Source: Methanosphaerula palustris E1-9c
Lineage (GTDB): Archaea > Halobacteriota > Methanomicrobia > Methanomicrobiales > Methanospirillaceae
Direction of reading: 5' to 3'
Length of the DNA stretch: 64,000 nucleotides
NCBI RefSeq assembly: GCF_000021965.1
Contig: NC_011832.1
Coordinates: forward strand, 372,001-436,000
This document shows, in pieces, positions 1 through 64,000 of this stretch; position 1 is the first letter of the stretch; every line of letters starts with the position of its first letter. The notes under the pieces were generated by a model. The model saw only the letters and a program-made list of their open reading frames with translations. It did not search any database and was not told the DNA's origin. Both the position numbers and the translations under genes were made by a program.

Positions 1-675
1 GACTATACTATCAAGATGGGGGCCCCCCGCGAGAGGACCCAGGTGATCCGGGCTGGTGTCGACCTCGCATGGTTCAGTGCTGTCGACCGGGAGAAGAAAC
101 GACGGGAACTCGGCCTTGTCGACGATGATATCGTCCTCTTCTTCATGGGCTGGCTCTACGACTTCTCCGGGTTGAAGGAGGTGATCGACGGGCTGATCGA
201 GCGGCGAGATATGCCCAACCTGAAACTGCTCGTCGTCGGGCAGGGGGACCTCTGGGAGTACATTCAGGAGATCAAAGCGATCGATGGGATGGACGAGCGG
301 GTGATTACCGTTGGCTGGCAGCCCTACGACTCCATCCCTGAGTTCATCGCGGCCGGTGATATCTGTCTCCTCCCTGCCCGGAAGAACGGGATCATGAAGA
401 ACATCGTGCCGATCAAGATGTACGAGTACATGGCCGCCGGCAAGCCGGTTATCGCCACCAGCCTGTCCGGTCTGAAGAAGGAGTTCGGGGCCGGCAACGG
501 CGTCGTCTACATCGATTCCCCTGGAGAGGCGGTGGCCACCGCCATCGAGCTCGCGGAGAATGGGACGTGCGAGGAGTATGGGAGACGCTCTCGTCTCTTC
601 GTCGAACCGAACGATTGGAATACCATCACTGATTCTTTTGAAGAGTCGTTGGAGTTGATTATCCATGCCAATTGA
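1..675 (+). CDS. Glycosyltransferase, GT4/GT-B type (5' end outside window)
   Basis: The frame is open from base 1, so this is the C-terminal ~224 residues of a longer protein. It has the GT-B C-terminal (donor-binding) domain: a Rossmann-like start (DIVLFFMGWLYDFSGLKEV), LKLLVVGQGDLWEY, then the E-x7-E-like region around IVPIKMYEYMAAGKPVIATS. It probably transfers a nucleotide-sugar-derived residue during surface glycan or glycolipid synthesis at the cytoplasmic membrane face. GC content is visibly higher than in the genes that follow. A DUF362 relic begins at 665, overlapping the 3' end; a similar GT tail precedes the intact DUF362 gene at 1905. Confidence 0.85.
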   Translation, partial: DYTIKMGAPRERTQVIRAGVDLAWFSAVDREKKRRELGLVDDDIVLFFMGWLYDFSGLKEVIDGLIERRDMPNLKLLVVGQGDLWEYIQEIKAIDGMDERVITVGWQPYDSIPEFIAAGDICLLPARKNGIMKNIVPIKMYEYMAAGKPVIATSLSGLKKEFGAGNGVVYIDSPGEAVATAIELAENGTCEEYGRRSRLFVEPNDWNTITDSFEESLELIIHAN

Positions 676-795
676 ATATCGTGCATATTTGCTAGAGTTA
701 CTGATTCGAAACAGAAGGTTTTCAACAGTCTGGACTTTATCGAATGGAAGGATCAACCTGAAGAGGAACATGACTCAGGGAAAGAACGTCGTTGC
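665..795 (+). pseudogene. DUF362 N-terminal relic (frameshifted)
   Basis: An ATG at 665 opens MPIEYRAYL. A one-base shift near 692 is then needed to continue as ARVTDSKQKVFNSLDFIEWK. This matches the start of the intact DUF362 protein at 1905 (SIIKVSNLHEDIINSLEFIKWK). The match ends around 770-795, where unrelated sequence begins. It is a dead, truncated copy of the downstream gene. Confidence 0.6.
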
Positions 796-799
796 GTAC

Positions 800-1029
800 G
801 AACAGATCTTTTGCACCATTGCCGGCGACGGTACCTTTTCCGAGAGATCATCTCCTTCGAGGAGCAGATGGACTGGGGTGTGAAAACCCGGTTGATATCC
901 TGCATTACTAAAGCGGAGGATAAACTCGAATATTCACCTCATATTAAGTTCGGAAATGGATTGAAAGAAACACACAAGTGGTTTGCTGAGAATTGGGATG
1001 CTATTGAGATGGGTGTGGAGTTTCCATAA
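800..1029 (+). pseudogene. Sugar-nucleotide epimerase C-terminal relic
   Basis: The frame ending at 1029 finishes with HIKFGNGLKETHKWFAENWD. This resembles the last helix of NAD-dependent sugar epimerase/dehydratases of the SDR family (GL.ET..WF.ENW). The upstream part is not recognisable, and no NAD-binding or YxxxK region is present. It is read as the tail of a deleted epimerase gene joined to the DUF362 relic. The stop overlaps the ATG of the next gene (TAATG), so it may once have been translationally coupled. Confidence 0.45.
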
Positions 1030-1793
1030 TGAAACAATCTTTAAAAAGGGATTATACCTCCGATGAGAAGAAAAGAATGGAGGCAAAATTTTGGAAGGGT
1101 AAGACTGATTATACTGCCCTCCCCTCTAAAGAAAGCGATATCCGATTTAATGACTGGAATACCTTTTTATTGGATTCTGTGTTAAAATCGGTTGAAATTA
1201 ACAATAAAATTATATTAAATGTAGGTGGGGGAAATGGCAATGAGGCAGAATTTTTACTTACTCACGGTGCAAAGGCTGTGGTATTAATAGATATTTCTCC
1301 CGGACAACTGGCAGGTGCCCAAATAAGAATTGAACAACGCGGATTAAAAAATTTGGAACTCGTGCATTGTGATTCAGAGAACCTTGGAATAAAAGAAAAT
1401 TCTTGCGATGTTGGATTAATTTTTATGGCATTACACCATTTTCCGAATCATGAATACGCTGTAAATGAATTGTGTAGGGCATCAAAAAATGTATTAATAA
1501 TCGATATTATGAATTGTGGTTTAACTCAATTATTTAATAAATTTGGCTTTTTTTTAAAAGAGGGTCCCTGTTTAATTAATCGAGTAAAAGAAGACGTGAT
1601 TCAGCAGATCTTTATAAAAAACAATTTTTCTTTTACAATTCATTATTATTTTGTTCCACCCTACTATGGCAATAATAGAATATTAATTGCAGGTATCCGC
1701 AGCGGGGAAAAGATGGTCAATTTTTTAATCTCTAAAAATCGTATTTTTGCAAATTTTTTTGGAAATATCGCAATTATTGAGGGTATTCCATGA
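1029..1793 (+). CDS. Class I SAM-dependent methyltransferase
   Basis: A 254-residue protein with a clear class I SAM-binding motif I (IILNVGGGNGNEAEFL, ~60-75), an acidic residue after strand 2 (VVLIDISPGQL) and a motif IV/post-I stretch, VGLIFMALHHFPN. Substrate is not identifiable; the context (glycosyltransferases on both sides) suggests a sugar or lipid-linked glycan. The gene is AT-rich, unlike the GT at 1-675. Its stop overlaps a short relic frame starting at 1790 (ATGA). Confidence 0.8.
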   Translation: MKQSLKRDYTSDEKKRMEAKFWKGKTDYTALPSKESDIRFNDWNTFLLDSVLKSVEINNKIILNVGGGNGNEAEFLLTHGAKAVVLIDISPGQLAGAQIRIEQRGLKNLELVHCDSENLGIKENSCDVGLIFMALHHFPNHEYAVNELCRASKNVLIIDIMNCGLTQLFNKFGFFLKEGPCLINRVKEDVIQQIFIKNNFSFTIHYYFVPPYYGNNRILIAGIRSGEKMVNFLISKNRIFANFFGNIAIIEGIP

Positions 1794-1903
1794 ATAATGG
1801 GACAATAAAAAAACACAGTGTTTCCACCACAGTGTACGTTCAGAATCTTGACTGGGGCACCATAACAGATACATTTGAATACACAATAAAAGAGGTATGT
1901 TAA
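1790..1903 (+). pseudogene. Glycosyltransferase C-terminal tail relic
   Basis: A 37-codon frame ends in YVQNLDWGTITDTFEYTIKE, which resembles the last residues of the GT at 1-675 (FVEPNDWNTITDSFEESLEL). It lies immediately before the intact DUF362 gene, just as the intact GT lies immediately before the DUF362 relic at 665. It is therefore the remnant of a second GT copy in a duplicated GT-DUF362 unit. Confidence 0.6.
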
Positions 1904-1904
1904 G

Positions 1905-2900
1905 ATGAAAGATTACCTGGCGAGCATAATAAAGGTTTCAAATCTCCACGAAGACATCATCAATAGTCTCGAATTCATCAAATGGAAGGATTCTATTCGT
2001 AATGGTTCCATGGTTTTTATAAAACCAAATTTTACCTATCCATTCTATAAAGAGGGTATCACCACTAACCCCGTGGTCTTGAAAGAGATTCTGGCTATCC
2101 TCAAAGATCGGGCTGGGCGGGTTATTGTTGGAGAATCTAATGGCGGGAATCATTCATTCACTGCGAATCAAGCCTTCAAAGGTCATGGGATGCCCGAAAT
2201 TTGCAAAGAAACCGGTGCTGAACTTGTCAATCTGTCAACACTTCCTTCACGATTTATTGAAGATACGATTCAAGGAAAAAGGGTTAAAGTCCAGGTACCT
2301 GATCTTCTTGTTGACGAAATCGACTGTTTCATCTCAGTTCCCGTTCTCAAAGTGCATGTGATGACTACCATCACTCTGAGCATGAAGAATCTGTGGGGTT
2401 GTTATCCCGATACCATGCGATGCCTGCAACACAAGTATTTGAGCAGGAAATTGACCCTTCTCACAAAGGTGATTAAACCGAAGATCGTTCTGATCGATGG
2501 GACGTATGCCCTCAATGGTCATGGTCCGATGTATGGTGAACCGGTGAAAACAGATCTCCTGATAGCGGCAAACAATCCGGTTGTAGCCGATGCATTTGGT
2601 TCAACGCTTATGGGGATACCGGCCTCAAGAGTTGAGCATATTATGTTTGCAGAGAAGGAAGGACTCGGTACAACAGATCTTGATGCAGTTCAATTCAATG
2701 ATGACTGGAAAAAATATCAGTTGCAATTTCAGGTGAATAAAACCCTGATTGACAGTCTTTCAACGATCCTATTCAATAGCGAGTGCATGGCGAAACTGGT
2801 GATGGATTCCCCCATGAAGCCGATAATCTATGGTGTTGCATCGAAATTGAGAAATAAGAATGAACAGAATGTTGTCGATGAACTTGAAGGGAGAGATTAA
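1905..2900 (+). CDS. DUF362 domain protein
   Basis: A 331-residue protein with the DUF362 layout: an early GSMVFIKPNFTYP (about residues 34-46), a central VIVGESNGGNHSF, a middle FISVPVLKVHVMTTITLSMK, and a late LLIAANNPVVADAFGSTLMG. DUF362 proteins are often linked to Fe-S or redox chemistry, but no ferredoxin-like CxxCxxC cluster is visible here. The function is unknown. In this locus it may modify a glycan precursor. It ends TAATG, overlapping the next gene. Confidence 0.75.
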   Translation: MKDYLASIIKVSNLHEDIINSLEFIKWKDSIRNGSMVFIKPNFTYPFYKEGITTNPVVLKEILAILKDRAGRVIVGESNGGNHSFTANQAFKGHGMPEICKETGAELVNLSTLPSRFIEDTIQGKRVKVQVPDLLVDEIDCFISVPVLKVHVMTTITLSMKNLWGCYPDTMRCLQHKYLSRKLTLLTKVIKPKIVLIDGTYALNGHGPMYGEPVKTDLLIAANNPVVADAFGSTLMGIPASRVEHIMFAEKEGLGTTDLDAVQFNDDWKKYQLQFQVNKTLIDSLSTILFNSECMAKLVMDSPMKPIIYGVASKLRNKNEQNVVDELEGRD

Positions 2901-3670
2901 TGCATTTGTTTGGGTGGGTTTCCTTAAGTAGTCCATTTCAACATAAAATTTCCATCATTTTTAAAAAAATTATTCCTAAATCACTCATATTACCTATAAT
3001 TGAAGGACCCCTTAAAGGGAAAAAGTGGATTGTAAATTCTTCAAATTTAGCATATTATTTAGGCAATTTTGAAAATCGTCAGATGAACATTGTAAAAGAT
3101 CTATTACATAATGGGGATATTTTTTATGACATCGGGGCTAACGTTGGAACTTATACCTTACTCTCCTCGGAAAAAGTAGGGAATCCAGGAATTGTGGTTG
3201 CATTTGAACCATTACCTGCTAATGTAAAAATCCTTAATAAGCATATTCAAATGAACAACTGCACGAATGTCAGGGTGATTGAATGTGCCCTTTCTAATGT
3301 ATCCGGGGTATCCATGTTTTTTGAACATCCTGATAATACGATGGGATCTATATCAAAAAATGGGAATCTGGAAGTCCCCACATTGACCTTGGACTCTGTT
3401 GTTGCTGACGGCATCGCACCACCCCCGGATTTGATTAAAATGGATGTTGAGGGAACTGAATCAATGGTATTATGTGGCGGGTTAGACGTATTGAGAAATT
3501 ATTGTCCCACACTCCTTATCTCCTTACATTCAGATCAACAAAGAGAGGAATGTATTGATCTATTACGGGGTTTAGGATATTCAATTCAACCGATTGACGA
3601 TAGAGATCTCTCTCGAACATCTGACATAATTGCTTGTAAGTCTAAGGAAGGATTAAATTATGAAAAATGA
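2900..3670 (+). CDS. FkbM family methyltransferase
   Basis: A 256-residue FkbM-type SAM methyltransferase. Motif I is [16 protein letters not shown], followed by [18 protein letters not shown] (the acidic ribose-binding residue) and the family signature [15 protein letters not shown]. FkbM enzymes typically O-methylate sugars or polyketides; here a glycan hydroxyl is the likely target. The gene overlaps DUF362 by one base and the next GT2 gene by 11 bases, so co-transcription is likely. Confidence 0.85.
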
Positions 3671-4598
3671 TGGGGTCTATATTTTTGTGGAACCCCCACT
3701 TAATATTCTTCAATGTAAACAAATCGATTTTGAGCATCCCCCTCTCGTATCGTTTGTAATACCTGTCTATAATAGTGAACGCACTATTGAAAAATGTTTA
3801 AAAAGTATCCAAGATCAAGATTATCCCAATAAAGAAATAATTATCGTTGACAATGGATCTTCAGATAACACGCTTTCTATTGTGAAAAAATTTACAGATG
3901 AAATTTTTTTTGATGATGGCACTTTGGGGAGTGTCCGTCAAACGGGTATCGATAATATGCAAGGGCAGATTGCTGGGATTTTCGATAGTGATGTCTATTT
4001 ACCTCATAAAAAATGGCTTTCAAATGCTATATGGTATTTCAATTATTCTGAAGATATTGCAACGATTTGGCCAAAAATGAAAGCACCATTAAATGGACCC
4101 TTGTTTCAAAGATTGTATTTTAATTTGGCATATCTGATTCTTGAGGATAGAATTGACAAGAATCGTGGTATAATGGGTGGTGGAGGTGCGTTAATCAATA
4201 AGAAAGCCATTGATGAAACTGGCGGTTATGATAGAAATGTACATTGGGGGGAGGATTTTGATCTAGCATCAAAATTGAAAAATAAAGGATATAAAATAAT
4301 CTATTTAAAAGACGCGGTATATCATGACACTGATATGGGATTGTCAATTTCAAAATTTATTAAAAAGCAAATCAGGGGGGCTTCGTCATTATCTACCAAT
4401 TCTAAAACAAAAATGAATTTATCTAAAAGAGATATGGTCTATGAGAATTTCTTTCTTGGAACCAAAGGCATGATATTTGGATTACTAAAAGAGAGAGATA
4501 TCTCATGGCTGCTCTTTCCTCTGTTGGTTTTCTTAAGGATGCAAATTTTTCTCTATGTTCATTTATGTAAATTATTAAATGTTCCCCAGGAGAAATAA
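3660..4598 (+). CDS. Family 2 glycosyltransferase (GT-A)
   Basis: A 312-residue GT2 enzyme. The N-terminal nucleotide-binding motif is [20 protein letters not shown] with [12 protein letters not shown], a metal-binding DxD-type [10 protein letters not shown] and an acceptor-site stretch with [20 protein letters not shown] (ED for catalytic-base placement). A hydrophobic segment near the C-terminus ([18 protein letters not shown]) suggests membrane association. The likely role is adding one sugar to a lipid-linked glycan on the cytoplasmic face. Confidence 0.88.
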
Positions 4599-4599
4599 G

Positions 4600-5808
4600 A
4601 TGAAAATACTTCAGATCATCTCCTCTTTCCCACCCGCTTATTCGTATGGGGGGCCCCTTCAGGTTGCATATAATTTATCGAAAAATCTTGTGAAACAAGG
4701 GGATGAAGTTACTGTATATAGCACAGATGTCCTCGATCAAACTCATAGGAACAAAAATGTTGAAAATCCTGGGTTTCTTGATGGGATAAAAATATTCAGG
4801 TTTAAAAATATCAATAATCGACTGGCATCAAAATATCGAATATCCTGTGCTCCACGTATTGCATATGCATTGAATCTCAATATTAAAAATTATGATATTG
4901 TTCATTGTCATGAATATCGCGCATTTGAAGCAATTGTGATGCATCATTATGCAAAAAAATATCATATCCCTTATATTGTTCAGGCTCACGGTGCGGTACT
5001 GCCAGTCTTTGAAAAACAAGGAATAAAAAAAATATATGATATTCTTTGGGGAAACCAAATATTAAGAGATGCCTCAAAATTAATTGCGGTATCAAAAGTT
5101 GAGAAAGACCAGTACTTGAAAATGGGAATGCCGGAAAACAAAATTGTAATTATTCCAAATGGAATTGATGTGTCTGAATATGAAACACTTCCGGAACGAG
5201 GAATATTTCGGAAAAAATATGGAATTGCATCCGATGAAAAAGTCGTTCTCTATTTGGGACGGTTGCATAAAAGAAAAGGAATTGATTTTCTTATTAATAC
5301 TTTTTCAAGTCTTTTGGACTTAAAAAAGGACAATAAACTAATTATTGCAGGTCCGGATGATGGATTTCTCGAGATCCTTATGGAAATTATAAAAAAATTA
5401 AAAATTGGTAAGAATGTTTTGGTTACCGGCTCTCTTTCTAAAGTTGAAAAAATCGAAGCATTCGTTGATGCTGATGTGTTAGTATATCCTGGAATATTGG
5501 AAATTTTTGGGCTGGTACCATTTGAAGCTATAATGTGCGGAACACCGGTTATAGTGACGGACGACTGTGGGTGTGGCGAGGTAATTAAAGAAGCTAAATG
5601 CGGATATTTAGTAAAGTACGGAGATACTGATGATTTGAGAGGAAGAATATTAAATGTCCTTAATGATGACATCCAATCAAACCTGTTCGTGAGGGATGGG
5701 CAAAAATTTATTAAAGATAATTTATCCTGGTCATATCTCATTGAAGTTGTAAAACAAACATATTTGGAATGTATTTCTCAATCAAATGGAGTAAAACATG
5801 AATTATAA
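4600..5808 (+). CDS. Glycosyltransferase family 4 (GT-B)
   Basis: About 402 residues. The ATG at 4600 is chosen over an in-frame ATG 21 bases upstream, because AGGAG lies a few bases before it and it follows the GT2 stop directly. The N-domain has a glycine-rich YGGPLQVAYNLSKNLVKQGD. The C-domain has VVLYLGRLHKRKGIDFLI, the donor site GILEIFGLVPFEAIMCGTPV (E-x7-E) and VVKQT at the end. It is a retaining GT-B enzyme using an NDP-sugar; the donor is unknown. Confidence 0.88.
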   Translation: MKILQIISSFPPAYSYGGPLQVAYNLSKNLVKQGDEVTVYSTDVLDQTHRNKNVENPGFLDGIKIFRFKNINNRLASKYRISCAPRIAYALNLNIKNYDIVHCHEYRAFEAIVMHHYAKKYHIPYIVQAHGAVLPVFEKQGIKKIYDILWGNQILRDASKLIAVSKVEKDQYLKMGMPENKIVIIPNGIDVSEYETLPERGIFRKKYGIASDEKVVLYLGRLHKRKGIDFLINTFSSLLDLKKDNKLIIAGPDDGFLEILMEIIKKLKIGKNVLVTGSLSKVEKIEAFVDADVLVYPGILEIFGLVPFEAIMCGTPVIVTDDCGCGEVIKEAKCGYLVKYGDTDDLRGRILNVLNDDIQSNLFVRDGQKFIKDNLSWSYLIEVVKQTYLECISQSNGVKHEL

Positions 5809-6760
5809 AACACTTGTATGGGGACTTTCGACGCATGTTCCTGGCCTATATAATTCATTGATTAAAATGCGGAATTCCAGTTCTGGTGGTGCGGCAAAAT
5901 CCTCTCGATATTGTTATTCAGTCTGGTTACGTCATCTCGTTATGGCAAAAAATCACAACCTGATCAAAAAAGTACCTGAAACAATCGCTGAATTGGGACC
6001 CGGTGATTCGTTAGGAGTCGGCATAGCGGCCTTATTGTCGGGATCAAACAGATATTATGCTCTGGATGTTGTACCCCATGCAAACTTGATGCATAATATC
6101 TCTGTATTAGATGAATTAGTAAAATTATTTCAGGATCGTGAATCGATCCCGGATGATATTGAATGGCCGGACTTGTTTCCGAAACTTCACTCGTATAAAT
6201 TTCCTAAAGATATTTTAAGAGATGAAGTTATTGACGCCGCATTAAAGCCTGAACGAATTATTGCAATAAAAGATGCTTTGGTAAATTCAGGTGTCGATTC
6301 ATCAAATATTGAAATACAGTATTTTGTCCCATGGAACAATTCAGGGATTATCCAAAAAGATTCGGTAGATTTTGTTCTATCTCAGGCTGTCATGGAGCAT
6401 ATAGAAAATCTTGACGAAGCATATTCAGCAATTTTTCAATGGCTGCGTGCGGGAGGGATTTTTTCCATGGAAATTGATTTTTCAAATCATGTCATGGCAA
6501 AAAAATGGAATGAACACTGGCGGTATTCGGATTTTATATGGAATAATTTAATCTGGGGGAAACGACCGTATTCGTTAAATCGACAGCCGGCATCCATTCA
6601 TCTCTCATTGATGAATAATAATAATCTCAAAATAATATGTGATTTTCCTCAGTATAATCATTCTGGGATTAAAAGATCTGAACTTAATAAAAAATTTGAA
6701 TACATAACGGATGATGATTTATATATAAATAATACTTTTATTCAAGGTATTAAAAGGTAG
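5798..6760 (+). CDS. SAM-dependent methyltransferase, C-terminus cut by IS end
   Basis: A 320-residue class I methyltransferase fold: motif I IAELGPGDSLGVGIAALL, YYALDVVPHANL after strand 2 and VDFVLSQAVMEHIENLDEAY (motif IV and V region). It overlaps the upstream GT by 11 bases. The TAG stop at 6758-6760 lies inside the terminal repeat GGTAGCGTGCC of the adjacent insertion element (from 6756). The native C-terminus may therefore be lost and replaced by the IS sequence. Confidence 0.8.
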   Translation: MNYKTLVWGLSTHVPGLYNSLIKMRNSSSGGAAKSSRYCYSVWLRHLVMAKNHNLIKKVPETIAELGPGDSLGVGIAALLSGSNRYYALDVVPHANLMHNISVLDELVKLFQDRESIPDDIEWPDLFPKLHSYKFPKDILRDEVIDAALKPERIIAIKDALVNSGVDSSNIEIQYFVPWNNSGIIQKDSVDFVLSQAVMEHIENLDEAYSAIFQWLRAGGIFSMEIDFSNHVMAKKWNEHWRYSDFIWNNLIWGKRPYSLNRQPASIHLSLMNNNNLKIICDFPQYNHSGIKRSELNKKFEYITDDDLYINNTFIQGIKR

Positions 6761-6851
6761 CGTGCCTAAAATGATTTAAAAATAAAAATGCCCTGTATCC
6801 AACCTAGAATTGCTAGAAAGGTGAAACAGGGCCATGATACCATTATCATTT
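6756..6851 (+). repeat. IS256-type 5' terminal repeat and start fragment
   Basis: It contains GGTAGCGTGCC, then GCCCTGTATCC, then an ATG at 6834 encoding MIPLSFIEE before diverging into a short dead frame (IIPKQR, stop). It matches the ends at 8760-8854 (inverted), 12593-12685 and 17581-17680, which are the 5' ends of the other IS256-type copies in the window. Confidence 0.75.
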
Positions 6852-7028
6852 ATCGAAGAGATCATCCCAAAACAACGATGAGACCAACGGTCACAGGCTC
6901 AACCAATGAAAATACTCATCTTCATGTTTGTCTATGGCATGTTTCTGGCAGAGCAGGTTGAAGAGTTTTTAAGTTGAGGAGCCTGTTCCTAAAACTAACC
7001 AGATTATGCATTGAACTGACATTCCGCA

Positions 7029-8125
7029 CTAATTTTTCAGTCGATAATATTTTTCGCATTCAGGCCCAAGCAGCCCCAGAATTCGGTTCAAGAGATCATT
7101 GAGACCCAGTATCATCTTCTGTCTATCGTCCCCCCATGAGTATACTTGGACTTCGATTGCCCGGAAGAGGAAGAAGATCCTTTTGAGGGTCGGCTTTTGT
7201 GTTGGTCTTCGCTCCGGGTTCGGGATGGTTTCATTCCGCTCTTTGAGCGCCTTTCTGACTCTGAATTCAGCTAGGCTATAAATGAAGAGTGAGAGGGTCA
7301 TGATCATGGCCAGTGCTTCAATTTGTGTATTCTTCTTGAGGAATATCTCAGATACCCGGAACGAGTTATCCTTCAGGAATCGAAATCCACGCTCGACCTG
7401 TGCCTGATTCTTATAATTAGCCAGTAGTCTGTCGGGATCGAGGTTGAGATCATTGGTTGCCAGCACGAATCGTCCCAATTTTTTTCTTCCAGCATAGTAT
7501 CCCCTATTCGGTTCAATCTCCGCCTCGATCCGATACCCGACCTCCATCGCCTCCCCATTTCGTGGCCTTCCTCGAAGCCCATTCTTCTTTTTGGGGATCT
7601 GCTGGATATCAGATGACATGATCTGACACTCTGGATGTTCATCATACCATTGATCCAGAGCTCTCTGTGCATCCGGTTCACAGGCATATTCCTGATGCAT
7701 GATCCTGCCCTGCGATGTTCGTGCTTTCGTTATTTTCTTCTCAATCGTAGCATCAAACGTCTTTTCAATTCGTTTCTGGAGTTCACTCGACTGATAGACG
7801 ATCCAGTGTTGAGGGATACCACCGTAGTCCGAAATGACCTGCTGGTATGAATAGCGCGGATCCTCACAGTGATGGAAGGGTTCCTCGGTCTCATAGAGTT
7901 CCCGAATACCGCCAACTGGGGTTGGCACCCGGGTGATCCAGAAACTTCGGTTGAGTCTGGTGAGATTTTCAGCGCTTTAGAGCGCTGAATTGGCGATATA
8001 GTAGACCTTTCTGTCGAACTTCAAACTCTTCTGCAGGGGTTTCAATCATCGCGATAATGCTCTGTTTATCCGATTCATTCACCGAAAACGTCTGTATGAA
8101 GAGCGGGATCCCGACTTGGTTTGTC
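7029..8125 (-). pseudogene. IS1634-family transposase remnant
   Basis: The C-terminal ~300 residues (7029-7928) include QVERGFRFLKDNSFRVSEIF, the late catalytic E region of IS1634/IS4-like DDE enzymes. Reading further upstream, KVYYIANSAL is followed by an in-frame TAA at 7977-7979 (where a Tyr codon is usual) and SAENLTRL. A one-base insertion in a C-run near 8037 separates this from the preceding frame, which includes GIPLFIQTFSVNESDKQSI. The N-terminal ~170 residues are missing at the junction with IS256 sequence near 8115-8135. The gene is inactive. Confidence 0.75.
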
Positions 8126-8776
8126 GCAAGACAATCCTCGTTCTTTCATCTCATCGAAGAGCCCGGACCAGAAGGTTTCATTCTCACATGTAGCAATCCG
8201 GGCTCCCAGGATCTCTCGATATCCATCCTCCCGAACTCCGGCTGTCACCAGAAGTGCCTTGGAGACACATCTGGGTCCATCTCGGACCTTAAAATACGAT
8301 GCATCGACGTAAAGGTAAGGAATCGATCGTTCTATCGGTCGATTGAGAAAAGCCTTCACCTGATCGTCGAGATCATGTGAGATCCGTGAAACCGAGGATA
8401 GAAAGAGTTGTTTCATACCCGGATGCGCGACGATCTCCTGAACTTCTCTGGTTGAAACTCCCTATAGATACGATTGGCGATGGCGTTCATTAGTGCCTTC
8501 TCGATCCGGGCGTATCGCCCGAAGATCTGAGTCTTGAAGGGTTTTCTCCCGAAACTGATATTTTGTGAGAGTAACATCCCCGTAGCGAGTTGTGAGGGAT
8601 CGGGATCGAGAACCGTTTCGACGGCAGTTTCTCGTTGAAGTTCGTTTATAGGGATTGGCACCCACTTGTTGATAGGCTTTGAGCTGCATTATCTGGTTCA
8701 AAAACTAGGTGATGAGAATGCGCATCCCTTCGTCCTTGTCGGAAAGATAATCTTCGATAAATGATAATGGTATCAT
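8126..8776 (-). pseudogene. IS256-family (mutator) transposase, 5' part, two in-frame TAG
   Basis: The ATG at 8776 opens one uninterrupted frame except for TAG at codon 24 (8705-8707) and codon 105 (8462-8464). Around them are ILIT-TAG-FLNQIMQL and QSYL-TAG-GVSTREVQEIVAH. The downstream part has YLYVDASYFKVRDGPR (first catalytic D) and FWSGLFDEMKERGL, and is cut off at the IS1634 junction. Both TAGs recur at the same codons in the copy at 17658. No frameshift was needed. Confidence 0.8.
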
Positions 8777-8965
8777 GGCCCTGTTTCACCTTTCATGCAA
8801 TTTTAGGTTGGATACAGGGCATTTTTATTTTTACATCACTTTTGGCACGCTACCAGATCGAGCAGTGAGAGATCGTAACCGTGGTGCTGAATCAAAGCAA
8901 AGATCTGGTCAGATCTCCTCTGAGTATTGATACTGGTGAAATCGAGATTTGCTCCTTCGATTGGC

Positions 8966-9031
8966 AATGACGATATTCAGATATATGAATTTGTGGTGAG
9001 AGGAGTGGCAGAAGGTATTTTTAATGTGTGA
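8966..9031 (+). pseudogene. Possible sugar epimerase fragment
   Basis: A short frame reads DDIQIYEFVVRGVAEGIFNV and then stops. This resembles the segment around the SDR epimerase motif IQIYGDG...VRDVVEGI, with an internal deletion. The rest of 8855-9103 shows no gene. Given the epimerase tail at 800-1029, this may be debris of the same kind of gene, but the match is short. Confidence 0.25.
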
Positions 9032-9193
9032 GAAATAAATCATCATGGAGTCAAGGAAAGCAATTTCCCGAAAAGATGTTGATGTAACATGTTTCTAGCT
9101 TAATTAATCTGGCGGTGGATTATCATACCTCATGAAAATAAAAATTGTATTGGTGTTGTCACACCTCCTATCGGGACTCATAGTTTAACACCT

Positions 9194-10255
9194 TTGTCAA
9201 ATCTTATTGAATTGTTGTCAGTTCATTCTAAACCACTTTATCTTATAACCGGAAATGAGGGTTTTAATTATTTCAGAGATGATCCAAGGATTGTTACATT
9301 AGGGACAGACCATGATGGAGCAATGAATATTTTTTTGAGAATTCTAAAATATACACTTCTTCAGATCAGAATATCGCACTTATTACTAAAAATAAACAAA
9401 AAATGTGACCTATTTATATTTTTTTTAGGTGGTGAAGACTTAGTATTCCCAATGATTATTGCAAAAATTTTTAAAAAGAAAGTTGTTGTAATTTTTTCAG
9501 GATCCTCAGTTCACACATTATATTACGATAATTTAGTTTTTGGGTTAAAGATTTTGACTAATATTAATTGCACATTATGTTATAAAATTGTCCTATACTC
9601 AGAAAGATTAATAAAAGAATGGAATCTTGAGAGATATCAAAACAAAATTCTCATCGCCCAAAACCACATTGTTGATCTTTCAAATTTCCGGGTCGAAACA
9701 CCCTTATCAGAGCGACCACCTCTTATTGGCTATTTTGGTCGTTTAAGTAAAGAAAAAGGGATTATTAATTTTATCCAATCACTTCCAATATTACTTCAAC
9801 GTCTGCCTGAATTGCAGGTAATAATTGGGGGAAACGGGGCTCAATATCAATATATAATGACATATATTGATGAAAATAACTTAACAGACCATGTCAAAAT
9901 TATTGGTTGGGTTCCACATAAAGATCTCCCTAAATATCTTAATGGATTAAGGCTTGTTGTCATTCCATCTTATACTGAAGGTCTGCCTAACATTATGCTT
10001 GAGGCTATGGCATGTGGAACCCCTGTATTAACAACTCTTGTCGGGGCGATACCAGATGTCATACAAGATGGAATAACAGGATTTATCATGACAGATAACT
10101 CTCCTGAATGTATCGCAGAGAATATAACTCGTGCAATTCAATCAGCCGATTTGGGAAATGTTGGAAAAAATGGTGAATTTTTTGTTCAAAATAATTATTC
10201 CTTGGAAGAAGTTACAAAGAAATGGAAGTGGGTAGTAAATGACATAAGATACTAA
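9194..10255 (+). CDS. Glycosyltransferase family 4, probably 5'-truncated
   Basis: A GT-B protein of ~353 residues from a TTG at 9194. The C-domain has PLIGYFGRLSKEKGIINFI, LQVIIGGNGAQYQYI, and the donor motif PSYTEGLPNIMLEAMACGTPV (E-x7-E). The same frame stays open upstream to 9104 and encodes IGVVTPPIGTHSLTPLSNLI, a plausible family N-terminus. No ATG or GTG occurs there, so the original start seems to have been lost, perhaps through the adjacent IS insertion. Confidence 0.75.
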   Translation: MSNLIELLSVHSKPLYLITGNEGFNYFRDDPRIVTLGTDHDGAMNIFLRILKYTLLQIRISHLLLKINKKCDLFIFFLGGEDLVFPMIIAKIFKKKVVVIFSGSSVHTLYYDNLVFGLKILTNINCTLCYKIVLYSERLIKEWNLERYQNKILIAQNHIVDLSNFRVETPLSERPPLIGYFGRLSKEKGIINFIQSLPILLQRLPELQVIIGGNGAQYQYIMTYIDENNLTDHVKIIGWVPHKDLPKYLNGLRLVVIPSYTEGLPNIMLEAMACGTPVLTTLVGAIPDVIQDGITGFIMTDNSPECIAENITRAIQSADLGNVGKNGEFFVQNNYSLEEVTKKWKWVVNDIRY

Positions 10256-10708
10256 TTCTGAAATTAAAATTCTATAAAGACTTTGAGGGATCCAGAAAGC
10301 AGTTGGTGACGGCGTTCCAAAAAGGTTCGTAGCAGATGTGTGAGGACTATACCCCACACATGTCCATCCCCCAAAAAAACTCGAATATAAATAGAAATTT
10401 GATGACGGACAAAAGATATGGATCAATGAATGAAGAATGATCCCACCACGGTGACGAGGCTTTGCATTATGGCTGAAATCCAAGGCGCTTCCATACTGAA
10501 AATTGATTGGTGGTTGAAGGACGACAAGGTTTAAAGTAAATGTAGGATTGGGACAGTCAAATGATCATTTTTTAAATGCCTCACAATAATATCTTAACAG
10601 GGGTATAGTCCATAGAAATTGAGAATGTTACCGGGAATATCACCTTCTTTCTATATAGTGACATCATCCCATTGAAGGTTCATTAGAAAATATCGTGAGA
10701 TACGAGAA
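10256..10708. other. Gene-free spacer with a distant 12-bp inverted repeat
   Basis: No convincing reading frame is seen on either strand. GGACTATACCCC (10344-10355) and its exact reverse complement (10600-10611) bracket ~244 bp, but the match does not extend further. It could be chance or the scar of a small element. Confidence 0.4.
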
Positions 10709-12520
10709 ATGTTTGATAATCTGTTATTGGAAAAAAACATGGATCGAATCTCGAAATGTATCTCGATAATTGGATATATCTTCATCTGCTGTGGGACTAG
10801 TATTATTTTTTTTTATGGGCCAAGTACTAGGTACGAATTTTCTATTTACGATGTATACCCCAAATATTTTTGGGGATTATTGATTTCAGCAACATTCATA
10901 GGTCAGTTGCTCATTATTAAAGAAATCTTTAGAAAATCTGAGAAGCAATGGTGGCTACATGGTCTCATAATTATCCTTCTTTCAGACGCGATTCAACTTT
11001 TTTTACCCCTTATCAGGGGATATCATAGTACGGGCATCGGCGACGTTATGACGGAGATAGCATATATGCTCGATATCATCTATTCCGGAGTAATCGGCCA
11101 AACTAATCAATATCCTGCTGATCACTTGATTGGAGTGGTCTTCTATTGGATCTCTGGGATCTCGCTCTCGGACGTTACGATGATCATCCCGCCTATATTT
11201 TCTCTGTTCTTCATCATTTCCATGTATGTTCTCGGACGAAATCTTTTCAGTGATAGGAGGTTGCCATTTCTTATCGTTATCTTTGCTACTCCGCTCTATT
11301 TCGGCAGTTATAACGTTCATTTTTTACCAAATGCTCAAGCGATGATGTTACTGCCTTTGAATCTCTTCATATTGGCAAAGATTATTCAGGGGAACTGTGT
11401 AAAGCAATTTGTTTTCATTCTAACCGTCATGAGTATTCTCCTCGTTTTTTTTCATCCACTTATCACGGTCACGAACATCATTATTCTAATAATCGCGAAA
11501 TTAATCCAGCGCCTGATGTCAGATATGGATAAGAAGGATAAAACCAAACTCCCAATCAATTACGCTCTTCTAATTTCTTTCTGTTTTTTTGTATTATGGG
11601 AACGGGGTTTCGTGGTTGTATTGAAAGCGCCGGGTCCACTTATTTCATATCTTTTAGGAGGAGAGGGGGCATCATCAATTTATGAGAGTTACTCTAAAAC
11701 TATTTCTACAGTCTCAGTTGATATAGGATATCTCATTCGGTTAGCTTTCAACATGTATGGCCAGTACCTCGTTATGGCAATTCTCTCTCTCCTGTGCTTT
11801 GGTATCGTCCTATTCTTGATAAAAGAAAAAAGCACCGAACTTCCATTTTTTTTAATCTTTTCGATAGCCGGTTTCTTTATATTTGGTTTTATTACGTTTC
11901 TCTTATTCTTCTCCGGAATCACGTTCAATTTCGATCGGTTTTTGAAGTTGATGATGATTTTTTCGATGAGTTTGATACCGTTCACAATAATGCTAGTATT
12001 GCGTCTTCGACCATCACACTCTTGGGTGAAGATATCTATTGCGGTGGGTCTTTTCATTTGCGTGGTCATAGTGTCGTTTTTTTCTACATTCAATCTCTAC
12101 GATTCTCCATTGATCAAACAAGCAAATCAACAGGTTACCGAGAGTGAATATCAGGGGATGACAACGTTCTTCGAGATTCGAGATAATACGACCCCGATAA
12201 TAGAACATGGTCTCTATGTCTTCAGATATTATCAAGCGATCTTCGGCATAGATTCATCGCAAATACAAGATCTTTACGGAACTAATGCGATTGATCATTT
12301 TGGGTACGGCGGGAATACAACATTGGGAGGGAAATCTGGAACCCACTATTTACTGATGAATACACAGGGACGGTATGTTTACCAGAATGTATATCCCGAA
12401 TTTTCTGAGTCATGGCGGTTCACTCCAACAGATTACAATCTTTTAGATAATGATAACCAGATTCATCTAACGTATGAAAATGGGAACCTACAAGTATACA
12501 TAATTGTGAGATCATCCTGA
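10709..12520 (+). CDS. Polytopic membrane protein, GT-C-like
   Basis: 603 residues with roughly 11-13 hydrophobic segments, for example IIGYIFICCGTSIIFFYG, FWGLLISATFIGQLLII, IPPIFSLFFIISMYVLG and ISIAVGLFICVVIVSFF. The C-terminal ~120 residues are soluble (TESEYQGMTTFFEIRDN...). An acidic loop, GIGDVMTEIAYMLD, after the second or third segment is reminiscent of GT-C glycosyltransferases, but no definite catalytic motif can be named. In this locus a polyprenyl-phosphate-sugar-dependent transferase is a reasonable guess. An alternative ATG is at 10739. Confidence 0.7.
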   Translation: MFDNLLLEKNMDRISKCISIIGYIFICCGTSIIFFYGPSTRYEFSIYDVYPKYFWGLLISATFIGQLLIIKEIFRKSEKQWWLHGLIIILLSDAIQLFLPLIRGYHSTGIGDVMTEIAYMLDIIYSGVIGQTNQYPADHLIGVVFYWISGISLSDVTMIIPPIFSLFFIISMYVLGRNLFSDRRLPFLIVIFATPLYFGSYNVHFLPNAQAMMLLPLNLFILAKIIQGNCVKQFVFILTVMSILLVFFHPLITVTNIIILIIAKLIQRLMSDMDKKDKTKLPINYALLISFCFFVLWERGFVVVLKAPGPLISYLLGGEGASSIYESYSKTISTVSVDIGYLIRLAFNMYGQYLVMAILSLLCFGIVLFLIKEKSTELPFFLIFSIAGFFIFGFITFLLFFSGITFNFDRFLKLMMIFSMSLIPFTIMLVLRLRPSHSWVKISIAVGLFICVVIVSFFSTFNLYDSPLIKQANQQVTESEYQGMTTFFEIRDNTTPIIEHGLYVFRYYQAIFGIDSSQIQDLYGTNAIDHFGYGGNTTLGGKSGTHYLLMNTQGRYVYQNVYPEFSESWRFTPTDYNLLDNDNQIHLTYENGNLQVYIIVRSS

Positions 12521-12592
12521 TAATCATTGTTTTATCCCTTGCCCTCTATTCAATAAATATTTGGAGAACCAACCGATAAATTCGAAAAATTC

Positions 12593-12711
12593 GGTAGCGT
12601 GCCGAAAGTGATATAAAAGTAAAAAGGCCCTGTATTCAACCTAGAATTACAAGAAAGATAAATCAGGGCCATGATATCATTATCTGGCACTCCACACTAA
12701 TTTTTCAGTCG
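12593..12711 (+). mobile_element. Miniature IS256/IS1634 fused-end relic
   Basis: It starts GGTAGCGTGCC with the ~90-bp IS256-type 5' end through the start codon (ATGATATCATTATC). It then jumps straight to CACTAATTTTTCAGTCG, the last codons (RLKN-stop, minus strand) of the IS1634-type transposase seen at 7026-7042. The same two pieces neighbour each other at 6756-7040, so this looks like an internally deleted derivative of that chimera. Confidence 0.65.
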
Positions 12712-12764
12712 AGCTCATCCAAAAAATCTCGTGGATCAGAAAAAAAGAATGAATACAGGAAACT

Positions 12765-13010
12765 ATGTCCTAATCACTGTGGAGTTTGGGCTTGAGGTTG
12801 GCCGTGCCCTTATCTTGGGTGATGGTATCGAGAACTGAATGGTGGAGAACGAGAAAGCGCCCCCCGACGTGGTCGCGAACTCGCCGTCCATCTTTGAGGG
12901 AGAAGACGGTGTCGTTCGGGAGGTTATGAAGTTGGATGGTGACCAGGTCCCCGTCAACGACCCGTTCTGGCTGGACTCGACGGCAATAACGCCGGCATCA
13001 GGGGCATATC
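12765..13010 (-). pseudogene. Fragment of the secreted-protein family found intact at 26979
   Basis: Minus-strand frames read VQPERVVDGDLVTIQLHNLP and, after a shift, MDGEFATTSGGAFSFSTIQF. They match the mature N-terminal half of the protein at 26979-27650 (IQPDRVVDGDQVTVHLHDLP and MDGEFATTPGGAFSFSTNQL). At least one frameshift separates the blocks. The signal peptide and C-terminal half are absent. Confidence 0.7.
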
Positions 13011-13099
13011 GTCTTACTTGGGACACTTATCGTTAAAGAATCCCAACAGTTAATCAACTGAGCAGCCAATATCAAGTAGCATTATCTTGAGGCCTATCC

Positions 13100-14659
13100 G
13101 TGGAGATCAAAACAATCGATAAATTCACCAAACAGTTCCCGTGGAACCTCGCCGCGAATATCGCCTATTTTTTGGTCAGTATTATCATTGGAGTTCTCCT
13201 CGTCCCGTATTTTATCTCCACGCTAGGAATCGCTGCGTATGGCCTTATACCACTTGTAACTTCCATTACGGGTTACGTTGCGATCATTGTCCAATCACTC
13301 AATACTGCAGTCACACGCTTCCTGACCGTTGACCTTCAACACGAAGACTACGGGGCGGCTAATAAAACCTTTAGTACAGCCTTTTTTGGATTGACAGCCA
13401 TCGTCCTGCTGATGGTCCCCGTCGTTATAGCAGTAGCGTTTTTCGTCCCTGCTATCTTCAAAGTCCCATCTGGTCAGGAACAGGGCGTAATTTTTCTTTT
13501 TCTCGGTGTCTGTGGATCTGTTCTTTTAAGGGCTTGGAGCGGAAACTTCACGGTTCAGCTCTTCGCTTATAATCGCCTCGATCTCCAGAACATCGTCAAC
13601 CTGACAAATCTTTTCGTTCAAACGGTGTTAATTGTCATTCTTTTTATACTGCTCGGCCCTGACCTTGCCTTTGTTGGTGCAGCTTTCCTTGTGGGAGCAA
13701 TCGTAGCATCCATGGTTTCAATCATCCTAGCCAAGGGAATCTGCCCATTTCTCAACGTTTCAATTCGTGATTTCGACAGAACAAGAGTGCGCAACCTGCT
13801 GAGCATGGGTGGCTGGGTTATGATTGACCAAGTGGGAGCATTGTTCTTATTTCAGGTAGATCTAATCGTGGTGAACTTGCTATTCGGGGCGATTCCTACC
13901 GGCGAATATGCTATCGCCCAACAATGGGGGCAATTTTTACGTTCAATAGCATTCACGCTTGCAGCTGTATTAGCCCCAACAATTTTGAGTTTCTATGCAC
14001 TTAGTCGAACAGATTCCCTGGTTCAAATGACTTCGAGCGCGATAAAATTCTTGGGACTTTCCATGGCCTTACCAGCGGGTCTTATCTGTGGTTTTTCCCC
14101 TCAATTGCTAACAATATGGGTAGGTCCAGAATATGCCAGACTGGCACCACTCCTGGTGCTCCTTACAGCTCCTAATGCAATTATTATGGCCGTTCAACCA
14201 CTTTTTTCGGTAAACATAGCATATAATAGAGTTAGGATACCAGGCATAGTCACAATCATCTTTGGAACTGCGAATTTTATATTGGCTATCGCCTTTTCGT
14301 TAGTTCCAGGATTGGGATATTACGGGGTTGCACTGGCCAATTTCCTAATTCTCACTGTAAGGCATATTCTCTTTGTTCCGTGGTACGCTTCCAGGATTCA
14401 ACAAATTTCAATAGTAAATTTCATCACACCGTTGATTCCCGGGACGGTTGCCCTATTAATCATAGGAGGGGTAATCGCCTGTATAGCAATGGTCTTTTCC
14501 ATTAATTCCATCATGTCATTGATAATTTGTGGAACAGTGATTGCAATCATTTATGGTGTCATGGTTCTTAGATTTGGCCTCACCGAATTTGAGAAACAGT
14601 TAATTGTATCATTGATTCCTTCAGGACGGATTAAAACAAAAATTGAGAGGAGAATGTGA
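13100..14659 (+). CDS. Polysaccharide flippase (Wzx/MVF-MATE superfamily)
   Basis: 519 residues with ~14 hydrophobic segments, the usual topology of Wzx/RfbX lipid-linked oligosaccharide flippases. Typical features are the N-terminal AANIAYFLVSIIIGVLLVPY and LGIAAYGLIPLVTSITGYVA, and a central GGWVMIDQVGALFLFQVDLI. It probably moves the undecaprenyl-like (dolichyl) glycan made by the neighbouring transferases across the membrane. The start is a GTG at 13100; no closer strong start is seen. Confidence 0.85.
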   Translation: MEIKTIDKFTKQFPWNLAANIAYFLVSIIIGVLLVPYFISTLGIAAYGLIPLVTSITGYVAIIVQSLNTAVTRFLTVDLQHEDYGAANKTFSTAFFGLTAIVLLMVPVVIAVAFFVPAIFKVPSGQEQGVIFLFLGVCGSVLLRAWSGNFTVQLFAYNRLDLQNIVNLTNLFVQTVLIVILFILLGPDLAFVGAAFLVGAIVASMVSIILAKGICPFLNVSIRDFDRTRVRNLLSMGGWVMIDQVGALFLFQVDLIVVNLLFGAIPTGEYAIAQQWGQFLRSIAFTLAAVLAPTILSFYALSRTDSLVQMTSSAIKFLGLSMALPAGLICGFSPQLLTIWVGPEYARLAPLLVLLTAPNAIIMAVQPLFSVNIAYNRVRIPGIVTIIFGTANFILAIAFSLVPGLGYYGVALANFLILTVRHILFVPWYASRIQQISIVNFITPLIPGTVALLIIGGVIACIAMVFSINSIMSLIICGTVIAIIYGVMVLRFGLTEFEKQLIVSLIPSGRIKTKIERRM

Positions 14660-14949
14660 ATGGATATTATACCAACGGCTTGGGAAATATTGGAAAAGAA
14701 AAATTTCACTCGAAGGATAATTGTTAATAACCTGATGACATTTTTATTATAATAAGGAATTTTAATGAATTCTATTTGATCTAAACAATTATAATAAACT
14801 CGATCTTTATCCAGACGATCCTGAAATTCAAAGTTTTCTGGTGATATCTTAGGCTCCTTGGTTAACCCGACATTGTACGAGAATTCAGATAATAACTTTG
14901 AAACTGACTTTTTATATCCACCATTACGACGCGTGAAAAATATACCCAT
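14660..14949 (-). pseudogene. Possible DUF559-like endonuclease tail fragment
   Basis: The minus-strand frame includes FEFQDRLDKDRVYYNCLDQIEFIKIPYYNKN. The pattern 'D..K..YC...I.FI.IPY..KN' resembles the end of small PD-(D/E)XK (DUF559/Vsr-like) proteins. The frame continues beyond 14660 only as antisense of the flippase, and there is no upstream nuclease core. It is either a fragment or chance similarity. Confidence 0.3.
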
Positions 14950-15037
14950 TAGAAAAAATGAATAATCCTAAAAATAATTGGACAAACAAAACGGATCTAT
15001 AATTTTGTAGGCCGAATAACAAGAGGTCGATTTGATT

Positions 15038-16180
15038 ATGAAAATTTGTATATTGGTGCTGAATAATTTTGGGACACTGGGGGGCGTGCAAATAGCTACC
15101 CTAAATCTGGCAGAGCAATTAATCCAATTAGGTCACGAAGTTCATATTGTTACATTCGCACCGAATAAAAAGCCATTCTGTAACTTGGATAACAACTTAT
15201 ACAAGGTACATATAATTCATCCCATTATTCCAATAAAAAATCCATATTTTTCGTTCTTAGGAATTATACTCTATATTTTTCCATCATTCAAAGTCGTGAG
15301 GAAAGTCGGAGCCGATATCGTTCATGTTCAGCATTTTTCTCCAGCATTGTCTGCGTATATAATAAAAAAAGTTTTAAAAATTCCTTATGTGATTTCTGTC
15401 CACGGTGAAAACAATTGTTATACGGAACGGGGACCAATTGTTTCAGCAGTGTTAAAATGGATTAGACCATTATTACCTGAAATTCAAAATGCTGCTGCTA
15501 TTGTTTCCCTTACTCAGAATACAAAAAAAGATATCGAGAAATGTTTTAAAAAAGAGTCAATAGTCATCCCAAACGGAGTAAATCTGAAATTATTTACTCT
15601 AAATAAAGATCGTCCCTTTTTAGATCCGTTGGTTCCCAGGATCATATGTATATCAAGGTTGAATGAACAGAAAGGCATTGAATACGCTTTACATGCGGTA
15701 AAATTGTTAAAAAAAGATTTTCCAAGAATCAAATTGATAATTATTGGAGATGGAGAATGTCGTCATTCGCTTGAAGATCAGGCAATTGATTTAAAATTAG
15801 CAAACAATGTAATTTTTCTTGGGGAGGTTCCGAATGAAGATCTTGTGAAACATTTGTATGATTCGAACGTATTTCTGCTTCCCAGTTTTCGCGAAGGATT
15901 TTCGTTAAGTTTACTTGAGGCTATGGCATCAGGTCTCCCAGTCGTGGCGACACCTGTCGGGAGTAACCCTTTGATAAAGATTTGGAATAATGGATATTTG
16001 GTCCCGATCAAAGACTCAGGTGCCATATATCATGCAATTAGGGGGATAATCTCGGATCCCGAAAAGTGGGAAATATTTTCAAGAAATAGCATAAAAAATG
16101 CTCAAAAATATTCCTGGGAGAAAGTTGCCAAAAAATATGAAGAACAATACTATTTGATATTGGGGAAGTATCAAAAATAG
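15038..16180 (+). CDS. Glycosyltransferase family 4 (GT-B)
   Basis: About 380 residues; the ATG at 15038 is preferred over a TTG six bases upstream because AGAGGTC precedes it. The N-domain has FGTLGGVQIATLNLAEQLIQLGHEV. The C-domain has PRIICISRLNEQKGIEYALHA, IKLIIIGDGECRHSLE, PSFREGFSLSLLEAMASGLPV (E-x7-E) and KYSWEKVAKKYEEQY. The TAG stop (16178-16180) uses the first G of an IS5-type terminal repeat, so the very C-terminus may be altered by an old insertion. Confidence 0.87.
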   Translation: MKICILVLNNFGTLGGVQIATLNLAEQLIQLGHEVHIVTFAPNKKPFCNLDNNLYKVHIIHPIIPIKNPYFSFLGIILYIFPSFKVVRKVGADIVHVQHFSPALSAYIIKKVLKIPYVISVHGENNCYTERGPIVSAVLKWIRPLLPEIQNAAAIVSLTQNTKKDIEKCFKKESIVIPNGVNLKLFTLNKDRPFLDPLVPRIICISRLNEQKGIEYALHAVKLLKKDFPRIKLIIIGDGECRHSLEDQAIDLKLANNVIFLGEVPNEDLVKHLYDSNVFLLPSFREGFSLSLLEAMASGLPVVATPVGSNPLIKIWNNGYLVPIKDSGAIYHAIRGIISDPEKWEIFSRNSIKNAQKYSWEKVAKKYEEQYYLILGKYQK

Positions 16181-16205
16181 GCTCTGTTGAAATGCTTCAA
16201 CTATG
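16180..16205 (-). repeat. IS5-type terminal repeat relic
   Basis: GGCTCTGTTGAAATGCTTC continues to about 26 bases of identity with the reverse complement of the right end of the IS at 17462-17487. It then runs directly into an IS256-type terminal sequence. It is the orphan right end of a second copy of the IS5-type element. Confidence 0.7.
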
Positions 16206-16245
16206 GTAGCGTGCCATACGTCCAGTAATTTCAACAAGCCCTGTA
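16205..16245 (+). repeat. Orphan IS256-type terminal repeat
   Basis: GGTAGCGTGCC (16205-16215) and GCCCTGTATCC (16235-16245) keep the spacing seen at other IS256-type ends in the window (22 versus 23 bases), but the spacer differs. It may be the 3' end of the IS256-type element. No transposase follows, and 16246-16471 holds no recognisable gene. Confidence 0.5.
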
Positions 16246-16471
16246 TCCGTGCCTGATTATCTCCCCTCCACTATCAAACCCAACTTTGCCATTAAAAGAA
16301 TAAGATTGTTTTTGGTCTAATTGATTTGTGCCCAAACGACCAAGAATATATGGAATTGTTCCTAATCAAAATATATCCTTTCCTATTGGAACCATATATG
16401 CGGTTGAAAAATGTATCATTTTTTAAATTGTCGTGAAATATTCGGGAAACACAAGAAGAATGGAATAGATA

Positions 16472-17495
16472 TCAATAAGGGCTCTGTTGAAACCCTCTGG
16501 TACTATGATCCCACGATAAGACAAATATCTAATAAGAATCGTTGCTCCTTGAGTCAATGACAAATTCAACAACAAGGAGCAGAAATAATGTCAACGAACC
16601 GGTATATCAAACTTGTCAGATACATCTGTTCAGTACTTCGATCCTCCCATTTCCCTCTTTATTCCTGTAAATATTCTCGGAGAACGTATACTCAGCATCA
16701 GCTCATGGCGATCCTTCTCTTTCATGAAGCCCTTGGTACTGACTATCGTGATGTAGTCGAACTCATCAATCTGATGGGCAAGATCAAAGACATCCTCAAT
16801 TTGGACCAGGTTCCCCACTACTCGACCATCCATAAGTTCATGGCTCGAACTCCTTCTGCAGTACTCTCGATATTCCTGAATAAAACCCTCAAACTGTTTT
16901 ATTCCTGGGGTGAATTGTTCCAACAACTGCCATCGATTCTACGGGATTCACAAGTTCGTACGCCAGTCATTATTACTCCTGGCGTACAGGAAAGACCCGA
17001 AAAAACTTCCTGAAAACGTCGATTGCAGTAGATACATGTAAGCAGGTGATCCTCTTTTCCAAGATCTCGCTAAAACCAGTTCACGACACTAAACATGCTG
17101 AACCACTCCTCAGGCAGTGCCAGAGGACCAGAAAAACCGGGTGTTATGTGATGGATAAAGGGTACGATTCCGAGAAACTTCATCGACAGATCAGGGAAGA
17201 AATGGGTGCTGATTCGGTGATACCTGTCAGAACCTGGAAAGGAAAGATCTATTCGGGGAAATACAGACAAGAGATGTATAACAACTTCGATTCGAAACGC
17301 TATCACGAGAGAAACAAAGTTGAAACCGCATTTTCAGTCATTAAAAGAAGATTCTGAGAGGACCTCAAGGCACGAAAATATTGGTACCAGGTCAAGGAGA
17401 TCAAGGTCAAAATGATCCTCCATAACCTCACGAAGGTGGTTCAATTAGTCGTGATTGTTATCATAGTTGAAGCATTTCAACAGAGCCTCAATAAG
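16472..17495 (+). mobile_element. IS5-type insertion sequence with 8-bp target duplication
   Basis: The terminal inverted repeats GGCTCTGTTGAAA (16480-16492) and TTTCAACAGAGCC (17475-17487) delimit 1008 bp. They are flanked by the direct repeat TCAATAAG (16472-16479 and 17488-17495). An 8-bp duplication would suit the ISH1 group of the IS5 family. The transposase inside is broken. The intact target duplication shows that this copy moved here as a unit and decayed (or was already decayed) afterwards. Confidence 0.8.
16588..17487 (+). pseudogene. IS5-family (DDE_Tnp_1) transposase, frameshift and TGA
   Basis: The N-terminal 141 residues run from an ATG at 16588 (after an ACAAGGAGCAG ribosome site). 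A frameshift near 16910-16920 is required to continue as [20 protein letters not shown] (first D), [17 protein letters not shown] (second D) and [18 protein letters not shown] (E). An in-frame TGA at 17355-17357 sits where Gly (GGA) is expected before EDLKARKYW. No stop codon occurs before the right terminal repeat; the frame runs out of the element to 17603. Confidence 0.8.
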
Positions 17496-17580
17496 CTGTT
17501 AAAAGCCCTCTTCAGTTACAAACTGACTGATAATTTCAGCATAAAACGGGCTAATGAATGGATAAACCGTGATGAAGTCG

Positions 17581-18236
17581 GTAGCGTGCCAAAAGGAATG
17601 TAAAAGTAAAAAGGCTCTGAATTCCACCTAGAATTGCATGAAAGGTGAAACCGGACCATGATACCAATATCATCTATCAAAGATTATATTTCCGACAAAG
17701 ACGAAGGAATGCGCATTCTCATCACCTAGTTTTTGAACAAGGTGATGCAGATCGAAGCCCATCAGCAAGCGGGTGCTAATCTCTATGAGCGAACTGCAAC
17801 AAGAAACTGCCATCGAAACGGTTCTCGATCCCGATCCCTCACAACTCGCTACGGGGATGTTACTCTCACAAAATATCAGTTTCGGGAGAAAACCCTTCAA
17901 GACTCAGATCTTCGGGCGATACGCCCGGATCGAGAAGGCACTAATGAACGCCATCGCCAATCGTATCTATAGGGAGTTTCAACCAGAGAAGTTCAGGAGA
18001 TCGTCGCGCATCCGGGTATGAAACAACTCTTTCCATCCTCGGTTTCACGGATCTCACATGATCTCGACGATCAGGTGAAGGCTTTTCTCAATCGACCGAT
18101 AGAACGATCGATTCCTTACCTTTACGTCGATGCATTGTATTTTAAAGTTCGAAACGGGCCCAGATATATCTCAAAAGTCCCCCTGGTGACAGTTGGAGTT
18201 CGGAAGGATGGATATAGAGAGATCATGAGAGCCCAG
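17581..18236 (+). mobile_element. IS256-type element, 3'-truncated
   Basis: It begins GGTAGCGTGCC, with the same ~75-bp 5' end as at 6756 and 8854, and continues through the transposase start. The similarity to the other copy ends inside the transposase near 18236 (after YREIM), and no right terminal repeat is found before unrelated GC-rich sequence. It is an immobile remnant. Confidence 0.75.
17658..18236 (+). pseudogene. IS256-family transposase 5' part, two in-frame TAG
   Basis: The ATG at 17658 opens a single frame through MRILIT-TAG-FLNKVMQIEAHQQ (TAG at 17727-17729, codon 24) and RQSYL-TAG-GVSTREVQEIVAHP (TAG at 17970-17972, codon 105), then YLYVDALYFKVRNGPR. Apart from these two ambers and the 3' truncation it is intact. 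The ambers are at the same codons as in the copy at 8776 although other positions differ. Confidence 0.8.
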
Positions 18237-18724
18237 ATCCAGTATCAGTGGCTTTCCCGAAGGAGATACGTATGACTATCCCTGGTGTGGGCTATCTCGA
18301 TCTCCTCAGGTGTTCGAACTGGCGTAGGTCCTGAATTCCGAAGGGACCAAAGGAGCCGGCACCGCTGAACCCGGCCAGCGTGACACCCGGCGAGGTCTCC
18401 GGTCTCTCGATCCAGCACCGATGGGATGCCGGCCCCTTCGAGCGCATCGACGACGGTCAGGATCTGCCGGCCAGGCCGGCCCCCCGGATCCCGTCCGCAA
18501 TACCACCACCGTTACCCTTAAGAGTGCCGGCCGGATTTGTGATTTTGTCAAACTGATCCGAACATGTTTTGCCGGTTTTTTGGAAGATCGGTCTCGCCGT
18601 CCCGGACGAGATCCTCGCTTCTTTTCCCCCGGAAACCGGCAATTTTTTGGTGAAAATATTTTGGTCCAGAAAGGACATTCTCCCGCTGAACTCAGGTATA
18701 TGCAAAAGTGCGGGTAATAGTTGA
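18237..18724. other. Gene-free GC-rich stretch
   Basis: No start-to-stop gene with a recognisable product is visible. Minus-strand frames such as ILTVVDALEGAGIPSVLDRE and, after a shift, GVTLAGFSGAGSFGPFG look gene-like but are broken, so 18300-18470 may be debris of an unidentified gene. Confidence 0.4.
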
Positions 18725-18746
18725 ATTGCGAAATAAGGTTCGCAAT
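18725..18746. promoter_or_regulatory. Inverted repeat upstream of the PrimPol block
   Basis: ATTGCGAA and TTCGCAAT form a perfect 8-bp inverted repeat with a 6-bp spacer, directly before AAGGTG and the ATG at 18759. It is a candidate operator or replication-control site for the element. No regulator gene is recognised next to it. Confidence 0.45.
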
Positions 18747-18758
18747 AAGGTGAAAAAA

Positions 18759-19100
18759 ATGAAAAAAATTGTCTATTCATCAGGCAGACCCGAAGAGATC
18801 CCAGAGCAGCCGGTCAGGGCCGTCGCCCCCGGCTTGAACGGAACGGTCAGGCTCTATCATGCCGACCGGGCGGTACACCCCGATCACGAGGCATCAGGCA
18901 ATCTGGTGTTCGTGCACAATACAGCAGCTGTCATTGATGCTGGCGGGACGGTCGTCCTCTCACGGTCAGGTCTGGATGGAAGTCCGGCCGGGATGACGAT
19001 CCGTCTCCTATCGTGTTCATTATATATTGTTCTCAGATCTGCTCTCGCTGCAGACGCACGGGATCAGACCCGCTCGCGATACCGGCCGACGAGGGGGTGA
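18759..19100 (+). CDS. Hypothetical protein of the PrimPol block
   Basis: 113 residues starting MKKIVYSSGRPEEIPEQPVR, with AAGGTG seven bases before the ATG. The part up to ~90 residues is hydrophilic with a beta-rich look (GTVRLYHADR, GNLVFVHNTAAVIDAGGTVV). The last ~25 residues are Arg-rich and low-complexity, and the frame may have shifted there. No family is recognised. Base composition matches the two genes downstream, suggesting one transferred block. Confidence 0.4.
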   Translation: MKKIVYSSGRPEEIPEQPVRAVAPGLNGTVRLYHADRAVHPDHEASGNLVFVHNTAAVIDAGGTVVLSRSGLDGSPAGMTIRLLSCSLYIVLRSALAADARDQTRSRYRPTRG

Positions 19101-19109
19101 GGTAGCGAG

Positions 19110-19499
19110 ATGTCAGCAAAAACAGTCGTTGATCCTGGTGCAGAGCCGGTCTATGCATACCTCAGACGAAGTGCCATCGAACATGAAGCAGTCTCTCGTC
19201 TGCGGGAACTCGGGTACAGGGTGATCCGGACCGACGGCCGCTACCCGGGCGTGAACCTGATCGCGATGAAGGGCGACCATTTCAGGTTCGTCTGCATCAG
19301 GCGACGAAAGATGCCGGCCGGCTCCCTCGCTGAGGTTGCCGCGACGTATGCAGAGGATCAGTATGAACTCCGGCGGTACATCTCGCCGATCGTCGCCGCC
19401 GATCTCTGGATCTGGTCCATGGCGGACCAGTGGCGGTACTTCGCCGTCTACCCCGGTGGAATTCAGGAGATAGGTGAGAACGATGAACACCGGCTCTGA
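19110..19499 (+). CDS. Restriction-endonuclease-fold-like small protein, degenerate active site
   Basis: 129 residues. The pattern IEHEAVSRLRELGYRVIRTD, then PGVNLIAMKGDHFRFVCIRRRK, and later ELRRYISP and DLWIWSMADQWRYFAVYPGG resembles small archaeal PD-(D/E)XK (VRR/Hjc-like) proteins. In those proteins the core reads G-x-D-L-I-A ... (E/Q)-x-K. Here the metal-binding Asp is Asn (GVNLIA) and the E-x-K position reads C-I-R, so catalysis is doubtful. The fold call is inference from the pattern. The gene overlaps the PrimPol gene by 17 bases, suggesting a functional pairing. Confidence 0.55.
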   Translation: MSAKTVVDPGAEPVYAYLRRSAIEHEAVSRLRELGYRVIRTDGRYPGVNLIAMKGDHFRFVCIRRRKMPAGSLAEVAATYAEDQYELRRYISPIVAADLWIWSMADQWRYFAVYPGGIQEIGENDEHRL

Positions 19500-22400
19500 G
19501 ATCCGGCGGGGTCTCGAGGTGCTGGTCGCTCCCGGTCAGGTCTTCGAGGTCCGGAGCTGGACGGGCGATCGCATCGCCTCTGGTTACTTCGACGACCTCG
19601 ATACCGCCGGGAAGGCGATCGAAGCACTCGACGCGGCGAACCCAGACGGGATCTACCTGACCCCGAACCCGGTGCTGCCCGACCTCCTGGCGAGGCGGGC
19701 GAACCGGATCAAGGGACCGCTCGCCAAGAAGGACTCCTCGACGAGCGATGGCGATATCCTGAGCCGGCGCTGGTTCCTGATCGACATCGACCCGGCCCGG
19801 CCATCCGGGGTCTCCTCATCCGATGAGGAACATCAGGCAGCGCTGGACCGGGCGACTGAGATCGCGGCAGCCCTGGGCGAGAGGGGCTGGCCAGCCCCGG
19901 TCGCCGGCGATTCCGGCAACGGTGCTCACCTCCTGTACCGGGTGGACCTCCCGAACGACGAGCAGGTGACGGCGCTGATCAGGGCCGCCCTGGTCGGACT
20001 CGACGGTCTCTTCTCCGATGCGAGGGCCTCCGTCGATACAGCCGTCTTCAATGCGAGCCGGATCTGGAAAGTCTACGGAACCGTCGCAAGAAAGGGTGAC
20101 AACACCAGATCCCGACCACACCGACGGAGCCGGCTGCTGTCGATGCCGGACCCGATCGCGATCGTGACACGGGAGCAGCTCGCAGCCCTGGCGATCACCG
20201 ATCCAGGAGGAGACACAGCAGCGCCGGCACCCTCGAACAGGGGGACCAGCCGCCAGGTTGGCGAGAAGATCGACCTGGCCGGCTGGCTCCGGGACCACGA
20301 CCTCGGTGTCATCGACCGCCGGCCCTACCGGGGCGGCGATCTCTACCGACTCGACGCCTGTCCGTTCTCATCAGCCCACACCGACGGGGCGTTTGCGATC
20401 CAGTTCGCGAGCGGGGCAATCCATGCCGGCTGCCATCACGCCTCGTGCGGCGGCGGGTCGCAGCGGTGGCCCGAACTCCGGGAGATGTACGAGAAGCCGA
20501 AGGTCTCCGCCATAACCCCTGAAGAGAAGGGGGCGGCCTACAGAAAGAAGAAGGCTACAGCGAGAGAGGCGGTGGCCGGCCGGGATGACGCAGCACCGGT
20601 TGAGACCGATGCAGCAGATGAAGCGGTCCTGGCCGAGGCCCGGCAGATCCTGGAGACCGGCGACCCGCTCGCGTACATGGTCGACACGTTCAACCTTGAG
20701 CACGTCGGTGATCGGGACCTGGCTCACTGCCTGGCTCTCTCTCTTGCGTCCCGCCTGGTCGCAACATCCGAAGGGCTGCACGTCATGACGACCGGTGAGT
20801 CGGGCAAGGGGAAGAGCGACGGCTACCGGGTGATGCTCAGGCAGCTCCCCGACGCGTGGAAGATCAAGGGCTCGTTCTCCGACAAATCCCTCTATTACAT
20901 GGGTGAGTCCCTGAAGCCCCAGACGGTCTTTCTCATCGACGACAAGGACCTCTCAGACTCCCTTCAGGAAGTGCTCAAGGAAGCCACTACTGATTTCAGA
21001 AAACCGATCGAACATCGCACCGTCACGACAGATAGAAAACCACAGATTTGTTACATCCCGGAGCGCTGCATCTGGTGGATTGCCAGGGTCGAAGGAGTCG
21101 GCGACGACCAGGTCAAAAACCGGATGCTCATGCCATGGGTCGACGACTCCGATGAACAGGATCGGGCTGTCCTGGCCGGCATTCTTGAGCGTCTGGCCCG
21201 GGACGAAGACGAACCGATCGGTGAGCTGCACGAGATCGCAGTCTGTAAGGCACTGTGGACGATCCTTCAGAGCGTCGGACTGGTCGACGTCAACCTCTCC
21301 CGGTTTGCGCTCAGGATCCATTTCTCATCTGCCCGGAACCGGCGCAACTCCCGGATGTTGACTGACATGATCCAGTCCGCAGCCATGCTCAGATATTTCC
21401 AGCGGGACCGCCGGGACCTGCAGGACGGCATAACCCGGATATACGCCACCGAGGACGACTTCAGGACCGCGGCGGCCATCTTCACGGCCCTGCATACGGT
21501 ATCTGGGTCGCAGGACGCGAAACTGACCCGGCGGGAGGATGATGTTCTGCGGTTGCTCGCGGCGACCGGGGAGACGGAGTTTACCGTACAGAAGATCATG
21601 AACCTGACGAAACTCTCGTACGATTCGGTCCGCAGAATGCTGGTCGGATACGGAGACCGGGGCATCCATCGCCCTGGACTCCTGGAGAAGTGCCCGGCGA
21701 TTGCAAAGATGGATACGTCGGTCAGCATACGGGATGAGGACGACGACAGAACGGTCCGGACGATCCATCGGCGCGAGACCACGTTTTCCTTCGACCTGCA
21801 GGTCTACCGGCGCTGGCAGACCGGCGGTCAGGTGGTCTGGCTGGACGAGCCCGGAGACCGGGACCGGGATCCCGATCCGCGGTCGAACACTTGTCAGCAG
21901 CATCAGCAGCATATACGCAGCATAAACGCAGTTTCAACTGCGACCATAAAAACCGACAATCCGGCCCTTTCTGCGGAAACGGATGATAAATCATTATGCG
22001 TACAAAGAGAAGGATCGTTAAACGCAGCAGAAATGAAGAGCACGCACCCCGCACCCTCACCGGAAGGAAGGGTGTGTGCGGGTGTGTGTGTTCCTGAAAA
22101 AAACTGCGACCTAACATCAAATACTGGTATCCGCAACCTGATTCAAAAACAGGGCCGGCAATCACCTCCAAAAGTCAGCAGCAAAAACTGCAAAGATGCT
22201 GCGACCACCTGCAAAGACTGCGGAGATGCTGCGGTCACCAGTATGGCAGGCGGTGAACCGGCACGGCCGGCCCCACCACTGACCCTCGCCCAGGTGAACC
22301 CGGGTGACTACTCCCTGATCCCGGGCGGTCCCCTGATCGAGCCGTGCCCGGTCTGCGGTGGCCGGGTGGTCCACTACACCGAACGCTACCAGGCCCGGAA

Positions 22401-22659
22401 GGCCCGGGGTCCAAAGGAGAAGAGCCGGAATATCTGCCGGGGCTGCTATAACCGGGCCCGGGCCTGTGAGCAGGCCGCCATCCAGGTCCTGCCGGGTGTG
22501 ATCCCGCTGGACGAGGTTGAGTCGGTCGATGCTGGCCTCTTCGGCCGGTGCTCAGTCTGCGGGCTCCAGGCGGCAACATACAACCACGCCGGCAGCGGGA
22601 CCGGGATCTGCTCGGTCTGTTATGAGAAACTGGTGAGAGAGCAGGTGGATATTCGATAA
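19483..22659 (+). CDS. PrimPol primase/SF3-like helicase fusion with zinc ribbons
   Basis: 1058 residues. The ATG at 19483 is preferred to a GTG nine bases earlier on AGGAGA/GGTGAG spacing. N-terminal AEP primase signatures are LIDIDPARP (metal-binding DxD, ~100-106), GDSGNGAHLL (~142-151) and NASRIWKVYGTVARKG (~190-205). A Cys/His cluster lies at ~293-322 (ACPF..., GCHHASCGG). A P-loop TGESGKGKSD (~437-446) and Walker B VFLIDDKD (~482-489) follow, then a winged-helix-like region and two CxxC zinc ribbons near the end. Such proteins initiate replication of archaeal plasmids and viruses. Confidence 0.8.
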   Translation: MNTGSEIRRGLEVLVAPGQVFEVRSWTGDRIASGYFDDLDTAGKAIEALDAANPDGIYLTPNPVLPDLLARRANRIKGPLAKKDSSTSDGDILSRRWFLIDIDPARPSGVSSSDEEHQAALDRATEIAAALGERGWPAPVAGDSGNGAHLLYRVDLPNDEQVTALIRAALVGLDGLFSDARASVDTAVFNASRIWKVYGTVARKGDNTRSRPHRRSRLLSMPDPIAIVTREQLAALAITDPGGDTAAPAPSNRGTSRQVGEKIDLAGWLRDHDLGVIDRRPYRGGDLYRLDACPFSSAHTDGAFAIQFASGAIHAGCHHASCGGGSQRWPELREMYEKPKVSAITPEEKGAAYRKKKATAREAVAGRDDAAPVETDAADEAVLAEARQILETGDPLAYMVDTFNLEHVGDRDLAHCLALSLASRLVATSEGLHVMTTGESGKGKSDGYRVMLRQLPDAWKIKGSFSDKSLYYMGESLKPQTVFLIDDKDLSDSLQEVLKEATTDFRKPIEHRTVTTDRKPQICYIPERCIWWIARVEGVGDDQVKNRMLMPWVDDSDEQDRAVLAGILERLARDEDEPIGELHEIAVCKALWTILQSVGLVDVNLSRFALRIHFSSARNRRNSRMLTDMIQSAAMLRYFQRDRRDLQDGITRIYATEDDFRTAAAIFTALHTVSGSQDAKLTRREDDVLRLLAATGETEFTVQKIMNLTKLSYDSVRRMLVGYGDRGIHRPGLLEKCPAIAKMDTSVSIRDEDDDRTVRTIHRRETTFSFDLQVYRRWQTGGQVVWLDEPGDRDRDPDPRSNTCQQHQQHIRSINAVSTATIKTDNPALSAETDDKSLCVQREGSLNAAEMKSTHPAPSPEGRVCAGVCVPEKNCDLTSNTGIRNLIQKQGRQSPPKVSSKNCKDAATTCKDCGDAAVTSMAGGEPARPAPPLTLAQVNPGDYSLIPGGPLIEPCPVCGGRVVHYTERYQARKARGPKEKSRNICRGCYNRARACEQAAIQVLPGVIPLDEVESVDAGLFGRCSVCGLQAATYNHAGSGTGICSVCYEKLVREQVDIR

Positions 22660-22701
22660 GATCTCCATTACCGGCACTGAACCTTTCGGCGATCGGTGCC
22701 A

Positions 22702-22815
22702 GAGGGGACGCTGACCCTCTCGGTGCCGGCGGGCCAGATGCCAGAGAAGTCCGGAGCCGGCGCGATAGTCGGGGTGCTGGGAGTCATCGCGATGGTCACC
22801 TGCCGGCGACGGTGA
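22702..22815 (+). pseudogene. C-terminal fragment of the secreted-protein family
   Basis: The 37-codon frame EGTLTLSVPAG...EKSGAGAIVGVLG...CRRR-stop matches the last residues of the protein at 26979-27650 (EGTLTISVLA...QKSGAGAIVGVLG...CRRR), including the C-terminal membrane anchor. It lies directly after the PrimPol gene, so the block may have inserted into or next to a copy of this gene. Confidence 0.7.
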
Positions 22816-22929
22816 AGCAGATCGGAGAGAGTCCACGGACGATCGGACGTTATCACTCCCTGGTATCCGGGGATATCTGGACACACCGTAAGACAGAAAG
22901 AATTTTAATGTCTCATATTAAGATGTAGA

Positions 22930-22950
22930 CTTATATTTTAGAAATATAAG
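22930..22950. promoter_or_regulatory. Perfect palindrome overlapping the SatD promoter region
   Basis: CTTATATTT-TAG-AAATATAAG is a perfect 9-3-9 inverted repeat containing TATA-like sequence, 34 bp before the ATG at 22984. The SatD-like protein carries an HTH, so self-repression at this site is a plausible inference. Confidence 0.5.
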
Positions 22951-22983
22951 GTTTTTTTTAACTAAAAAAAAAGGTTGGATACC

Positions 22984-23832
22984 ATGGGAACAGAGATCGT
23001 CGCGGTATTGACGGGAGATTTGGTAAAATCTCAAACGTATTTGACTGAGGCGCTCACGTCGACCCTCGCTGATCTCAGATCTGGGTTTAAGACGTTTAAA
23101 GAAATAATGGGCGAAGCTCATAATCAGAGTAATTTTGATCTGATGATCTCCCGTGGCGATAGTTTTCAGGGACTTCTTCTACAGCCTGAGATCGCTCTCA
23201 AAGCAGCGATATATATTCGTGCGGATTTGATCCGTGATAGTAAAGCAAAATTTCGTCGTGATGCGAGAATTGCAATCGGGATTGGCACGGTTGAAGATAT
23301 GGATGCTTCTCTGGGAGAGGCGTTTATCAAATCCGGTGTCTGGTTAGATGAATTAAAAGATATGAAACAAAATCTTATCATCAGGACCTCATTTGGAGAT
23401 GAAATAAACAGAGAATTCGATACTGAATGCGCATTAACTGATGGAATAATTCAGAAATGGACATCTGGCCAGGCTGAGGCCGTAAAGGAGTATGTAATCA
23501 GCGAAAATCAAGAGGAGGTTGCAAAGAAATTAGGCATTTCTCAGGCCGCAGTTTCGTTAAGACTGAATGGTAGTAATTATTCGTTACTACAAAAATTCTT
23601 TTCACGATATCAAGAGATCATCTCTCGTGAAATCCAGAAACAAACGGAAATTACAACCAATAACAGATCAGAAAATCTGGATCTTGCTGCGAAGCGAATA
23701 GCAGAAGTCATGTGGAACCTTGGTTATCGTCATTTATCCGATGCCGAATTAAATTCCCTTTCAAAAAACGATGCATTATCCCGGAAAGTTGAAGCCAGAC
23801 TTAAACAATATCAGGGATCGGCACAGAAATAG
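22984..23832 (+). CDS. SatD-family protein with HTH
   Basis: 282 residues from the ATG at 22984 (AAGGTT eight bases before; a TTG start three codons earlier is less likely). The N-terminal domain shows the SatD pattern AVLTGDLVKSQ and later DLMISRGDSFQGLLLQPEI with AIGIGTVE. The segment ENQEEVAKKLGISQAAVSLR (~170-190) is a helix-turn-helix. SatD proteins are thought to couple nucleotide-cyclase-like folds to regulation, but the mechanism is not established. The DUF3307-like membrane protein follows 12 bases downstream. AT-rich, unlike the PrimPol gene. Confidence 0.7.
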   Translation: MGTEIVAVLTGDLVKSQTYLTEALTSTLADLRSGFKTFKEIMGEAHNQSNFDLMISRGDSFQGLLLQPEIALKAAIYIRADLIRDSKAKFRRDARIAIGIGTVEDMDASLGEAFIKSGVWLDELKDMKQNLIIRTSFGDEINREFDTECALTDGIIQKWTSGQAEAVKEYVISENQEEVAKKLGISQAAVSLRLNGSNYSLLQKFFSRYQEIISREIQKQTEITTNNRSENLDLAAKRIAEVMWNLGYRHLSDAELNSLSKNDALSRKVEARLKQYQGSAQK

Positions 23833-23844
23833 TGATGGTGAGAG

Positions 23845-24228
23845 ATGTTGTACCAGTATCTTCTCTATCTAATTTTATTGGTGGGGTATATCATCATACT
23901 GTGGCCAAGTGGTTATGCAATACGTCGATTTTTAGAAAATTTTGAATTTGAGAATAAATTTAAAAAAGATGAGACCGGGCTCAATTCTTCACAGAAACAT
24001 GCAGGAACCTACATCGGTTATTTCGAACGTTTTTTAATACTCATCTTTATGTTAACGGATCAGTTTGTAGCTATTGGCTTTCTGATCACTGCCAAATCGA
24101 TATTCAGATTTGAAAAAAGTCCACGAGGCATCGTTGAATATTTTTTGATGGGGACGCTTATGAGTTATGCGATAGCGATTTCAGTTGGAGAAATTATGCA
24201 ATATCTCATTATTATGATCCAATCCTGA
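23845..24228 (+). CDS. DUF3307-like membrane protein, SatD partner
   Basis: 127 residues with three to four hydrophobic segments (YLLYLILLVGYIIILWP, ERFLILIFMLTDQFVAIGFL, YFLMGTLMSYAIAISVGEI). The stretch AGTYIGYFERFLILIFMLTD followed by FLITAKSIFRFE matches the C-terminal part of DUF3307 proteins, which often sit next to SatD genes. It probably forms a membrane module with the SatD-like protein. The function is unknown. Confidence 0.65.
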   Translation: MLYQYLLYLILLVGYIIILWPSGYAIRRFLENFEFENKFKKDETGLNSSQKHAGTYIGYFERFLILIFMLTDQFVAIGFLITAKSIFRFEKSPRGIVEYFLMGTLMSYAIAISVGEIMQYLIIMIQS

Positions 24229-24439
24229 AGAGAAGCCTCCAGAACCAGAAGAGAGAGGGCCCTACCCGATCAGGGCATGCTGAGAAAACCTGGCAGGTAT
24301 CAGTTGTCAGGTCTTCGACAATTCACCACACAGAATTCCCTTCTCGATCTTACGGAGATATTCCCGGATAGTATCTGCTTCCGTGCCCGTCTCGATCGGT
24401 GAACCTATCACCTGGTGCCGGCCTCAGGGGATGTGATCT

Positions 24440-25013
24440 TCATTCCCGGCTCGCTGAACCTTCGGCCCAGCTGAGGATCTTCTGGAGACAGAACTGCCGG
24501 ATCAGTGTCTCGACATCAGTGGCTTTCGCAAACAGGTTTTCTTCGGTTCGAATGAAAGGTTCCCAGGGGATGCCGGAACTTGTCTGAGCCCCAGCGTCCA
24601 CGAAAGTACCCGCTGGCCTGCTCGAACACGCCCTCCTCGATCAGGATGAACATGTCCTGCGTGCGCTTCTGTTCACAGAGTCGCTCGAATTCCATCGATG
24701 CAGACTGGTTGATGCAATGTTCAGAACCCACTTCGAAAAAGAAGACAAAGAGGTGAATCCTAGATTGGTCGAGGAGGAGGTGACTGATCCTGAGGTTATA
24801 ATCATCCGGGTTCTCGCCTTCCCCGCAGGGGTGCTCAATATCCAGATCGAGAGAGATGCGGGCAGAATAGCCATCAACAATCAGCCGGTTCCTGAGTGTT
24901 TCCAGAAGCGGCAGGTTCCGCGGCGCGAAGGACCCGAATATCCCGATTGGAATGGACCGCACCAGGGCTGACGACGCCTGCTGTTCGCCGGCCAGGGTGA
25001 GAAAGAAGTCCAT
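24440..25013 (-). pseudogene. Frameshifted unknown protein (TIR/deoxyribosyltransferase-like look)
   Basis: From the ATG at 25013 the frame reads MDFFLTLAGEQQASSALVRS, IGIFGSFAPRNLPLLETLRN, HLLLDQSRIHLFVFFFEVGS and SASMEFERL. One extra base in a C-run near 24566 must be removed to continue as HPWEPFIRTEENLFAKATDV...ILSWAEG to the stop at 24440 (~190 residues). A 'bacterial S-x-x-N-x-x-L-L' pattern and the acidic E-F-E-R-L are reminiscent of nucleoside 2-deoxyribosyltransferase/TIR-like folds, but this is a weak inference. It is divergent from the wHTH gene at 25133. Confidence 0.5.
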
Positions 25014-25093
25014 GGTTTGAGATGGGAACTGTTCTGGTATAATTACATATAGTCTCAAATGTGTGACTTAAAAACCAGAAACCCTATATGTGG

Positions 25094-25109
25094 GTCTCAC
25101 TTATGAGAC
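25094..25109. promoter_or_regulatory. Operator-like palindrome GTCTCA-N4-TGAGAC
   Basis: A perfect 6-4-6 inverted repeat lies between the divergent genes at 25013 and 25133, next to a TATA-like CCTATATG (25083-25090). A further half-site AGTCTCA is at 25051-25057. It is a natural binding site for the adjacent wHTH protein and would control both directions. Confidence 0.55.
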
Positions 25110-25132
25110 TATGTGCGAGAGAGGGGAGGACA

Positions 25133-25630
25133 ATGAGTGGCATGAGCGCGGATGCGATCAGGATCTATAGTGGGAAGGTGCCCCAGGAGATCAGAAATGC
25201 GGTGGCACCTCTATCGAACGACAAGGTCTGGGCGGTCTTTGCGGGGATCCTGACCCATGAGTCGATCAGTTTTACTGAGATAAAACGCCTCTTTGAGACG
25301 GAATCCTCAGGAGAGATCACCCGTCACCTGAAGGCGCTGACGACGGCCGGGCTGATAGAACGGCGTGCTCCTACGATCGATGCCGTCGGAGATACGGTCC
25401 GCTCTGTCTATGTACCGACGGCGCTCGGTCGTTCGATGATGCGGGGGCTCTTTACGTCGGTTCTGCCGCAGCCTTCAAAGGGGCGCGTGATCTCGCGCGA
25501 GTTTATGACAGTCCCAATTCATACGTTCAAGAAGGGGGGGCTGACAGATATATCGGCGTATTCGAGTTGGAGCTCGACAGACACGCAAGCATCGAGATCC
25601 ATGATGATGGTGATGCCGCATGCCATCTAA
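25133..25630 (+). CDS. Winged-helix (ArsR-like) transcription regulator
   Basis: 165 residues; the ATG at 25133 follows GGGGAGGACA, which decides it over an in-frame ATG at 25088. The wHTH has LSNDKVWAVFAGILTHESIS, FTEIKRLFETESSGEITRHL and KALTTAGLIERR, the usual H2-H3-wing order. After a run of seven G (about 25535) an alternative frame (YIGVFELELDRHASIEIHDD) also looks gene-like, so a shift there is possible. Its stop overlaps the next ATG (25620) by 11 bases. It is likely autoregulated through 25094-25109. Confidence 0.65.
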   Translation: MSGMSADAIRIYSGKVPQEIRNAVAPLSNDKVWAVFAGILTHESISFTEIKRLFETESSGEITRHLKALTTAGLIERRAPTIDAVGDTVRSVYVPTALGRSMMRGLFTSVLPQPSKGRVISREFMTVPIHTFKKGGLTDISAYSSWSSTDTQASRSMMMVMPHAI

Positions 25631-25946
25631 TGAAACTCAGGATGACAGGTTACCGCTCCGGATTGTTCAGCCGGCAGATCTGCCCGTTTTGAACGTGGAT
25701 GGCATCCTCGGCGGACTTGACCCATCCCAGGCACGGATCCTCCTCTATGCGGACCGCCCGGAGATGACGATCGCCGCAGACGGTTCGATGACCCCGGCAG
25801 CGGTGGTCAGGATGTTTCTCGCCGAGCTCCGGATGTCGCCCGAGACTTTTGTCAGTATTGCCTGCTGGATGGGAACCCAGGCAGCCCGATATGAGGCGTG
25901 TAGCGCGGTAGCGGACGACGAAGAGATGGATCAAAAACCCGTGTGA
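25620..25946 (+). CDS. DUF3467-like small protein downstream of the wHTH
   Basis: 108 residues, acidic and without membrane segments: RIVQPADLPVLNVDGILGGL, ILLYADRPEMTIAADGSMTP, then AELRMSPETFVSIACWMGTQ and AARYEA. The ending resembles the 'MSP..K.....L...V..YE' tail of DUF3467. It overlaps the wHTH gene and is probably its co-transcribed partner. The function is unknown. Confidence 0.45.
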   Translation: MPSNETQDDRLPLRIVQPADLPVLNVDGILGGLDPSQARILLYADRPEMTIAADGSMTPAAVVRMFLAELRMSPETFVSIACWMGTQAARYEACSAVADDEEMDQKPV

Positions 25947-26082
25947 TCTGTGGCATTCGAAGGAGCCGGCGCCTCCAGTCGCCGGTGAAATCCGGCAGAG
26001 AAAACAGTAGGTGCCCCACACCTGATACATATCAGGTTTTCTTAAATATCTCGTTCATCCGTAAGAGGGAATCAGATGGGAG

Positions 26083-26099
26083 AAGAGTCCGGAGGACTC
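26083..26099. terminator. Small perfect hairpin AGAGTCC-GGA-GGACTCT
   Basis: A 7-bp perfect stem with a 3-base loop. Its role is unknown; it may be an RNA hairpin or part of the debris around the inverted-repeat element that follows. No T-tract follows it on the plus strand. Confidence 0.25.
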
Positions 26100-26109
26100 T
26101 GCGAATACT

Positions 26110-26188
26110 GTTGAACGCAGTCAATCCCTAAATAGACCAATCTTCGACTCTATTGAGTCTACGATTGGTCAAGGATGTTGCGTTTAAC
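26110..26188. repeat. 79-bp inverted-repeat element interrupting hicA
   Basis: GTTGAACGCA (26110-26119) and TGCGTTTAAC (26179-26188) form ends with one mismatch. Inside, GACCAATC ... GACTC-TATT-GAGTC ... GATTGGTC (26135-26170) makes a strong cruciform. It sits exactly where the hicA frame loses similarity. It behaves like a miniature inverted-repeat element or an integron-type recombination site. Confidence 0.5.
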
Positions 26189-26277
26189 ACTATACCTTTC
26201 ACCCGGTTCAGCACAAACCCTCTCTTCTCCAGAACTCGGATGACCTTATGAGGCGTGAGTGTTGGAACCTTAGGCAT
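26128..26277 (-). pseudogene. hicA: hicA toxin, truncated
   Basis: The ATG at 26277 overlaps the hicB stop (ATGCCTAA). The frame reads MPKVPTLTPHKVIRVLEKRG, FVLNRVKG, as expected for the HicA N-terminus (dsRNA-binding-like mRNA interferase). After the KG position the sequence becomes the inverted-repeat element, so the catalytic His (SHHxY) and the beta sheet are missing and the frame stops at 26128. The toxin is inactive. Confidence 0.7.
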
Positions 26278-26506
26278 GGGCTTCGATGGTGAGGATGTAT
26301 TCCAACAACCCCTCCTCGGTCGGGATATCCTCGCCCTTCTCCTGAAGGTCCTCGATAGAGAGCTCGATAGCTTCCCTTGCCATCGTTATCGCGTCATCGA
26401 TCGTCTCCCCGTAGGTGACGCAGCCTGGAAGCATCGGTACAGTCACCGTCGTATATCCGCTCTCCGGCTCTTTCCGGAGCAGGATGCGGTAATTCAGGTA
26501 TCTCAT
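26270..26506 (-). CDS. hicB: HicB-family antitoxin
   Basis: 78 residues with the HicB/UPF0150 fold pattern: YTTVTVPMLPGCVTYGETID, DAITMAREAIELSIEDLQEK and a final LEYILTIEAHA. It lies upstream of and overlaps hicA, in antitoxin-first order. It lacks a visible DNA-binding C-terminal domain, so it is the short HicB form. With its toxin broken it is probably a residual antitoxin. Confidence 0.8.
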   Translation of the reverse strand: MRYLNYRILLRKEPESGYTTVTVPMLPGCVTYGETIDDAITMAREAIELSIEDLQEKGEDIPTEEGLLEYILTIEAHA

Positions 26507-26603
26507 CTCGTATCACCCGTGGATCATGCAGACTCTGATCTGCTCGTGAAGTATCTTGCCCGAGGTCTAATAAATAGTAACCGAGCAGGGGTGCCTGGGG
26601 TTA

Positions 26604-26780
26604 AGCGGGGGCATCGACGCGATCATCTCGTTCGCGGTCCGCGTGGTGCTGGAGGGGACGCTGACAGTCCCGGTGCTGGCGAACATCGCGAAGATCTACG
26701 ATAAGAAGATCACCCTCGGTTCGCCGGCGACTCCGACACCGGGCCAGAGGATCGCACGGGCGACCCCCTCGCCCGAGTGA
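26604..26780 (+). pseudogene. C-terminal fragment of the secreted-protein family
   Basis: The 58-codon frame SGGIDAIISFAVRVVLEGTL, TVPVLANIAKIYDKKITLGS matches residues near 170-200 of the protein at 26979 (ASDATISFTVHGVTEGTL, TISVLANTAKVYGKEIALG). It then ends before the C-terminal anchor. It is a decayed tandem neighbour, ~200 bp upstream of the intact gene. Confidence 0.65.
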
Positions 26781-26949
26781 TGCACTGCCCGGACAAACAT
26801 CTTATCCTCAATTCCTCATCGCATGGAGGACGAGTTCGCAGACGGCGTTGGGCTGGAGATCCCGGAACACCTTCTCCGGGTCAATGTGCCGGAGGTACCC
26901 CGGGCATGCACCCTCCCGGGTTCCTCCCCGATCATGAATCCTCGAACCC

Positions 26950-26976
26950 TATATACTCCGCCGTCTATAGGTGATC
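26950..26976 (+). promoter_or_regulatory. TATA box and Shine-Dalgarno for the secreted protein
   Basis: TATATACT at 26950-26957 lies ~25 bp upstream of the start region, and AGGTGAT at 26969-26975 (close to the 16S tail complement) is three bases before the ATG at 26979. A very short or absent leader is implied. Confidence 0.4.
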
Positions 26977-26978
26977 AT

Positions 26979-27650
26979 ATGCAGCGTCTTCTCCTCATCC
27001 TGCTCGCCCTCTGTATCCTCACTGGCACGGCCGGCGCCATCACCGTCGAGATCCAGCCCGACCGGGTCGTCGACGGGGACCAGGTCACCGTCCACCTGCA
27101 CGACCTGCCGAACGGCACCGTCTTCTCCCTCAAGATGGACGGAGAGTTCGCGACCACGCCCGGGGGCGCTTTCTCGTTCTCCACCAATCAGCTCTCGATG
27201 CCGTTCACCCTCGACAAGGGGACGGTCACGGCCAACCTTGAGAACACCGTGACGAACACGCTCGTCGTCCGGAGGGGCGAGACCCAGGCGAAGGTCGGGG
27301 GGGATTCGAAGAACGGGCTCTTCTCGACCGTACAGAACGTCTCGATCACGGCCGGCACCTACGACGAGATCGCGGTCAGCGGCACTGTCCTCCCCGATGC
27401 GACCACCGTCCGCTCCAGCCTGATCCTGACCGGGGTTAAACAGGGGGCCTCAGACGCGACGATCTCATTTACCGTTCATGGAGTGACTGAGGGGACCCTG
27501 ACCATCTCGGTGCTCGCGAACACGGCAAAGGTCTACGGCAAGGAGATCGCGCTCGGTCCACTGCAGACCCCGACGCAGAAGTCCGGGGCTGGTGCGATCG
27601 TTGGAGTCCTGGGGGTCGTCATCGCGATGGTCGCATGCCGGCGACGGTGA
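26979..27650 (+). CDS. Secreted/anchored surface protein (intact family member)
   Basis: 223 residues: an N-terminal signal peptide (MQRLLLILLALCILTGTAGA), two beta-rich segments (ITVEIQPDRVVDGDQVTVHL, VQNVSITAGTYDEIAVSGTV), a Pro/Thr linker (LQTPTQKSG) and a C-terminal anchor AGAIVGVLGVVIAMVACRRR. It is exposed at the cell surface and anchored by the C-terminal helix. The function is unknown. At least four broken relatives lie in this window. Its 3' end faces hicB2 nine bases away. Confidence 0.75.
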   Translation: MQRLLLILLALCILTGTAGAITVEIQPDRVVDGDQVTVHLHDLPNGTVFSLKMDGEFATTPGGAFSFSTNQLSMPFTLDKGTVTANLENTVTNTLVVRRGETQAKVGGDSKNGLFSTVQNVSITAGTYDEIAVSGTVLPDATTVRSSLILTGVKQGASDATISFTVHGVTEGTLTISVLANTAKVYGKEIALGPLQTPTQKSGAGAIVGVLGVVIAMVACRRR

Positions 27651-27659
27651 AGCGGAACC

Positions 27660-27893
27660 TCATACCTGGGATTCGATCGTGAGGGTGGTATTCCAGCAAC
27701 CTCTCTCCGGTCGAGAATCCCCTTTCTTCCGGAAGTCCCCGATAGAGAGTTCGATAGCATCCTTTGCCCTCGCTATCGCGTCGTCGATCGTCTCCCCGTA
27801 GGTGAACCCAGAGTCCGGAAGCATCGGGACGTTCACCGTATACCCGCCCTTTGACTCTCTCCGAAGGAGGATGCAGTAATACAGGTATCTCAC
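27660..27893 (-). CDS. hicB: HicB-like antitoxin, orphan
   Basis: A GTG at 27893 matches the start of the HicB at 26506. 77 residues read RYLYYCILLRRESKGGYTVN, VPMLPDSGFTYGETIDDAIA, RAKDAIELSIGDFRKKG. The middle of the C-terminal part (SRPERGCWN) is locally out of frame relative to the other copy (IPTEEGLLEY), pointing to two compensating indels. No hicA follows; the secreted-protein gene occupies that place. It may still fold but has no toxin partner. Confidence 0.6.
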   Translation of the reverse strand: MRYLYYCILLRRESKGGYTVNVPMLPDSGFTYGETIDDAIARAKDAIELSIGDFRKKGDSRPERGCWNTTLTIESQV

Positions 27894-28051
27894 TCGTCTC
27901 ATCCGCGGAATAGGTGGATTCCAGTCCGCTCGTGAAGCACTGAGCCTGATATCACATAAAAAATGGCCATACTCCCACGACAAAAGTCGCGGGCTTTCTG
28001 CTGCTTTGATCGAAGTTACCTTCTCTACCTGATAAATGAGGATCAGAAAAT

Positions 28052-28411
28052 TCAGGATCTCTTATCGTTGAGTATATTTTCTGCTCGAAGTACCACAGAC
28101 TCGGCAAGCGCTTCGGTATATTCCGCATCGCCTACCGGAATTTCAAAACTCGGTGCAGATTTAATTGCATCCGGGACGGGGAGCCCGCTCCTTTCAAGAC
28201 GATGAAGAAGATCTGAAATATCGTGAATGTAAGGAAGTGGGAGTGCACGGACAATAAATACAGCCTTGATCGCCTTTTCTGCAGCCTGTTGTGCCTGAAA
28301 GCAGAGGTCTTCCAGGCAAATTTTCGGTCTGCAGCAATGGGCAATCGATAGGCTGCTGTGCGCTCTTCGGATCTACTCTTCCGGACTATCCGGTGGAAAC
28401 CGTGCTGACAT
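28052..28411 (-). pseudogene. HEPN-domain protein with in-frame TAG
   Basis: The ATG at 28411 opens MSARFPPDSPEE-TAG-IRRAHSSLSIAH with the TAG at codon 13 (28373-28375), where HEPN proteins usually carry Trp. The rest is uninterrupted: ICLEDLCFQAQQAAEKAIKA and ALPLPYIHDISDLLHRL (the R...H HEPN-type motif). It is the toxin half of an MNT/HEPN pair; its start overlaps the end of the MNT frame. Either a dead gene or an amber-read gene. Confidence 0.65.
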
Positions 28412-28734
28412 CGTAGAGAACCTTCCCTTCACGCAATGCGGGGTGCAGGACCAGGTACGGGGAGCTGGCATACTTCCGCACCTGTTCCGGTGTCACAACG
28501 ATCAGGTCGACTGCCTGACCTACCCCGTACAGTTTCATGTAAATCATCTGCAGCGACAGTTCGCGGGTTATAGTCACCGGATTTTATCACCAGCAGGTCC
28601 AGATCGCTGTCTGGCCCCCTGTCTCCCCGTGCTGTCGAGCCAAACAAAATAATCTTTTCTGGTCTGGCGACATCCACAATGCGCCTGAGGATCTCGGTTA
28701 ACACTTCTTTGTGGATTTTTCTTCCCATCTGCAT
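28386..28734 (-). pseudogene. MNT minimal nucleotidyltransferase, frameshifted
   Basis: MGRKIHKEVLTEILRRIVDV, then EKIILFGSTARGDRGPDSDL with the GSxARGxxxxxSDxDL nucleotidyltransferase motif. The frame breaks near 28562-28570 and continues in another frame as RELSLQMIYMKLYGVGQAVD, LIVVTPEQVRKYASSPYLV. It is the antitoxin-like half of the MNT/HEPN pair. An indel has disrupted it. Confidence 0.7.
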
Positions 28735-28774
28735 ACATCCCCCCAGGACTAAACTTCTGCCTGTTCAGAATCAT

Positions 28775-29125
28775 TTATCTTGAATCATATATGCATATCT
28801 GTCCGCAGGAATCGTTATTGTCCACGTCCGGTGTATACGAGAACCAAAAGGAGAGCGTTTCGATTGCGAGACCCGCTTCCTCATTGCATATCAAGATATG
28901 AAATACTCGTTTGACTTCTTCGATCACAAATGCCGTGCCCGGGCCTGACTGATCATGCAGATCCTCTCCCAGATCCAGACACGTGATGAGGCACTCACTG
29001 CATGGCGGCGTTATCAGACTATACCGTTTGCGTAATGTGCAGAGGAGACCGATATCTGGTCTATGTATGGCCTGCCACGCGATGATTCTTGCACTCCAGG
29101 CCTCCATCGACATTGCAACCGGCAT
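28775..29125 (-). CDS. Hypothetical protein, doubtful
   Basis: A 116-residue frame (MPVAMSMEAWSARIIAWQAI, FVIEEVKRVFHILICNEEAG, ending QICIYDSR) with no recognised family and no good Shine-Dalgarno. It might be real or debris. The interval 29126-29476 holds no recognisable gene. Confidence 0.2.
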   Translation of the reverse strand: MPVAMSMEAWSARIIAWQAIHRPDIGLLCTLRKRYSLITPPCSECLITCLDLGEDLHDQSGPGTAFVIEEVKRVFHILICNEEAGLAIETLSFWFSYTPDVDNNDSCGQICIYDSR

Positions 29126-29476
29126 GGTTGGTGAAGAAGACGCCTAAGCGCCCGGATATATACCGTGAAAATATTTCATCTCCTGGGGACATAATGTCAT
29201 ATAATCCCTGAAGCCCTCGCACGAGAGTTGTCAACACCTCGCAGGGTTCTGGAATCTTCTCGTTCAGAATACATCAGACTGGACCTTAAACACGTATGCC
29301 GGCGACTTCATAAGAACTGGTCAGACGATGGGCACCTTTCGCGGTATTGTTCGGGATTTCATCAGAGAAAAGGTACAGGAGAACTGATCCGACGGGACCC
29401 TTGTGTGCAGATATTAGTTCACCAAATCAATAATAACGTTAAAAGCGAATCTGGTAGCTGAAGTATTCTTTTCATC

Positions 29477-30058
29477 ATGCTCGCAGAACATATCATCTAC
29501 TCCAGTGCCCTTGCAATCATTATTGGAATGGTTTTTCTTCACTATACGGGGAGAGATTATTCCTGGATAATCATTCTCTGTTCATGGGCTCCGGATAGTG
29601 ACATCATCGCGAATCCTATTCTGAATCAGTTTGGATTTACCCTGCTGTATGAGGGCCATAAGATCGTTCACGGCGATTTTCATAATATCGCCATCATGGT
29701 AATCTTTGGTATAATAGTGGCATTCTTACTGCACCCGCTGGGAATAAAATTTATTGAAGCGTTCGTTTATTCTGTCATTGGGTTCGGTGCTCACCTGTTT
29801 GAAGATGCGCTGGTGTACAGGATGGGATACCGATTCCTCTGGCCGTTCTCATCAAAGATCATGGGTCTTGGTATCCTCACCCAGATACAATCTGAGGAAT
29901 ACTATATTAGAAATTTTTTTGGAATTGCAAATACTGGAGTACTCATTATCGGTCTGATGCTCCTTGGTGCGGCAGTACTGATCAGAACGCGTATTGAAGG
30001 GAGAACCTGGATTCGCTGGTATATGCCGAACAGAGTGTACACAAAATTTTTTAATTGA
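29477..30058 (+). CDS. Membrane-bound metal-dependent hydrolase, YdjM/DUF457 type
   Basis: 193 residues with four to five hydrophobic segments and the family's metal-binding pattern: CSWAPDSDIIANPI, then KIVHGDFHNIAIMVIFG, and FGAHLFEDALVYRMGYRFLWPFSSK. The His/Asp residues lie at the membrane faces. The physiological substrate is unknown. An AT-rich, rather low-GC gene with a clean ATG at 29477. Confidence 0.75.
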   Translation: MLAEHIIYSSALAIIIGMVFLHYTGRDYSWIIILCSWAPDSDIIANPILNQFGFTLLYEGHKIVHGDFHNIAIMVIFGIIVAFLLHPLGIKFIEAFVYSVIGFGAHLFEDALVYRMGYRFLWPFSSKIMGLGILTQIQSEEYYIRNFFGIANTGVLIIGLMLLGAAVLIRTRIEGRTWIRWYMPNRVYTKFFN

Positions 30059-30156
30059 TATATTCAGCATAAATTACCTTACTAGTTGATACTCAATCTT
30101 GCATCCTGTTAGGGCAGGGAACTTCGGACGCACTGACTCTTGTTTACAGGTCAAGG

Positions 30157-30216
30157 GTTGTTGAGGGGACGCTGAAGGCTCGATGTGCCGGCATTGACCA
30201 CGACGCAAAGAAGAGA
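30157..30216 (+). pseudogene. Possible small secreted-protein-family fragment
   Basis: The frame VVEGTLKARCAGIDHDAKK recalls VTEGTLTISVLANTAK of the family protein at 26979. Only ~60 bp match, so it may be chance or a last remnant. Nothing else is visible between 30059 and 30363. Confidence 0.3.
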
Positions 30217-30363
30217 TGGGAGAGAAAAGGGGTGCGTTCGTCGGTCTAACATCTCTCCTCATCGTCCAGATCGCATTCCACTGACACTGAAGTGAGACGA
30301 GCTGGGAGAACCACATCAAAACAGATACGCATATGTCTCACGAGGGTGTACTATGAAGGGAGT

Positions 30364-30627
30364 ATGAGCACCACGCAGCGTATTCCGGTCATCGTGCTCA
30401 TCATATGGTTCGCTGTGATCACGACCTTCATGCTGTTGAATCAGGTGCTCGACCTTGAAATCTTCTTTGTCCTGGCCCTGATCGGCCTCCTCATCGTCGT
30501 CGAGATGATCGACACGGCCACGGTCCAGTCGCGATCCTTGCGTCGGATCAAGTACGTGATCGTTGTGGGTGTCCTCCTCTTCGGGTATACTGTCGTGAAC
30601 AAGATCATGGAGATCGTCGCCCGATGA
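30364..30627 (+). CDS. Small membrane protein heading the MoxR operon
   Basis: 87 residues from the ATG at 30364 (GAAGGGAGT before it). Two hydrophobic helices (PVIVLIIWFAVITTFMLL, IFFVLALIGLLIVVEMI) and a third (YVIVVGVLLFGYTVVN). It ends ATGA into the next gene (30624), consistent with translational coupling. No family recognised; the position suggests an accessory of the MoxR/DUF58 assembly. Confidence 0.65.
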   Translation: MSTTQRIPVIVLIIWFAVITTFMLLNQVLDLEIFFVLALIGLLIVVEMIDTATVQSRSLRRIKYVIVVGVLLFGYTVVNKIMEIVAR

Positions 30628-32354
30628 CTTCAATCAGGCGCGAGTGGCTCATCTCGCTCGGTCTTGCGGTCTTCGTCCTCACCCTCGCCGGCCTCTTTGC
30701 CCTGCAGCCCCTGCTGTACACGGCCAAAACCGCGTCGATCACCAGTCTTCACGAGGATCTGACAGAGACCGGGAACCTGACCACGACCGACAGCGCGCTT
30801 GTCCTTCCCGAATGGGCCACCAGCCTGAACCTCACCGGCCCGCTCATCCTCGATATCAAACTGAACGACTTTGAGTCTGCCAACCGCACGCTGCAGCAGT
30901 ACCTCAAGTCAGGGCAGAGCCTGAGCGGCCTGGTCGTGAAGCTGGATATGAGCGACACCGACGTCGCCACATTCCAGCGGGACAACCAGGCGAACAACCT
31001 GGCGCTGCAGCAGCTCTTGAACCAGACCGGAGAGTTCGACCAGCTCCAGTCCCTGCAGGTCCAGTACAAGGAGAGCGGGGACACGGCGATGCTCAGGTCC
31101 GTGCAGCTCCAGGGGGAGGAACTCCGGAAGAAGGTTCAGGCGAATTATCTGGGCTACGCGTCCCGGGAGGAGAGGGTCGTGAACGTCTCGCAGAAGTACG
31201 GACAGAACACCAGCGCCTACGAGCAGTCGGTCCTGGACTTCGCGGCCATCGTGGCTGCGCTCAATGCGGTGCAGGACGAACGAGCCGCCTCGGTCCCGGA
31301 GGCGATTCGTGCGATCCAGCAGCAGTCCGGCGGCCTTCCAGCGATCACCTTCCAGGTGGAGCCGGACCATGGAGTCTACGGCGACCTCCTCTCGATGGCC
31401 GGCACGGTCAGGGGGCCGGCCGGCACTCAGGTGACCATCTTCTCGGACGGAAAGCCGTTCGCCGGAGTGGTGACCGGTGAGGACGGGCGATTCAACTTCC
31501 TGTACCGGGTTGGGGAGATCGAAGCCGGGAAGCATACGGCCTATGCCTCTGCCGGCGTCGCCCTCTCGGACGAAGATCCTTTCACCATCACGAAGGTGAA
31601 CACCACGCTCGACCTCGCCGCCCCTCTCGTGGAGGTGAACGGAACCTGGCGCGCGGTCTGCACCGGGAACCTGACCGCCACGGACGATCGGCCGGTCGTC
31701 GACGCACCGGTCCAGGTCCTCCTCGATGGGAAACGGGCGGCACAGGTGACGACCGATGAGAACGGTTCGTACCGGACGACAGTGCAGAACCTGACCGGGG
31801 GCACCCACGTGCTAAAGACCCGGTTCGACCCGGCCGGTTTCCCGTTGAACGGGTCCGAATCGGCCCCGGTGACGATCGAGGTCCCCTCCCTCCTCGGGCT
31901 GCTCGCCCTGATCCTGTACGTTCTTGGGATCGGGGGAGCAGCCATCGGCGCGTATCTCTATCTCCGCCGGCGACGGAAGGTCGGTGCGGTCCTCCACGAC
32001 CGAAGGGAACAGCCTCCCGAGCCGGTGGTCGAGCTTCCCCCGGCGCCGACCGTGGAGGAGGCGATCGGGGCCGCGACTCTTCTCGTCGAAGGTGTCGACG
32101 GGCGCGAGGCGATCACCCGGCTGTACCGCCGGCTGGTCCGGGAGCTCGATACACGAAACCCCGGCCACCATCTCAGGTCGAAGACTCCGCGCGAGATCGC
32201 CGGTCACTTTGCGGCAGCATCCTATGGGATCCGGCTAACTGATCTCGTCGGGGTTCACGAACGGATCCGATATGCAGGTCGGGAACCAACAGAAGAAGAT
32301 ATCCGCAGAGTGCGCGAAGATTTTATCTACGTGATAACAGAGGGAAGTCAGTGA
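30624..32354 (+). CDS. Membrane-anchored Ig-like protein with DUF4129 C-terminus
   Basis: 576 residues: an N-terminal membrane helix (LAVFVLTLAGLFALQPLL), a coiled-coil-like region around 90-200, Ig-like beta domains (TFQVEPDHGVYGDLLSMAGT, then ATDDRPVVDAPVQVLLDGK), a second membrane helix (LGLLALILYVLGIGGAAIG), and a cytoplasmic DUF4129-type tail with ITRLYRRLVRELDTRNPGHH and KTPREIAGHF. The extracellular middle faces outwards. DUF4129 proteins typically accompany MoxR and DUF58 genes. Confidence 0.75.
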   Translation: MTSIRREWLISLGLAVFVLTLAGLFALQPLLYTAKTASITSLHEDLTETGNLTTTDSALVLPEWATSLNLTGPLILDIKLNDFESANRTLQQYLKSGQSLSGLVVKLDMSDTDVATFQRDNQANNLALQQLLNQTGEFDQLQSLQVQYKESGDTAMLRSVQLQGEELRKKVQANYLGYASREERVVNVSQKYGQNTSAYEQSVLDFAAIVAALNAVQDERAASVPEAIRAIQQQSGGLPAITFQVEPDHGVYGDLLSMAGTVRGPAGTQVTIFSDGKPFAGVVTGEDGRFNFLYRVGEIEAGKHTAYASAGVALSDEDPFTITKVNTTLDLAAPLVEVNGTWRAVCTGNLTATDDRPVVDAPVQVLLDGKRAAQVTTDENGSYRTTVQNLTGGTHVLKTRFDPAGFPLNGSESAPVTIEVPSLLGLLALILYVLGIGGAAIGAYLYLRRRRKVGAVLHDRREQPPEPVVELPPAPTVEEAIGAATLLVEGVDGREAITRLYRRLVRELDTRNPGHHLRSKTPREIAGHFAAASYGIRLTDLVGVHERIRYAGREPTEEDIRRVREDFIYVITEGSQ

Positions 32355-33313
32355 GGAATCAGAAGTTGCTCCTATGCCTGGTCGTACTCATCGGCCTGGT
32401 CTCAATCAGTGGATTTGCGGCCGCAGCAGTGCCCATTGGAGAACTCAACGTGAATACGACGGTCTCCCTGGAAGTGACATCGACTCCGGACCTGAATGAA
32501 CCGGCTCTGGTACCTGCATCTGCCCAGAACGAGTCCGGAACAGTCGCGACCCCAGTTCAGAATTCCATTCCGGTCGTCCAGCTCAGCGTCAGCCTCTTCA
32601 ACGCCAGCGAAGTGCCGCCCATCTTCTGCACTGGAAACGTGACGGTGGCCGGCCGGCCGGTCTCCGGCGCCACGGTCCACCTGCTCTTCGACGACTACGG
32701 CGTCCTCGATTGTACCACCGATGAGAGCGGTACCTTCAACATGCTGGTCAATGTGGGGCCAGGTCGCCACTCGGTGGTCGCGAATGTCTCCTCCGTCGAC
32801 CCCTCCCAGACTCGCCCGGCGTTGAGTTCACGGGTGATGATCGAGGTTCCTGGTGTAAAACTCCCCCTCCTTCCGATGGCAGTGGGCGTAATCGTCCTGC
32901 TGGCCGGCGGGACGGCCCTCTTCTTCTGGCGCCGGGGGCGTAGAAGAGAGCGGCAGCCGGAACCTGAAGTTCCGCCCCTTCCCGAAGTGACGCCGGTCGC
33001 TGAGACCGAAGACCTCCAAAAGACCGCCAGAACCCTCGCCGCCGGCGATCTTCGCAAAGGGATCGAGGCGATCTATCTGGAGTCCCTGGTCCGACTGGAC
33101 CAGCAGCAGCCTGGCGCCCGCCTCAGGACCCGGACACCCCGGGAGATCCGGGTCCAGTTCGAAGGGACGCCGATTGCCGCTCCTATCACGGCCATGACTG
33201 CAATCTACGAAGCGGTCGTCTATAGCGGACACACCCCGGTCGAGAAGGACAGAAGAGAGATGATCGACCTCTTTGTCGCAGTCTTCTCAGGGTCGGAACG
33301 TGCCGACCAGTAA
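32351..33313 (+). CDS. Second DUF4129-type membrane protein
   Basis: 320 residues starting at a GTG (32351) overlapping the previous stop. A signal/anchor helix (LLLCLVVLIGLVSISGF), an Ig-like segment (GNVTVAGRPVSGATVHLLFD), one membrane helix (MAVGVIVLLAGGTALFFW), then a tail GIEAIYLESLVRLDQQQPGA and RTPREIRVQFEG parallel to the preceding protein. It looks like a shorter paralogue. Overlap with its neighbours supports one operon. Confidence 0.7.
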   Translation: MRNQKLLLCLVVLIGLVSISGFAAAAVPIGELNVNTTVSLEVTSTPDLNEPALVPASAQNESGTVATPVQNSIPVVQLSVSLFNASEVPPIFCTGNVTVAGRPVSGATVHLLFDDYGVLDCTTDESGTFNMLVNVGPGRHSVVANVSSVDPSQTRPALSSRVMIEVPGVKLPLLPMAVGVIVLLAGGTALFFWRRGRRRERQPEPEVPPLPEVTPVAETEDLQKTARTLAAGDLRKGIEAIYLESLVRLDQQQPGARLRTRTPREIRVQFEGTPIAAPITAMTAIYEAVVYSGHTPVEKDRREMIDLFVAVFSGSERADQ

Positions 33314-34196
33314 CCATTCAGGTCAGGTGGTCAACTGGGCGGTCGGACTAGTCCTCCTGATCGCCGTCGTCGTCCTCTTTCTCCACCTCACCGCAACAGA
33401 TGTGGAGTTCAGCCGCTACAACCCGCAGTGGAACGGTACCTCGGCTTTCTTTGAAACGCTCGAAGACCATGGTGCCGTGATGGTCGGTGACCCGTCAGCG
33501 CTCGCCGGCAGAACCAACACGACCCTGCTCGTGATCGCACCCGGCCGTGCCCCGACCGCTGGAGAGGCAACGGCGTACCGTGATTTCGTAGCGGCAGGGA
33601 ACACCCTCCTCCTTGCCGATGACTTCGGGGAGGGGAACGCCCTCCTCAAAGCGGTTGGAGGAACAATCCGTCTCGACCAGCGGAACCTATCGAGCCTCGA
33701 CCGGGAGTACCAGGTTTCGGCCGCACCTCTCGGCTTCCCGGTGGTGGGGGCGCCATTCACCGATAACATCACCAAGATCGTCTTCAATCACCCGGTCGTC
33801 GTGACCGGCGGAACCCCGTTCCTCGAGACCTCGCTCCTCTCCTGGATCGATGAGAACGGGAACGGACGGGCCGATCCAACCGAGCCCCTCGGGAGGTTCG
33901 CCATCGCGGCCACCGAACCGGTCGGTGGCGGCCGGGTGGTGGTGATCGGGGACGGGAGCCTCTTCATCAATGCCATGCAGCACCTCCGTGACGGGGATAA
34001 CGAACGGTTGATCGACGAATTGACCCCCGGCACCGTCCTGGTCGACCAGCATCTCAGCCAGACCTCCACAGCGAGCGGTCCGATCAGCACGATTTTATGG
34101 GTACGAAATATATCTTCATCCATCATTCTGGTCACCGCGCTGGCGCTTGGTATGCTCGCGTGGTATGTCTGCAGACGAAAAAGGGGATGGGACTGA
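33300..34196 (+). CDS. DUF4350-type membrane protein
   Basis: About 298 residues (GTG at 33300 after AGGGTCGGAAC; a TTG at 33273 is the alternative). N-terminal helix VVNWAVGLVLLIAVVVLFL; a DUF4350-like luminal domain with SAFFETLEDHGAVMVGDPSA, NTTLLVIAPGRAPTAGEA and GNTLLLADDFGEGNALL; and a C-terminal helix SSIILVTALALGMLAWYV. DUF4350 proteins are usual partners of MoxR ATPases. It overlaps the 3' end of 32351-33313. Confidence 0.7.
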   Translation: MPTSNHSGQVVNWAVGLVLLIAVVVLFLHLTATDVEFSRYNPQWNGTSAFFETLEDHGAVMVGDPSALAGRTNTTLLVIAPGRAPTAGEATAYRDFVAAGNTLLLADDFGEGNALLKAVGGTIRLDQRNLSSLDREYQVSAAPLGFPVVGAPFTDNITKIVFNHPVVVTGGTPFLETSLLSWIDENGNGRADPTEPLGRFAIAATEPVGGGRVVVIGDGSLFINAMQHLRDGDNERLIDELTPGTVLVDQHLSQTSTASGPISTILWVRNISSSIILVTALALGMLAWYVCRRKRGWD

Positions 34197-34198
34197 GC

Positions 34199-35173
34199 AT
34201 GGAACAGAAAGAACTGGAGAGAGAGGTCAGGGCGATCGCAGATGCCCGGCGGGTGACTCAGGAGACCCTCGGCAGATTTGTGGTCGGCAACCAGGATCTG
34301 GTCGACCTGATCCTGGTCGGGGTCCTGACAGGGGGGCACGTCCTGATCGATGGCGTGCCCGGCACGGCCAAGACCACCATCAGCAAGATCGTCGCACGGT
34401 TGATCGGGTATCAGTTCAGCCGCGTGCAGGGTGCAGTCGATGTTCAGCCGACCGATATCGTGGGCATCCGTATCTACGATAATGAAACGCATAAGTTTTC
34501 GCTGCAGAAGGGTCCGATCTTTGCGAATTTCGTGATGATCGATGAGATCAACAGGCTCACCCCCAAGACTCAGTCCGCCTTCATCGAGGCGATGGCCGAG
34601 CACCAGGCCACCATCGACGGGAAAACCTATCCCATTGAATCTCCTTTCTTTGTCATTGCGACCCAGAACACCCAGGAGTTCGAGGGAACGTTCCACCTGA
34701 TCGAGGCGCAGCGGGACCGGTTCAACTACAGCATGTCTCTCTATCATCTGGGTCGGGAGAATGAAGCTGAGATCCTCCGCCGTGATCGCGATGGTCACCT
34801 GGACTGGGATGTCTACGGAGAGCAGATCGCACCGATCCTCTCGATCGCGCGGGTCCAGAATATGACTCACGTTATCCAGGAGGTGTATGTGGACGATGCG
34901 ATCATCCGCTACATCAGTGACATCGTGGTCGCCAGCCGGAATCATGGTGATATCAGGCTCGGGACCAGCACGCGTGGTTCGCTCGCTCTCCTCCGTGGGG
35001 CCATGGCCTCTGCGGCCCTGGCCGGCAGGACCTATGTGATCCCTGACGATGTCAAGCGCATGGCCCGCCCGGTCCTCGGTCACCGGTTGATCCTGGAACG
35101 GGAGGCAGAGATCGGCAAAATCTCGGCCGACGACGTGGTTCAGGAGATCCTCGAGACGGTCGAGGTGGCCTGA
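34199..35173 (+). CDS. MoxR-family AAA+ ATPase
   Basis: 324 residues from the ATG at 34199 (an ATG at 34187 is also possible). Walker A DGVPGTAKTT (~51-60), Walker B FVMIDEINRL (~111-120), sensor FFVIATQNTQEFEGTFHL and an arginine-finger-like LIEAQRDRFNYSM. A cytosolic chaperone-like ATPase that remodels or matures partner proteins, here most likely the DUF58 and membrane proteins of the same operon. Confidence 0.9.
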   Translation: MEQKELEREVRAIADARRVTQETLGRFVVGNQDLVDLILVGVLTGGHVLIDGVPGTAKTTISKIVARLIGYQFSRVQGAVDVQPTDIVGIRIYDNETHKFSLQKGPIFANFVMIDEINRLTPKTQSAFIEAMAEHQATIDGKTYPIESPFFVIATQNTQEFEGTFHLIEAQRDRFNYSMSLYHLGRENEAEILRRDRDGHLDWDVYGEQIAPILSIARVQNMTHVIQEVYVDDAIIRYISDIVVASRNHGDIRLGTSTRGSLALLRGAMASAALAGRTYVIPDDVKRMARPVLGHRLILEREAEIGKISADDVVQEILETVEVA

Positions 35174-35177
35174 TCCG

Positions 35178-36419
35178 GTGCGGCCGACACGGTGGACCGG
35201 GTCGGCTGCGGTCGTCGCCGCCGTGCTCGGCACAATCGGGCTCTTCTTCGATGCCCCGGCAGCTGCCGGTGCTTCGGTCGGGCTCGCCGCCCTCCTCGCA
35301 GGGGGAGCAGTGCTCTTTCTCTATCGCACGATCCGGTATGCGGACACCCTCGCTGTCGAGCGGGTCATTGGGACGGGGCTCGTCTGCCAGGGAACTCCGG
35401 TGGAGGTCGGGGTGCAGGTGACTGGTGAGGCTGTGTCCGGGCTCGCGGTCCGGATCATGGACCTCCCCCCGCGTTCGGCGGTGCACGATCCCAAAGAGAC
35501 GGTTCTTAAGGGTGGAGAGGGCCGGTACCGAATCCGGCTGATGGCCCCTGGCGAGGTCTTCTTCCGTGGACTTCGGGTTGAGGTTGCGGATCGGTTCTTC
35601 ACAACAACGCTCTTCTGCACAGCCCCGCGGTTTGCAGGAACGATGCTGACCGTGTACTCGCCCGATAGTTATCGTCATGAAAAAGGGCCCGGATCAGGAG
35701 CCGGGGAACTCGAGATCGAGCGGAAAGGGGTGCTGCGTGGACAGGGGATCCGTTCATTCCGTCCATTTCGGTCAGGGGACGATCCGGCCCTGATGGATTG
35801 GAAACTCTCGGCCAAGCACGGCCGGCTCTTCGTCCGCGAGCCAAACAGCCAGGTTGGAGGTCCCCCTCTGCTGATCGTCGACCTCCCGGTCGTCGGAGCA
35901 GAGGGAGGTGAAGATCTCCTCCTCGCCGCTGGTGAAGCGATCGAACGGGAGATCCGGGAGTACGACCACTGTACCCTCCTCGTGATTGCAGGTGGCGAGG
36001 TGATCGGGTTCTGGTATCATGAGCAGGACCTGCCGGCACTGGTTCGGAACCTCCGGTCCCGGCCGGCCGATTCCGTTGCTCCCCTCTACCGGGTGTATGA
36101 TCCCATCGTCCTCAAGCGGCGGCTTCGGGCAGCTGAACGGGGTGTCTCCGAACCTTCGCGACGATTCGCCGCCGTGCTTCGTGCCACCCTCGGTTCATCT
36201 TCCGCCTTCGCCTTCGAGGAGGAGGTCGGGCGGATCCTGGCCAGTGTCGAACACCCTGAGGTGATCGTCTACACGGCCGCGACCGATGAGATCAGCCATC
36301 TGAATCTGATCGCCGTGGCTGCCCGCCGCCACGACCGCACCCTCAGGATTCTGCTGACGCGCCCAGGGCCGGGTCTTCTGGCCAGGCTCAGTTCGTATGC
36401 CCGGGTGGAGGTGCTCTGA
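35178..36419 (+). CDS. DUF58 domain protein
   Basis: 413 residues from a GTG. Two N-terminal helices (GSAAVVAAVLGTIGLFF, GLAALLAGGAVLFLYR), an Ig-like stretch, then the DUF58 signature with GIRSFRPFRSGDDPALMDWK and LSAKHGRLFVREPNSQ, followed by a vWA-like fold (PLLIVDLPVV). DUF58 proteins are typical MoxR partners. TGATG overlap couples it to the next gene. Confidence 0.85.
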   Translation: MRPTRWTGSAAVVAAVLGTIGLFFDAPAAAGASVGLAALLAGGAVLFLYRTIRYADTLAVERVIGTGLVCQGTPVEVGVQVTGEAVSGLAVRIMDLPPRSAVHDPKETVLKGGEGRYRIRLMAPGEVFFRGLRVEVADRFFTTTLFCTAPRFAGTMLTVYSPDSYRHEKGPGSGAGELEIERKGVLRGQGIRSFRPFRSGDDPALMDWKLSAKHGRLFVREPNSQVGGPPLLIVDLPVVGAEGGEDLLLAAGEAIEREIREYDHCTLLVIAGGEVIGFWYHEQDLPALVRNLRSRPADSVAPLYRVYDPIVLKRRLRAAERGVSEPSRRFAAVLRATLGSSSAFAFEEEVGRILASVEHPEVIVYTAATDEISHLNLIAVAARRHDRTLRILLTRPGPGLLARLSSYARVEVL

Positions 36420-36862
36420 TGGAACCCATCCGGCTCATCCTCTCCGGTGCTGCAGGCGTGGCCATCGGTGTCACCTGGCTTTTCGGTGCTGACCTCTGGG
36501 TGAACGTGCTCGTCACCCTCCTCGGGGCAGCGTTCATCGGCACGGTGTGGGCAGGGATGGGGGGCTGGTGCCTCGCCCTCTGCCTGGGTGAAGCCTTTGC
36601 TGTCGCCCTTGGCACGGCCAACCCCCTGATCGGTGTCCTGTTCCAGCCGGCGATCGCCGGAATAGTGATCGGCGTGGAGGATCGGAGAAAATTGGTGATG
36701 GGTGCCGTCATCATCACCGTTTCAGCCGGCGCCGTCCTTCTGGTCCGTCACATGCTGCTGCCGCTCCTCGCCCTCGTGGTCGGGATTGCCGTGGTCGCTC
36801 TCTGTCTGGTGGGGATCGAGGCCTGGGTGCAGCGACAGTTGTCAGGAGGAGAGAGAGTATGA
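36419..36862 (+). CDS. Membrane protein of the MoxR operon
   Basis: 147 residues, nearly all hydrophobic (four to five helices, e.g. VLVTLLGAAFIGTVWAGM, LVMGAVIITVSAGAVLLV). No family recognised. It overlaps DUF58 by one base and the next gene by four. Confidence 0.6.
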   Translation: MEPIRLILSGAAGVAIGVTWLFGADLWVNVLVTLLGAAFIGTVWAGMGGWCLALCLGEAFAVALGTANPLIGVLFQPAIAGIVIGVEDRRKLVMGAVIITVSAGAVLLVRHMLLPLLALVVGIAVVALCLVGIEAWVQRQLSGGERV

Positions 36863-37614
36863 AAGAGTACAGCACCACGTTTCTTGGGGGCACCGCACTG
36901 ATCGGTGCGGCCGCCCTGCTGCTGGCCGTCGCCGCCCTGACCGGGCGGGGAGATATGACGAGTGCGACCCTGGTCCTGGTCGGGGTCGGAACCTTCGTCG
37001 GCGGGGTGATCCTGCTGACCCAGTACCGTGGCGAACCGGTCGTTCCATGGGTGGCCGGGCTGGCCACGGCCGGACCGGTCATCGACCTCACCCGTCTCTG
37101 CACGGATCTCGGTCTCCAGGGCAATGCCCACCTTCTCCTCCGCGACGAGGAGATCGTTCAGGTGGTGCCGGTTGGGGATTCCCCCCCGGTGCTTCCTTCA
37201 GATGACTACTCGTTCATTGGTGAGGAGAATGGTGGCGGGGTTCAACTGCAGCCGACGGGATGGCTCCTTTATGAGCGGCTGGTGCGCGATCATGCCCTGG
37301 TCATCCCTGAGGGGGTCGACGGACTCTGCACCGCGATCCGCGAGGTGGGGGAGGACGTTCTCTGCCTCGCCGACCGGATCGTGGCCGCCCCCGAGGGGGA
37401 TGGTATCGTCGTCCAGATCTCCGGGTACCGGCTCTATGAGGGATGCCGGGCGGTTCATGCAGTCTCGCCCAAGTGCTGCACCATGATCGGCTGCCCGGTC
37501 TGCAACCTCTTCGCCTGCATGGCCGTGGCCGGCCTTCATCGCGGCTGCGTTCTTGAGCATGTCTCGATCGACGATCACGAGCAGTCGGTCAAACTCGTGC
37601 TCAGGATTTTATAG
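36859..37614 (+). CDS. Cys-rich membrane-anchored protein ending the MoxR operon
   Basis: 251 residues: two N-terminal helices (LIGAAALLLAVAALTG, LVLVGVGTFVGGVILL), a soluble domain, and a C-terminal Cys cluster PKCCTMIGCPVCNLFACMAV (six Cys with CC, CxxC and C spacing) followed by LHRGCVLEHVSIDD. The cluster could bind metal or an iron-sulfur group. No named family is recognised. It ends with TAG at 37612-37614. Confidence 0.6.
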   Translation: MKEYSTTFLGGTALIGAAALLLAVAALTGRGDMTSATLVLVGVGTFVGGVILLTQYRGEPVVPWVAGLATAGPVIDLTRLCTDLGLQGNAHLLLRDEEIVQVVPVGDSPPVLPSDDYSFIGEENGGGVQLQPTGWLLYERLVRDHALVIPEGVDGLCTAIREVGEDVLCLADRIVAAPEGDGIVVQISGYRLYEGCRAVHAVSPKCCTMIGCPVCNLFACMAVAGLHRGCVLEHVSIDDHEQSVKLVLRIL

Positions 37615-37696
37615 AGAATACAGAAATAGAGAAACGAACGGGGAACCGGGTGATCCTGATCCCCCTCAACCCTCCTCTTTTGGTGGCTGTTCGCCT

Positions 37697-38680
37697 TCAT
37701 CTGGTCTTGATCCAGAGGTGCAGGTCGCGGTCGCTCCGGTCGATCCGCTCCTGCCCGGTCACTGAATCGTTGGGGACCGTCTCATTGAAGAGGAGGAACT
37801 GGATTTCGTTATACCCGGGTTTGGGGACCGTGAAGGTCAGTTTCTGCTCGTCGGTGGTGTTCTGGGCGAGCGTGACCTGGTAGCGGTTGAGTACCTGCAT
37901 CCGGTCGATCGTCGAGGTGTTGGTGGCCGGGTCGAACGACTGGTTGACGGCCTGAGCCTCGACAGTGTAGGTCACGTTCCGATACTCGTGGTTGCCCACC
38001 CCGACGGTGACCCACTGGGGGGTGTTGAGTGCGAATGAGGTTGGATAGTCTGCGGCCTTTCCTTCGGCACCGAGGATATAGAACTCGGAGAAGTGTTCGC
38101 CCTCCTTGGGAACGGCGATCACGTAGACGGTCGTTCCGATCGCGGTCAGGATCGAGATGAGCATGATGATCGAGAGGGCCCGGTCGACCTTACTCTGGCC
38201 GGCCTCGAAGAGTTCGGCCCTGATCCCGGTCACCACCGCTGCTGCCGGGATCGTTAACTGCTCCTCTACAGGGAGGGAGAGGCGACGTATGGTGGCCGCG
38301 ACCGCCATCGCCAGCGTGAAGAGGGAGAGGGAGACCAGCATCGGGTCCAGCCGGATACCCCAGGGGGTGTAGTTGAGTCCAAGCCCGATCAGGGGGACGA
38401 CTGCGATCGAGAGACCGAATGAGAGGGCGATCCGTTCGATCCAGTCCAGGTCGTCTGAACGGGGGAAGAGTGCGGCGATGAGCACGTACCCTGGGACGAA
38501 GAGAACGAGAGGCAATCCAAAGAGAATCCTGAGTGGGCTCTGATTCACGATTGGAAGGTAGACTGCGATCAGGGCGAGTGCCGTCCAGACGAGAGCTGCG
38601 ATCAGATCGGCCGGCGGTCTGATGGTCTGTATCAGCCCCTCACGGAGGCTCTGGTGTGGCGGCATAGCAATGATCTTCAA
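37697..38680 (-). CDS. DUF1616 membrane protein
   Basis: 327 residues. DUF1616-like N-terminus LRILFGLPLVLFVPGYVLIA (~50-69) and several helices (LVSLSLFTLAMAVAATIR, LSIIMLISILTAIGTTVYVI), then a large external domain with EHFSEFYILGAEGKAADYP and VTVGVGNHEYRNVTYTVEAQ. DUF1616 is frequently linked with surface-glycan and cell-surface loci of methanogens. The role is not known. Confidence 0.8.
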   Translation of the reverse strand: MKIIAMPPHQSLREGLIQTIRPPADLIAALVWTALALIAVYLPIVNQSPLRILFGLPLVLFVPGYVLIAALFPRSDDLDWIERIALSFGLSIAVVPLIGLGLNYTPWGIRLDPMLVSLSLFTLAMAVAATIRRLSLPVEEQLTIPAAAVVTGIRAELFEAGQSKVDRALSIIMLISILTAIGTTVYVIAVPKEGEHFSEFYILGAEGKAADYPTSFALNTPQWVTVGVGNHEYRNVTYTVEAQAVNQSFDPATNTSTIDRMQVLNRYQVTLAQNTTDEQKLTFTVPKPGYNEIQFLLFNETVPNDSVTGQERIDRSDRDLHLWIKTR

Positions 38681-38698
38681 TTATTGTTGGGTCTCGAT

Positions 38699-39247
38699 CT
38701 ATTTGAGTCCGATCGAGAGCACCTCGCTGGTTATTTGCTGATGAAACCGGTATACGGCGTAGCCGGCGAGGAGGAGGGCTGAGACCCATTCGACCGGGTT
38801 CTGGAGTTCGAGCAGCAGTTTACCCGGAAACCACCTCTCCTGGTCGATCGGTTCGAATCGACCGAGGAAGGGATAGATCCAGGTCCCGGGCATCTCCTAC
38901 ATCAGGTCCAGCACCTGGTATGATGCCACGCCGATGGCGACTGCGAGGAGTGCGGGGGTCCGGTACCGTGAGAGAAGGACCCAGCCGACGATCACAAGCA
39001 CGAGCAGAAAGAGCAGGGAGTGGGAGAAGATACGACCCGACCCGACCGAACCGCTCAGAATCAGCAGACTGAGCGGTGTGTCGATCAGGTCCGGGAGGAG
39101 CCCCCCGACGATGCAGGGGAGGACAGGTTCCTCGTATGATATCGGTCTGCGAGCAGGTATCCGATCACGAGCCCGCAGACCCGGTGAAAGAGGATAGACC
39201 TCAGCAGGACCCCAATCTGCCCGCAGGACTCCAGACATAAGAGCCAA
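38699..39247 (-). pseudogene. YdjM/DUF457-like membrane protein, frameshift and in-frame TAG
   Basis: The frame CIVGGLLPDLIDTPLSLL, GRIFSHSLLFLLVLVIVGW and VASYQVLDLM is followed by TAG (38897-38899) and then EMPGTWIYPFLGRFEPIDQE. Related proteins have Trp at this position (D.MW..P...L.PF.G), so TAG probably replaces TGG. Near 39120 the N-terminal frame also changes: LFHRVCGLVIGYLLADRYHT lies in another frame. Broken at two points, so probably inactive. The paralogue at 29477 is intact. Confidence 0.65.
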
Positions 39248-39332
39248 TGGAGCAGTGCAGAGAGATCAAAATGTGTGTCATCGTATGCAGATATCGGTCA
39301 GGGTGATCGTCCTGCTCTCTGCAAAAAAAGTG

Positions 39333-40745
39333 TCAGACCTCCAGGTGGGACTGGAAGGTGCTCTTTGTGAATCTCACCCTGCAGGGGTTGGCCACTTCGC
39401 CCTCGATCTTGACCGGGTAACAGCCGGTCAGACAGCCGGTGCAGAGATTCTCCTCATTGATCCCGATCGCCTCGATCAGTTCTTTGATCGAGATGTGGTG
39501 GAGTGTGGTGGCGGTGATCTGTTCGCGAACCTCCTCCTCGGTGAGCGACGCGGCGATCAACTCCTTGCGTGTTGGCATATCGACGCCGAGATAACAGGGG
39601 GCCTTGATCGCCGGCGACCCGATCCTGGCATGAATCTCCCGTGCACCGAAGTCCCGCATCATCTCGATGATTCGGCGGGAGGTGGTGCCACGGACGATGC
39701 TGTCGTCGACCAGCACCACCGACTTGCCCTCCAGGTGCTTCCTGATCGGGTTCAACTTGATCCTGACAGCGTTCTCCCGCTCCTTCTGGGTCGGCATGAT
39801 GAAGGTTCTGCCCATATACCGGTTCTTCATCAGCGACTCCATGAACGGAACCCTGGACTTCTGTGAATAGCCGATTGCATAGGCTGTCCCTGAATCGGGC
39901 ACCGGGCAGACGGTCTCCGCATCGGCAGGCGCCTCTTCGAAGAGTTTTCCGCCGATCCTTCTGCGGACGTCGTAGACCAGCGAACCATCGATGATCGAGT
40001 CGGCCCGGGCGAAGTAGATGAACTCGAAGACACAGTGGGCACGCCGTTCGGCGATGGCGATCTGGGTGCTGTGCAGCCCCTCATGATCGATCCTGACCAG
40101 TTCTCCCGGGGCGACATCCCGCATGAGCGTCCCGTTCAGGGCATCGATCGCCACACTCTCCGAGGCGAACATATACCCTTCCCTGGTCTTGCCGATGCAG
40201 AGCGGCTTGATCCCGAGCGGATCCCGAAATGCATACAGGACACCATCGAGCATCACCACGGCTGCATACGAACCCTGCAGCTTCTCCATGCAGATCCGGA
40301 TCGCATCCTCGATATTGGCACTGTTCGCCAGCTGGTCGACGATGATACTCGCGATCACTTCGGTGTCGGTGGTGGTGCAGAAGATCTGCCCCTTCTCTTC
40401 GTACTCCTTTCTCAGTGCTACGGTGTTCACCAGATTCCCGTTATGGGCGATTGAGAAGGCATGCTCTCTGAATAAGAAATTAAAAGGCTGAATATTCTCG
40501 GGGACGTTGGCGCCGGTGGTCGGGTATCGAACATGGCCGACACCGACGGTCCCGATCAGACCCTGCAGTATACCTGGAGTAAACACATCGGCAACAAGCC
40601 CTTCTGCCTTGTGTTTACAGAGCTTTGTGCCATCAAAAGTTGATATGCCTGCGCTCTCCTGGCCTCTGTGCTGGAGGGCATACAGTGCATAATATAACGG
40701 GAAGGATACACCGCCAGCATCCATGATGCCAACGATTCCACACAT
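39333..40745 (-). CDS. purF: Amidophosphoribosyltransferase
   Basis: 470 residues. It commits PRPP to purine synthesis (PRPP + glutamine to phosphoribosylamine). The class II glutamine amidotransferase N-terminus has Cys2 (MCGIVGIMDAGG) and YALQHRGQESAGI, and the PRTase PRPP loop is KSVVVLVDDSIVRGTTSRRI. It is the distal gene of lsm-rpl37e-purF. Confidence 0.95.
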   Translation of the reverse strand: MCGIVGIMDAGGVSFPLYYALYALQHRGQESAGISTFDGTKLCKHKAEGLVADVFTPGILQGLIGTVGVGHVRYPTTGANVPENIQPFNFLFREHAFSIAHNGNLVNTVALRKEYEEKGQIFCTTTDTEVIASIIVDQLANSANIEDAIRICMEKLQGSYAAVVMLDGVLYAFRDPLGIKPLCIGKTREGYMFASESVAIDALNGTLMRDVAPGELVRIDHEGLHSTQIAIAERRAHCVFEFIYFARADSIIDGSLVYDVRRRIGGKLFEEAPADAETVCPVPDSGTAYAIGYSQKSRVPFMESLMKNRYMGRTFIMPTQKERENAVRIKLNPIRKHLEGKSVVLVDDSIVRGTTSRRIIEMMRDFGAREIHARIGSPAIKAPCYLGVDMPTRKELIAASLTEEEVREQITATTLHHISIKELIEAIGINEENLCTGCLTGCYPVKIEGEVANPCRVRFTKSTFQSHLEV

Positions 40746-40753
40746 GATCTACT

Positions 40754-40936
40754 CTAGTGGGTGGGGATCTTTGACCGCTTTGTCGTCCACTTGTAGCTGC
40801 GCAGCTTGCTTGTTCTTCCGAATCCGCAAGCAGAGCAGACTTTGTGTCGTGCATGATACGAGATGCTACCGCACCGCCTGCAGGCGATATGCGTCTTCTT
40901 GTTTCGCTTCCCCATTGATGGAGTACCTTTCGACAT
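40754..40936 (-). CDS. rpl37e: Ribosomal protein L37e
   Basis: 60 residues, very basic, with a zinc ribbon [10 protein letters not shown] ... [12 protein letters not shown] (CxxC...CxxC). It is a structural component of the large subunit. It lies between lsm and purF, a conserved archaeal order, with short spacers. Confidence 0.95.
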
Positions 40937-40950
40937 CTTTTACCGCCTCT

Positions 40951-41187
<237 letters not shown>

Positions 41188-41295
41188 CTATGCTTCCTTC
41201 TTTGGAGTACTATACTTGAGCGAACACCCTAATTAAACATAGCGCAGTGGGACCATCACACCCTTAATCATATTCTGGTACAGATAGTACCTGGA

Positions 41296-41793
41296 ATGGC
41301 AGCGATACAGGTGAAGAAGCGGCATACAATTCGGAAGGCACAGATCACCCGCCTGATGGACCAGCTGCATGAGCAGCTTGGCACCGACGCCGATCTGTTC
41401 AGTTCTGACCGGATCGAGATCGCAGAGACTGCCGGGCAGATGAGGTTCTATCTGGTGGATAAAAAACCGTATCTGTTTGAGAACCAGGGCTGGGTCTTCC
41501 CGACGTTGATGGGTGCGGTGGCCAGGCCGTTCCCTTCCCGGCGGATCGTTGTGGACATGGGGGCTGTCAGGTTTGTGGTGAACGGTGCCGATATCATGCG
41601 GCCGGGGATCGTCAGTGTCACACCTGATGTGAAGGTCGGGGCCCCTGTGGTGATCGTCGAGGAGCGGCACAACAAACCCCTGGCCATTGGGGTGGCTCTC
41701 TACGATGCAGCAGATCTGATGCAGCAGACAGCAGGAAAGATGGTCCAGAGCGTTCATCATGTCGGGGATGAGATCTGGAACCTCGAAGTTTGA
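41296..41793 (+). CDS. PUA-domain RNA-binding protein (MCT-1-like)
   Basis: 165 residues: a pre-PUA region (VKKRHTIRKAQITRLMDQLH) followed by a PUA domain (VDMGAVRFVVNGADIMRPGI and the closing KPLAIGVALYDAADLMQ). Such proteins bind structured RNA, related to translation factors of the MCT-1/DENR type. Divergent from lsm. Confidence 0.85.
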   Translation: MAAIQVKKRHTIRKAQITRLMDQLHEQLGTDADLFSSDRIEIAETAGQMRFYLVDKKPYLFENQGWVFPTLMGAVARPFPSRRIVVDMGAVRFVVNGADIMRPGIVSVTPDVKVGAPVVIVEERHNKPLAIGVALYDAADLMQQTAGKMVQSVHHVGDEIWNLEV

Positions 41794-41840
41794 CTGATTA
41801 ATGAGATACTATTAAATAAAATTCATTATACAAGTTTTTC

Positions 41841-42215
41841 ATGGCTACTAAGATCCTGGACTCACTCCTTGGCAAGTCTACACTTCCGAAAGAGGATGAT
41901 TATATGGAACTCGACCTGGCATCGTTCGAGGCATCCTCTGATGAAGAACCTGCGTCCCTGTATGTGAAGATCGCAGGTGTGAGCAGCCTCAAAGATACCC
42001 CGAAGATCAAGGATGAGATCTATAATGGGAACATTGTGATCGTCGACATCGCACAGTTGAAGCTCGACAAGGTCACCTATGAACGTGTCTTAAAAGACCT
42101 CAAAGAGGTCGCAAAGGATGTGAACGGGGATATCGTTGGACTTGGAGACCAGCGATATGTGGTGGTCACCCCGATGTCTGTCAAGATCTCCCGTGAGAAG
42201 ATTGGGGGGCAGTAG
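41841..42215 (+). CDS. sepF: Archaeal SepF cell-division protein
   Basis: 124 residues. An amphipathic N-terminus (MATKILDSLLGK) anchors it to the membrane. The SepF core has SLYVKIAGVSSLKDTPKIKD, NGNIVIVDIAQLKLDKVTYE and a final QRYVVVTPMSVKISR. It tethers FtsZ to the membrane at mid-cell. An AT-rich TATA-like TTAAATAA (~41812) about 27 bp before the ATG suggests a leaderless or very short leader mRNA. It uses TAG as a genuine stop (42213-42215). Confidence 0.92.
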   Translation: MATKILDSLLGKSTLPKEDDYMELDLASFEASSDEEPASLYVKIAGVSSLKDTPKIKDEIYNGNIVIVDIAQLKLDKVTYERVLKDLKEVAKDVNGDIVGLGDQRYVVVTPMSVKISREKIGGQ

Positions 42216-42739
42216 TGCGGACCGTCGTTACGGGCCCCTGTCCTGTCTGCTCTACCGATATCGACTATATCTATCAGACCGAAGAGATCCCCTATTTTTC
42301 CGATATTCTGATTATTTCAGCGCGCTGCCCCTCCTGCGGCTACCGGTACGTGGATACCCAGACGCTCAAACAGACCGATCCCACCCAGTGGACCCTCGCC
42401 GTAGAGTCACCTGAGGATCTCTCGATCCGGGTGGTTCGGTCGATGACCGGCCGGATCGAGATTCCTGAACTCGGAGTCGCGATCGATCCGGGTACTGCCT
42501 GTGAGGGCTTTGTCTCGAATGTCGAGGGGGTGCTCGACCGGATCGACGCCGTCCTTGAGGGGGCGGAACGCTGGGCCGAGGGTGATGAGCTGGTTCAGGC
42601 CGCGTTGATCCGGGAGCGGATCGCCGCGGTCAAGGCAGGGGCGTTCCCGGTCACACTCTTCCTCGAGGATCCGTCCGGTAACAGCCTGATCGTCTCTGAG
42701 AAGGCACAGAAATGTGTCTATGAACCGAAACCCGAGTGA
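42215..42739 (+). CDS. ZPR1-type zinc-finger protein
   Basis: 174 residues from a GTG overlapping the sepF stop. A zinc finger CPVCSTDIDYIYQTEEIPYF ... CPSCGYRYVD (CxxC...CxxC) and the ZPR1 body (SIRVVRSMTGRIEIPELGVA, then CEGFVSNVEGVLDRIDAVLE). Archaeal ZPR1 domain proteins are of unclear function. Coupled to sepF by overlap. Confidence 0.88.
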   Translation: MRTVVTGPCPVCSTDIDYIYQTEEIPYFSDILIISARCPSCGYRYVDTQTLKQTDPTQWTLAVESPEDLSIRVVRSMTGRIEIPELGVAIDPGTACEGFVSNVEGVLDRIDAVLEGAERWAEGDELVQAALIRERIAAVKAGAFPVTLFLEDPSGNSLIVSEKAQKCVYEPKPE

Positions 42740-42754
42740 TCGGGGCCGGCCAAA

Positions 42755-42767
42755 TTTTTTAAAAAAA
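42755..42767. terminator. Bidirectional oligo-T/oligo-A terminator
   Basis: TTTTTT directly followed by AAAAAAA lies between the convergent ZPR1-like gene and purM. Archaeal transcription stops at T-tracts, and here each strand has one. Confidence 0.5.
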
Positions 42768-42789
42768 TACCAAAAGAGAATATATTCTT

Positions 42790-43782
42790 TTATCTGATCT
42801 CGGTTCCGCAGAGCGTGATCTTCGCCTCTTCTGTGCAGGATCCGACGATCTTTGAGCCCGGCAGGTCACGCACGACCCCGTCCGCTGCATCCGGTGGGAT
42901 GACCAGCGCGTACCCCATGCCCATGTTGAAGGTCCGGTACATCTCGACCTCGCTCACCTCGCCGGTCTCCTGCAGCCAGGTGAAGACCTGCTGTGGTGGC
43001 AGAGGATCCGTGATGGCGATCCCGAACCGGCTCAGCCTGGTGAAGTTCAGAAGGCCGCCGCCGGTGATGTGGCACATCCCGTGCACCTCATGGGCCGCGG
43101 TGATGGCCGGCACCTCGGCATAGATCCTCGTGGGGGTCAGCAGTTCCTCGCCGAGTGTCCTTCCCGGCCGTATCTCCTGGTCGTAGCCATCATGGGTCTC
43201 GGCGATCCTTCGCGCCAGCGAGAGGCCGTTGGAGTGGACCCCGGTCGACGGGACCCCAATGACGAGATCGCCCGGCCGGATCGCCTCCCCGGAGATGATC
43301 CGTTCCTTCTGCTGGACCCCAAGGCAGGCCCCGGCGAGGTCGAGACCGTTCACGAGCCCGGCGAGCGAGGCCGTCTCCCCGCCGACGATGTTCATATTCG
43401 CCTGCCTGGCCCCCTCATTCAATCCGATCCCGATCTCGGTCATCTTCTCGAGCGAGAGACGGTCGGTGGCGATGTAATCGACGAACGCGATCGGCTCCAG
43501 GTTCATCACGTAGAGGTCGTTGACGTTCATCGCGATGCAGTCGATCCCGACCGTCTTCCAGTTCTGCTGGTGGTCGGCGATGAGCATCTTGGTCCCGACT
43601 CCGTCGACGGCCAGCGCCAGGGCCACGGGCCCGAAGTCGATCAGCCCGGCGAAGTGGCCGACCTTTCCGAGCATCGGATACGATCCCTGCCGGCGGAACG
43701 AGAGCTGGCCGATCAGTGCTTTCACCGCAGCGGCCTCGAGGTCAATGTCGACCCCGGCGTCGCGGTAGGCATGTTCACTCAT
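42790..43782 (-). CDS. purM: Phosphoribosylformylglycinamidine cyclo-ligase
   Basis: 330 residues from the ATG at 43782, five bases after GGAGGAG. PurM closes the imidazole ring of AIR using ATP. Typical stretches: ALAVDGVGTKMLIADHQQ, GIDCIAMNVNDLYVMNLEPI, GGETASLAGLVNGLDLAGAC and HITGGGLLNFTRLS. It overlaps the upstream aspartate kinase by eight bases. Confidence 0.95.
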   Translation of the reverse strand: MSEHAYRDAGVDIDLEAAAVKALIGQLSFRRQGSYPMLGKVGHFAGLIDFGPVALALAVDGVGTKMLIADHQQNWKTVGIDCIAMNVNDLYVMNLEPIAFVDYIATDRLSLEKMTEIGIGLNEGARQANMNIVGGETASLAGLVNGLDLAGACLGVQQKERIISGEAIRPGDLVIGVPSTGVHSNGLSLARRIAETHDGYDQEIRPGRTLGEELLTPTRIYAEVPAITAAHEVHGMCHITGGGLLNFTRLSRFGIAITDPLPPQQVFTWLQETGEVSEVEMYRTFNMGMGYALVIPPDAADGVVRDLPGSKIVGSCTEEAKITLCGTEIR

Positions 43783-45175
43783 GGCACTCCTCCGAGAGGC
43801 GGAACTCGTCGTGCAGGGCACGAAGCGCACACGGTCCCTGTTCTCCCCTGACCACGAACGAGATGTTCACTTCGGAGGACCCCTGCGAGATCATCATCAC
43901 GTTCACCCCGGCCTCTCCGAGGGCGGAGAAGATCCGCCCGCCGGTTCCTGCCTCGCCGGCCATGCCGGCCCCGACCACCGCGACGGCGATCACGTCCCGG
44001 TTGGTCGTCACCTCCCGGACGATCCCCTCCTTCACGACTTCAGAGAGGGCCAGGATCGCACGGTCCAGGTGGTTCTCGTCGATGATCAGCGAGATGTTCG
44101 CTTCAGACGATCCCTGCGAGATCATCATCACGTTCACATGGTTGTCGGCCAGCGCCGAGAAGATCGTCCTGGCCACCCCGGGCCGTCCGATCATCTGGGC
44201 GCCGTTGATGTTGATCAGCGCGACCTTCTCGATGTACGAGATCGCCTTCACGACCCGTTTCTCCCGGTGTTCGCGCCTGATCACGCAGGTCCCCGGATGG
44301 GACGGGTTGAAGGTATTCTTCACCCGGACGGTGATATCCTTCTGCATCGCCGGCTCGATCGAACGCGGGTGAAGCACCTTCGCCCCGAAGTATGAGAGTT
44401 CCATCGCCTCGAGGTACGAGATCATCGGGATCACCCGTGCATCGGTGATCATCCGCGGGTCTGAGGTCATCACCCCGTCCACGTCGGTCCAGATCCAGAT
44501 CTCATCCGCGTCCATCCCTGCCCCGATGATCGAGGCCGAATAGTCCGACCCGCTCCGTCCGAGGGTGGTCACCGACCCGTTCTCGGTGCAGCCCATAAAG
44601 CCCATGATCACCGGGACCGTGTCGTTCAGGAGTGGGACGACCCGGGACCTGATTCGTCTCTCGCTCTCAGGCAGGGCTCTGGCATTCCCGTAGTCGCTGT
44701 TGGTCAGGATCCCGGCCTCGCAGCCGTCCAGGGCTACTGAGGGGATTCCGTTCTGCCGCAGGGCTGCAGAGACCACCGGTGCCGAGAGCCGTTCGCCGAA
44801 GGATATGATATAGTCCCTGGACCGCGGCGTCAGTTCGCGCAGGTTATGGACCGCACTCAGGATGTTCTTGAGGTTGCTCAGCCGGGCATCGATCTCCTGC
44901 ATCACCTCGTCGTGAAGGTCGGGGGCGATCGCCTCCAGTGTCTTGCTGTGCCGGGTCCGCAGGGAGAGGACCAGTTGATCCAGATTGGCCCCCTCGTCTG
45001 CACGGACGGCATCCTCTGCCGCTGAGATCAGTTGATCGGTGACCCCGTGGCCTGCAGAGACGACGACCGCCAGTTCGTTCCCTGTTGAATAGTAATGGTT
45101 GAGGATCTCGACGACTCTGGCGATGCACTTTCCATCGGCCACCGATGTTCCCCCGAATTTCATTAAGAATCTCAT
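43775..45175 (-). CDS. lysC: Aspartate kinase
   Basis: 466 residues (alternative start MKFGGTSVADG at 45163). It phosphorylates aspartate, the first step to Lys, Thr and Met. N-terminal kinase motifs: KFGGTSVADGKC, GRSGSDYSASIIGAGMDADE and WTDVDGVMTSDPR. The C-terminal half has two ACT domains (VMMISQGSSEANISLIIDE and VMMISQGSSEVNISFVVRGE) for feedback control. Divergent from tfrA. Confidence 0.92.
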   Translation of the reverse strand: MRFLMKFGGTSVADGKCIARVVEILNHYYSTGNELAVVVSAGHGVTDQLISAAEDAVRADEGANLDQLVLSLRTRHSKTLEAIAPDLHDEVMQEIDARLSNLKNILSAVHNLRELTPRSRDYIISFGERLSAPVVSAALRQNGIPSVALDGCEAGILTNSDYGNARALPESERRIRSRVVPLLNDTVPVIMGFMGCTENGSVTTLGRSGSDYSASIIGAGMDADEIWIWTDVDGVMTSDPRMITDARVIPMISYLEAMELSYFGAKVLHPRSIEPAMQKDITVRVKNTFNPSHPGTCVIRREHREKRVVKAISYIEKVALININGAQMIGRPGVARTIFSALADNHVNVMMISQGSSEANISLIIDENHLDRAILALSEVVKEGIVREVTTNRDVIAVAVVGAGMAGEAGTGGRIFSALGEAGVNVMMISQGSSEVNISFVVRGEQGPCALRALHDEFRLSEECHE

Positions 45176-45299
45176 GTATTGTCCAGTCCCAACACTATCT
45201 TCTTTTGAACCTGCCCGGGCTTCTTCGCCGGACGCGCAGATGAGCTCTCGAACTCACCACACGTTTCTTTATCTAATTATAAATCCCCTTCATAATAAG

Positions 45300-46928
45300 A
45301 TGCGTGCAGATAACGTTGTGGACTGTCATGTGCTGGTGATCGGGAGCGGCGGAGCCGGGGTGCGTGCCGCCATCGAGGCCGCACCATATGGGGAGACCGT
45401 CCTGATCTCCAAGACGATCGTCGGAAAGGGTGGCTGCACCACGATGGCCGAGGGGGGCTACAATGCCGTCCTCCGCCAGCAGGACTCCTGCACATCCCAC
45501 TACGAGGACACGCTGAAGGGCGGGGCCTACCTCAACGAGCCGGCCCTCGTCAGAGCGCTGGTCGAGGAGTCGCCCGACCGGCTGGCAGACCTGCTCGCCT
45601 GGGGAGCGGTCTTTGATATGGAGGATATGACCGAGCTCGCCCAGCGGCCGTTCGGCGGGCAGCGGTTTCCGAGGACCTGCTATGCCGGCGACCGGAGCGG
45701 ACACGAGATGATGATGACCCTTGTCTCCCGTCTGGCTCTGACCGATGTCACGGTGATGCAGGAGGTGACGGTGGTCGAACTCTTAAAGGACGGCGACCGG
45801 GTCGCCGGGGCGATCGCCCTCGATCAGAATGGGGAGATGCTCCTGATCCGGGCGGACAGCACCGTCATCGCCACCGGCGGCGGGTCCCGGATCTATGACA
45901 TCTCGACCAACTCATCGAGCGGCACCGGCGACGGCTACGCACTCGGTTACCGGGCTGGGGCGGAGCTGATCGACATGGAGATGGTCCAGTTCCACCCGAC
46001 CGGGGCGGTCTATCCGTACGATGCACGCGGCCGGCTCGTCACCGAGGCGGTCAGGGGCGAGGGCGGCTACCTGATCAACTCGATGGGCGAGCGGTTCATG
46101 GACAGTTACGACCCAGAACGGATGGAACTCTCGACCCGCGACGTGGTGGCCCGGGCGATCGCCACCGAGGTGCTCGAGGCCCGCGGGACCACGCACGGGG
46201 GGGTGTACCTGGACGTCACCCACCTGCCGGCGGCGCAGATCGAACTCCGGCTGCCGGTGATGCTCGAACAGTTCCTCCTCTATGGGGTGGACATTCGAAA
46301 GGACCCGATCGAGGTGGCGCCGACGGCGCATCACTTCATGGGCGGGCTCCGGATCACCCCGGACTGCCAGACCACGCTCCCCGGACTCTTTGCCTGCGGT
46401 GAGTCCAGCGGTGGCGTCCAGGGGGCGAACCGGCTCGGCGGGAATGCACTGGCTGAGACGCAGGTCTTTGGCAGGCGTGCCGGCCTCTCTGCCGGCCTGG
46501 CCACGGTCAGGAAGCATGCGATCGATCCGGCGCAGGTGGAAGCACAGGAAGCGAGGCTTGAGCAGTTCCGAAAAGGAACCAGTCTCCCCTCCGAGGTCTC
46601 GCACCGGCTGCAGAAGGTGATGTGGGACGGGGCCGGGATCTTCCGGACGGCCGCCGAGTTGCAGGAGACCCGGGAGACCGTCGCAGACCTGGCCCGGATC
46701 CCGCTCCGTGCTGTCTCCGTTCAGAACCTGGTCGAGTGCTGCACCGTCCAGAATATGTGCCTGACCGCCTCGCTGGTCATCCGGGGGGCCCTGCTGCGGA
46801 ACGAGTCCCGCGGGGCTCACCTCAGAAAGGACGTCGAGCAGGACTGGACGCCGAAGCATTCGCCGTTTGGACATACCTTCCTCTCGCTGGCCGGCGAAGG
46901 GATCGAGCGACGGGAGGTGCCGGTATGA
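45300..46928 (+). CDS. tfrA: Thiol:fumarate reductase subunit A
   Basis: 542 residues from the ATG at 45300. A flavoprotein that reduces fumarate with CoM-SH/CoB-SH together with TfrB. The FAD dinucleotide motif is VLVIGSGGAGVRAAIEA near the start, with GKGGCTTMAEGGYNAV and the substrate-site GEGGYLINSMGERFMDSY, and a fumarate-reductase-like HFMGGLRITPDCQT and RLGGNALAETQVFGRRAG. Stop/start overlap ATGA with tfrB gives a tight pair. Confidence 0.9.
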   Translation: MRADNVVDCHVLVIGSGGAGVRAAIEAAPYGETVLISKTIVGKGGCTTMAEGGYNAVLRQQDSCTSHYEDTLKGGAYLNEPALVRALVEESPDRLADLLAWGAVFDMEDMTELAQRPFGGQRFPRTCYAGDRSGHEMMMTLVSRLALTDVTVMQEVTVVELLKDGDRVAGAIALDQNGEMLLIRADSTVIATGGGSRIYDISTNSSSGTGDGYALGYRAGAELIDMEMVQFHPTGAVYPYDARGRLVTEAVRGEGGYLINSMGERFMDSYDPERMELSTRDVVARAIATEVLEARGTTHGGVYLDVTHLPAAQIELRLPVMLEQFLLYGVDIRKDPIEVAPTAHHFMGGLRITPDCQTTLPGLFACGESSGGVQGANRLGGNALAETQVFGRRAGLSAGLATVRKHAIDPAQVEAQEARLEQFRKGTSLPSEVSHRLQKVMWDGAGIFRTAAELQETRETVADLARIPLRAVSVQNLVECCTVQNMCLTASLVIRGALLRNESRGAHLRKDVEQDWTPKHSPFGHTFLSLAGEGIERREVPV

Positions 46929-48397
46929 CCACGATGACGATCACCGTCTTCCGGCAGGACCCGGCGAAAGGGGAAGAGCCACGCTATGTCCCGTACACGA
47001 TCGAGGTGAACGAAGGGGCACGGGTGCTCCACCTCCTTCATGCGATCCACGATCAGATCGACCCGACCCTCTCGTACCGGTACTGCTGCAGTTCAGGACA
47101 GTGCGGCTCCTGTGCGGTCAGGGTGGACGGGAAGCCGGTGCTGGCCTGCACCGCCGAGGCCCGCGACGGGATCACCATCGAACCGCTGGCCCTGCCGCTG
47201 AAGAAGGACCTGATGGTGGACCTGGTCCCGCTCCTCGCCGACCTGCCGCCGCTGGTCCCCGGGCCTGAGTCGGTGATGGTGACCAAGCGTGCTGTCGAGG
47301 CGATCCGACCGCTCTCGACCTGTATCGGCTGCCTCGCCTGTGTCTCGATCTGTCCTGCCATGAAGGTCACCGACTTTCTGGGCCCGACGGTGATGCGACA
47401 GGAGATGCGGCTGGCCCTGGACAGCCGGGACACCTGCGACCGGGCCACCCGGGCCGTGGCTGAGGGGCTCTTCACCTGCACCTCCTGCCAGGCCTGCTGG
47501 GAGGTCTGTCCGAAGGAGATCCGGATCCCGGGCAAGGCGATCGAGAAACTCCGCTCCCTGGCCAACAAGCAGGGGCTGACCCTCCCGCGTCATCTGGAGG
47601 TGGCCGAACTGGTCCGGGCGACCGGTAGGAGTGTGACCCGCACCGAACCGACGTTCCTGGAACTGGTCCCCGATCAGATCGAGCCGTACGGGCCGGTCCG
47701 GGCGACCATCGGGTTCTTTGTCGGGTGCATGTACAATATGCGCCTCCCAAAGACCGCGCTCGATGCGATGGAGGTGATGAAGCGGAACGGGATCAGGGTG
47801 ATCATCCCGCGTGAACAGGTCTGCTGCGGTTCGCCGCTCTTCCGGACCGGGCAGGGGAAGTACCTCGCCATGCTGGTCCGCCGGAACATCGATGCGTTCC
47901 GGTTCAGAAAGATCGATATCGTGATGACGATGTGTGCCGGCTGCGGGTCGACGATCAAGAACGATTACCTGCATGTCCCCTTCAAGGTCATGGACATCAA
48001 CGAGGTGCTGACCCACTTCGGGATCGAGCCTCCGGCGAAGCTCGCCCGAACCGTCACCTATCACGATCCCTGTCACCTTCTTCGCGGTCAGGGGATCAGC
48101 GAGGAGCCCCGCGCCCTGATCCGACAGGTGGCCGACCTGGTCGAGATGCCCTCCCAGTGCTGCGGCTCGGGCGGCGGGGTCAAGGCCGGGAACCCGGCAG
48201 AGGCCGAAGCCCTCGGCGAGATGCGGCGATCGGCGATCGAGGGATCGGGGGCCAGCGTGGTGATCAGTTCCTGTCCGTTCTGTGAGTTCCATATCAGCCA
48301 GCACACCGATAAGCCGGTGATGAACATCGCGACCCTCCTGCTCGAGGGGTACCGCGAGAAGGACCGGCAAGAGGCGAAGGGTACCCCTTCTGCCTGA
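46925..48397 (+). CDS. tfrB: Thiol:fumarate reductase subunit B
   Basis: 490 residues. A 2Fe-2S ferredoxin domain (YCCSSGQCGSCAV, ~53-65, and LACTAEA), two 4Fe-4S motifs (CIGCLACVSICPAMK and CTSCQACWEVCP), and two CCG-type domains (VCCGSPLFRTGQ and CCGSGGGVKAG), as in heterodisulfide reductase HdrB. The CCG part handles CoM/CoB thiols and passes electrons to TfrA. Confidence 0.9.
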   Translation: MTTMTITVFRQDPAKGEEPRYVPYTIEVNEGARVLHLLHAIHDQIDPTLSYRYCCSSGQCGSCAVRVDGKPVLACTAEARDGITIEPLALPLKKDLMVDLVPLLADLPPLVPGPESVMVTKRAVEAIRPLSTCIGCLACVSICPAMKVTDFLGPTVMRQEMRLALDSRDTCDRATRAVAEGLFTCTSCQACWEVCPKEIRIPGKAIEKLRSLANKQGLTLPRHLEVAELVRATGRSVTRTEPTFLELVPDQIEPYGPVRATIGFFVGCMYNMRLPKTALDAMEVMKRNGIRVIIPREQVCCGSPLFRTGQGKYLAMLVRRNIDAFRFRKIDIVMTMCAGCGSTIKNDYLHVPFKVMDINEVLTHFGIEPPAKLARTVTYHDPCHLLRGQGISEEPRALIRQVADLVEMPSQCCGSGGGVKAGNPAEAEALGEMRRSAIEGSGASVVISSCPFCEFHISQHTDKPVMNIATLLLEGYREKDRQEAKGTPSA

Positions 48398-48439
48398 TCC
48401 GGATACTATTTTACCAGAGTCCGGCAGAGATAGGAGGAG

Positions 48440-49846
48440 ATGCATCCACTCCGCTCTATCCCGGTCTGCCTGCTGGTAACTGTTCTCTTTCTCCTGCTTC
48501 TGGTCGCCCCGGTGGTCGGGACGGTCAGGATCGTTCCGATCGGCGACTCGATCACCCAGGGAACCCTCCAGAACGACGACGGACTCTCCCATCCGACCTA
48601 CCGGTACTGGCTCTGGCAGACTCTGAAGAGCAGAGGCTACGACGTCGACTTTGTCGGCAGTGTCGACCAGCCGCAACTCCCGTACTCCTTCGACCAGGAT
48701 AACGAGGGGCATGACGGTTACCGGACCCGCGATCTTCTCGGCACCGATCGGCTGAAGACCTGGCTCACGGGATACAGCCCCGACATCGCTATCGTCCACC
48801 TCGGGTCCAATGATGCGATGGACGGGGTGCCGGTGGAGACGACGATCGGAAACCTCAAACAGATCGTCACGATCCTCCGTGCGAAGAACCCCTCGATCGT
48901 GATCCTGATCGGGACGGTGATCCCGCGGGGCGGGTACGGTTCGAACCTGCCGGCCCTGAACAGCGCCATCCCGGGGATCGCCGCCTCGATGAGCACCCCC
49001 TCCTCCCCGATCGTGATCGTCGACCAGTTCACCGGCTACGACGGGTATGACGACAACCAGCCGAAACGGTACCTGCATCCGAACCAGCAGGGCGAGCAGA
49101 AGATCGCAGCCAGGTATGCCGCGGCTCTGGCCCCGTACCTCGAGAGCCCCGGCCCGTACACTGATCTCTCCATCCCCGGGCGGGTCGAGGCCGAGGCCTA
49201 TGATAAAGGAGGCGAAGGTGTTGCCTACCATGACACCACCACCGGCAACCAGGGGGGTGCCTACCGGCAGGATGATGTGGACATCGAGTCCGGTGCCAGC
49301 GGCTATGATCTCTGCTTCATCCGCGATGGAGAGTGGGTGAACTATACGGTGAATGTGGCCGCCGCCGGGGAGTATACGGCAACCTTCCGGACCGCGGCCT
49401 GGAACGACGGGCATACGATCACCCTCTCTGTCGACGGCACCTCGGTCGGATCGGCCGGACTGGCGAACACCGGTTCCTCTGAAGCATATGTCGACACCAC
49501 CATGTCGGTCTCATTGTCGGCCGGCACCCACACGCTGACCGTTCAATTCTCCGGTGACGGCGAGAACCTGGACTATCTCTCCTTCGCCGCGGTGCCGGTG
49601 ACGACCCCGACGTCGAGACCGACGCTGCAGCCGATCCCGCCGTCGACGCTGCAGCCGACAGACCCTGATCAGGACGGGCTGTACGAGGATCTCAACGGCA
49701 ACGGGGCACTCGATTTCAATGACGTCGTCCTCTTCTTCGACCGGATGGACTGGATCGCAGGCTATGAACCCGTTGAAGTCTTCGACTTCGACCGGAACGG
49801 TCGGATCGATTTCAATGATATCGTCAGGGTCTTCTCTCTCCTCTGA
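48440..49846 (+). CDS. Secreted SGNH hydrolase with CBM6-like and dockerin-like domains
   Basis: 468 residues. Signal peptide (LLVTVLFLLLLVAPVVG); SGNH blocks PIGDSITQG (Ser37), LGSNDAM and YLHPNQQGEQ (His); a CBM6-like domain (RVEAEAYDKGGEGVAYHDTT, ASGYDLCFIRDGEWVNYTVN); and a C-terminal type I dockerin-like pair of EF-hand loops (DQDGLYEDLNGNGALDFNDV and DRNGRIDFNDI). It probably deacylates or cleaves an extracellular polysaccharide. Paralogue of the next gene. Confidence 0.85.
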   Translation: MHPLRSIPVCLLVTVLFLLLLVAPVVGTVRIVPIGDSITQGTLQNDDGLSHPTYRYWLWQTLKSRGYDVDFVGSVDQPQLPYSFDQDNEGHDGYRTRDLLGTDRLKTWLTGYSPDIAIVHLGSNDAMDGVPVETTIGNLKQIVTILRAKNPSIVILIGTVIPRGGYGSNLPALNSAIPGIAASMSTPSSPIVIVDQFTGYDGYDDNQPKRYLHPNQQGEQKIAARYAAALAPYLESPGPYTDLSIPGRVEAEAYDKGGEGVAYHDTTTGNQGGAYRQDDVDIESGASGYDLCFIRDGEWVNYTVNVAAAGEYTATFRTAAWNDGHTITLSVDGTSVGSAGLANTGSSEAYVDTTMSVSLSAGTHTLTVQFSGDGENLDYLSFAAVPVTTPTSRPTLQPIPPSTLQPTDPDQDGLYEDLNGNGALDFNDVVLFFDRMDWIAGYEPVEVFDFDRNGRIDFNDIVRVFSLL

Positions 49847-49891
49847 CCCTGCAGATACCTTTATTGAACCTGCCAAAAAGAGTAGTATTCG

Positions 49892-52141
49892 ATGGTATCG
49901 TCTCTCCGTGTCCTCTCTCTGCTCAGTTTGACGGCTCTTCTGGTGCTCTTCCTCTCGTCCATACCCGGGCCGGCCGAGGCTACGGTCAAGATCGTGCCCC
50001 TTGGAGACTCAATCACCAAGGGGTCCACCCAGACCGCTGATGAGGCTCAGTACCCGACCTATCGGTACTGGCTCTGGCATTCGCTGCAGGACAACGGGTA
50101 TGACGTGGACTTTGTCGGGAGCTGGGACCAGCCCCGGTTCCAGGACTTCTCGTTCGACCAGGACAATGAAGGGCATGGGGGGTACACCACCGACGGGATC
50201 CTGAACGGCGCCTCCGACGACCCCTGGCAGGGACACCTCTCCGGGTGGCTCGGGTCCTACTCTCCTGATATCGCGCTGGTGGAACTCGGGACCAACGACG
50301 TCCTTCACCAGGTACCAGCCGATCAGAGCATTCGAAACCTGGAGGCGATCATCGACACCCTCCGGGACCGGAACCCGCACGTGAAGATCCTGGTCGGGAC
50401 GGTGATCCCCACGTCGATCTACCGTGAGAACCTGATCGCCCTGAACCAGAGGATCCCGGAGGTGGCGGCCGACAAGAGCACCACCGCTTCCCCGGTCAAG
50501 ATCGTTGATCTCTACTCGGGGTACGACGGCCTGGCCGACAACCAGCTGCCGCTCGGTGTCCATCCGAACCTGCAGGGGGAGAAGAAGATTGCAGCGAAAT
50601 GGTATAATGCGCTGGTTCCGCTGCTCGATTCGTCGACACCCACGCCGACACCAACGTCGACTCCAACATCGACCCCGAAACCCACACCGACCCAGGACTC
50701 GCACCTGATCACGGGACCGGTGAAGATCACGGTACCGGGGACGTACACCCTGGCGAACGACATCACCGGCTCTTCGAGCCAGGTCGGGATCGAGATTGCG
50801 AGTTCTAACGTGGTGCTCGAAGGGAACGAGCACACGATCAGTGGAACCGGTCAGGACGGGTCCTGTGGGGTCTTTGTCTCCTCCAGTGACACCCCGATCA
50901 GCGGGGTGGTGATCCGGAACCTGAAGGTCTCGAACTGGGGCTATGGGATCTATTACTACCAGGGTGTCACGGGCGGGACGGTGACCGGGTGTGAGGTCAC
51001 GGGGAACTCGTTTGCCGGGGTGGTCCTGTACTCGGGTGGTGATAGGACCACGATCCGGGGGAACACGATCACCCGGAACATCCGCGGGGTCTACCTGGCG
51101 AATGTCGATGGGGCCGGCGTGGTCGATAATATGCTTAAAAATCAGAATAATGCCGTCTTTGCGGGCACTGTCACCAGCACCGTCTGGGCGCTTCCGGTAC
51201 AGGCCGGGACCAACATCGCCGGCGGACCCTCGCTCGGCGGTAATTACTGGGGGTCGACCGCCGGGACCGGGTTCTCTGATACCGCATCGGACGCCGACCA
51301 CGATGGTTTCTCTGACCAGCAGTACACCGTCTGGGGCGGCAACGTCGACCCGCTGCCGCTGGTCACGTACGTGCCCCCCACGCCAACGCCGTCCCCGACG
51401 CCGACCCCAACCTTCACACCCGGGCCGTTCACCAGCCTGACCGTTCCGGGCACCCTGCAGGCGGAGCAGTACGACAACGGCGGCGAGGGTACGGCCTACC
51501 ATGACACCACCCCGGGCAATCAGGGCGGGGAGTACCGGCAGGACGACGTGGACATCGAGTCCGGTGCCAGCGGGTATGACCTCTGCTTTATCCGGACCGG
51601 GGAGTGGGTGAACTATACGATGCAGGTTGCCACTGCCGGCGACTACACGGCCGCCTTCCGGGCGGCGAGTTGGGGCGATGACCACACGATCACCCTCTCG
51701 ATCGACGGCACCGTGGCCGGCACGGTCGTGCTCGCCGACACTGGTTCGTCTGAGGTGTATGCCGACACCGCCATCCCGGTCTCCCTACCGTCCGGCACCC
51801 ACACACTGACACTTGAGTTCACCGGCGACGGTGAGAACCTGGATTATGTCGTCTTCACCGCGGTGCCGGTCTCAACACCAACGTTGACCCCCACACCGAC
51901 CGGGAATCAGACCGGTACGCTGCAGCCGATCCCTCCGTCGACGCTGGTACCGACCGATCCCAATAACGACGGACAGTACGAGGACCTGAACGGGGATGGA
52001 CTGGTCGACTTCTCTGATGTGGTGATCTTCTTCAACCAGATGGACTGGATCGCTGAGAACGAGCCGGTGGCGGCCTTTGACTTCAACCAGAACGGACAGA
52101 TCGACTTCAATGATGTGGTCATTCTCTTTGAGAGGCTCTGA
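49892..52141 (+). CDS. Secreted SGNH hydrolase with beta-helix, CBM6-like and dockerin-like domains
   Basis: 749 residues. Signal peptide (LLSLTALLVLFLSSIPGPAE); SGNH blocks LGDSITKG (Ser40), LGTNDVL and GVHPNLQGEKK; a Pro-Thr linker; a right-handed beta-helix (NosD-like, GIYYYQGVTGGTVTGCEVTG, NTITRNIRGVYLANV); a second Pro-Thr linker; a CBM6-like domain (ASGYDLCFIRTGEWVNYTMQ); and a dockerin-like end (DPNNDGQYEDLNGDGLVDFS, DFNQNGQIDFNDVV). Same architecture as the previous gene with the beta-helix added. Confidence 0.85.
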   Translation: MVSSLRVLSLLSLTALLVLFLSSIPGPAEATVKIVPLGDSITKGSTQTADEAQYPTYRYWLWHSLQDNGYDVDFVGSWDQPRFQDFSFDQDNEGHGGYTTDGILNGASDDPWQGHLSGWLGSYSPDIALVELGTNDVLHQVPADQSIRNLEAIIDTLRDRNPHVKILVGTVIPTSIYRENLIALNQRIPEVAADKSTTASPVKIVDLYSGYDGLADNQLPLGVHPNLQGEKKIAAKWYNALVPLLDSSTPTPTPTSTPTSTPKPTPTQDSHLITGPVKITVPGTYTLANDITGSSSQVGIEIASSNVVLEGNEHTISGTGQDGSCGVFVSSSDTPISGVVIRNLKVSNWGYGIYYYQGVTGGTVTGCEVTGNSFAGVVLYSGGDRTTIRGNTITRNIRGVYLANVDGAGVVDNMLKNQNNAVFAGTVTSTVWALPVQAGTNIAGGPSLGGNYWGSTAGTGFSDTASDADHDGFSDQQYTVWGGNVDPLPLVTYVPPTPTPSPTPTPTFTPGPFTSLTVPGTLQAEQYDNGGEGTAYHDTTPGNQGGEYRQDDVDIESGASGYDLCFIRTGEWVNYTMQVATAGDYTAAFRAASWGDDHTITLSIDGTVAGTVVLADTGSSEVYADTAIPVSLPSGTHTLTLEFTGDGENLDYVVFTAVPVSTPTLTPTPTGNQTGTLQPIPPSTLVPTDPNNDGQYEDLNGDGLVDFSDVVIFFNQMDWIAENEPVAAFDFNQNGQIDFNDVVILFERL

Positions 52142-52202
52142 TCCCTTTTTGTGAAGAGACCTGCCGCCCGGCTCATCCTTAATTATAAAAAAGTGAAGTG
52201 TA

Positions 52203-53354
52203 TCAGAGTCGGGTCAGGTATCGGTAGGCCTCGAGCGCTGCTTTCGCCCCTTCTCCGGCCGCGATGATGATCTGATTTCCCTTGATACTGGTCACATCTC
52301 CTGCGGCAAAGACCCCTGCACGGTTGGTGTGACAGTTCTCATCGACGACGATCTTTCCGTCACCGGTCAGGGTCAGCAGATCGCTGAGGAACCCGGTATT
52401 CGGGAGCCAGCCGATCTCGGCAAAGACCCCGTCCAGCAGGATGGTGGTCTCCTTCCCGGTTTTACTGTCAGTGATCGTGATCTGATCGAGGAAGAGATCA
52501 CCGTGTAACTGCGTGATCTGGTGATACAGATGGACCGTGATGTTCGAGATAGTCTCGAGTTTCTTGATATAGGTCGGGTCAGCCTTCAAATCGGCTCGGA
52601 CGATCAGACTGACCGACGATGCGATCCTGCTCATCTCGATGGCGGTCTGGACCGCCGCATTGCCGCCGCCGACGATAGCGATCTTCTTGTCCTTGAAGAG
52701 CGGGCCGTCACAGGTGGTGCAGACCGAGAGCCCGCGCCCGAGGTACCGGTCCTCCCCCTCGACCCCGAGCGGACGTGGATGCATACCTGAGGCGACGATC
52801 ACAGCCTTCGCCTGAATGGTCCCGCCGGTCGCGGTCGTGGCCAGGAAGTGATCTCCTTCTGAAACGAGCGTCTCGACCCTGTCCAGGTCAAGACGGAGTG
52901 ACTGCTGCCGCACCTGCTCCTCGAACTTCTGCATCAGGTCGTTGCCTGATATCATCCGGTAGCCCATGTAGTTCTCGATCGCCCAGCTCTCCATCGCCTG
53001 ACCGCCGATGTTCTCGGTGATCAGCACCGTCGAGAGCAACTTTCGTGCGCAGTAGACACCGGCGGTCAGCCCGGCCGGGCCGGCACCGATGATCAACACA
53101 TCGACGGCGTCAGCCCTCTTCTCGGCGCCGAAGAGTTCCTCCAACCGCGGGGTGTCAAACCCGATCACAACCTTATCGTCGACGGTCAGCACGGGTACCC
53201 CGTATTGCCCTGAGATCTTCACCATCTCTGCGGCAGCTTCCCTGTCCTGCCCTACATTGATGGCCTGATACGCGACATGCTTCTTATCGAGGAAAGCCTT
53301 GACCATCTTGCAGTACGGACAGTTGTCGGTGAAATAGACCCTGACGGTTCCCAT
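52203..53354 (-). CDS. Glutaredoxin-thioredoxin reductase fusion
   Basis: 383 residues. An N-terminal glutaredoxin-like domain with CPYC (12-15) and GVPVLTVDD, followed by a thioredoxin-reductase-like FAD/NAD(P) domain: VLIIGAGPAGLTAGVYCARK (~87-106), ENIGGQAMESWAIENYMGYR, the redox CTTC, GGGNAAVQTAIEM and GVFAAGDVTSIKGNQ. It probably reduces the glutaredoxin domain in cis, making a single-chain disulfide reductase. Confidence 0.88.
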   Translation of the reverse strand: MGTVRVYFTDNCPYCKMVKAFLDKKHVAYQAINVGQDREAAAEMVKISGQYGVPVLTVDDKVVIGFDTPRLEELFGAEKRADAVDVLIIGAGPAGLTAGVYCARKLLSTVLITENIGGQAMESWAIENYMGYRMISGNDLMQKFEEQVRQQSLRLDLDRVETLVSEGDHFLATTATGGTIQAKAVIVASGMHPRPLGVEGEDRYLGRGLSVCTTCDGPLFKDKKIAIVGGGNAAVQTAIEMSRIASSVSLIVRADLKADPTYIKKLETISNITVHLYHQITQLHGDLFLDQITITDSKTGKETTILLDGVFAEIGWLPNTGFLSDLLTLTGDGKIVVDENCHTNRAGVFAAGDVTSIKGNQIIIAAGEGAKAALEAYRYLTRL

Positions 53355-53635
53355 GTCTGCAGATTGAAGGTCTGGTGGTATAAATATGCTGGGGCTGTGC
53401 TTCCTTGAGCGTCCTATCCATCCATCGGAATAGAAAAAAAGGGCTGTGTTTCATCCCCACTGCCCTGGAAATGGCAGAGATCGAGACCGGCTGCGAGTGG
53501 TGTTCCTGAAGGAATTTTCGAATCAGCGTATAGCGATCGTCCCGTGCACTCATGTGGTAAAGAAAGAGGTTCCCTGGTACATGATGAAGGTATGGGATCC
53601 AATACTGTGGTGGATGGGCAGTATCTGGCCACAGT
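53355..53635. other. Short interval without a confident gene
   Basis: On the minus strand, the frame SARDDRYTLIRKFLQEHHSQ and VSISAISRAVG looks like a helix-turn-helix start, but it runs into the promoter and start of the reductase gene and has no good ribosome site. It may be chance. Confidence 0.3.
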
Positions 53636-54193
53636 TCAGGGATCCAGCATCTCAATCGTGCTGTCCGCGAAGGTGGTCAACTGGGTCATCAGCAGGGGAT
53701 CGAGCCCCTTCTCCACCGCCAGAAAGATCCCTGCAATATCCATCAGCCGGAGTTTGTTCGAGACGAAGTGGATGAACTTGGAGATGTTCACCGACGAGAG
53801 GTAGATCAGCATCGTCGAGACCGAATCGATCAGGATACAGGTCTTCTGGTCTGTATGCTGTTTGAGCAGTTCACTGACCGCGATCCCGATGTCGGTCAGG
53901 TTGGAAGGATTGTTCACATACCAGCACTGGGGATCATGACCTGGAGTCGACCCGAGCGCAAAGGTTGTGATCGTATCGATGAAGGAGATCCGGTCGAGAT
54001 CGATGCCATGTTTTGTGTATACGCTCCGAAGGACAGCACATGGGTAACTGGTCGTGATCACGATCACTCCATACCCCTGCGCGGTCATCTCCATGACAAT
54101 CCTGGCGTTGTTCTCGCGCAGCGCCGTGGCCGCCGAGAGGACGAGGAAGATCCGTTTTTCTGCCAGGTCCTCACTGGTGAAGTACTCCCCCAT
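53636..54193 (-). CDS. DUF835/KaiC-like signalling protein
   Basis: 185 residues, ATG at 54193 within the TGATG overlap of the PAS gene. MGEYFTSEDLAEKRIFLVLS, MTAQGYGVIVITTSYPCAVL, and the Walker-B-like CILIDSVSTMLIYLSS. It has the RecA/KaiC-type outline but no clear P-loop, as in DUF835. Co-expressed with the PAS protein, it may be its output or partner in a phospho-independent signal path. Confidence 0.6.
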   Translation of the reverse strand: MGEYFTSEDLAEKRIFLVLSAATALRENNARIVMEMTAQGYGVIVITTSYPCAVLRSVYTKHGIDLDRISFIDTITTFALGSTPGHDPQCWYVNNPSNLTDIGIAVSELLKQHTDQKTCILIDSVSTMLIYLSSVNISKFIHFVSNKLRLMDIAGIFLAVEKGLDPLLMTQLTTFADSTIEMLDP

Positions 54194-55221
54194 CAGGTTC
54201 CTCGCATCAGAAATCGGCGGTAAGCATCCGGGATATCGTCGGCCTCGTCTGCGATCATACGGTTCAGGTCGTCGATATTGGCGAGGATCTGGGTGGCGTT
54301 GCTGACCTGGACCCGAAGCAGCATCAGCGCATGCTCTGCGGTCATCTCCCCTTCGTCGACGAGGGTGATCACCTGGGCCAGTTGATCCCTGATGATCGCG
54401 ACCGGGTTGCGAAGCCGCAGGGCCGCCTCGGTCAGGTAGGCGACCAGGGCCCGTTCCGCCCTCCGCTGCCCGGAGATATCCCGACAGATCCATGAGACTC
54501 CAGTGATCGCCCCTGCCTGATCAAAGATCGGCGAGACCGAGAGCGAGACCTCCATCGTCGAACCATCCTTCCTGAGTATCATCTGTTCGGTCGGGTGGAG
54601 TCGGTCGCCCCGGGTGATCGCCGCCAGAATCGTGTTGACTCCTTCCTGGTCCTCTGGTCTGACCAGTCTCTGCAGAGACGAGCCGACCATCTCCTCTCCG
54701 GTATATCCTGTCAGCATTCTGGCGCCAGTATTCCAGGAGGTGATCGTCCCGTCGGGGGTGCTGCCGACGATCGCATTCTCTGTCGAGGTGACGATCGCGG
54801 CCAGGCGCGCCTCTGCTTCATGTCCGATCTTCAATTCGGTGATGTCGGTCAGGATATGGACCGCACCGAGCAACCTGTTCTGGTCGTCCATCACCGGGTC
54901 GACGGTCGCGATGAACCAGCGGTCCTGAATCTGGACCTGGTAACTCTCCCGCCGCAAGGATGTTTTCATCCTCACGAAGGGGCACCCACTGGTGAAGTGT
55001 TCAGTCCTGTGCACAACATGGTAACAGTGCTGTCCTATGATCGCTTCCGGCTCCATGCCGACCAGGTCTGCAGCGGCCCGGTTGACCCTGAGGATCTCCC
55101 CTGAGGTGTTGAGGATGTAGATCGGGTCGACGATTGCGTCGAAGGTTCGTTCCCACTCATTTATACAGGCCCTATAGGCGTCTGTCTCCTCCTCGTTTCC
55201 TGGTGAACTCTCTCTCTTCAT
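54193..55221 (-). CDS. PAS/PAC sensor protein without kinase ATPase domain
   Basis: 342 residues from the ATG at 55221, which follows GGAGGGACGAGAAC (an ATG at 55263 lacks such a site). Two PAS domains (AIVDPIYILNTSGEILRVNR and TENAIVGSTPDGTITSWNTG), PAC-like ends (GAVHILTDITELK, GVSWICRDISGQRRAER) and a helical C-terminus with LRNPVAIIRDQLAQVITLVD resembling a DHp helix. No HATPase domain follows. Its stop overlaps the DUF835 ATG. Confidence 0.8.
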   Translation of the reverse strand: MKRESSPGNEEETDAYRACINEWERTFDAIVDPIYILNTSGEILRVNRAAADLVGMEPEAIIGQHCYHVVHRTEHFTSGCPFVRMKTSLRRESYQVQIQDRWFIATVDPVMDDQNRLLGAVHILTDITELKIGHEAEARLAAIVTSTENAIVGSTPDGTITSWNTGARMLTGYTGEEMVGSSLQRLVRPEDQEGVNTILAAITRGDRLHPTEQMILRKDGSTMEVSLSVSPIFDQAGAITGVSWICRDISGQRRAERALVAYLTEAALRLRNPVAIIRDQLAQVITLVDEGEMTAEHALMLLRVQVSNATQILANIDDLNRMIADEADDIPDAYRRFLMRGT

Positions 55222-55275
55222 GTTCTCGTCCCTCCTTCGATTGTATCCATCGTCTTCTGTCAAACCTTCAGCAGA

Positions 55276-56679
55276 TCAGGCCTCGTTGAAGTCGCGGACC
55301 TGATACTCCAGCGTCTGAAGATCCACTTCGACGGCTCGGGCCGGAGTCGGGTTGATATTCATCTGCTTCTGGAATCCGGTCTGCCCCTGCCAGGTGCCGG
55401 CATTGATCCCGAGCACCCCGCGGTACCGGGTGATCCCCATGATATGGACATGGCCGGTCAGCAGGATCTCAGGGATCGGATTGATCACCAGCCGGTCCAG
55501 TTTGGACGCGGCAATCGGGGTCCTCCTTCCGTACGACGGAGCCAGGTGCCTCCGCTGCAACATCTCCTCCATCATCTGCCCCGGATTTTCGTACGTGGCG
55601 CCGGGGATCAGGCTGATCATATCATCGATCGACCGACCGTGATACATCAGCACCCGCACCCCCTGCAGACTGATCAATGCCGGGTTCTCGACGACGGTAC
55701 AGTTCTCCGGGAACGAACCGGTGAACTTGTCTGGGAGGGCCGGCTGTGGTTCGGCTCCCCGAACCACATCGTGGTTACCGGGGGAGACGACGATCTTCAG
55801 CCTCTTCGGCAGTTCGGCGAGCATCTCCCCGAAGGCATTGTACTGTTCATAGATATTCTGAATGACCAGTTCCTGCTCCTGGCCGGGGTAGACCCCGATC
55901 CCGTCCACAACGTCCCCGGCGATCAGCAGGTACGAGACATCGGCGGTCTTGAGCCATGCGGCGAACCGGTCCCAGGCCTCAGGAAGGAAGGTGTTGGAGC
56001 CGACATGCACATCTGATATCAGCACCGCCCTTCCCGGCGTTTTGCTCAGAAACGGGGCATGGTTCATCGGGATGTCCGGCCGGATCAGCTGGTTCCCGAA
56101 GAAGAGCGTCCCTTCAGGCGACAGGGTTCCCCGAACCCCGATCACTTCGTCCGGGATCAGCCGCTCTGCCTCGGAGAAGTCGGGCCGGTTCTTGTTGAAG
56201 AGAACTGCGATCGTCCCGGTCGGGTCCTCGACCTGGACGATCTTGTGCCCTTTGGTCGAAGTCCGGGAGTCTCCGACCATCCCGATGATCGTGCACTCCT
56301 GCTGTTTGTATCGGGTCGTCTTCACCAGCGCCTCGATTGGCATTGCATGAGCCCGGGCCCGAACGATCCCGCCGAGCTGGTTGTACCGGTCCCGGAAGTA
56401 GTGGACATAATCGTGAACACTGGTGACGGCCTCTGAGGTGCCGGCGATACCGGCCAGCACCTCCAGCCCCGGGTCAGTCAGGAACCGGGTTCCGTCTCGC
56501 TCTGCACGGAGTTTCGGGATCACCGCCGGTGAGACGACGACGGTCTGGTCTGAAGCGTCTCGGATCACCTGGTCGACCAGGGTCGGATCGTTCTGCTCCT
56601 GAAGGTACCTGACCACATCCGGATGGACCTGCAGTTTCGTCTCGATGAACCGTTGCAGAATCTCGCTGGCCTTGAGCAT
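55276..56679 (-). CDS. polB: DNA polymerase D small subunit (DP1)
   Basis: 467 residues. N-terminal OB-like region, then a calcineurin-like phosphoesterase core: AVLISDVHVGSNTF, LIAGDVVDGIGV, VVSPGNHDVVRG, VLMYHGRSIDDMISLI and ILLTGHVHIMGITRY. It is the proofreading exonuclease subunit of replicative DNA polymerase D in euryarchaea. Confidence 0.93.
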   Translation of the reverse strand: MLKASEILQRFIETKLQVHPDVVRYLQEQNDPTLVDQVIRDASDQTVVVSPAVIPKLRAERDGTRFLTDPGLEVLAGIAGTSEAVTSVHDYVHYFRDRYNQLGGIVRARAHAMPIEALVKTTRYKQQECTIIGMVGDSRTSTKGHKIVQVEDPTGTIAVLFNKNRPDFSEAERLIPDEVIGVRGTLSPEGTLFFGNQLIRPDIPMNHAPFLSKTPGRAVLISDVHVGSNTFLPEAWDRFAAWLKTADVSYLLIAGDVVDGIGVYPGQEQELVIQNIYEQYNAFGEMLAELPKRLKIVVSPGNHDVVRGAEPQPALPDKFTGSFPENCTVVENPALISLQGVRVLMYHGRSIDDMISLIPGATYENPGQMMEEMLQRRHLAPSYGRRTPIAASKLDRLVINPIPEILLTGHVHIMGITRYRGVLGINAGTWQGQTGFQKQMNINPTPARAVEVDLQTLEYQVRDFNEA

Positions 56680-56764
56680 TCTGATCAGTATTGTACCGGC
56701 TGGTGGATAATGGTGTGGAAGAGGGTACCATTAATAGATGGCTCGACAAATTTAGCAGCAGACA

Positions 56765-57475
56765 ATGTCAGGATCAAAGGATAATCCGGAGAAACCGTCG
56801 CTTCTGACTGCACTCAGGACCAGTGAGGAGCAGAAGTTTTCGCTCGCCAGGGACCTGATCTGGGTGGTCGGAGTCGTGGGTGGAATTGCACTGCTGCTCT
56901 TCCTGGTCACGGGAACCTGGCCGGCGGTCGTGACGATCGAATCCGAGAGCATGACCCCGAATATGAACGTCGGGGACCTGGTGCTGGTCGTGCAGCAGGA
57001 CCGGTTCGGAGCGCTGGAGACCCTGGAGGAGGGGGCCCTGAACGGGTATGGAAAGTATAACTCCCTCCCGAACAACTCCGGCCAGAAGGTCTATGGAGAT
57101 GTGATCATCTACCGGCCGAACGGGGATACTGCGATACATCCGATCATCCATCGTGCGATCAGGTACGTGAACGATTCGGTGGCCGCTGCCGCCTATCATG
57201 CCTCGCATGGGGGGTATATCACAAAAGGAGACCACAACACGATCGAGGACCAGCAGGGCGGATTGGCCGGGATAGGCCAGATCCAGCCGGTCAAACCCGA
57301 ATGGGTCGTTGGAAAGGTGCTCTTTGTGGTTCCGCTGGTCGGCCTGCTCCCGCTCCACCTGCCTGAAGTGGTGGTGGTGGTGGTGGTGCTGATGCTGGGC
57401 TATGAACTCTATCTCAGGTCGCGCAGGGATGAATCCGGGGATCAGAAACGAAAGAAAGGAAAGCGGGGACGTTGA
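56765..57475 (+). CDS. Signal peptidase I (archaeal Sec11-type)
   Basis: 236 residues. N-terminal membrane helix (VVGVVGGIALLLFLVTG); active-site Ser62 in VTIESESMTPNMNVGDLVLV; DVIIYRPNG; a catalytic HPIIHRAIRYV; and KGDHNTIEDQ (Asp box). C-terminal Val-rich helix (VVVVVVLMLGYEL) near 205-220. It cleaves signal peptides on the outer membrane face. Confidence 0.88.
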   Translation: MSGSKDNPEKPSLLTALRTSEEQKFSLARDLIWVVGVVGGIALLLFLVTGTWPAVVTIESESMTPNMNVGDLVLVVQQDRFGALETLEEGALNGYGKYNSLPNNSGQKVYGDVIIYRPNGDTAIHPIIHRAIRYVNDSVAAAAYHASHGGYITKGDHNTIEDQQGGLAGIGQIQPVKPEWVVGKVLFVVPLVGLLPLHLPEVVVVVVVLMLGYELYLRSRRDESGDQKRKKGKRGR

Positions 57476-57489
57476 AAGGAGAGAGAACA

Positions 57490-58584
57490 ATGGATACCGA
57501 TGTCATACTGCATGATGTGCTGGCCGGCCGTCGGCTGACTGAAGCCGAGGGGCTGCACCTGCTCTCGATCCGGGGGCGCGAGATCTTCAAGGTCCTCGCT
57601 GCGGCCGATGAGCTTCGCGAGGAGCGGGTCGGCGAGGCCGTCACCTATGTCAGAAATCAGAACCTTCACGTGACCAACATCTGCAAGAACCTCTGTGGGT
57701 TCTGCGGGTTCGGGCGAAGATCCGGTGACGAAGGAGCCTACCTGAACAGCATCGATGTGATCACAGAGAATGCTCTGCTGGCGAAAGAACGGGGGGTCAC
57801 CGAGGTCTGTTTCCTCTCGGGTGTGCACCCGGCATTCACGCTCCAGTCCTACATGGACATGATCGGGGCCGTCCATGCGGTGATCCTAGAGGCAGATATT
57901 CACGCCTGCAGCCCAGAGGAGGTCTCGTTCGTCGCAAAGAAGAGCGGACTTTCCACGGCCGAGGTGCTCGATCAACTGCGGGCCGCCGGCCTCGGGACCC
58001 TGCAGGGAACTGCAGCAGAGATCCTGGTGCAGGAGGTTCGGGATGTGATCTGTCCGCGCAAGGTTCCTGGTGCAGAATGGATCCGGATCATCAAGGAGGC
58101 GCATGGTATGGGGATCCGTTCGACCGCCACCATCATGTACGGCTCCTGCGAGTCAGCCAGGGACCGAATCCGGCATCTGGGAATGCTGCGTGAGATCCAG
58201 GACGAGACCGGAGGGTTCACCGAACTGGTCCCCATGACGTACATCCATCAGAACACCCCGCTCTTTATGGCAGGTAAGGCCCCCTCAGGGGCCACCGGAA
58301 GCGAAGATCTGCTGCTGCTGGCTGTCTCGCGCCTCTTCCTCGACAACTTCGATCACATTCAGGTCTCCTGGGGGAAACTCGGGCTGAAGATGACCCAGAT
58401 CGGGCTCCTCTCTGGTGGTGATGACCTCGGTGGGACGATGTATGTTGACGATGTTACCGTGGACGCCGGGGCGAAGGAGGCTGCTTACCTCGATCCCACC
58501 GAGATGGGCAGGATCTGCAAGGATCTGGGTCGACCGCTGATCGAGCGGAACACCGTCTACCAGCCGGTGCACCGGACGTCCTGA
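57490..58584 (+). CDS. cofH: CofH-type radical SAM enzyme (F420 side)
   Basis: 364 residues from the ATG at 57490 (AAAGGAGAG before it; a TTG upstream is less likely). Radical SAM Cys motif NICKNLCGFCGFGRR (CxxxCxxC-like), FLSGVHPAFTLQSYMDMI, GLGTLQGTAAEILVQEVRDV and MGIRSTATIMYGSCES. CofH joins tyrosine-derived hydroxybenzyl to the ribityl-diaminouracil in coenzyme F420 synthesis, with CofG. CofG is not in the window. Distinction from other paralogues (MqnE-like) is by motif only. Confidence 0.8.
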   Translation: MDTDVILHDVLAGRRLTEAEGLHLLSIRGREIFKVLAAADELREERVGEAVTYVRNQNLHVTNICKNLCGFCGFGRRSGDEGAYLNSIDVITENALLAKERGVTEVCFLSGVHPAFTLQSYMDMIGAVHAVILEADIHACSPEEVSFVAKKSGLSTAEVLDQLRAAGLGTLQGTAAEILVQEVRDVICPRKVPGAEWIRIIKEAHGMGIRSTATIMYGSCESARDRIRHLGMLREIQDETGGFTELVPMTYIHQNTPLFMAGKAPSGATGSEDLLLLAVSRLFLDNFDHIQVSWGKLGLKMTQIGLLSGGDDLGGTMYVDDVTVDAGAKEAAYLDPTEMGRICKDLGRPLIERNTVYQPVHRTS

Positions 58585-58613
58585 CGTCCAGCAAAAATAA
58601 TAAAAAATCTATT

Positions 58614-58922
58614 TTAGTTTGCAGAGAGGAGATCGAGCGCTTCTCTGCCGGTCTGCCCTTCCCTGACCCCGAGGGCCGCGGCGGCCTGGTTTGCGCTCTT
58701 GATCGTGCCGGCGAGCAGGTCGTCGATCGTCTGTATGGACGGGCCGCTCGCTGGTTTCACCTTTGCTGCAGGGTAGGTGAAGTTCTGCAGGGCGTCGACG
58801 TCAAAGGCTCCGCACCCGACCATGCCTCTGGCGGCGATCACCGCGACCAGGTTCACCGGCCCTGCCGGGATGACGATCCCTCTTCCAATCCCTCCTTTCA
58901 GGTGTACTTCAGTCTCTGTCAT
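58614..58922 (-). CDS. DUF1805 family protein
   Basis: 102 residues: VIPAGPVNLVAVIAARGMVG, CGAFDVDALQNFTYPAAKVK and SIQTIDDLLAGTIKSANQAA. It matches small DUF1805 (YunC-like) proteins. The function is unknown. Convergent with cofH. Confidence 0.75.
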   Translation of the reverse strand: MTETEVHLKGGIGRGIVIPAGPVNLVAVIAARGMVGCGAFDVDALQNFTYPAAKVKPASGPSIQTIDDLLAGTIKSANQAAAALGVREGQTGREALDLLSAN

Positions 58923-58959
58923 ATCCCAGTACTTCTGACGCCGGCCCCGTTAACCCTGA

Positions 58960-59508
58960 TCAATCGTTCGGGCGGAGCAGGTGGACGATCGCATCCCCGA
59001 GCCGTTCGGCTTCGCTGACGGCCCGTCGATCGTTCAACACATCGCCGGCTTTGAACCCGCGTCCGATCACACTGCCGATAAAGGCGAACTGGTGGGTGTT
59101 CAGAAAGGCCTCCAGCGTCTCGATCGCCCGTTCGGCCCCCTTGTCCGCATGGACGGCGATGGCCACCCCGTGTCTCCCGATCAGCCGTTTATCGTGGTAC
59201 AGCGAGTAGGTCCGATCGATGAAGTTCTTCAGGTGGCCGCAGACCTCGTAGAAGTAGACCGGCCCGCCGACCACCAGCACCTGAGCATCGATGACCATGT
59301 CGGCCACTGCCTCCCAGTCGTCCTCGAGGATGCACCGGTGTTCGGTGCTGCAGTATTCACAGCCGGTGCAGGGCTGGATCTCCTTTCCTGCCAGCGAGAC
59401 AAAGTTCGTGGAGAGGCCGCCGGCAGTGCACTGGTCGAGGACGATGTTCACCAGTGCCGCGGTGTTCCCGTGCAGCCGGGTGCTCCCGGATAGTCCGCAT
59501 ACATCCAT
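58960..59508 (-). CDS. Flavodoxin-like NADPH-dependent FMN reductase
   Basis: 182 residues. Flavin phosphate site GLSGSTRLHGNTAAL; Cys cluster CTGCEYCSTEHRCILEDD (CxxCxxC...C), which can hold an Fe-S cluster in the iron-sulfur flavoprotein group; FMN contact VVGGPVYFYEVCGHLKNFID. It is probably an iron-sulfur flavoprotein acting in oxidative-stress or electron transfer. Confidence 0.82.
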   Translation of the reverse strand: MDVCGLSGSTRLHGNTAALVNIVLDQCTAGGLSTNFVSLAGKEIQPCTGCEYCSTEHRCILEDDWEAVADMVIDAQVLVVGGPVYFYEVCGHLKNFIDRTYSLYHDKRLIGRHGVAIAVHADKGAERAIETLEAFLNTHQFAFIGSVIGRGFKAGDVLNDRRAVSEAERLGDAIVHLLRPND

Positions 59509-59529
59509 GCCTGTCGATCACCTCTCCTC

Positions 59530-59964
59530 TCATATCACTCTTCTGATCGCCGGCGCCAGGCCCAGCCCCTCCATCGCTGTGCAGACCTCGCCGACCGGAT
59601 CCGACGGGCGATAGAAGAGGTGCGACCTGCAGTGGCAGTCACTCGACCCGAATCCCTGCACCGATCTCCCACCGATGGCTGCTGCCAGGGCGCATTCGAG
59701 GGGGGCCTCCGTCTCTGCGGTGATCACCACTGCCAGCCTGAACCGGTCCGAGAGGAGCAGGCGATCGATGTGCCAGGTGGGGCGCCGGTCCCTGGCCGCC
59801 GCCAGTCGCTGGTGCCGATCCGCCCGGGCGAGCCCCCCCGACCCCTGTGCAGAGCCGACATACAGGTGCCACCCCTCCAAAAAGGTCCGTTCCCCGAGCC
59901 TTCCAATTGAAAGGCTGGTAGGACTGTTCCTGAGACAGAGGCAGTAGATCCCTTTACCAGCCAC
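59530..59964 (-). CDS. DUF123 (GIY-YIG-like) protein
   Basis: About 144 residues from a GTG at 59964, which overlaps the upstream MBL stop. GKGIYCLCLRN, GWHLYVGSAQGSGGLARADR and RRPTWHIDRLL match the DUF123/GIY-YIG layout (Y...G-I-Y and the V-G-S-A R...R region). A nuclease-like fold; the substrate is unknown. Confidence 0.7.
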   Translation of the reverse strand: MAGKGIYCLCLRNSPTSLSIGRLGERTFLEGWHLYVGSAQGSGGLARADRHQRLAAARDRRPTWHIDRLLLSDRFRLAVVITAETEAPLECALAAAIGGRSVQGFGSSDCHCRSHLFYRPSDPVGEVCTAMEGLGLAPAIRRVI

Positions 59965-60553
59965 GTCTGCAGAGGACTGCGGCTGCTGCGATCTGCATGG
60001 CGCCGCCGTGGTCGACCGGCTCGCCATGGCCGGGGTAGAACCCCTCGACCTCCAGTTTCTGCAGCGACATCAGCGACTCCTCCATCGCTGCTGCCGAGCC
60101 GGTCGGAAAGTCGGTCCTGCCGCAGGCCCCGTCGGTGAAGACGGTGTCCCCTGATATGAGCAGATGTTCCTCCTCAGAGTACAGGCAGATCGAGCCGGCG
60201 GTATGCCCGGGTGTCGGGATCACCAGCAGCCCGCCGATCACCTCGCCACCCTGCAGTTTCTGATCAGGTGCGATTCGTGGTGAATGCTCTCCAAAGTGAT
60301 TTGCCAGGGAGATCTCGTCGCGGAAGAGCGCCTCGGCATCGGCGGTGTGGATACAGACCCTGGCACTGCACATGTGGGCGATCTCCTTGAGATAAGCGGT
60401 GTGATCGTAGTGGCCGTGGGTCAGGATGATCGTGCTGATCTGGTCTTTGTATCGTTCGACGGCCATCGGCAGCACTCCTGCATCGACGAGGACATCGCCA
60501 AAGAGGTAACTGTTGGCCTGCGCGTCCCGTCCCGGGATCCATCTGACTGGCAT
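59954..60553 (-). CDS. Metallo-beta-lactamase-fold hydrolase
   Basis: 199 residues from the ATG at 60553 (upstream frame is not MBL-like). Zn motif ILTHGHYDHTAYLKEI (HxHxDH), TPGHTAGSICLY, LISGDTVFTDG and FYPGHGEPVDH. Similar to glyoxalase II type hydrolases. Overlaps DUF123 by 11 bases; divergent from thiC. Confidence 0.85.
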   Translation of the reverse strand: MPVRWIPGRDAQANSYLFGDVLVDAGVLPMAVERYKDQISTIILTHGHYDHTAYLKEIAHMCSARVCIHTADAEALFRDEISLANHFGEHSPRIAPDQKLQGGEVIGGLLVIPTPGHTAGSICLYSEEEHLLISGDTVFTDGACGRTDFPTGSAAAMEESLMSLQKLEVEGFYPGHGEPVDHGGAMQIAAAAVLCRRGW

Positions 60554-60578
60554 GCAGAATAATAAGGAGTCCTGACAA

Positions 60579-61877
60579 ATGTGTGTTATGCATAGCCTGA
60601 TCCATGAATGTCTCCATGGTGTGCCTTCAGAGGTCGAAACCATTGCACGGGACGAAGGACTTGTACCCCGACAGGCCGCACGCGCCGTCGCACGGGGCAG
60701 GATCGCCGTGCTTGCCAACCCGGTTCGGCCACATCGGATCGCTGCGGTCGGCGAGGGGTGCCGGGTCAAGGTGAACGTGAACATCGGCACCTCTGGACAG
60801 CGGTGCGACCCGGTTCTTGAGATGGAGAAGGGGCGGGCGGCTCTGGCCGAGGGTGCCGACGCGCTGATGGATCTATCGACCGGCGGGGATCTGCAGGCGA
60901 TTCGAAAGGAGATCCTGACCCTCGACGCTCCGGTCGGGACGGTTCCGATCTATGAGGCGGTCCGGCGAGCCGGGAATGTCACCGACGTCGACGCCGACCT
61001 GCTCTTCCGGGTGATCCGCGAGCACTGCAAGCAGGGGGTCGACTTCCTGACCCTCCACTGCGGGGTGAACCTGCAGGCCCTCGATGCGCTGAAGTCCGAC
61101 CCGCGGATCATGGGCGTCGTCTCCCGCGGCGGGTCGTTCCATGTCGCGATGATGCTCTCGAGCGGTGAGGAGAACCCGCTCTATGCCGAGTTCGATTACC
61201 TGCTCGAGATACTCGCCGACACCGGCGTCGTGATCAGTCTCGGTGACGGGATGCGCCCGGGGTGCATGCAGGATGCCGAGCGGCATGCAAAGGCGACCGA
61301 GTACCTCACGCTCGGCCGGCTGGCCAAACGCTCGCTCGATGCTGGGGTGCAGCGGATGATCGAGGGGCCGGGGCACATTCCGATCACGCAGGTCGGTTAC
61401 AATGTGAAGATGATCAAGGAACTGACCGATGACGCTCCCCTGTATCTGCTCGGGCCGCTGGTCACCGATATCGGGGCCGGCTACGACCACGTGGTCGGTG
61501 CGATCGGAGGGGCGATCGCCTGTATGAACGGGGCCGACTTCCTCTGCATGGTCTCCCCGAGTGAGCACCTGGCCCTGCCGGACGTGCAGGACATCATCGA
61601 GGGGACCCGCGTTGCCTGCCTGTCTGCTCATATCGGGGACCTGGCACGGGACCCGAAGGGGCATTACATGCAGCGCGAGGTGCAGATGGCAGAGGCCCGG
61701 CGGAGGCTCGACTGGGACGAGCAGTTCAAGCTGGCCCTCTTCGGTGAGCGGGCGAAGGCGGTCCATGTCCGTGACGGCGAGACCGAGACCTGTTCTATGT
61801 GCGGGGATCTCTGTGCACTCAAGATCGTGGATAAACTGCTCCCTGCACCTGATGTGACTCCAAAAAAAGAAGAATAA
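60579..61877 (+). CDS. thiC: Phosphomethylpyrimidine synthase ThiC
   Basis: 432 residues, ATG at 60579 with AAGGAG nine bases before it. The short archaeal form, lacking the bacterial N-terminal extension. It converts AIR to HMP-P for thiamine, with a radical SAM cluster. Seen: KVNVNIGTSGQRCDPVLEM, DALMDLSTGGDLQAIRKEIL, VSRGGSFHVAMML, GDGMRPGCMQDAERHAK, MIEGPGHIPITQVGYNVK. The C-terminal Cys motif is CSMCGDLC (C-x2-C-x3-C). Confidence 0.93.
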   Translation: MCVMHSLIHECLHGVPSEVETIARDEGLVPRQAARAVARGRIAVLANPVRPHRIAAVGEGCRVKVNVNIGTSGQRCDPVLEMEKGRAALAEGADALMDLSTGGDLQAIRKEILTLDAPVGTVPIYEAVRRAGNVTDVDADLLFRVIREHCKQGVDFLTLHCGVNLQALDALKSDPRIMGVVSRGGSFHVAMMLSSGEENPLYAEFDYLLEILADTGVVISLGDGMRPGCMQDAERHAKATEYLTLGRLAKRSLDAGVQRMIEGPGHIPITQVGYNVKMIKELTDDAPLYLLGPLVTDIGAGYDHVVGAIGGAIACMNGADFLCMVSPSEHLALPDVQDIIEGTRVACLSAHIGDLARDPKGHYMQREVQMAEARRRLDWDEQFKLALFGERAKAVHVRDGETETCSMCGDLCALKIVDKLLPAPDVTPKKEE

Positions 61878-61883
61878 TTTTTT
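61878..61883. terminator. T-tract between thiC and purE
   Basis: TTTTTT immediately after the thiC stop on the plus strand, with AATTAATT following, lies between convergent genes. Confidence 0.35.
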
Positions 61884-61892
61884 AATTAATTT

Positions 61893-62285
61893 TCAGACGC
61901 CCGCTGCATGCAGGATCCTGATCGCCAGGTATGCAGCATTGGCCCCGTTGTCGATTCCGACACAGGCCACCGGCACTCCTTTGGGCATCTGCACGATCGA
62001 GAGGAGCGCATCGAGGCCGCCGAGCGAACCGCTGACCGGCACCCCGATCACCGGCCGTCTTGTCCGGGCTGCGATCACCCCCGGCAGCGCTGCCGAGAGG
62101 CCGGCGATCGCGATGAAGACGTTTGCATCACAGGTTCTGATGTACTCGTCGAGCCGGTCAGGGTCGCGGTGTGCAGAGAGGACCTGGTAGTCATAGGGGA
62201 TCCCTTCCTCGTCGAGGACGGTGGTCACCTTCTGTACGATCTGCTGATCAGAGGCAGATCCTGCGATGATCGATATAACTGCCAT
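61893..62285 (-). CDS. purE: N5-carboxyaminoimidazole ribonucleotide mutase-like PurE
   Basis: 130 residues from the ATG at 62285, preceded by GGAGGTC at the right spacing. [58 protein letters not shown] and [18 protein letters not shown]. It converts (carboxy)AIR in purine synthesis. Whether class I (mutase) or class II is not decided from the motifs alone. Confidence 0.9.
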
Positions 62286-62406
62286 AAAAGACCTCCAGCT
62301 TATATCCATATTCTCCCATATATAGTGGTAGACACACTGCTCTGTGTGTCGAACTCCAGGATAGACCCGGCTGTGATCGCTGGTCTCCTGGTCTGGACTG
62401 ATCCAT

Positions 62407-63992
<1,586 letters not shown>

Positions 63993-64000
63993 GAGTCATA

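Follow-up and report, generated by a model that had tools for sequence, protein, structure and literature searches.

One question that is raised by a 64,000-nucleotide stretch of Methanosphaerula palustris E1-9c DNA (NC_011832.1, positions 372,001 to 436,000; here called the window) is why two copies of an IS256-type transposase gene carry an in-frame TAG at exactly the same two codons, 24 and 105. A preliminary description of the window offered two options: both copies could come from a parent that was already dead, or the amber codon could be read through, as with pyrrolysine. It took the reading frames to be continuous apart from the ambers. In the following, copy A is the frame that starts at 17658 on the plus strand and copy B the one that starts at 8776 on the minus strand; copies C (~2768 kb) and D (~1734 kb) lie elsewhere in the same genome and both are broken. 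The ambers were located in both frames, and the features are:

17580–18239, plus strand: copy A, an IS256-type element of which only the 5' half is present, with the left end (GGTAGCGTGCC...), the leader and transposase codons 1-194, the right side being truncated
8132–8854, minus strand: copy B, the 5' half of the same element as copy A (codons 1-215), truncated
17727–17729, plus strand: codon 24 of copy A, TAG here and TGG (Trp) in most intact relatives as well as in C and D
8705–8707, minus strand: codon 24 of copy B, likewise TAG
17970–17972, plus strand: codon 105 of copy A, TAG here and in copy C; copy D and nearly all intact relatives have CAG (Gln)
8462–8464, minus strand: codon 105 of copy B, likewise TAG

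The assignment of both copies to the IS256 type is borne out by the PF00872 profile (Transposase_mut, IS256/Mutator), which matches them in the raw genome with 130 and 160.6 bits against a gathering cut-off of 21, each match being flagged with two TAGs; a frame-corrected read scores 158 bits. Homology to a 375 amino acid relative stops at residue 194 in copy A and 215 in copy B, about half the length, and the right ends are absent from both. Neither copy encodes a full-length transposase with a complete catalytic region, and A and B are remnants rather than working members of the family. Copy B is followed by the remnant of a DDE_Tnp_1 transposase (7029-7928), which is unrelated to IS256.

Among the Methanomicrobiales, IS256/Mutator transposases with the PF00872 domain are homologous to A and B along codons 1-215. 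Relatives were found in 46 of 150 genomes of the order, many of them intact (369-412 amino acids, without stops), and one genome holds ~20 near-identical copies. Intact copies are common in sister genera, the named relatives belonging mainly to Methanoculleus and Methanoregula, and the closest intact ones, which come from other genera, are 66-69% identical to the frame-corrected read. In M. palustris itself (one contig, 2,922,917 bases) no full-length intact member was found, all 11 PF00872 pieces being partial. The intact relatives with TGG or CAG at the amber positions, which the preliminary description had asked for, are present in other genomes, not in this one. Codon 24 is TGG in 14 of the 21 relatives that cover it, with GGG, TCG, ACT or TTC in the others. 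Codon 105, within SYLQGVSTR, is CAG or CAA in 20 of 22 relatives (CAA in one). Each amber is a single transition away from sense, as the preliminary description had guessed. Where the intact relatives have open frames of ~369-412 amino acids with mostly TGG and CAG at these positions, A and B break off after 194 and 215 codons and carry two stops and two frameshifts.

These frameshifts are the part of the damage that the preliminary description did not detect, and they contradict its view of an otherwise continuous frame. Both indels, present in both copies, are visible in the alignment against copies C and D and against the intact relatives:

17889–17892, plus strand (copy B, 8545-8542): one extra A, a +1 frameshift at codon 77 of copy A; the AAA that follows FRE in C and D is AAAA here
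17958–17959, plus strand (copy B, 8476/8475): -1 frameshift at ~codon 100 of copy A, where the loss of a G turns GCC-GAA into GCC-AA (GCCAATCG in place of GCCGAATCG)

Codons ~78-100 are out of frame, since they are flanked by the +1 and the -1 indel: frame 1 reads TLQDSDLRAIRPDREGTNERHRQ in both copies and PFETQVFGRYARVEKALVNAIVE in the intact relatives. The break escaped the first reading because the out-of-frame stretch contains no stop. An open frame in raw sequence can therefore conceal two compensating frameshifts, and even full suppression of both ambers would yield a garbled half protein. We also considered whether TAG105 might be an out-of-frame artefact of these indels. This was rejected: the relatives (YLQGVSTR) show that the frame is restored ~5 codons earlier, so that codon 105 has genuinely changed from CAG to TAG. 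Nor are the two TAGs deletion junctions relative to C and D, as the intact relatives show that it is C and D that carry insertions.

Two TAGs are not an exceptional burden for such a gene. At 17 loci in other genomes, decayed copies have TAG, TGA and TAA scattered over their codons, with TAG and TGA making up most of the stops (the printed stop tally for decayed copies also counted A to D), and against this background the two TAGs of A and B are unremarkable. None of the decayed copies elsewhere has a stop at codon 24, and one has a stop at codon 105, adjoining an insert that is described below. The identical positions in A and B need no calculation of chance, because the copies are homologous and share a long tract with a single mismatch:

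17813–18135, plus strand (partner 8621-8299, minus strand): 323-bp tract, one mismatch between A and B, gene-conversion-like

No run between the copies with one mismatch or none is longer than this tract; when placements were randomised 10,000 times, such a run reached 160 at most. On its 5' side (17580-17812) the copies differ at 32 of 233 bp (14%), and on its 3' side (18136-18236) at 21 of 101 bp (21%). The tract covers codon 105 and both indels. Codon 24 is outside it, in a stretch (17709-17738) that is itself free of mismatches between A and B. In the 5' segment with codon 24, pN/pS is 0.58 against a neutral median of 0.68, and constraint is not visible; in the 3' segment (codons 161-193) it is 0.35, a value as low as that being reached in 4% of neutral simulations, which indicates mild constraint. 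When the two segments were pooled the test suggested selection; after they were split, only the 3' segment shows constraint. As this segment is mildly constrained, A and B are mosaics, whose 3' parts probably diverged partly while functional.

The account that fits these data almost certainly is that A and B are dead, truncated IS256 pseudogenes in which TAG24 looks ancestral, TAG105 and the indels were probably homogenised by conversion, and TAG is a stop. A common ancestor of A and B would have acquired the TGG to TAG change at codon 24. The CAG to TAG change at codon 105 and the two nearly compensating indels at codons 77 (+1) and ~100 (-1) would have arisen in one copy or in the ancestor, and gene conversion between the inverted copies, ~9 kb apart, would then have homogenised the 323 bp that hold them; codon 105 and both indels are thus probably common to A and B through conversion. 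The amber at codon 24 looks inherited and older than the divergence of A and B, because it lies outside the tract in a 14%-diverged segment without visible constraint. TAG in these copies is an ordinary stop, and a product past residue 23 is not expected. The preliminary idea of shared inherited damage is supported for codon 24; for codon 105 and the indels, a later gene conversion explains the sharing at least as well. Two points weigh against this account. TAG105 is also found in copy C and in one copy from another family (G088), a hint of recurrence or of a more complex history. Codon 24, being outside the tract, calls either for common descent of older date or for another short conversion, which is possible in view of the mismatch-free stretch at 17709-17738.

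One alternative is that A and B were inserted separately while still intact, and that repeated gene conversion between them spread all of the shared lesions. The conversion-like tract does carry codon 105 and both indels, and the diverged 3' segment is under mild constraint, as would fit two copies that were once functional. It has to explain codon 24 by a second, very short conversion, however, and we consider it possible but rather unlikely. Another hypothesis, less likely again, is that a parent that was already dead, with both ambers in it, gave rise to the two copies through a transposase acting in trans, without any later conversion. Related elements look active elsewhere in the order (many near-identical intact copies, for example in G003), and the codon 24 amber, common to A and B in a 14%-diverged segment, would predate that divergence. 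Yet a single duplication does not give one mismatch in 323 bp between flanks that are 14% and 21% diverged, the PF00872 profile search found no intact helper in the genome, and the right ends, by which insertion events and a target-site duplication could be traced, are lost in both copies. A and B resemble ordinary decayed IS copies whose repeats have undergone gene conversion, in having stops, indels, truncation and a high-identity patch; nothing notable sets them apart from such copies. They illustrate how two homologous pseudogenes can come to have stops in common, by descent and by gene conversion.

The surroundings of codon 105 raise a further option. In copies C and D, codons 106 and 107 are separated by a 32-nt insert that shifts the frame and contains a short inverted repeat (core GTCGAGAAAATCTCTGATTTTCGC). 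The identical insert, in the identical position, is found in G088, G063, G116, G110 and G103, from three other families, which makes six genomes with this one; the loci are L145 (G088), L143 (G063), L144 (G116), L141 (G110), L155 (G103), L156 (D) and L165 (C), and it sits near the middle of each. The host copies span at least three IS256 lineages and four families and do not form a single clade. The N-terminal part of the G088 copy is 98% identical to relatives without the insert and 87.5% identical to the insert-bearing G063, and G103 and G110 form a subgroup that is only ~40-65% identical to the other insert-bearers. The insert may have arisen by recurrent insertion at one site or spread by recombination, and it is possibly a site-specific mini-element. 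TAG at codon 105 adjoins the insert in two cases, copy C and G088; apart from TAG105 and the insert, the frame of the G088 copy is open. The codon 105 site could then be a recurrent target of the hairpin, and A and B, with TAG and without the insert, could be products of excision or conversion that derive from copies with the insert; we regard this as very improbable. What is of wider value here is a small hairpin insert that turns up repeatedly at a single site in IS256 transposase genes.

Motifs of 24 nt that are related to the hairpin occur as dispersed repeats, with 3 to 22 per genome at up to three mismatches, apparently mostly in intergenic DNA, in several genomes of genus g15 (G015, G045, G033, G039, G021, G067, G057 and G051; L146-L169). 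Their stem shows some paired changes (GAAAATC/GATTTTC and GAAGATC/GATCTTC). The predicted RNA fold of the insert is not clearly more stable than that of shuffled sequence, and a scan of viral_contigs for the 32-nt motif found none. Copies C and D carry another insertion, after codon 24, a ~76-bp dispersed repeat (TATGAAAATCGGGAACTCGCCGGTTCCCCCCGAAATTTTCATC...GTGTCT) with what looks like a short GTTT(T) duplication on either side. Sites of this repeat in the genome (L117-L121 of G000) are 1734031-1734121, 1150222-1150304, 1471947-1472031, 2199887-2199968 and 2768758-2768807.

The last option is that the amber is read, by pyrrolysine or by a suppressor tRNA, so that the copies make a full transposase. 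There is a precedent: in transposases of Methanosarcina for which such reading was proposed, an in-frame amber is conserved (PMC2933860, PMC3639795), and one such family is reported in PMC2933860. A and B resemble these in being methanogen transposases with a TAG at a shared codon, and within the matched part neither has an in-frame stop other than TAG. The literature search that returned this precedent gave nothing on copies A and B. However, Methanosarcina has pyl genes, and of those searched for none were found in M. palustris. The PylS C-terminal model has a cut-off of 178 bits, and its best match in the genome scored 26.7; matches were obtained in 13 of 14 control genomes too, of which only M. 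acetivorans exceeded the cut-off. The PylS N-terminal model has no match in the genome, M. acetivorans being the only control that matched. A profile search for PylD, the one of pylBCD that was searched, gave no match. The sole match to a pylT pattern, with three mismatches allowed, falls in a tRNA-Glu. None of the 50 tRNAs typed by ARAGORN (51 Rfam tRNA matches) has a CTA anticodon, in a set with no tRNA-Trp or tRNA-Tyr, so that intron-bearing tRNAs may have gone undetected. As a normal terminator in this genome, TAG ends sepF (41841-42215), as had been noted before, and 2 of the 19 larger frames in the window.

The frames themselves are not open and constrained on both sides of the TAG, given the two indels, the truncation and the lack of visible constraint around codon 24. 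With PylS, PylD, a pylT-like sequence and a CUA tRNA not found in the genome, TGG and CAG in the intact relatives from other genomes, codons ~78-100 out of frame and the second half of the enzyme missing, read-through has practically no chance of being correct. Decoding is refuted by the criterion that the preliminary description had set, no decoding machinery together with an intact copy free of the ambers, such copies being found here in other genomes. Ordinary gene decay explains A and B; amber decoding is not supported, and one possible case of amber recoding outside the pyrrolysine users is removed.

Several other features of the window and genome were seen along the way. Two further pieces of the same IS256 family lie in the window:

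6756–6859, plus strand: left-end fragment, leader only, 83% identity
12593–12684, plus strand: left-end fragment, leader only, 83% identity

Both sit in a region of glycosyltransferase and polysaccharide genes that is rich in IS remnants, among them an IS5-like piece at 16588-17013 and the DDE_Tnp_1 piece at 7029-7928. Two long frames of the window, 10709-12520 (603 amino acids) and 19474-22659 (1061 amino acids), had no Pfam match at 1e-3. Among the 51 tRNA matches in the genome eight are tRNA-Cys (GCA) genes (L060, L061, L065, L072, L074, L075, L076 and L082 of G000), which is unusually many. Three of them lie ~3.2 kb from a tRNA-Thr (TGT) gene, at a constant spacing, and perhaps lie around rRNA operons.

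Follow-up and report, generated by a model that had tools for sequence, protein, structure and literature searches.

A predicted Hjc-fold protein without the catalytic glutamate precedes a fused primase-like/MCM-like replication gene in Methanosphaerula palustris

Integrated elements that carry arCOG07809 together with arCOG09441, labelled "HJR family endonuclease," were described by Makarova et al. (PMC4158269), and both the elements and this partner have thus been known since 2014, as the excerpted text of that paper indicates. In the same text, Mpal_2033 of Methanosphaerula palustris appears as a protein combining a primase, a helicase, an HTH and a Zn-finger. The available parts of two other reports describe related replication proteins: BcMCM of Bacillus cereus (PMC4538821), which combines a primase domain with an MCM-like helicase, and those members of the PrimQH family that contain MCM (PMC5862659), in which a winged helix accompanies the primase and MCM, both being found in mobile elements. 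On the nuclease side, the excerpted account of PAB2104 (COG1395; PMC1189080) presents an inactivated AHJR-like domain that is thought to keep nucleic acid binding.

The locus considered here lies in a window of 64,000 nucleotides of the M. palustris E1-9c chromosome (the whole stretch that was analyzed). The family of loci to which it belongs resembles the arCOG07809 elements, as far as the excerpts of PMC4158269 go, in pairing the replication gene with a PD-DEXK gene and, in relatives of the window copy, in having integrases and integration sites. Compared to that account, the family differs in several features. First, the partner is treated there as an endonuclease, whereas here it has no catalytic Glu in the members examined. 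Second, the helicase is assigned there to superfamily I or to a DnaA-like type, whereas the ATPase model here is MCM-like. Third, the partner here also occurs in ordered paralogue arrays. Compared to BcMCM and PrimQH, gene C shares the joining of primase to MCM-like helicase, but an Hjc-fold partner is not described in the available text on either.

The block comprises gene B (19110..19499, plus strand), which encodes a 129-aa protein of predicted Hjc fold without the catalytic Glu and Lys, and gene C (19483..22659, plus strand; alternative GTG start at 19474), which encodes a 1058-aa replication protein. The order of domains in C, read as an AEP-like primase, a Zn motif, an MCM-like AAA+ ATPase, a winged helix and C-terminal zinc ribbons, agrees with that of Mpal_2033 in the excerpted description (PMC4158269), which by inference is one of the C copies in this genome. 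Three intact copies of the block are present in the genome (the window copy and two sister copies, L051 and L052), other copies of C being fragments. With the ATG at 19483 taken as the start of C, the overlap between B and C is exactly 17 bases, as had been proposed in the preliminary description, and the coordinates of both sister copies give the same 17-base overlap. Gene B is probably translationally coupled to gene C.

Further features surround the two genes. A leader (18250..18700, minus strand), common to the window and the sister copies, probably represents what degradation has left of the 5′ end of a divergent gene; at copy L051, the matching frame stays open for 494 aa. Gene A (18759..19100, plus strand; 113 aa, its start picked by alignment to the sister copies) is weakly related to the small gene A upstream in related elements and is probably degraded in the window. 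On the right, the block was correctly said to be bounded by a fragment of a secreted-protein gene: this 3′ fragment (22690..22821, plus strand) lies outside the conserved block, whose right end is the stop codon of C, and its positions 22745-22821 are 82.5% identical to 27577-27656. Inside C, the stretch 21790-22250, which may or may not be an independent repeat, recurs at four further places in the genome at 73-85%, some of them within decayed C copies. Two other early observations stand only in part. The block is GC-rich compared to its immediate flanks (59-68% versus 40-43% G+C), but since most of the region between 30 and 64 kb in the window has 52-67% G+C, what stands out is the AT-rich flanks. 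The palindrome before the block is indeed present, as a perfect 8-bp inverted repeat at 18725..18746 (ATTGCGAA-6 nt-TTCGCAAT), but it is not specific to the block, because it is not kept in the two sister copies and because perfect 8-bp hairpins with loops of 3-10 number 22 in the window, compared to counts of 4-10 in five mononucleotide shuffles. As the sister copies do not keep it, a role as a conserved origin or operator was set aside. Neither the palindrome nor the ends of the block thus lend support to the preliminary interpretation.

The N-terminal part of C (residues 1-240; 19483..20202, plus strand) is read as an AEP primase-like domain. Residues D101/D103, H149 and D185 are invariant in 40 sequences, and we take them to be the acidic pair, the His motif and the third Asp of the AEP motifs. 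The Pfam LigD_Prim-Pol model matched weakly (E 0.19), in two of 13 C members scanned. Matches of C to viral structures include named primases, at low TM-scores and spanning several domains, and matches to PDB folds are confined to residues 363-785. Residues 380-680 (20620..21522, plus strand; Walker A at residues 438-445), as modeled, are an MCM-type AAA+ fold, superposing on 9e2z with Z 22.8 (rmsd 5.2, 298 residues) and on 7pfo with Z 22.7 (rmsd 3.9, 288 residues). The Pfam scan of the 13 C members gave no MCM row; the commonest rows were AAA_22 (in 12, best E 0.00071) and AAA_16 (in nine). Two C-terminal zinc-ribbon-like stretches (residues 955-1046; 22345..22620, plus strand) have cysteines that are invariant in 13 sequences; the names winged helix and zinc ribbon are a reading of the alignment together with weak Pfam rows. 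A viral source for full-length C was set aside, as the 80 IMG/VR loci retained from 151 relatives match nothing past residue 445 of C. One partial match to C was found in the plasmid collection and two in the phage collection, and a single-sequence viral scan with C found none.

Structure prediction, which the preliminary description had proposed as a check, gave gene B the expected PD-(D/E)XK fold, with Hjc as the nearest relative. The AlphaFold2 model has a mean pLDDT of 85.3 and aligns to Hjc 1gef with Z 12.4 (rmsd 3.2, 105 residues), and the B profile matches the same protein at E 9.6e-6. A Foldseek search with the model returned 27 PDB chains at E <= 0.001, headed by Hjc, of which 23 are Hjc/Hje and four are chains of the SPARDA nuclease. 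Other folds obtained with VIA-align were the SPARDA nuclease domain (Z 9.5), RecU and a splicing endonuclease, which have the general fold in common with B and are conceivable relatives. An origin from bacterial YraN (UPF0102) was set aside, the matches being weak (E 0.012 and 0.045) and 3fov (Z 7.4) ranking below Hjc. A Pfam scan of the window B protein itself gave no match. Compared to Hjc/Hje (PF01870; 1gef, 2wcw, 1ob8), B has the fold and the N-terminal sequence pattern, but its family has no E-x-K Glu, its metal Asp is mostly His or Asn, and it often stands in front of a replication gene. The substitutions noted at the outset are borne out by the alignment to 1gef, which places Asn49 at the metal Asp and Cys62-Ile-Arg64 at E-x-K.

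The loss of the catalytic Glu extends through the members examined. In an alignment of 52 rows (the window protein and 51 of 56 B sequences), the catalytic Glu position holds Glu or Asp in none and Arg or Lys in 30, and the five B sequences outside the alignment have no catalytic Glu either. The metal Asp is absent from 34 of the 52, the window protein included. A control was provided by the 30 loci matching the Pfam Hjc model in 61 related genomes: all 20 that lie outside the B family retain E-x-K, while the ten B-family loci, which match PF01870 at or about its cut-off, have Gln (eight), Ala (one) or Cys (one) in place of Glu. It is quite unlikely, given these numbers, that B is still a nuclease that uses altered residues to resolve or nick intermediates in the replication of the element. 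A noncanonical active site is nonetheless conceivable, as the first Glu is retained in 38 of 52 sequences and the metal Asp in 18; in eight of the ten B-family Pfam loci, Glu, Asp and Lys are kept and Gln for Glu is the only change from an intact site; and the 2014 table labels arCOG09441 an endonuclease, according to the part of PMC4158269 available. The prediction that B binds DNA without cleaving it is judged likely. The inactivated domain of PAB2104 is comparable in having lost the site of a resolvase family, but the excerpts of PMC1189080 describe a C-terminal domain beside an active-looking copy in one protein, whereas B is free-standing and tied to a primase-helicase.

The linkage of B to the primase-helicase gene was found again in related genomes. 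The 95 loci initially collected contained repeats (e.g., L064/L076 and L061/L071), and a reduced set of 83 is therefore quoted here, consisting of the window, the two sister copies and 80 others after removal of 12 loci (L059-L070). At 45 of 70 testable loci, B precedes C in the same orientation at a distance of no more than 1.5 kb, and at none is it on the opposite strand; it lies downstream of C at none of the 83. In some loci, B before C is an array of two to five divergent paralogues, conserved in position. At the other 25 testable loci, a detectable B is missing, and C loci of this kind usually carry the small genes A or A2 instead (21 with A and 21 with A2). The possibility that A and A2 are degenerate forms of B was rejected, with profile comparison probabilities of just 1.8 and 3.1%. 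B is thus not obligatory beside C. Homologues with an intact active site and no PrimPol neighbor had been named in advance as contrary evidence: among 20 stretches around B homologues, mostly chosen for having no C within 1.5 kb and several of them ending at contig ends, C was absent from 17, but the catalytic Glu was missing in all 20.

This optional association, together with the occurrence of B without C, would also suit a junction-binding protector or regulator with no part in replication, which for example shields the element from the host resolvase or regulates the operon. An Hjc-family protein of the host itself, whose VECK motif is intact, is encoded near genome position 678904. Such a role seems unlikely to us, as the upstream, same-strand placement and the 17-base overlap in three copies both argue for joint use with C.

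Several relatives of the block lie in integrative elements. An integrase gene is found upstream of C at 23 of the 83 loci, with PF00589 in both integrases scanned, and a gene for an Orc1/Cdc6-like ATPase is found at 14. In 15 of 24 integrase-bearing loci scanned, the end of a tRNA lies 62-78 bp before the integrase match; the tRNA at L107 is left without an assignment. Direct repeats of tRNA 3′ ends of 19, 16 and 19 bp (E 4.9e-5, 0.003 and 5.3e-5) bound elements of 30.1, 22.8 and 41.8 kb, respectively, and defense genes are present in both delimited elements whose content was read. An integrase or Orc1/Cdc6 gene is present at only eight of the 21 loci whose flanks are long on either side; many copies may therefore be remnants or rely on other genes. 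The window copy, too, is a remnant: scans of the 64 kb gave no tRNA and no integrase match, and the attachment-site repeats sought at the ends of the block did not materialize, the longest direct repeat being 10 bp, within the range of shuffles.

The missing integrase and att site, the degraded look of gene A and the fragmentary state of the further C copies raise the question of whether the block is decaying debris, its reading frames having no present function. This reading is possible but doubtful. The reading frame of C is unbroken for 1058 aa, retains its motifs and is uninterrupted in both sister copies, and Ka/Ks among the three copies is 0.28-0.38 for B and 0.27-0.29 for C, values that argue for purifying selection, though selection may predate insertion.

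The explanation that we hold to be somewhat probable, from alignments and models, sees in the block the replication module of a Methanomicrobiales integrative element, a remnant in the window, in which B serves as a noncutting aid to C. Computation shows the predicted fold of B, the missing catalytic Glu, the linkage to C, purifying selection and the integrative elements of relatives, while the inactivity of B, its binding of DNA, its contact with C and its part in initiation are inferred from these. In this scheme, C would be the fused primase-like/MCM-like replication protein, and B would be an Hjc-fold protein whose nuclease activity has been lost, for which branched, cruciform or forked DNA is the most likely ligand and which may help C to recognize, open or load at the origin of the element. 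A bolder and rather improbable extension is that the dead-resolvase family acts as non-cleaving readers of DNA structure for the primase-MCM protein, with the two to five paralogues of some elements assembling, at an origin cruciform or fork, into a hetero-oligomeric clamp by which the helicase is recruited or loaded. The open-licence PMC literature yielded no published account of an Hjc-like protein that accompanies this primase in an inactive form, which is weak evidence of absence, and neither the position-conserved arrays nor the MCM-like assignment was found in print there.

Should B prove to bind junctions without cutting them, a nuclease fold from DNA repair would have been put to new use in the service of a mobile replication protein, and the name "endonuclease" given in print would not fit a whole family. 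The position-conserved tandem paralogues would then offer a natural set for studying how nuclease folds turn into pure binding modules. Gene C, in turn, would add a primase-MCM-like fusion that is common in the chromosomes of methanogens and travels, in some cases at least, alongside defense genes.

Gene B (19110-19499, 129 aa) encodes a small protein that was first described, from sequence alone, as nuclease-fold-like and missing its catalytic residues. The protein of the window has no family match in Pfam, PHROGs or PADLOC and only weak rows in NCBIfam, YraN among them. A profile built from 18 homologues, compared to archaeal Hjc, matched the Hjc structure 1gef at E 9.6e-6, followed by UPF0102 3fov at 0.0012 and other Hjc entries at 0.0022 to 0.029, and the alignment spans the N-terminal part of Hjc, the half in which the active site lies. 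An AlphaFold2 model of B, generated with a 52-sequence alignment (mean pLDDT 85.3), has the order alpha-beta-beta-beta-alpha-beta-beta. Foldseek searches with this model returned Hjc as the best rows (E 2.5e-5), with 27 chains reaching E <= 0.001 and 23 of them being Hjc; VIA-align gave Z 12.4 against 1gef (rmsd 3.2 over 105 residues) and Z 10-11 against several other Hjc/Hje entries.

The positions compared are those of the Hjc active site: a first Glu, a metal Asp and an E-x-K motif. The E-x-K Glu, which is catalytic, is lost in every B member examined. Neither Glu nor Asp is found there in any of the 52 sequences (R 15, K 15, Q 7, H 4, S 3, and C, T, V and L 2 each), and Glu is also absent from five B sequences outside the alignment and from 20 further B matches. 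At the metal Asp position 18 of the 52 keep Asp and the others have His (25), Asn (8) or Ser (1), and the first Glu is present in 38. As a control, a Pfam Hjc family search of 61 genomes provided a sample of 30 loci (32 matches listed). E-x-K is present in all 20 non-B loci, the host's own protein (VECK) among these, as scored by motif pattern in a group that has several loci from one genome and may include other PD-(D/E)XK proteins. The other 10 loci belong to the B family and carry Q (8), A (1) or C (1) at the Glu position. Eight of them (L281, L282, L289, L293, L298, L301, L303 and L308) keep the first Glu, Asp and Lys with Gln replacing the E-x-K Glu, and thus form a subgroup one substitution short of an intact site. 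These members count against the reading of B as an inactivated enzyme; it is possible that they represent an early stage of inactivation. As a reading of the sequence, the preliminary description was accurate.

B is linked to gene C, which encodes a primase-like/MCM-like replication protein. A genome-collection scan with the C alignment found 283 relatives, and the best 80 of these, from Methanoregula, Methanolinea, Methanoculleus, Methanospirillum, Methanofollis and similar archaea, were kept; with the window and the two sister copies they make up a reduced set of 83 loci, 70 of them with at least 1.5 kb of upstream sequence. Within this set, B lies at most 1.5 kb upstream of C on the same strand in 45 of 70 loci, on the opposite strand within that distance in none of the 70, and within 1.5 kb downstream in none of the 83. 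Most of the 25 loci of the 70 that are devoid of B have other small genes upstream (gene A in 21, gene A2 in 21, neither in 2). C is lacking in 17 of 20 stretches around B homologues, several of which are truncated by contig ends. Ten loci of the same reduced set carry two or three tandem B genes, and L063, a locus outside it, has five consecutive B genes upstream of C (7470-9490), all divergent from one another (21-36% identity). In a tree, array members cluster by position across elements, and the B arrays of loci L076 and L072 are 63-66% identical at equal positions and 23-31% between positions; the duplications therefore look old and kept. The predicted fold of B, the loss of its Glu and its linkage to C are well supported, and a non-cleaving partner of C, as first suggested, is the likeliest reading. 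We infer that B would be inactive, bind DNA and cooperate with C.

In the host genome (2,922,917 bases, one contig), C occupies 19483-22659 of the window. Its ATG start falls within the last bases of B, and the 17-base overlap is the same in two further intact B-C pairs, the sister copies L051 and L052. Their B proteins are 81% and 79% identical, and their C proteins 66% and 64% identical, to those of the window. Among the three copies the B genes give a Ka/Ks of 0.28-0.38 and the C genes one of 0.27-0.29. C fragments are present at several additional sites. DNA similarity to the other copies starts at about 18250 (L051) or 18505 (L052), is interrupted at about 21530-22280, and ends on the right at the C stop codon. 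A linker segment inside gene C (21801-22240) is found four more times in the genome, at 73-85% identity, yet has no DNA match in either intact sister C gene, a pattern which suggests that elements have recombined. The palindrome and block edges previously pointed out add nothing to the case. Just left of the block, 17580-18238 holds a fragment of a Mutator-type transposase (PF00872, 18018-18275) that recurs in inverted orientation, with 92% identity, at 8854-8196. To the right, 22987-24228 encodes a protein of 281 aa, in which nothing but weak Pfam rows points to a possible helix-turn-helix, and then a small membrane protein; we take the two to resemble a SatD/DUF3307-type pair.

Alignment of 13 C proteins revealed invariant acidic, His and Cys motifs. 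The model of residues 1-800 has a mean pLDDT of 84.0 and a pTM of 0.51, which leaves the packing of the domains uncertain. The ATPase region resembles MCM helicases in all 50 of the matches listed (Z 20.8-22.8); it is termed MCM-like rather than MCM because Pfam gives no MCM row for C, the best being AAA_22 at E 0.00071. This region matches 45 of 294 genomes sampled from the phylum; 35 of the 45 belong to the same order, and the 10 from beyond that order match at 26-35% identity. The N-terminal part is carried by viral contigs, and among the best 80 of 151 relatives there no match extends past C residue 445. It also matches a Bacteroides phage protein whose annotation is DNA-directed DNA polymerase, and some of its structure neighbours are named primases, with low TM-scores.

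Several features place relatives of these genes on integrative elements. First, among the 83 loci (the best 80 of 283 and the three host-genome copies), an integrase lies upstream of C in 23 (24 copies on the same strand, 1 on the opposite; PF00589 in two members scanned) and an Orc1/Cdc6-like ATPase near C in 14 (Cdc6 domains in two members scanned). In the 21 loci of this set whose flanks reach 9 kb or more upstream and 7 kb or more downstream, integrase was found in 6, Orc1/Cdc6 in 3 and either in 8, so the majority show neither. Second, a tRNA scan of 30 loci, 24 of them integrase-bearing, found in 15 of the 24 a tRNA whose end lies 62-78 bp ahead of the integrase match, one of the 15 tRNAs being without assignment. 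Third, the tRNA 3' end is repeated at a distance in all three relatives' genomes tested: 19 bp at 30.1 kb in G010, 16 bp (E 0.003) at 22.8 kb in G012, and 19 bp at 41.8 kb in G018. The elements of G012 and G010 carry, among other cargo, a type III restriction-modification pair, a GmrSD-type protein, a Dsr1-type SIR2 protein and an Eco29kI-type enzyme; by-eye reading of their ORF lists noticed no capsid gene. Sister copy L051 has the defence genes PbeA and PbeC (PADLOC; 878-5196) about 4-8 kb downstream of the block. No integrase was found in the stretches examined around any of the three host-genome copies, and three weaker integrase matches are located at other sites of that genome. A conserved protein, roughly 167 aa long, occurs at three element-associated loci (L052 3296-3799, L059 18942-19445 and L255 1560-2063), the last of which includes a section of the G010 element.

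Starting from Mpal_2033, Makarova et al. (2014) described elements of this kind together with their integrases and integration sites, and proposed a satellite virus (PMC4158269). In that paper arCOG09441 is linked to arCOG07809 and labelled 'HJR family endonuclease'; a search of open-licence literature on these two names found no other paper. The element and the B-C pairing are already known. Other papers report that PAB2104 has an inactive AHJR-like domain (PMC1189080) and that BcMCM and PrimQH members are known AEP-MCM fusions (PMC4538821, PMC5862659). To what is known, the present analysis adds the family-wide loss of the B catalytic Glu and the paralogue arrays conserved by position.
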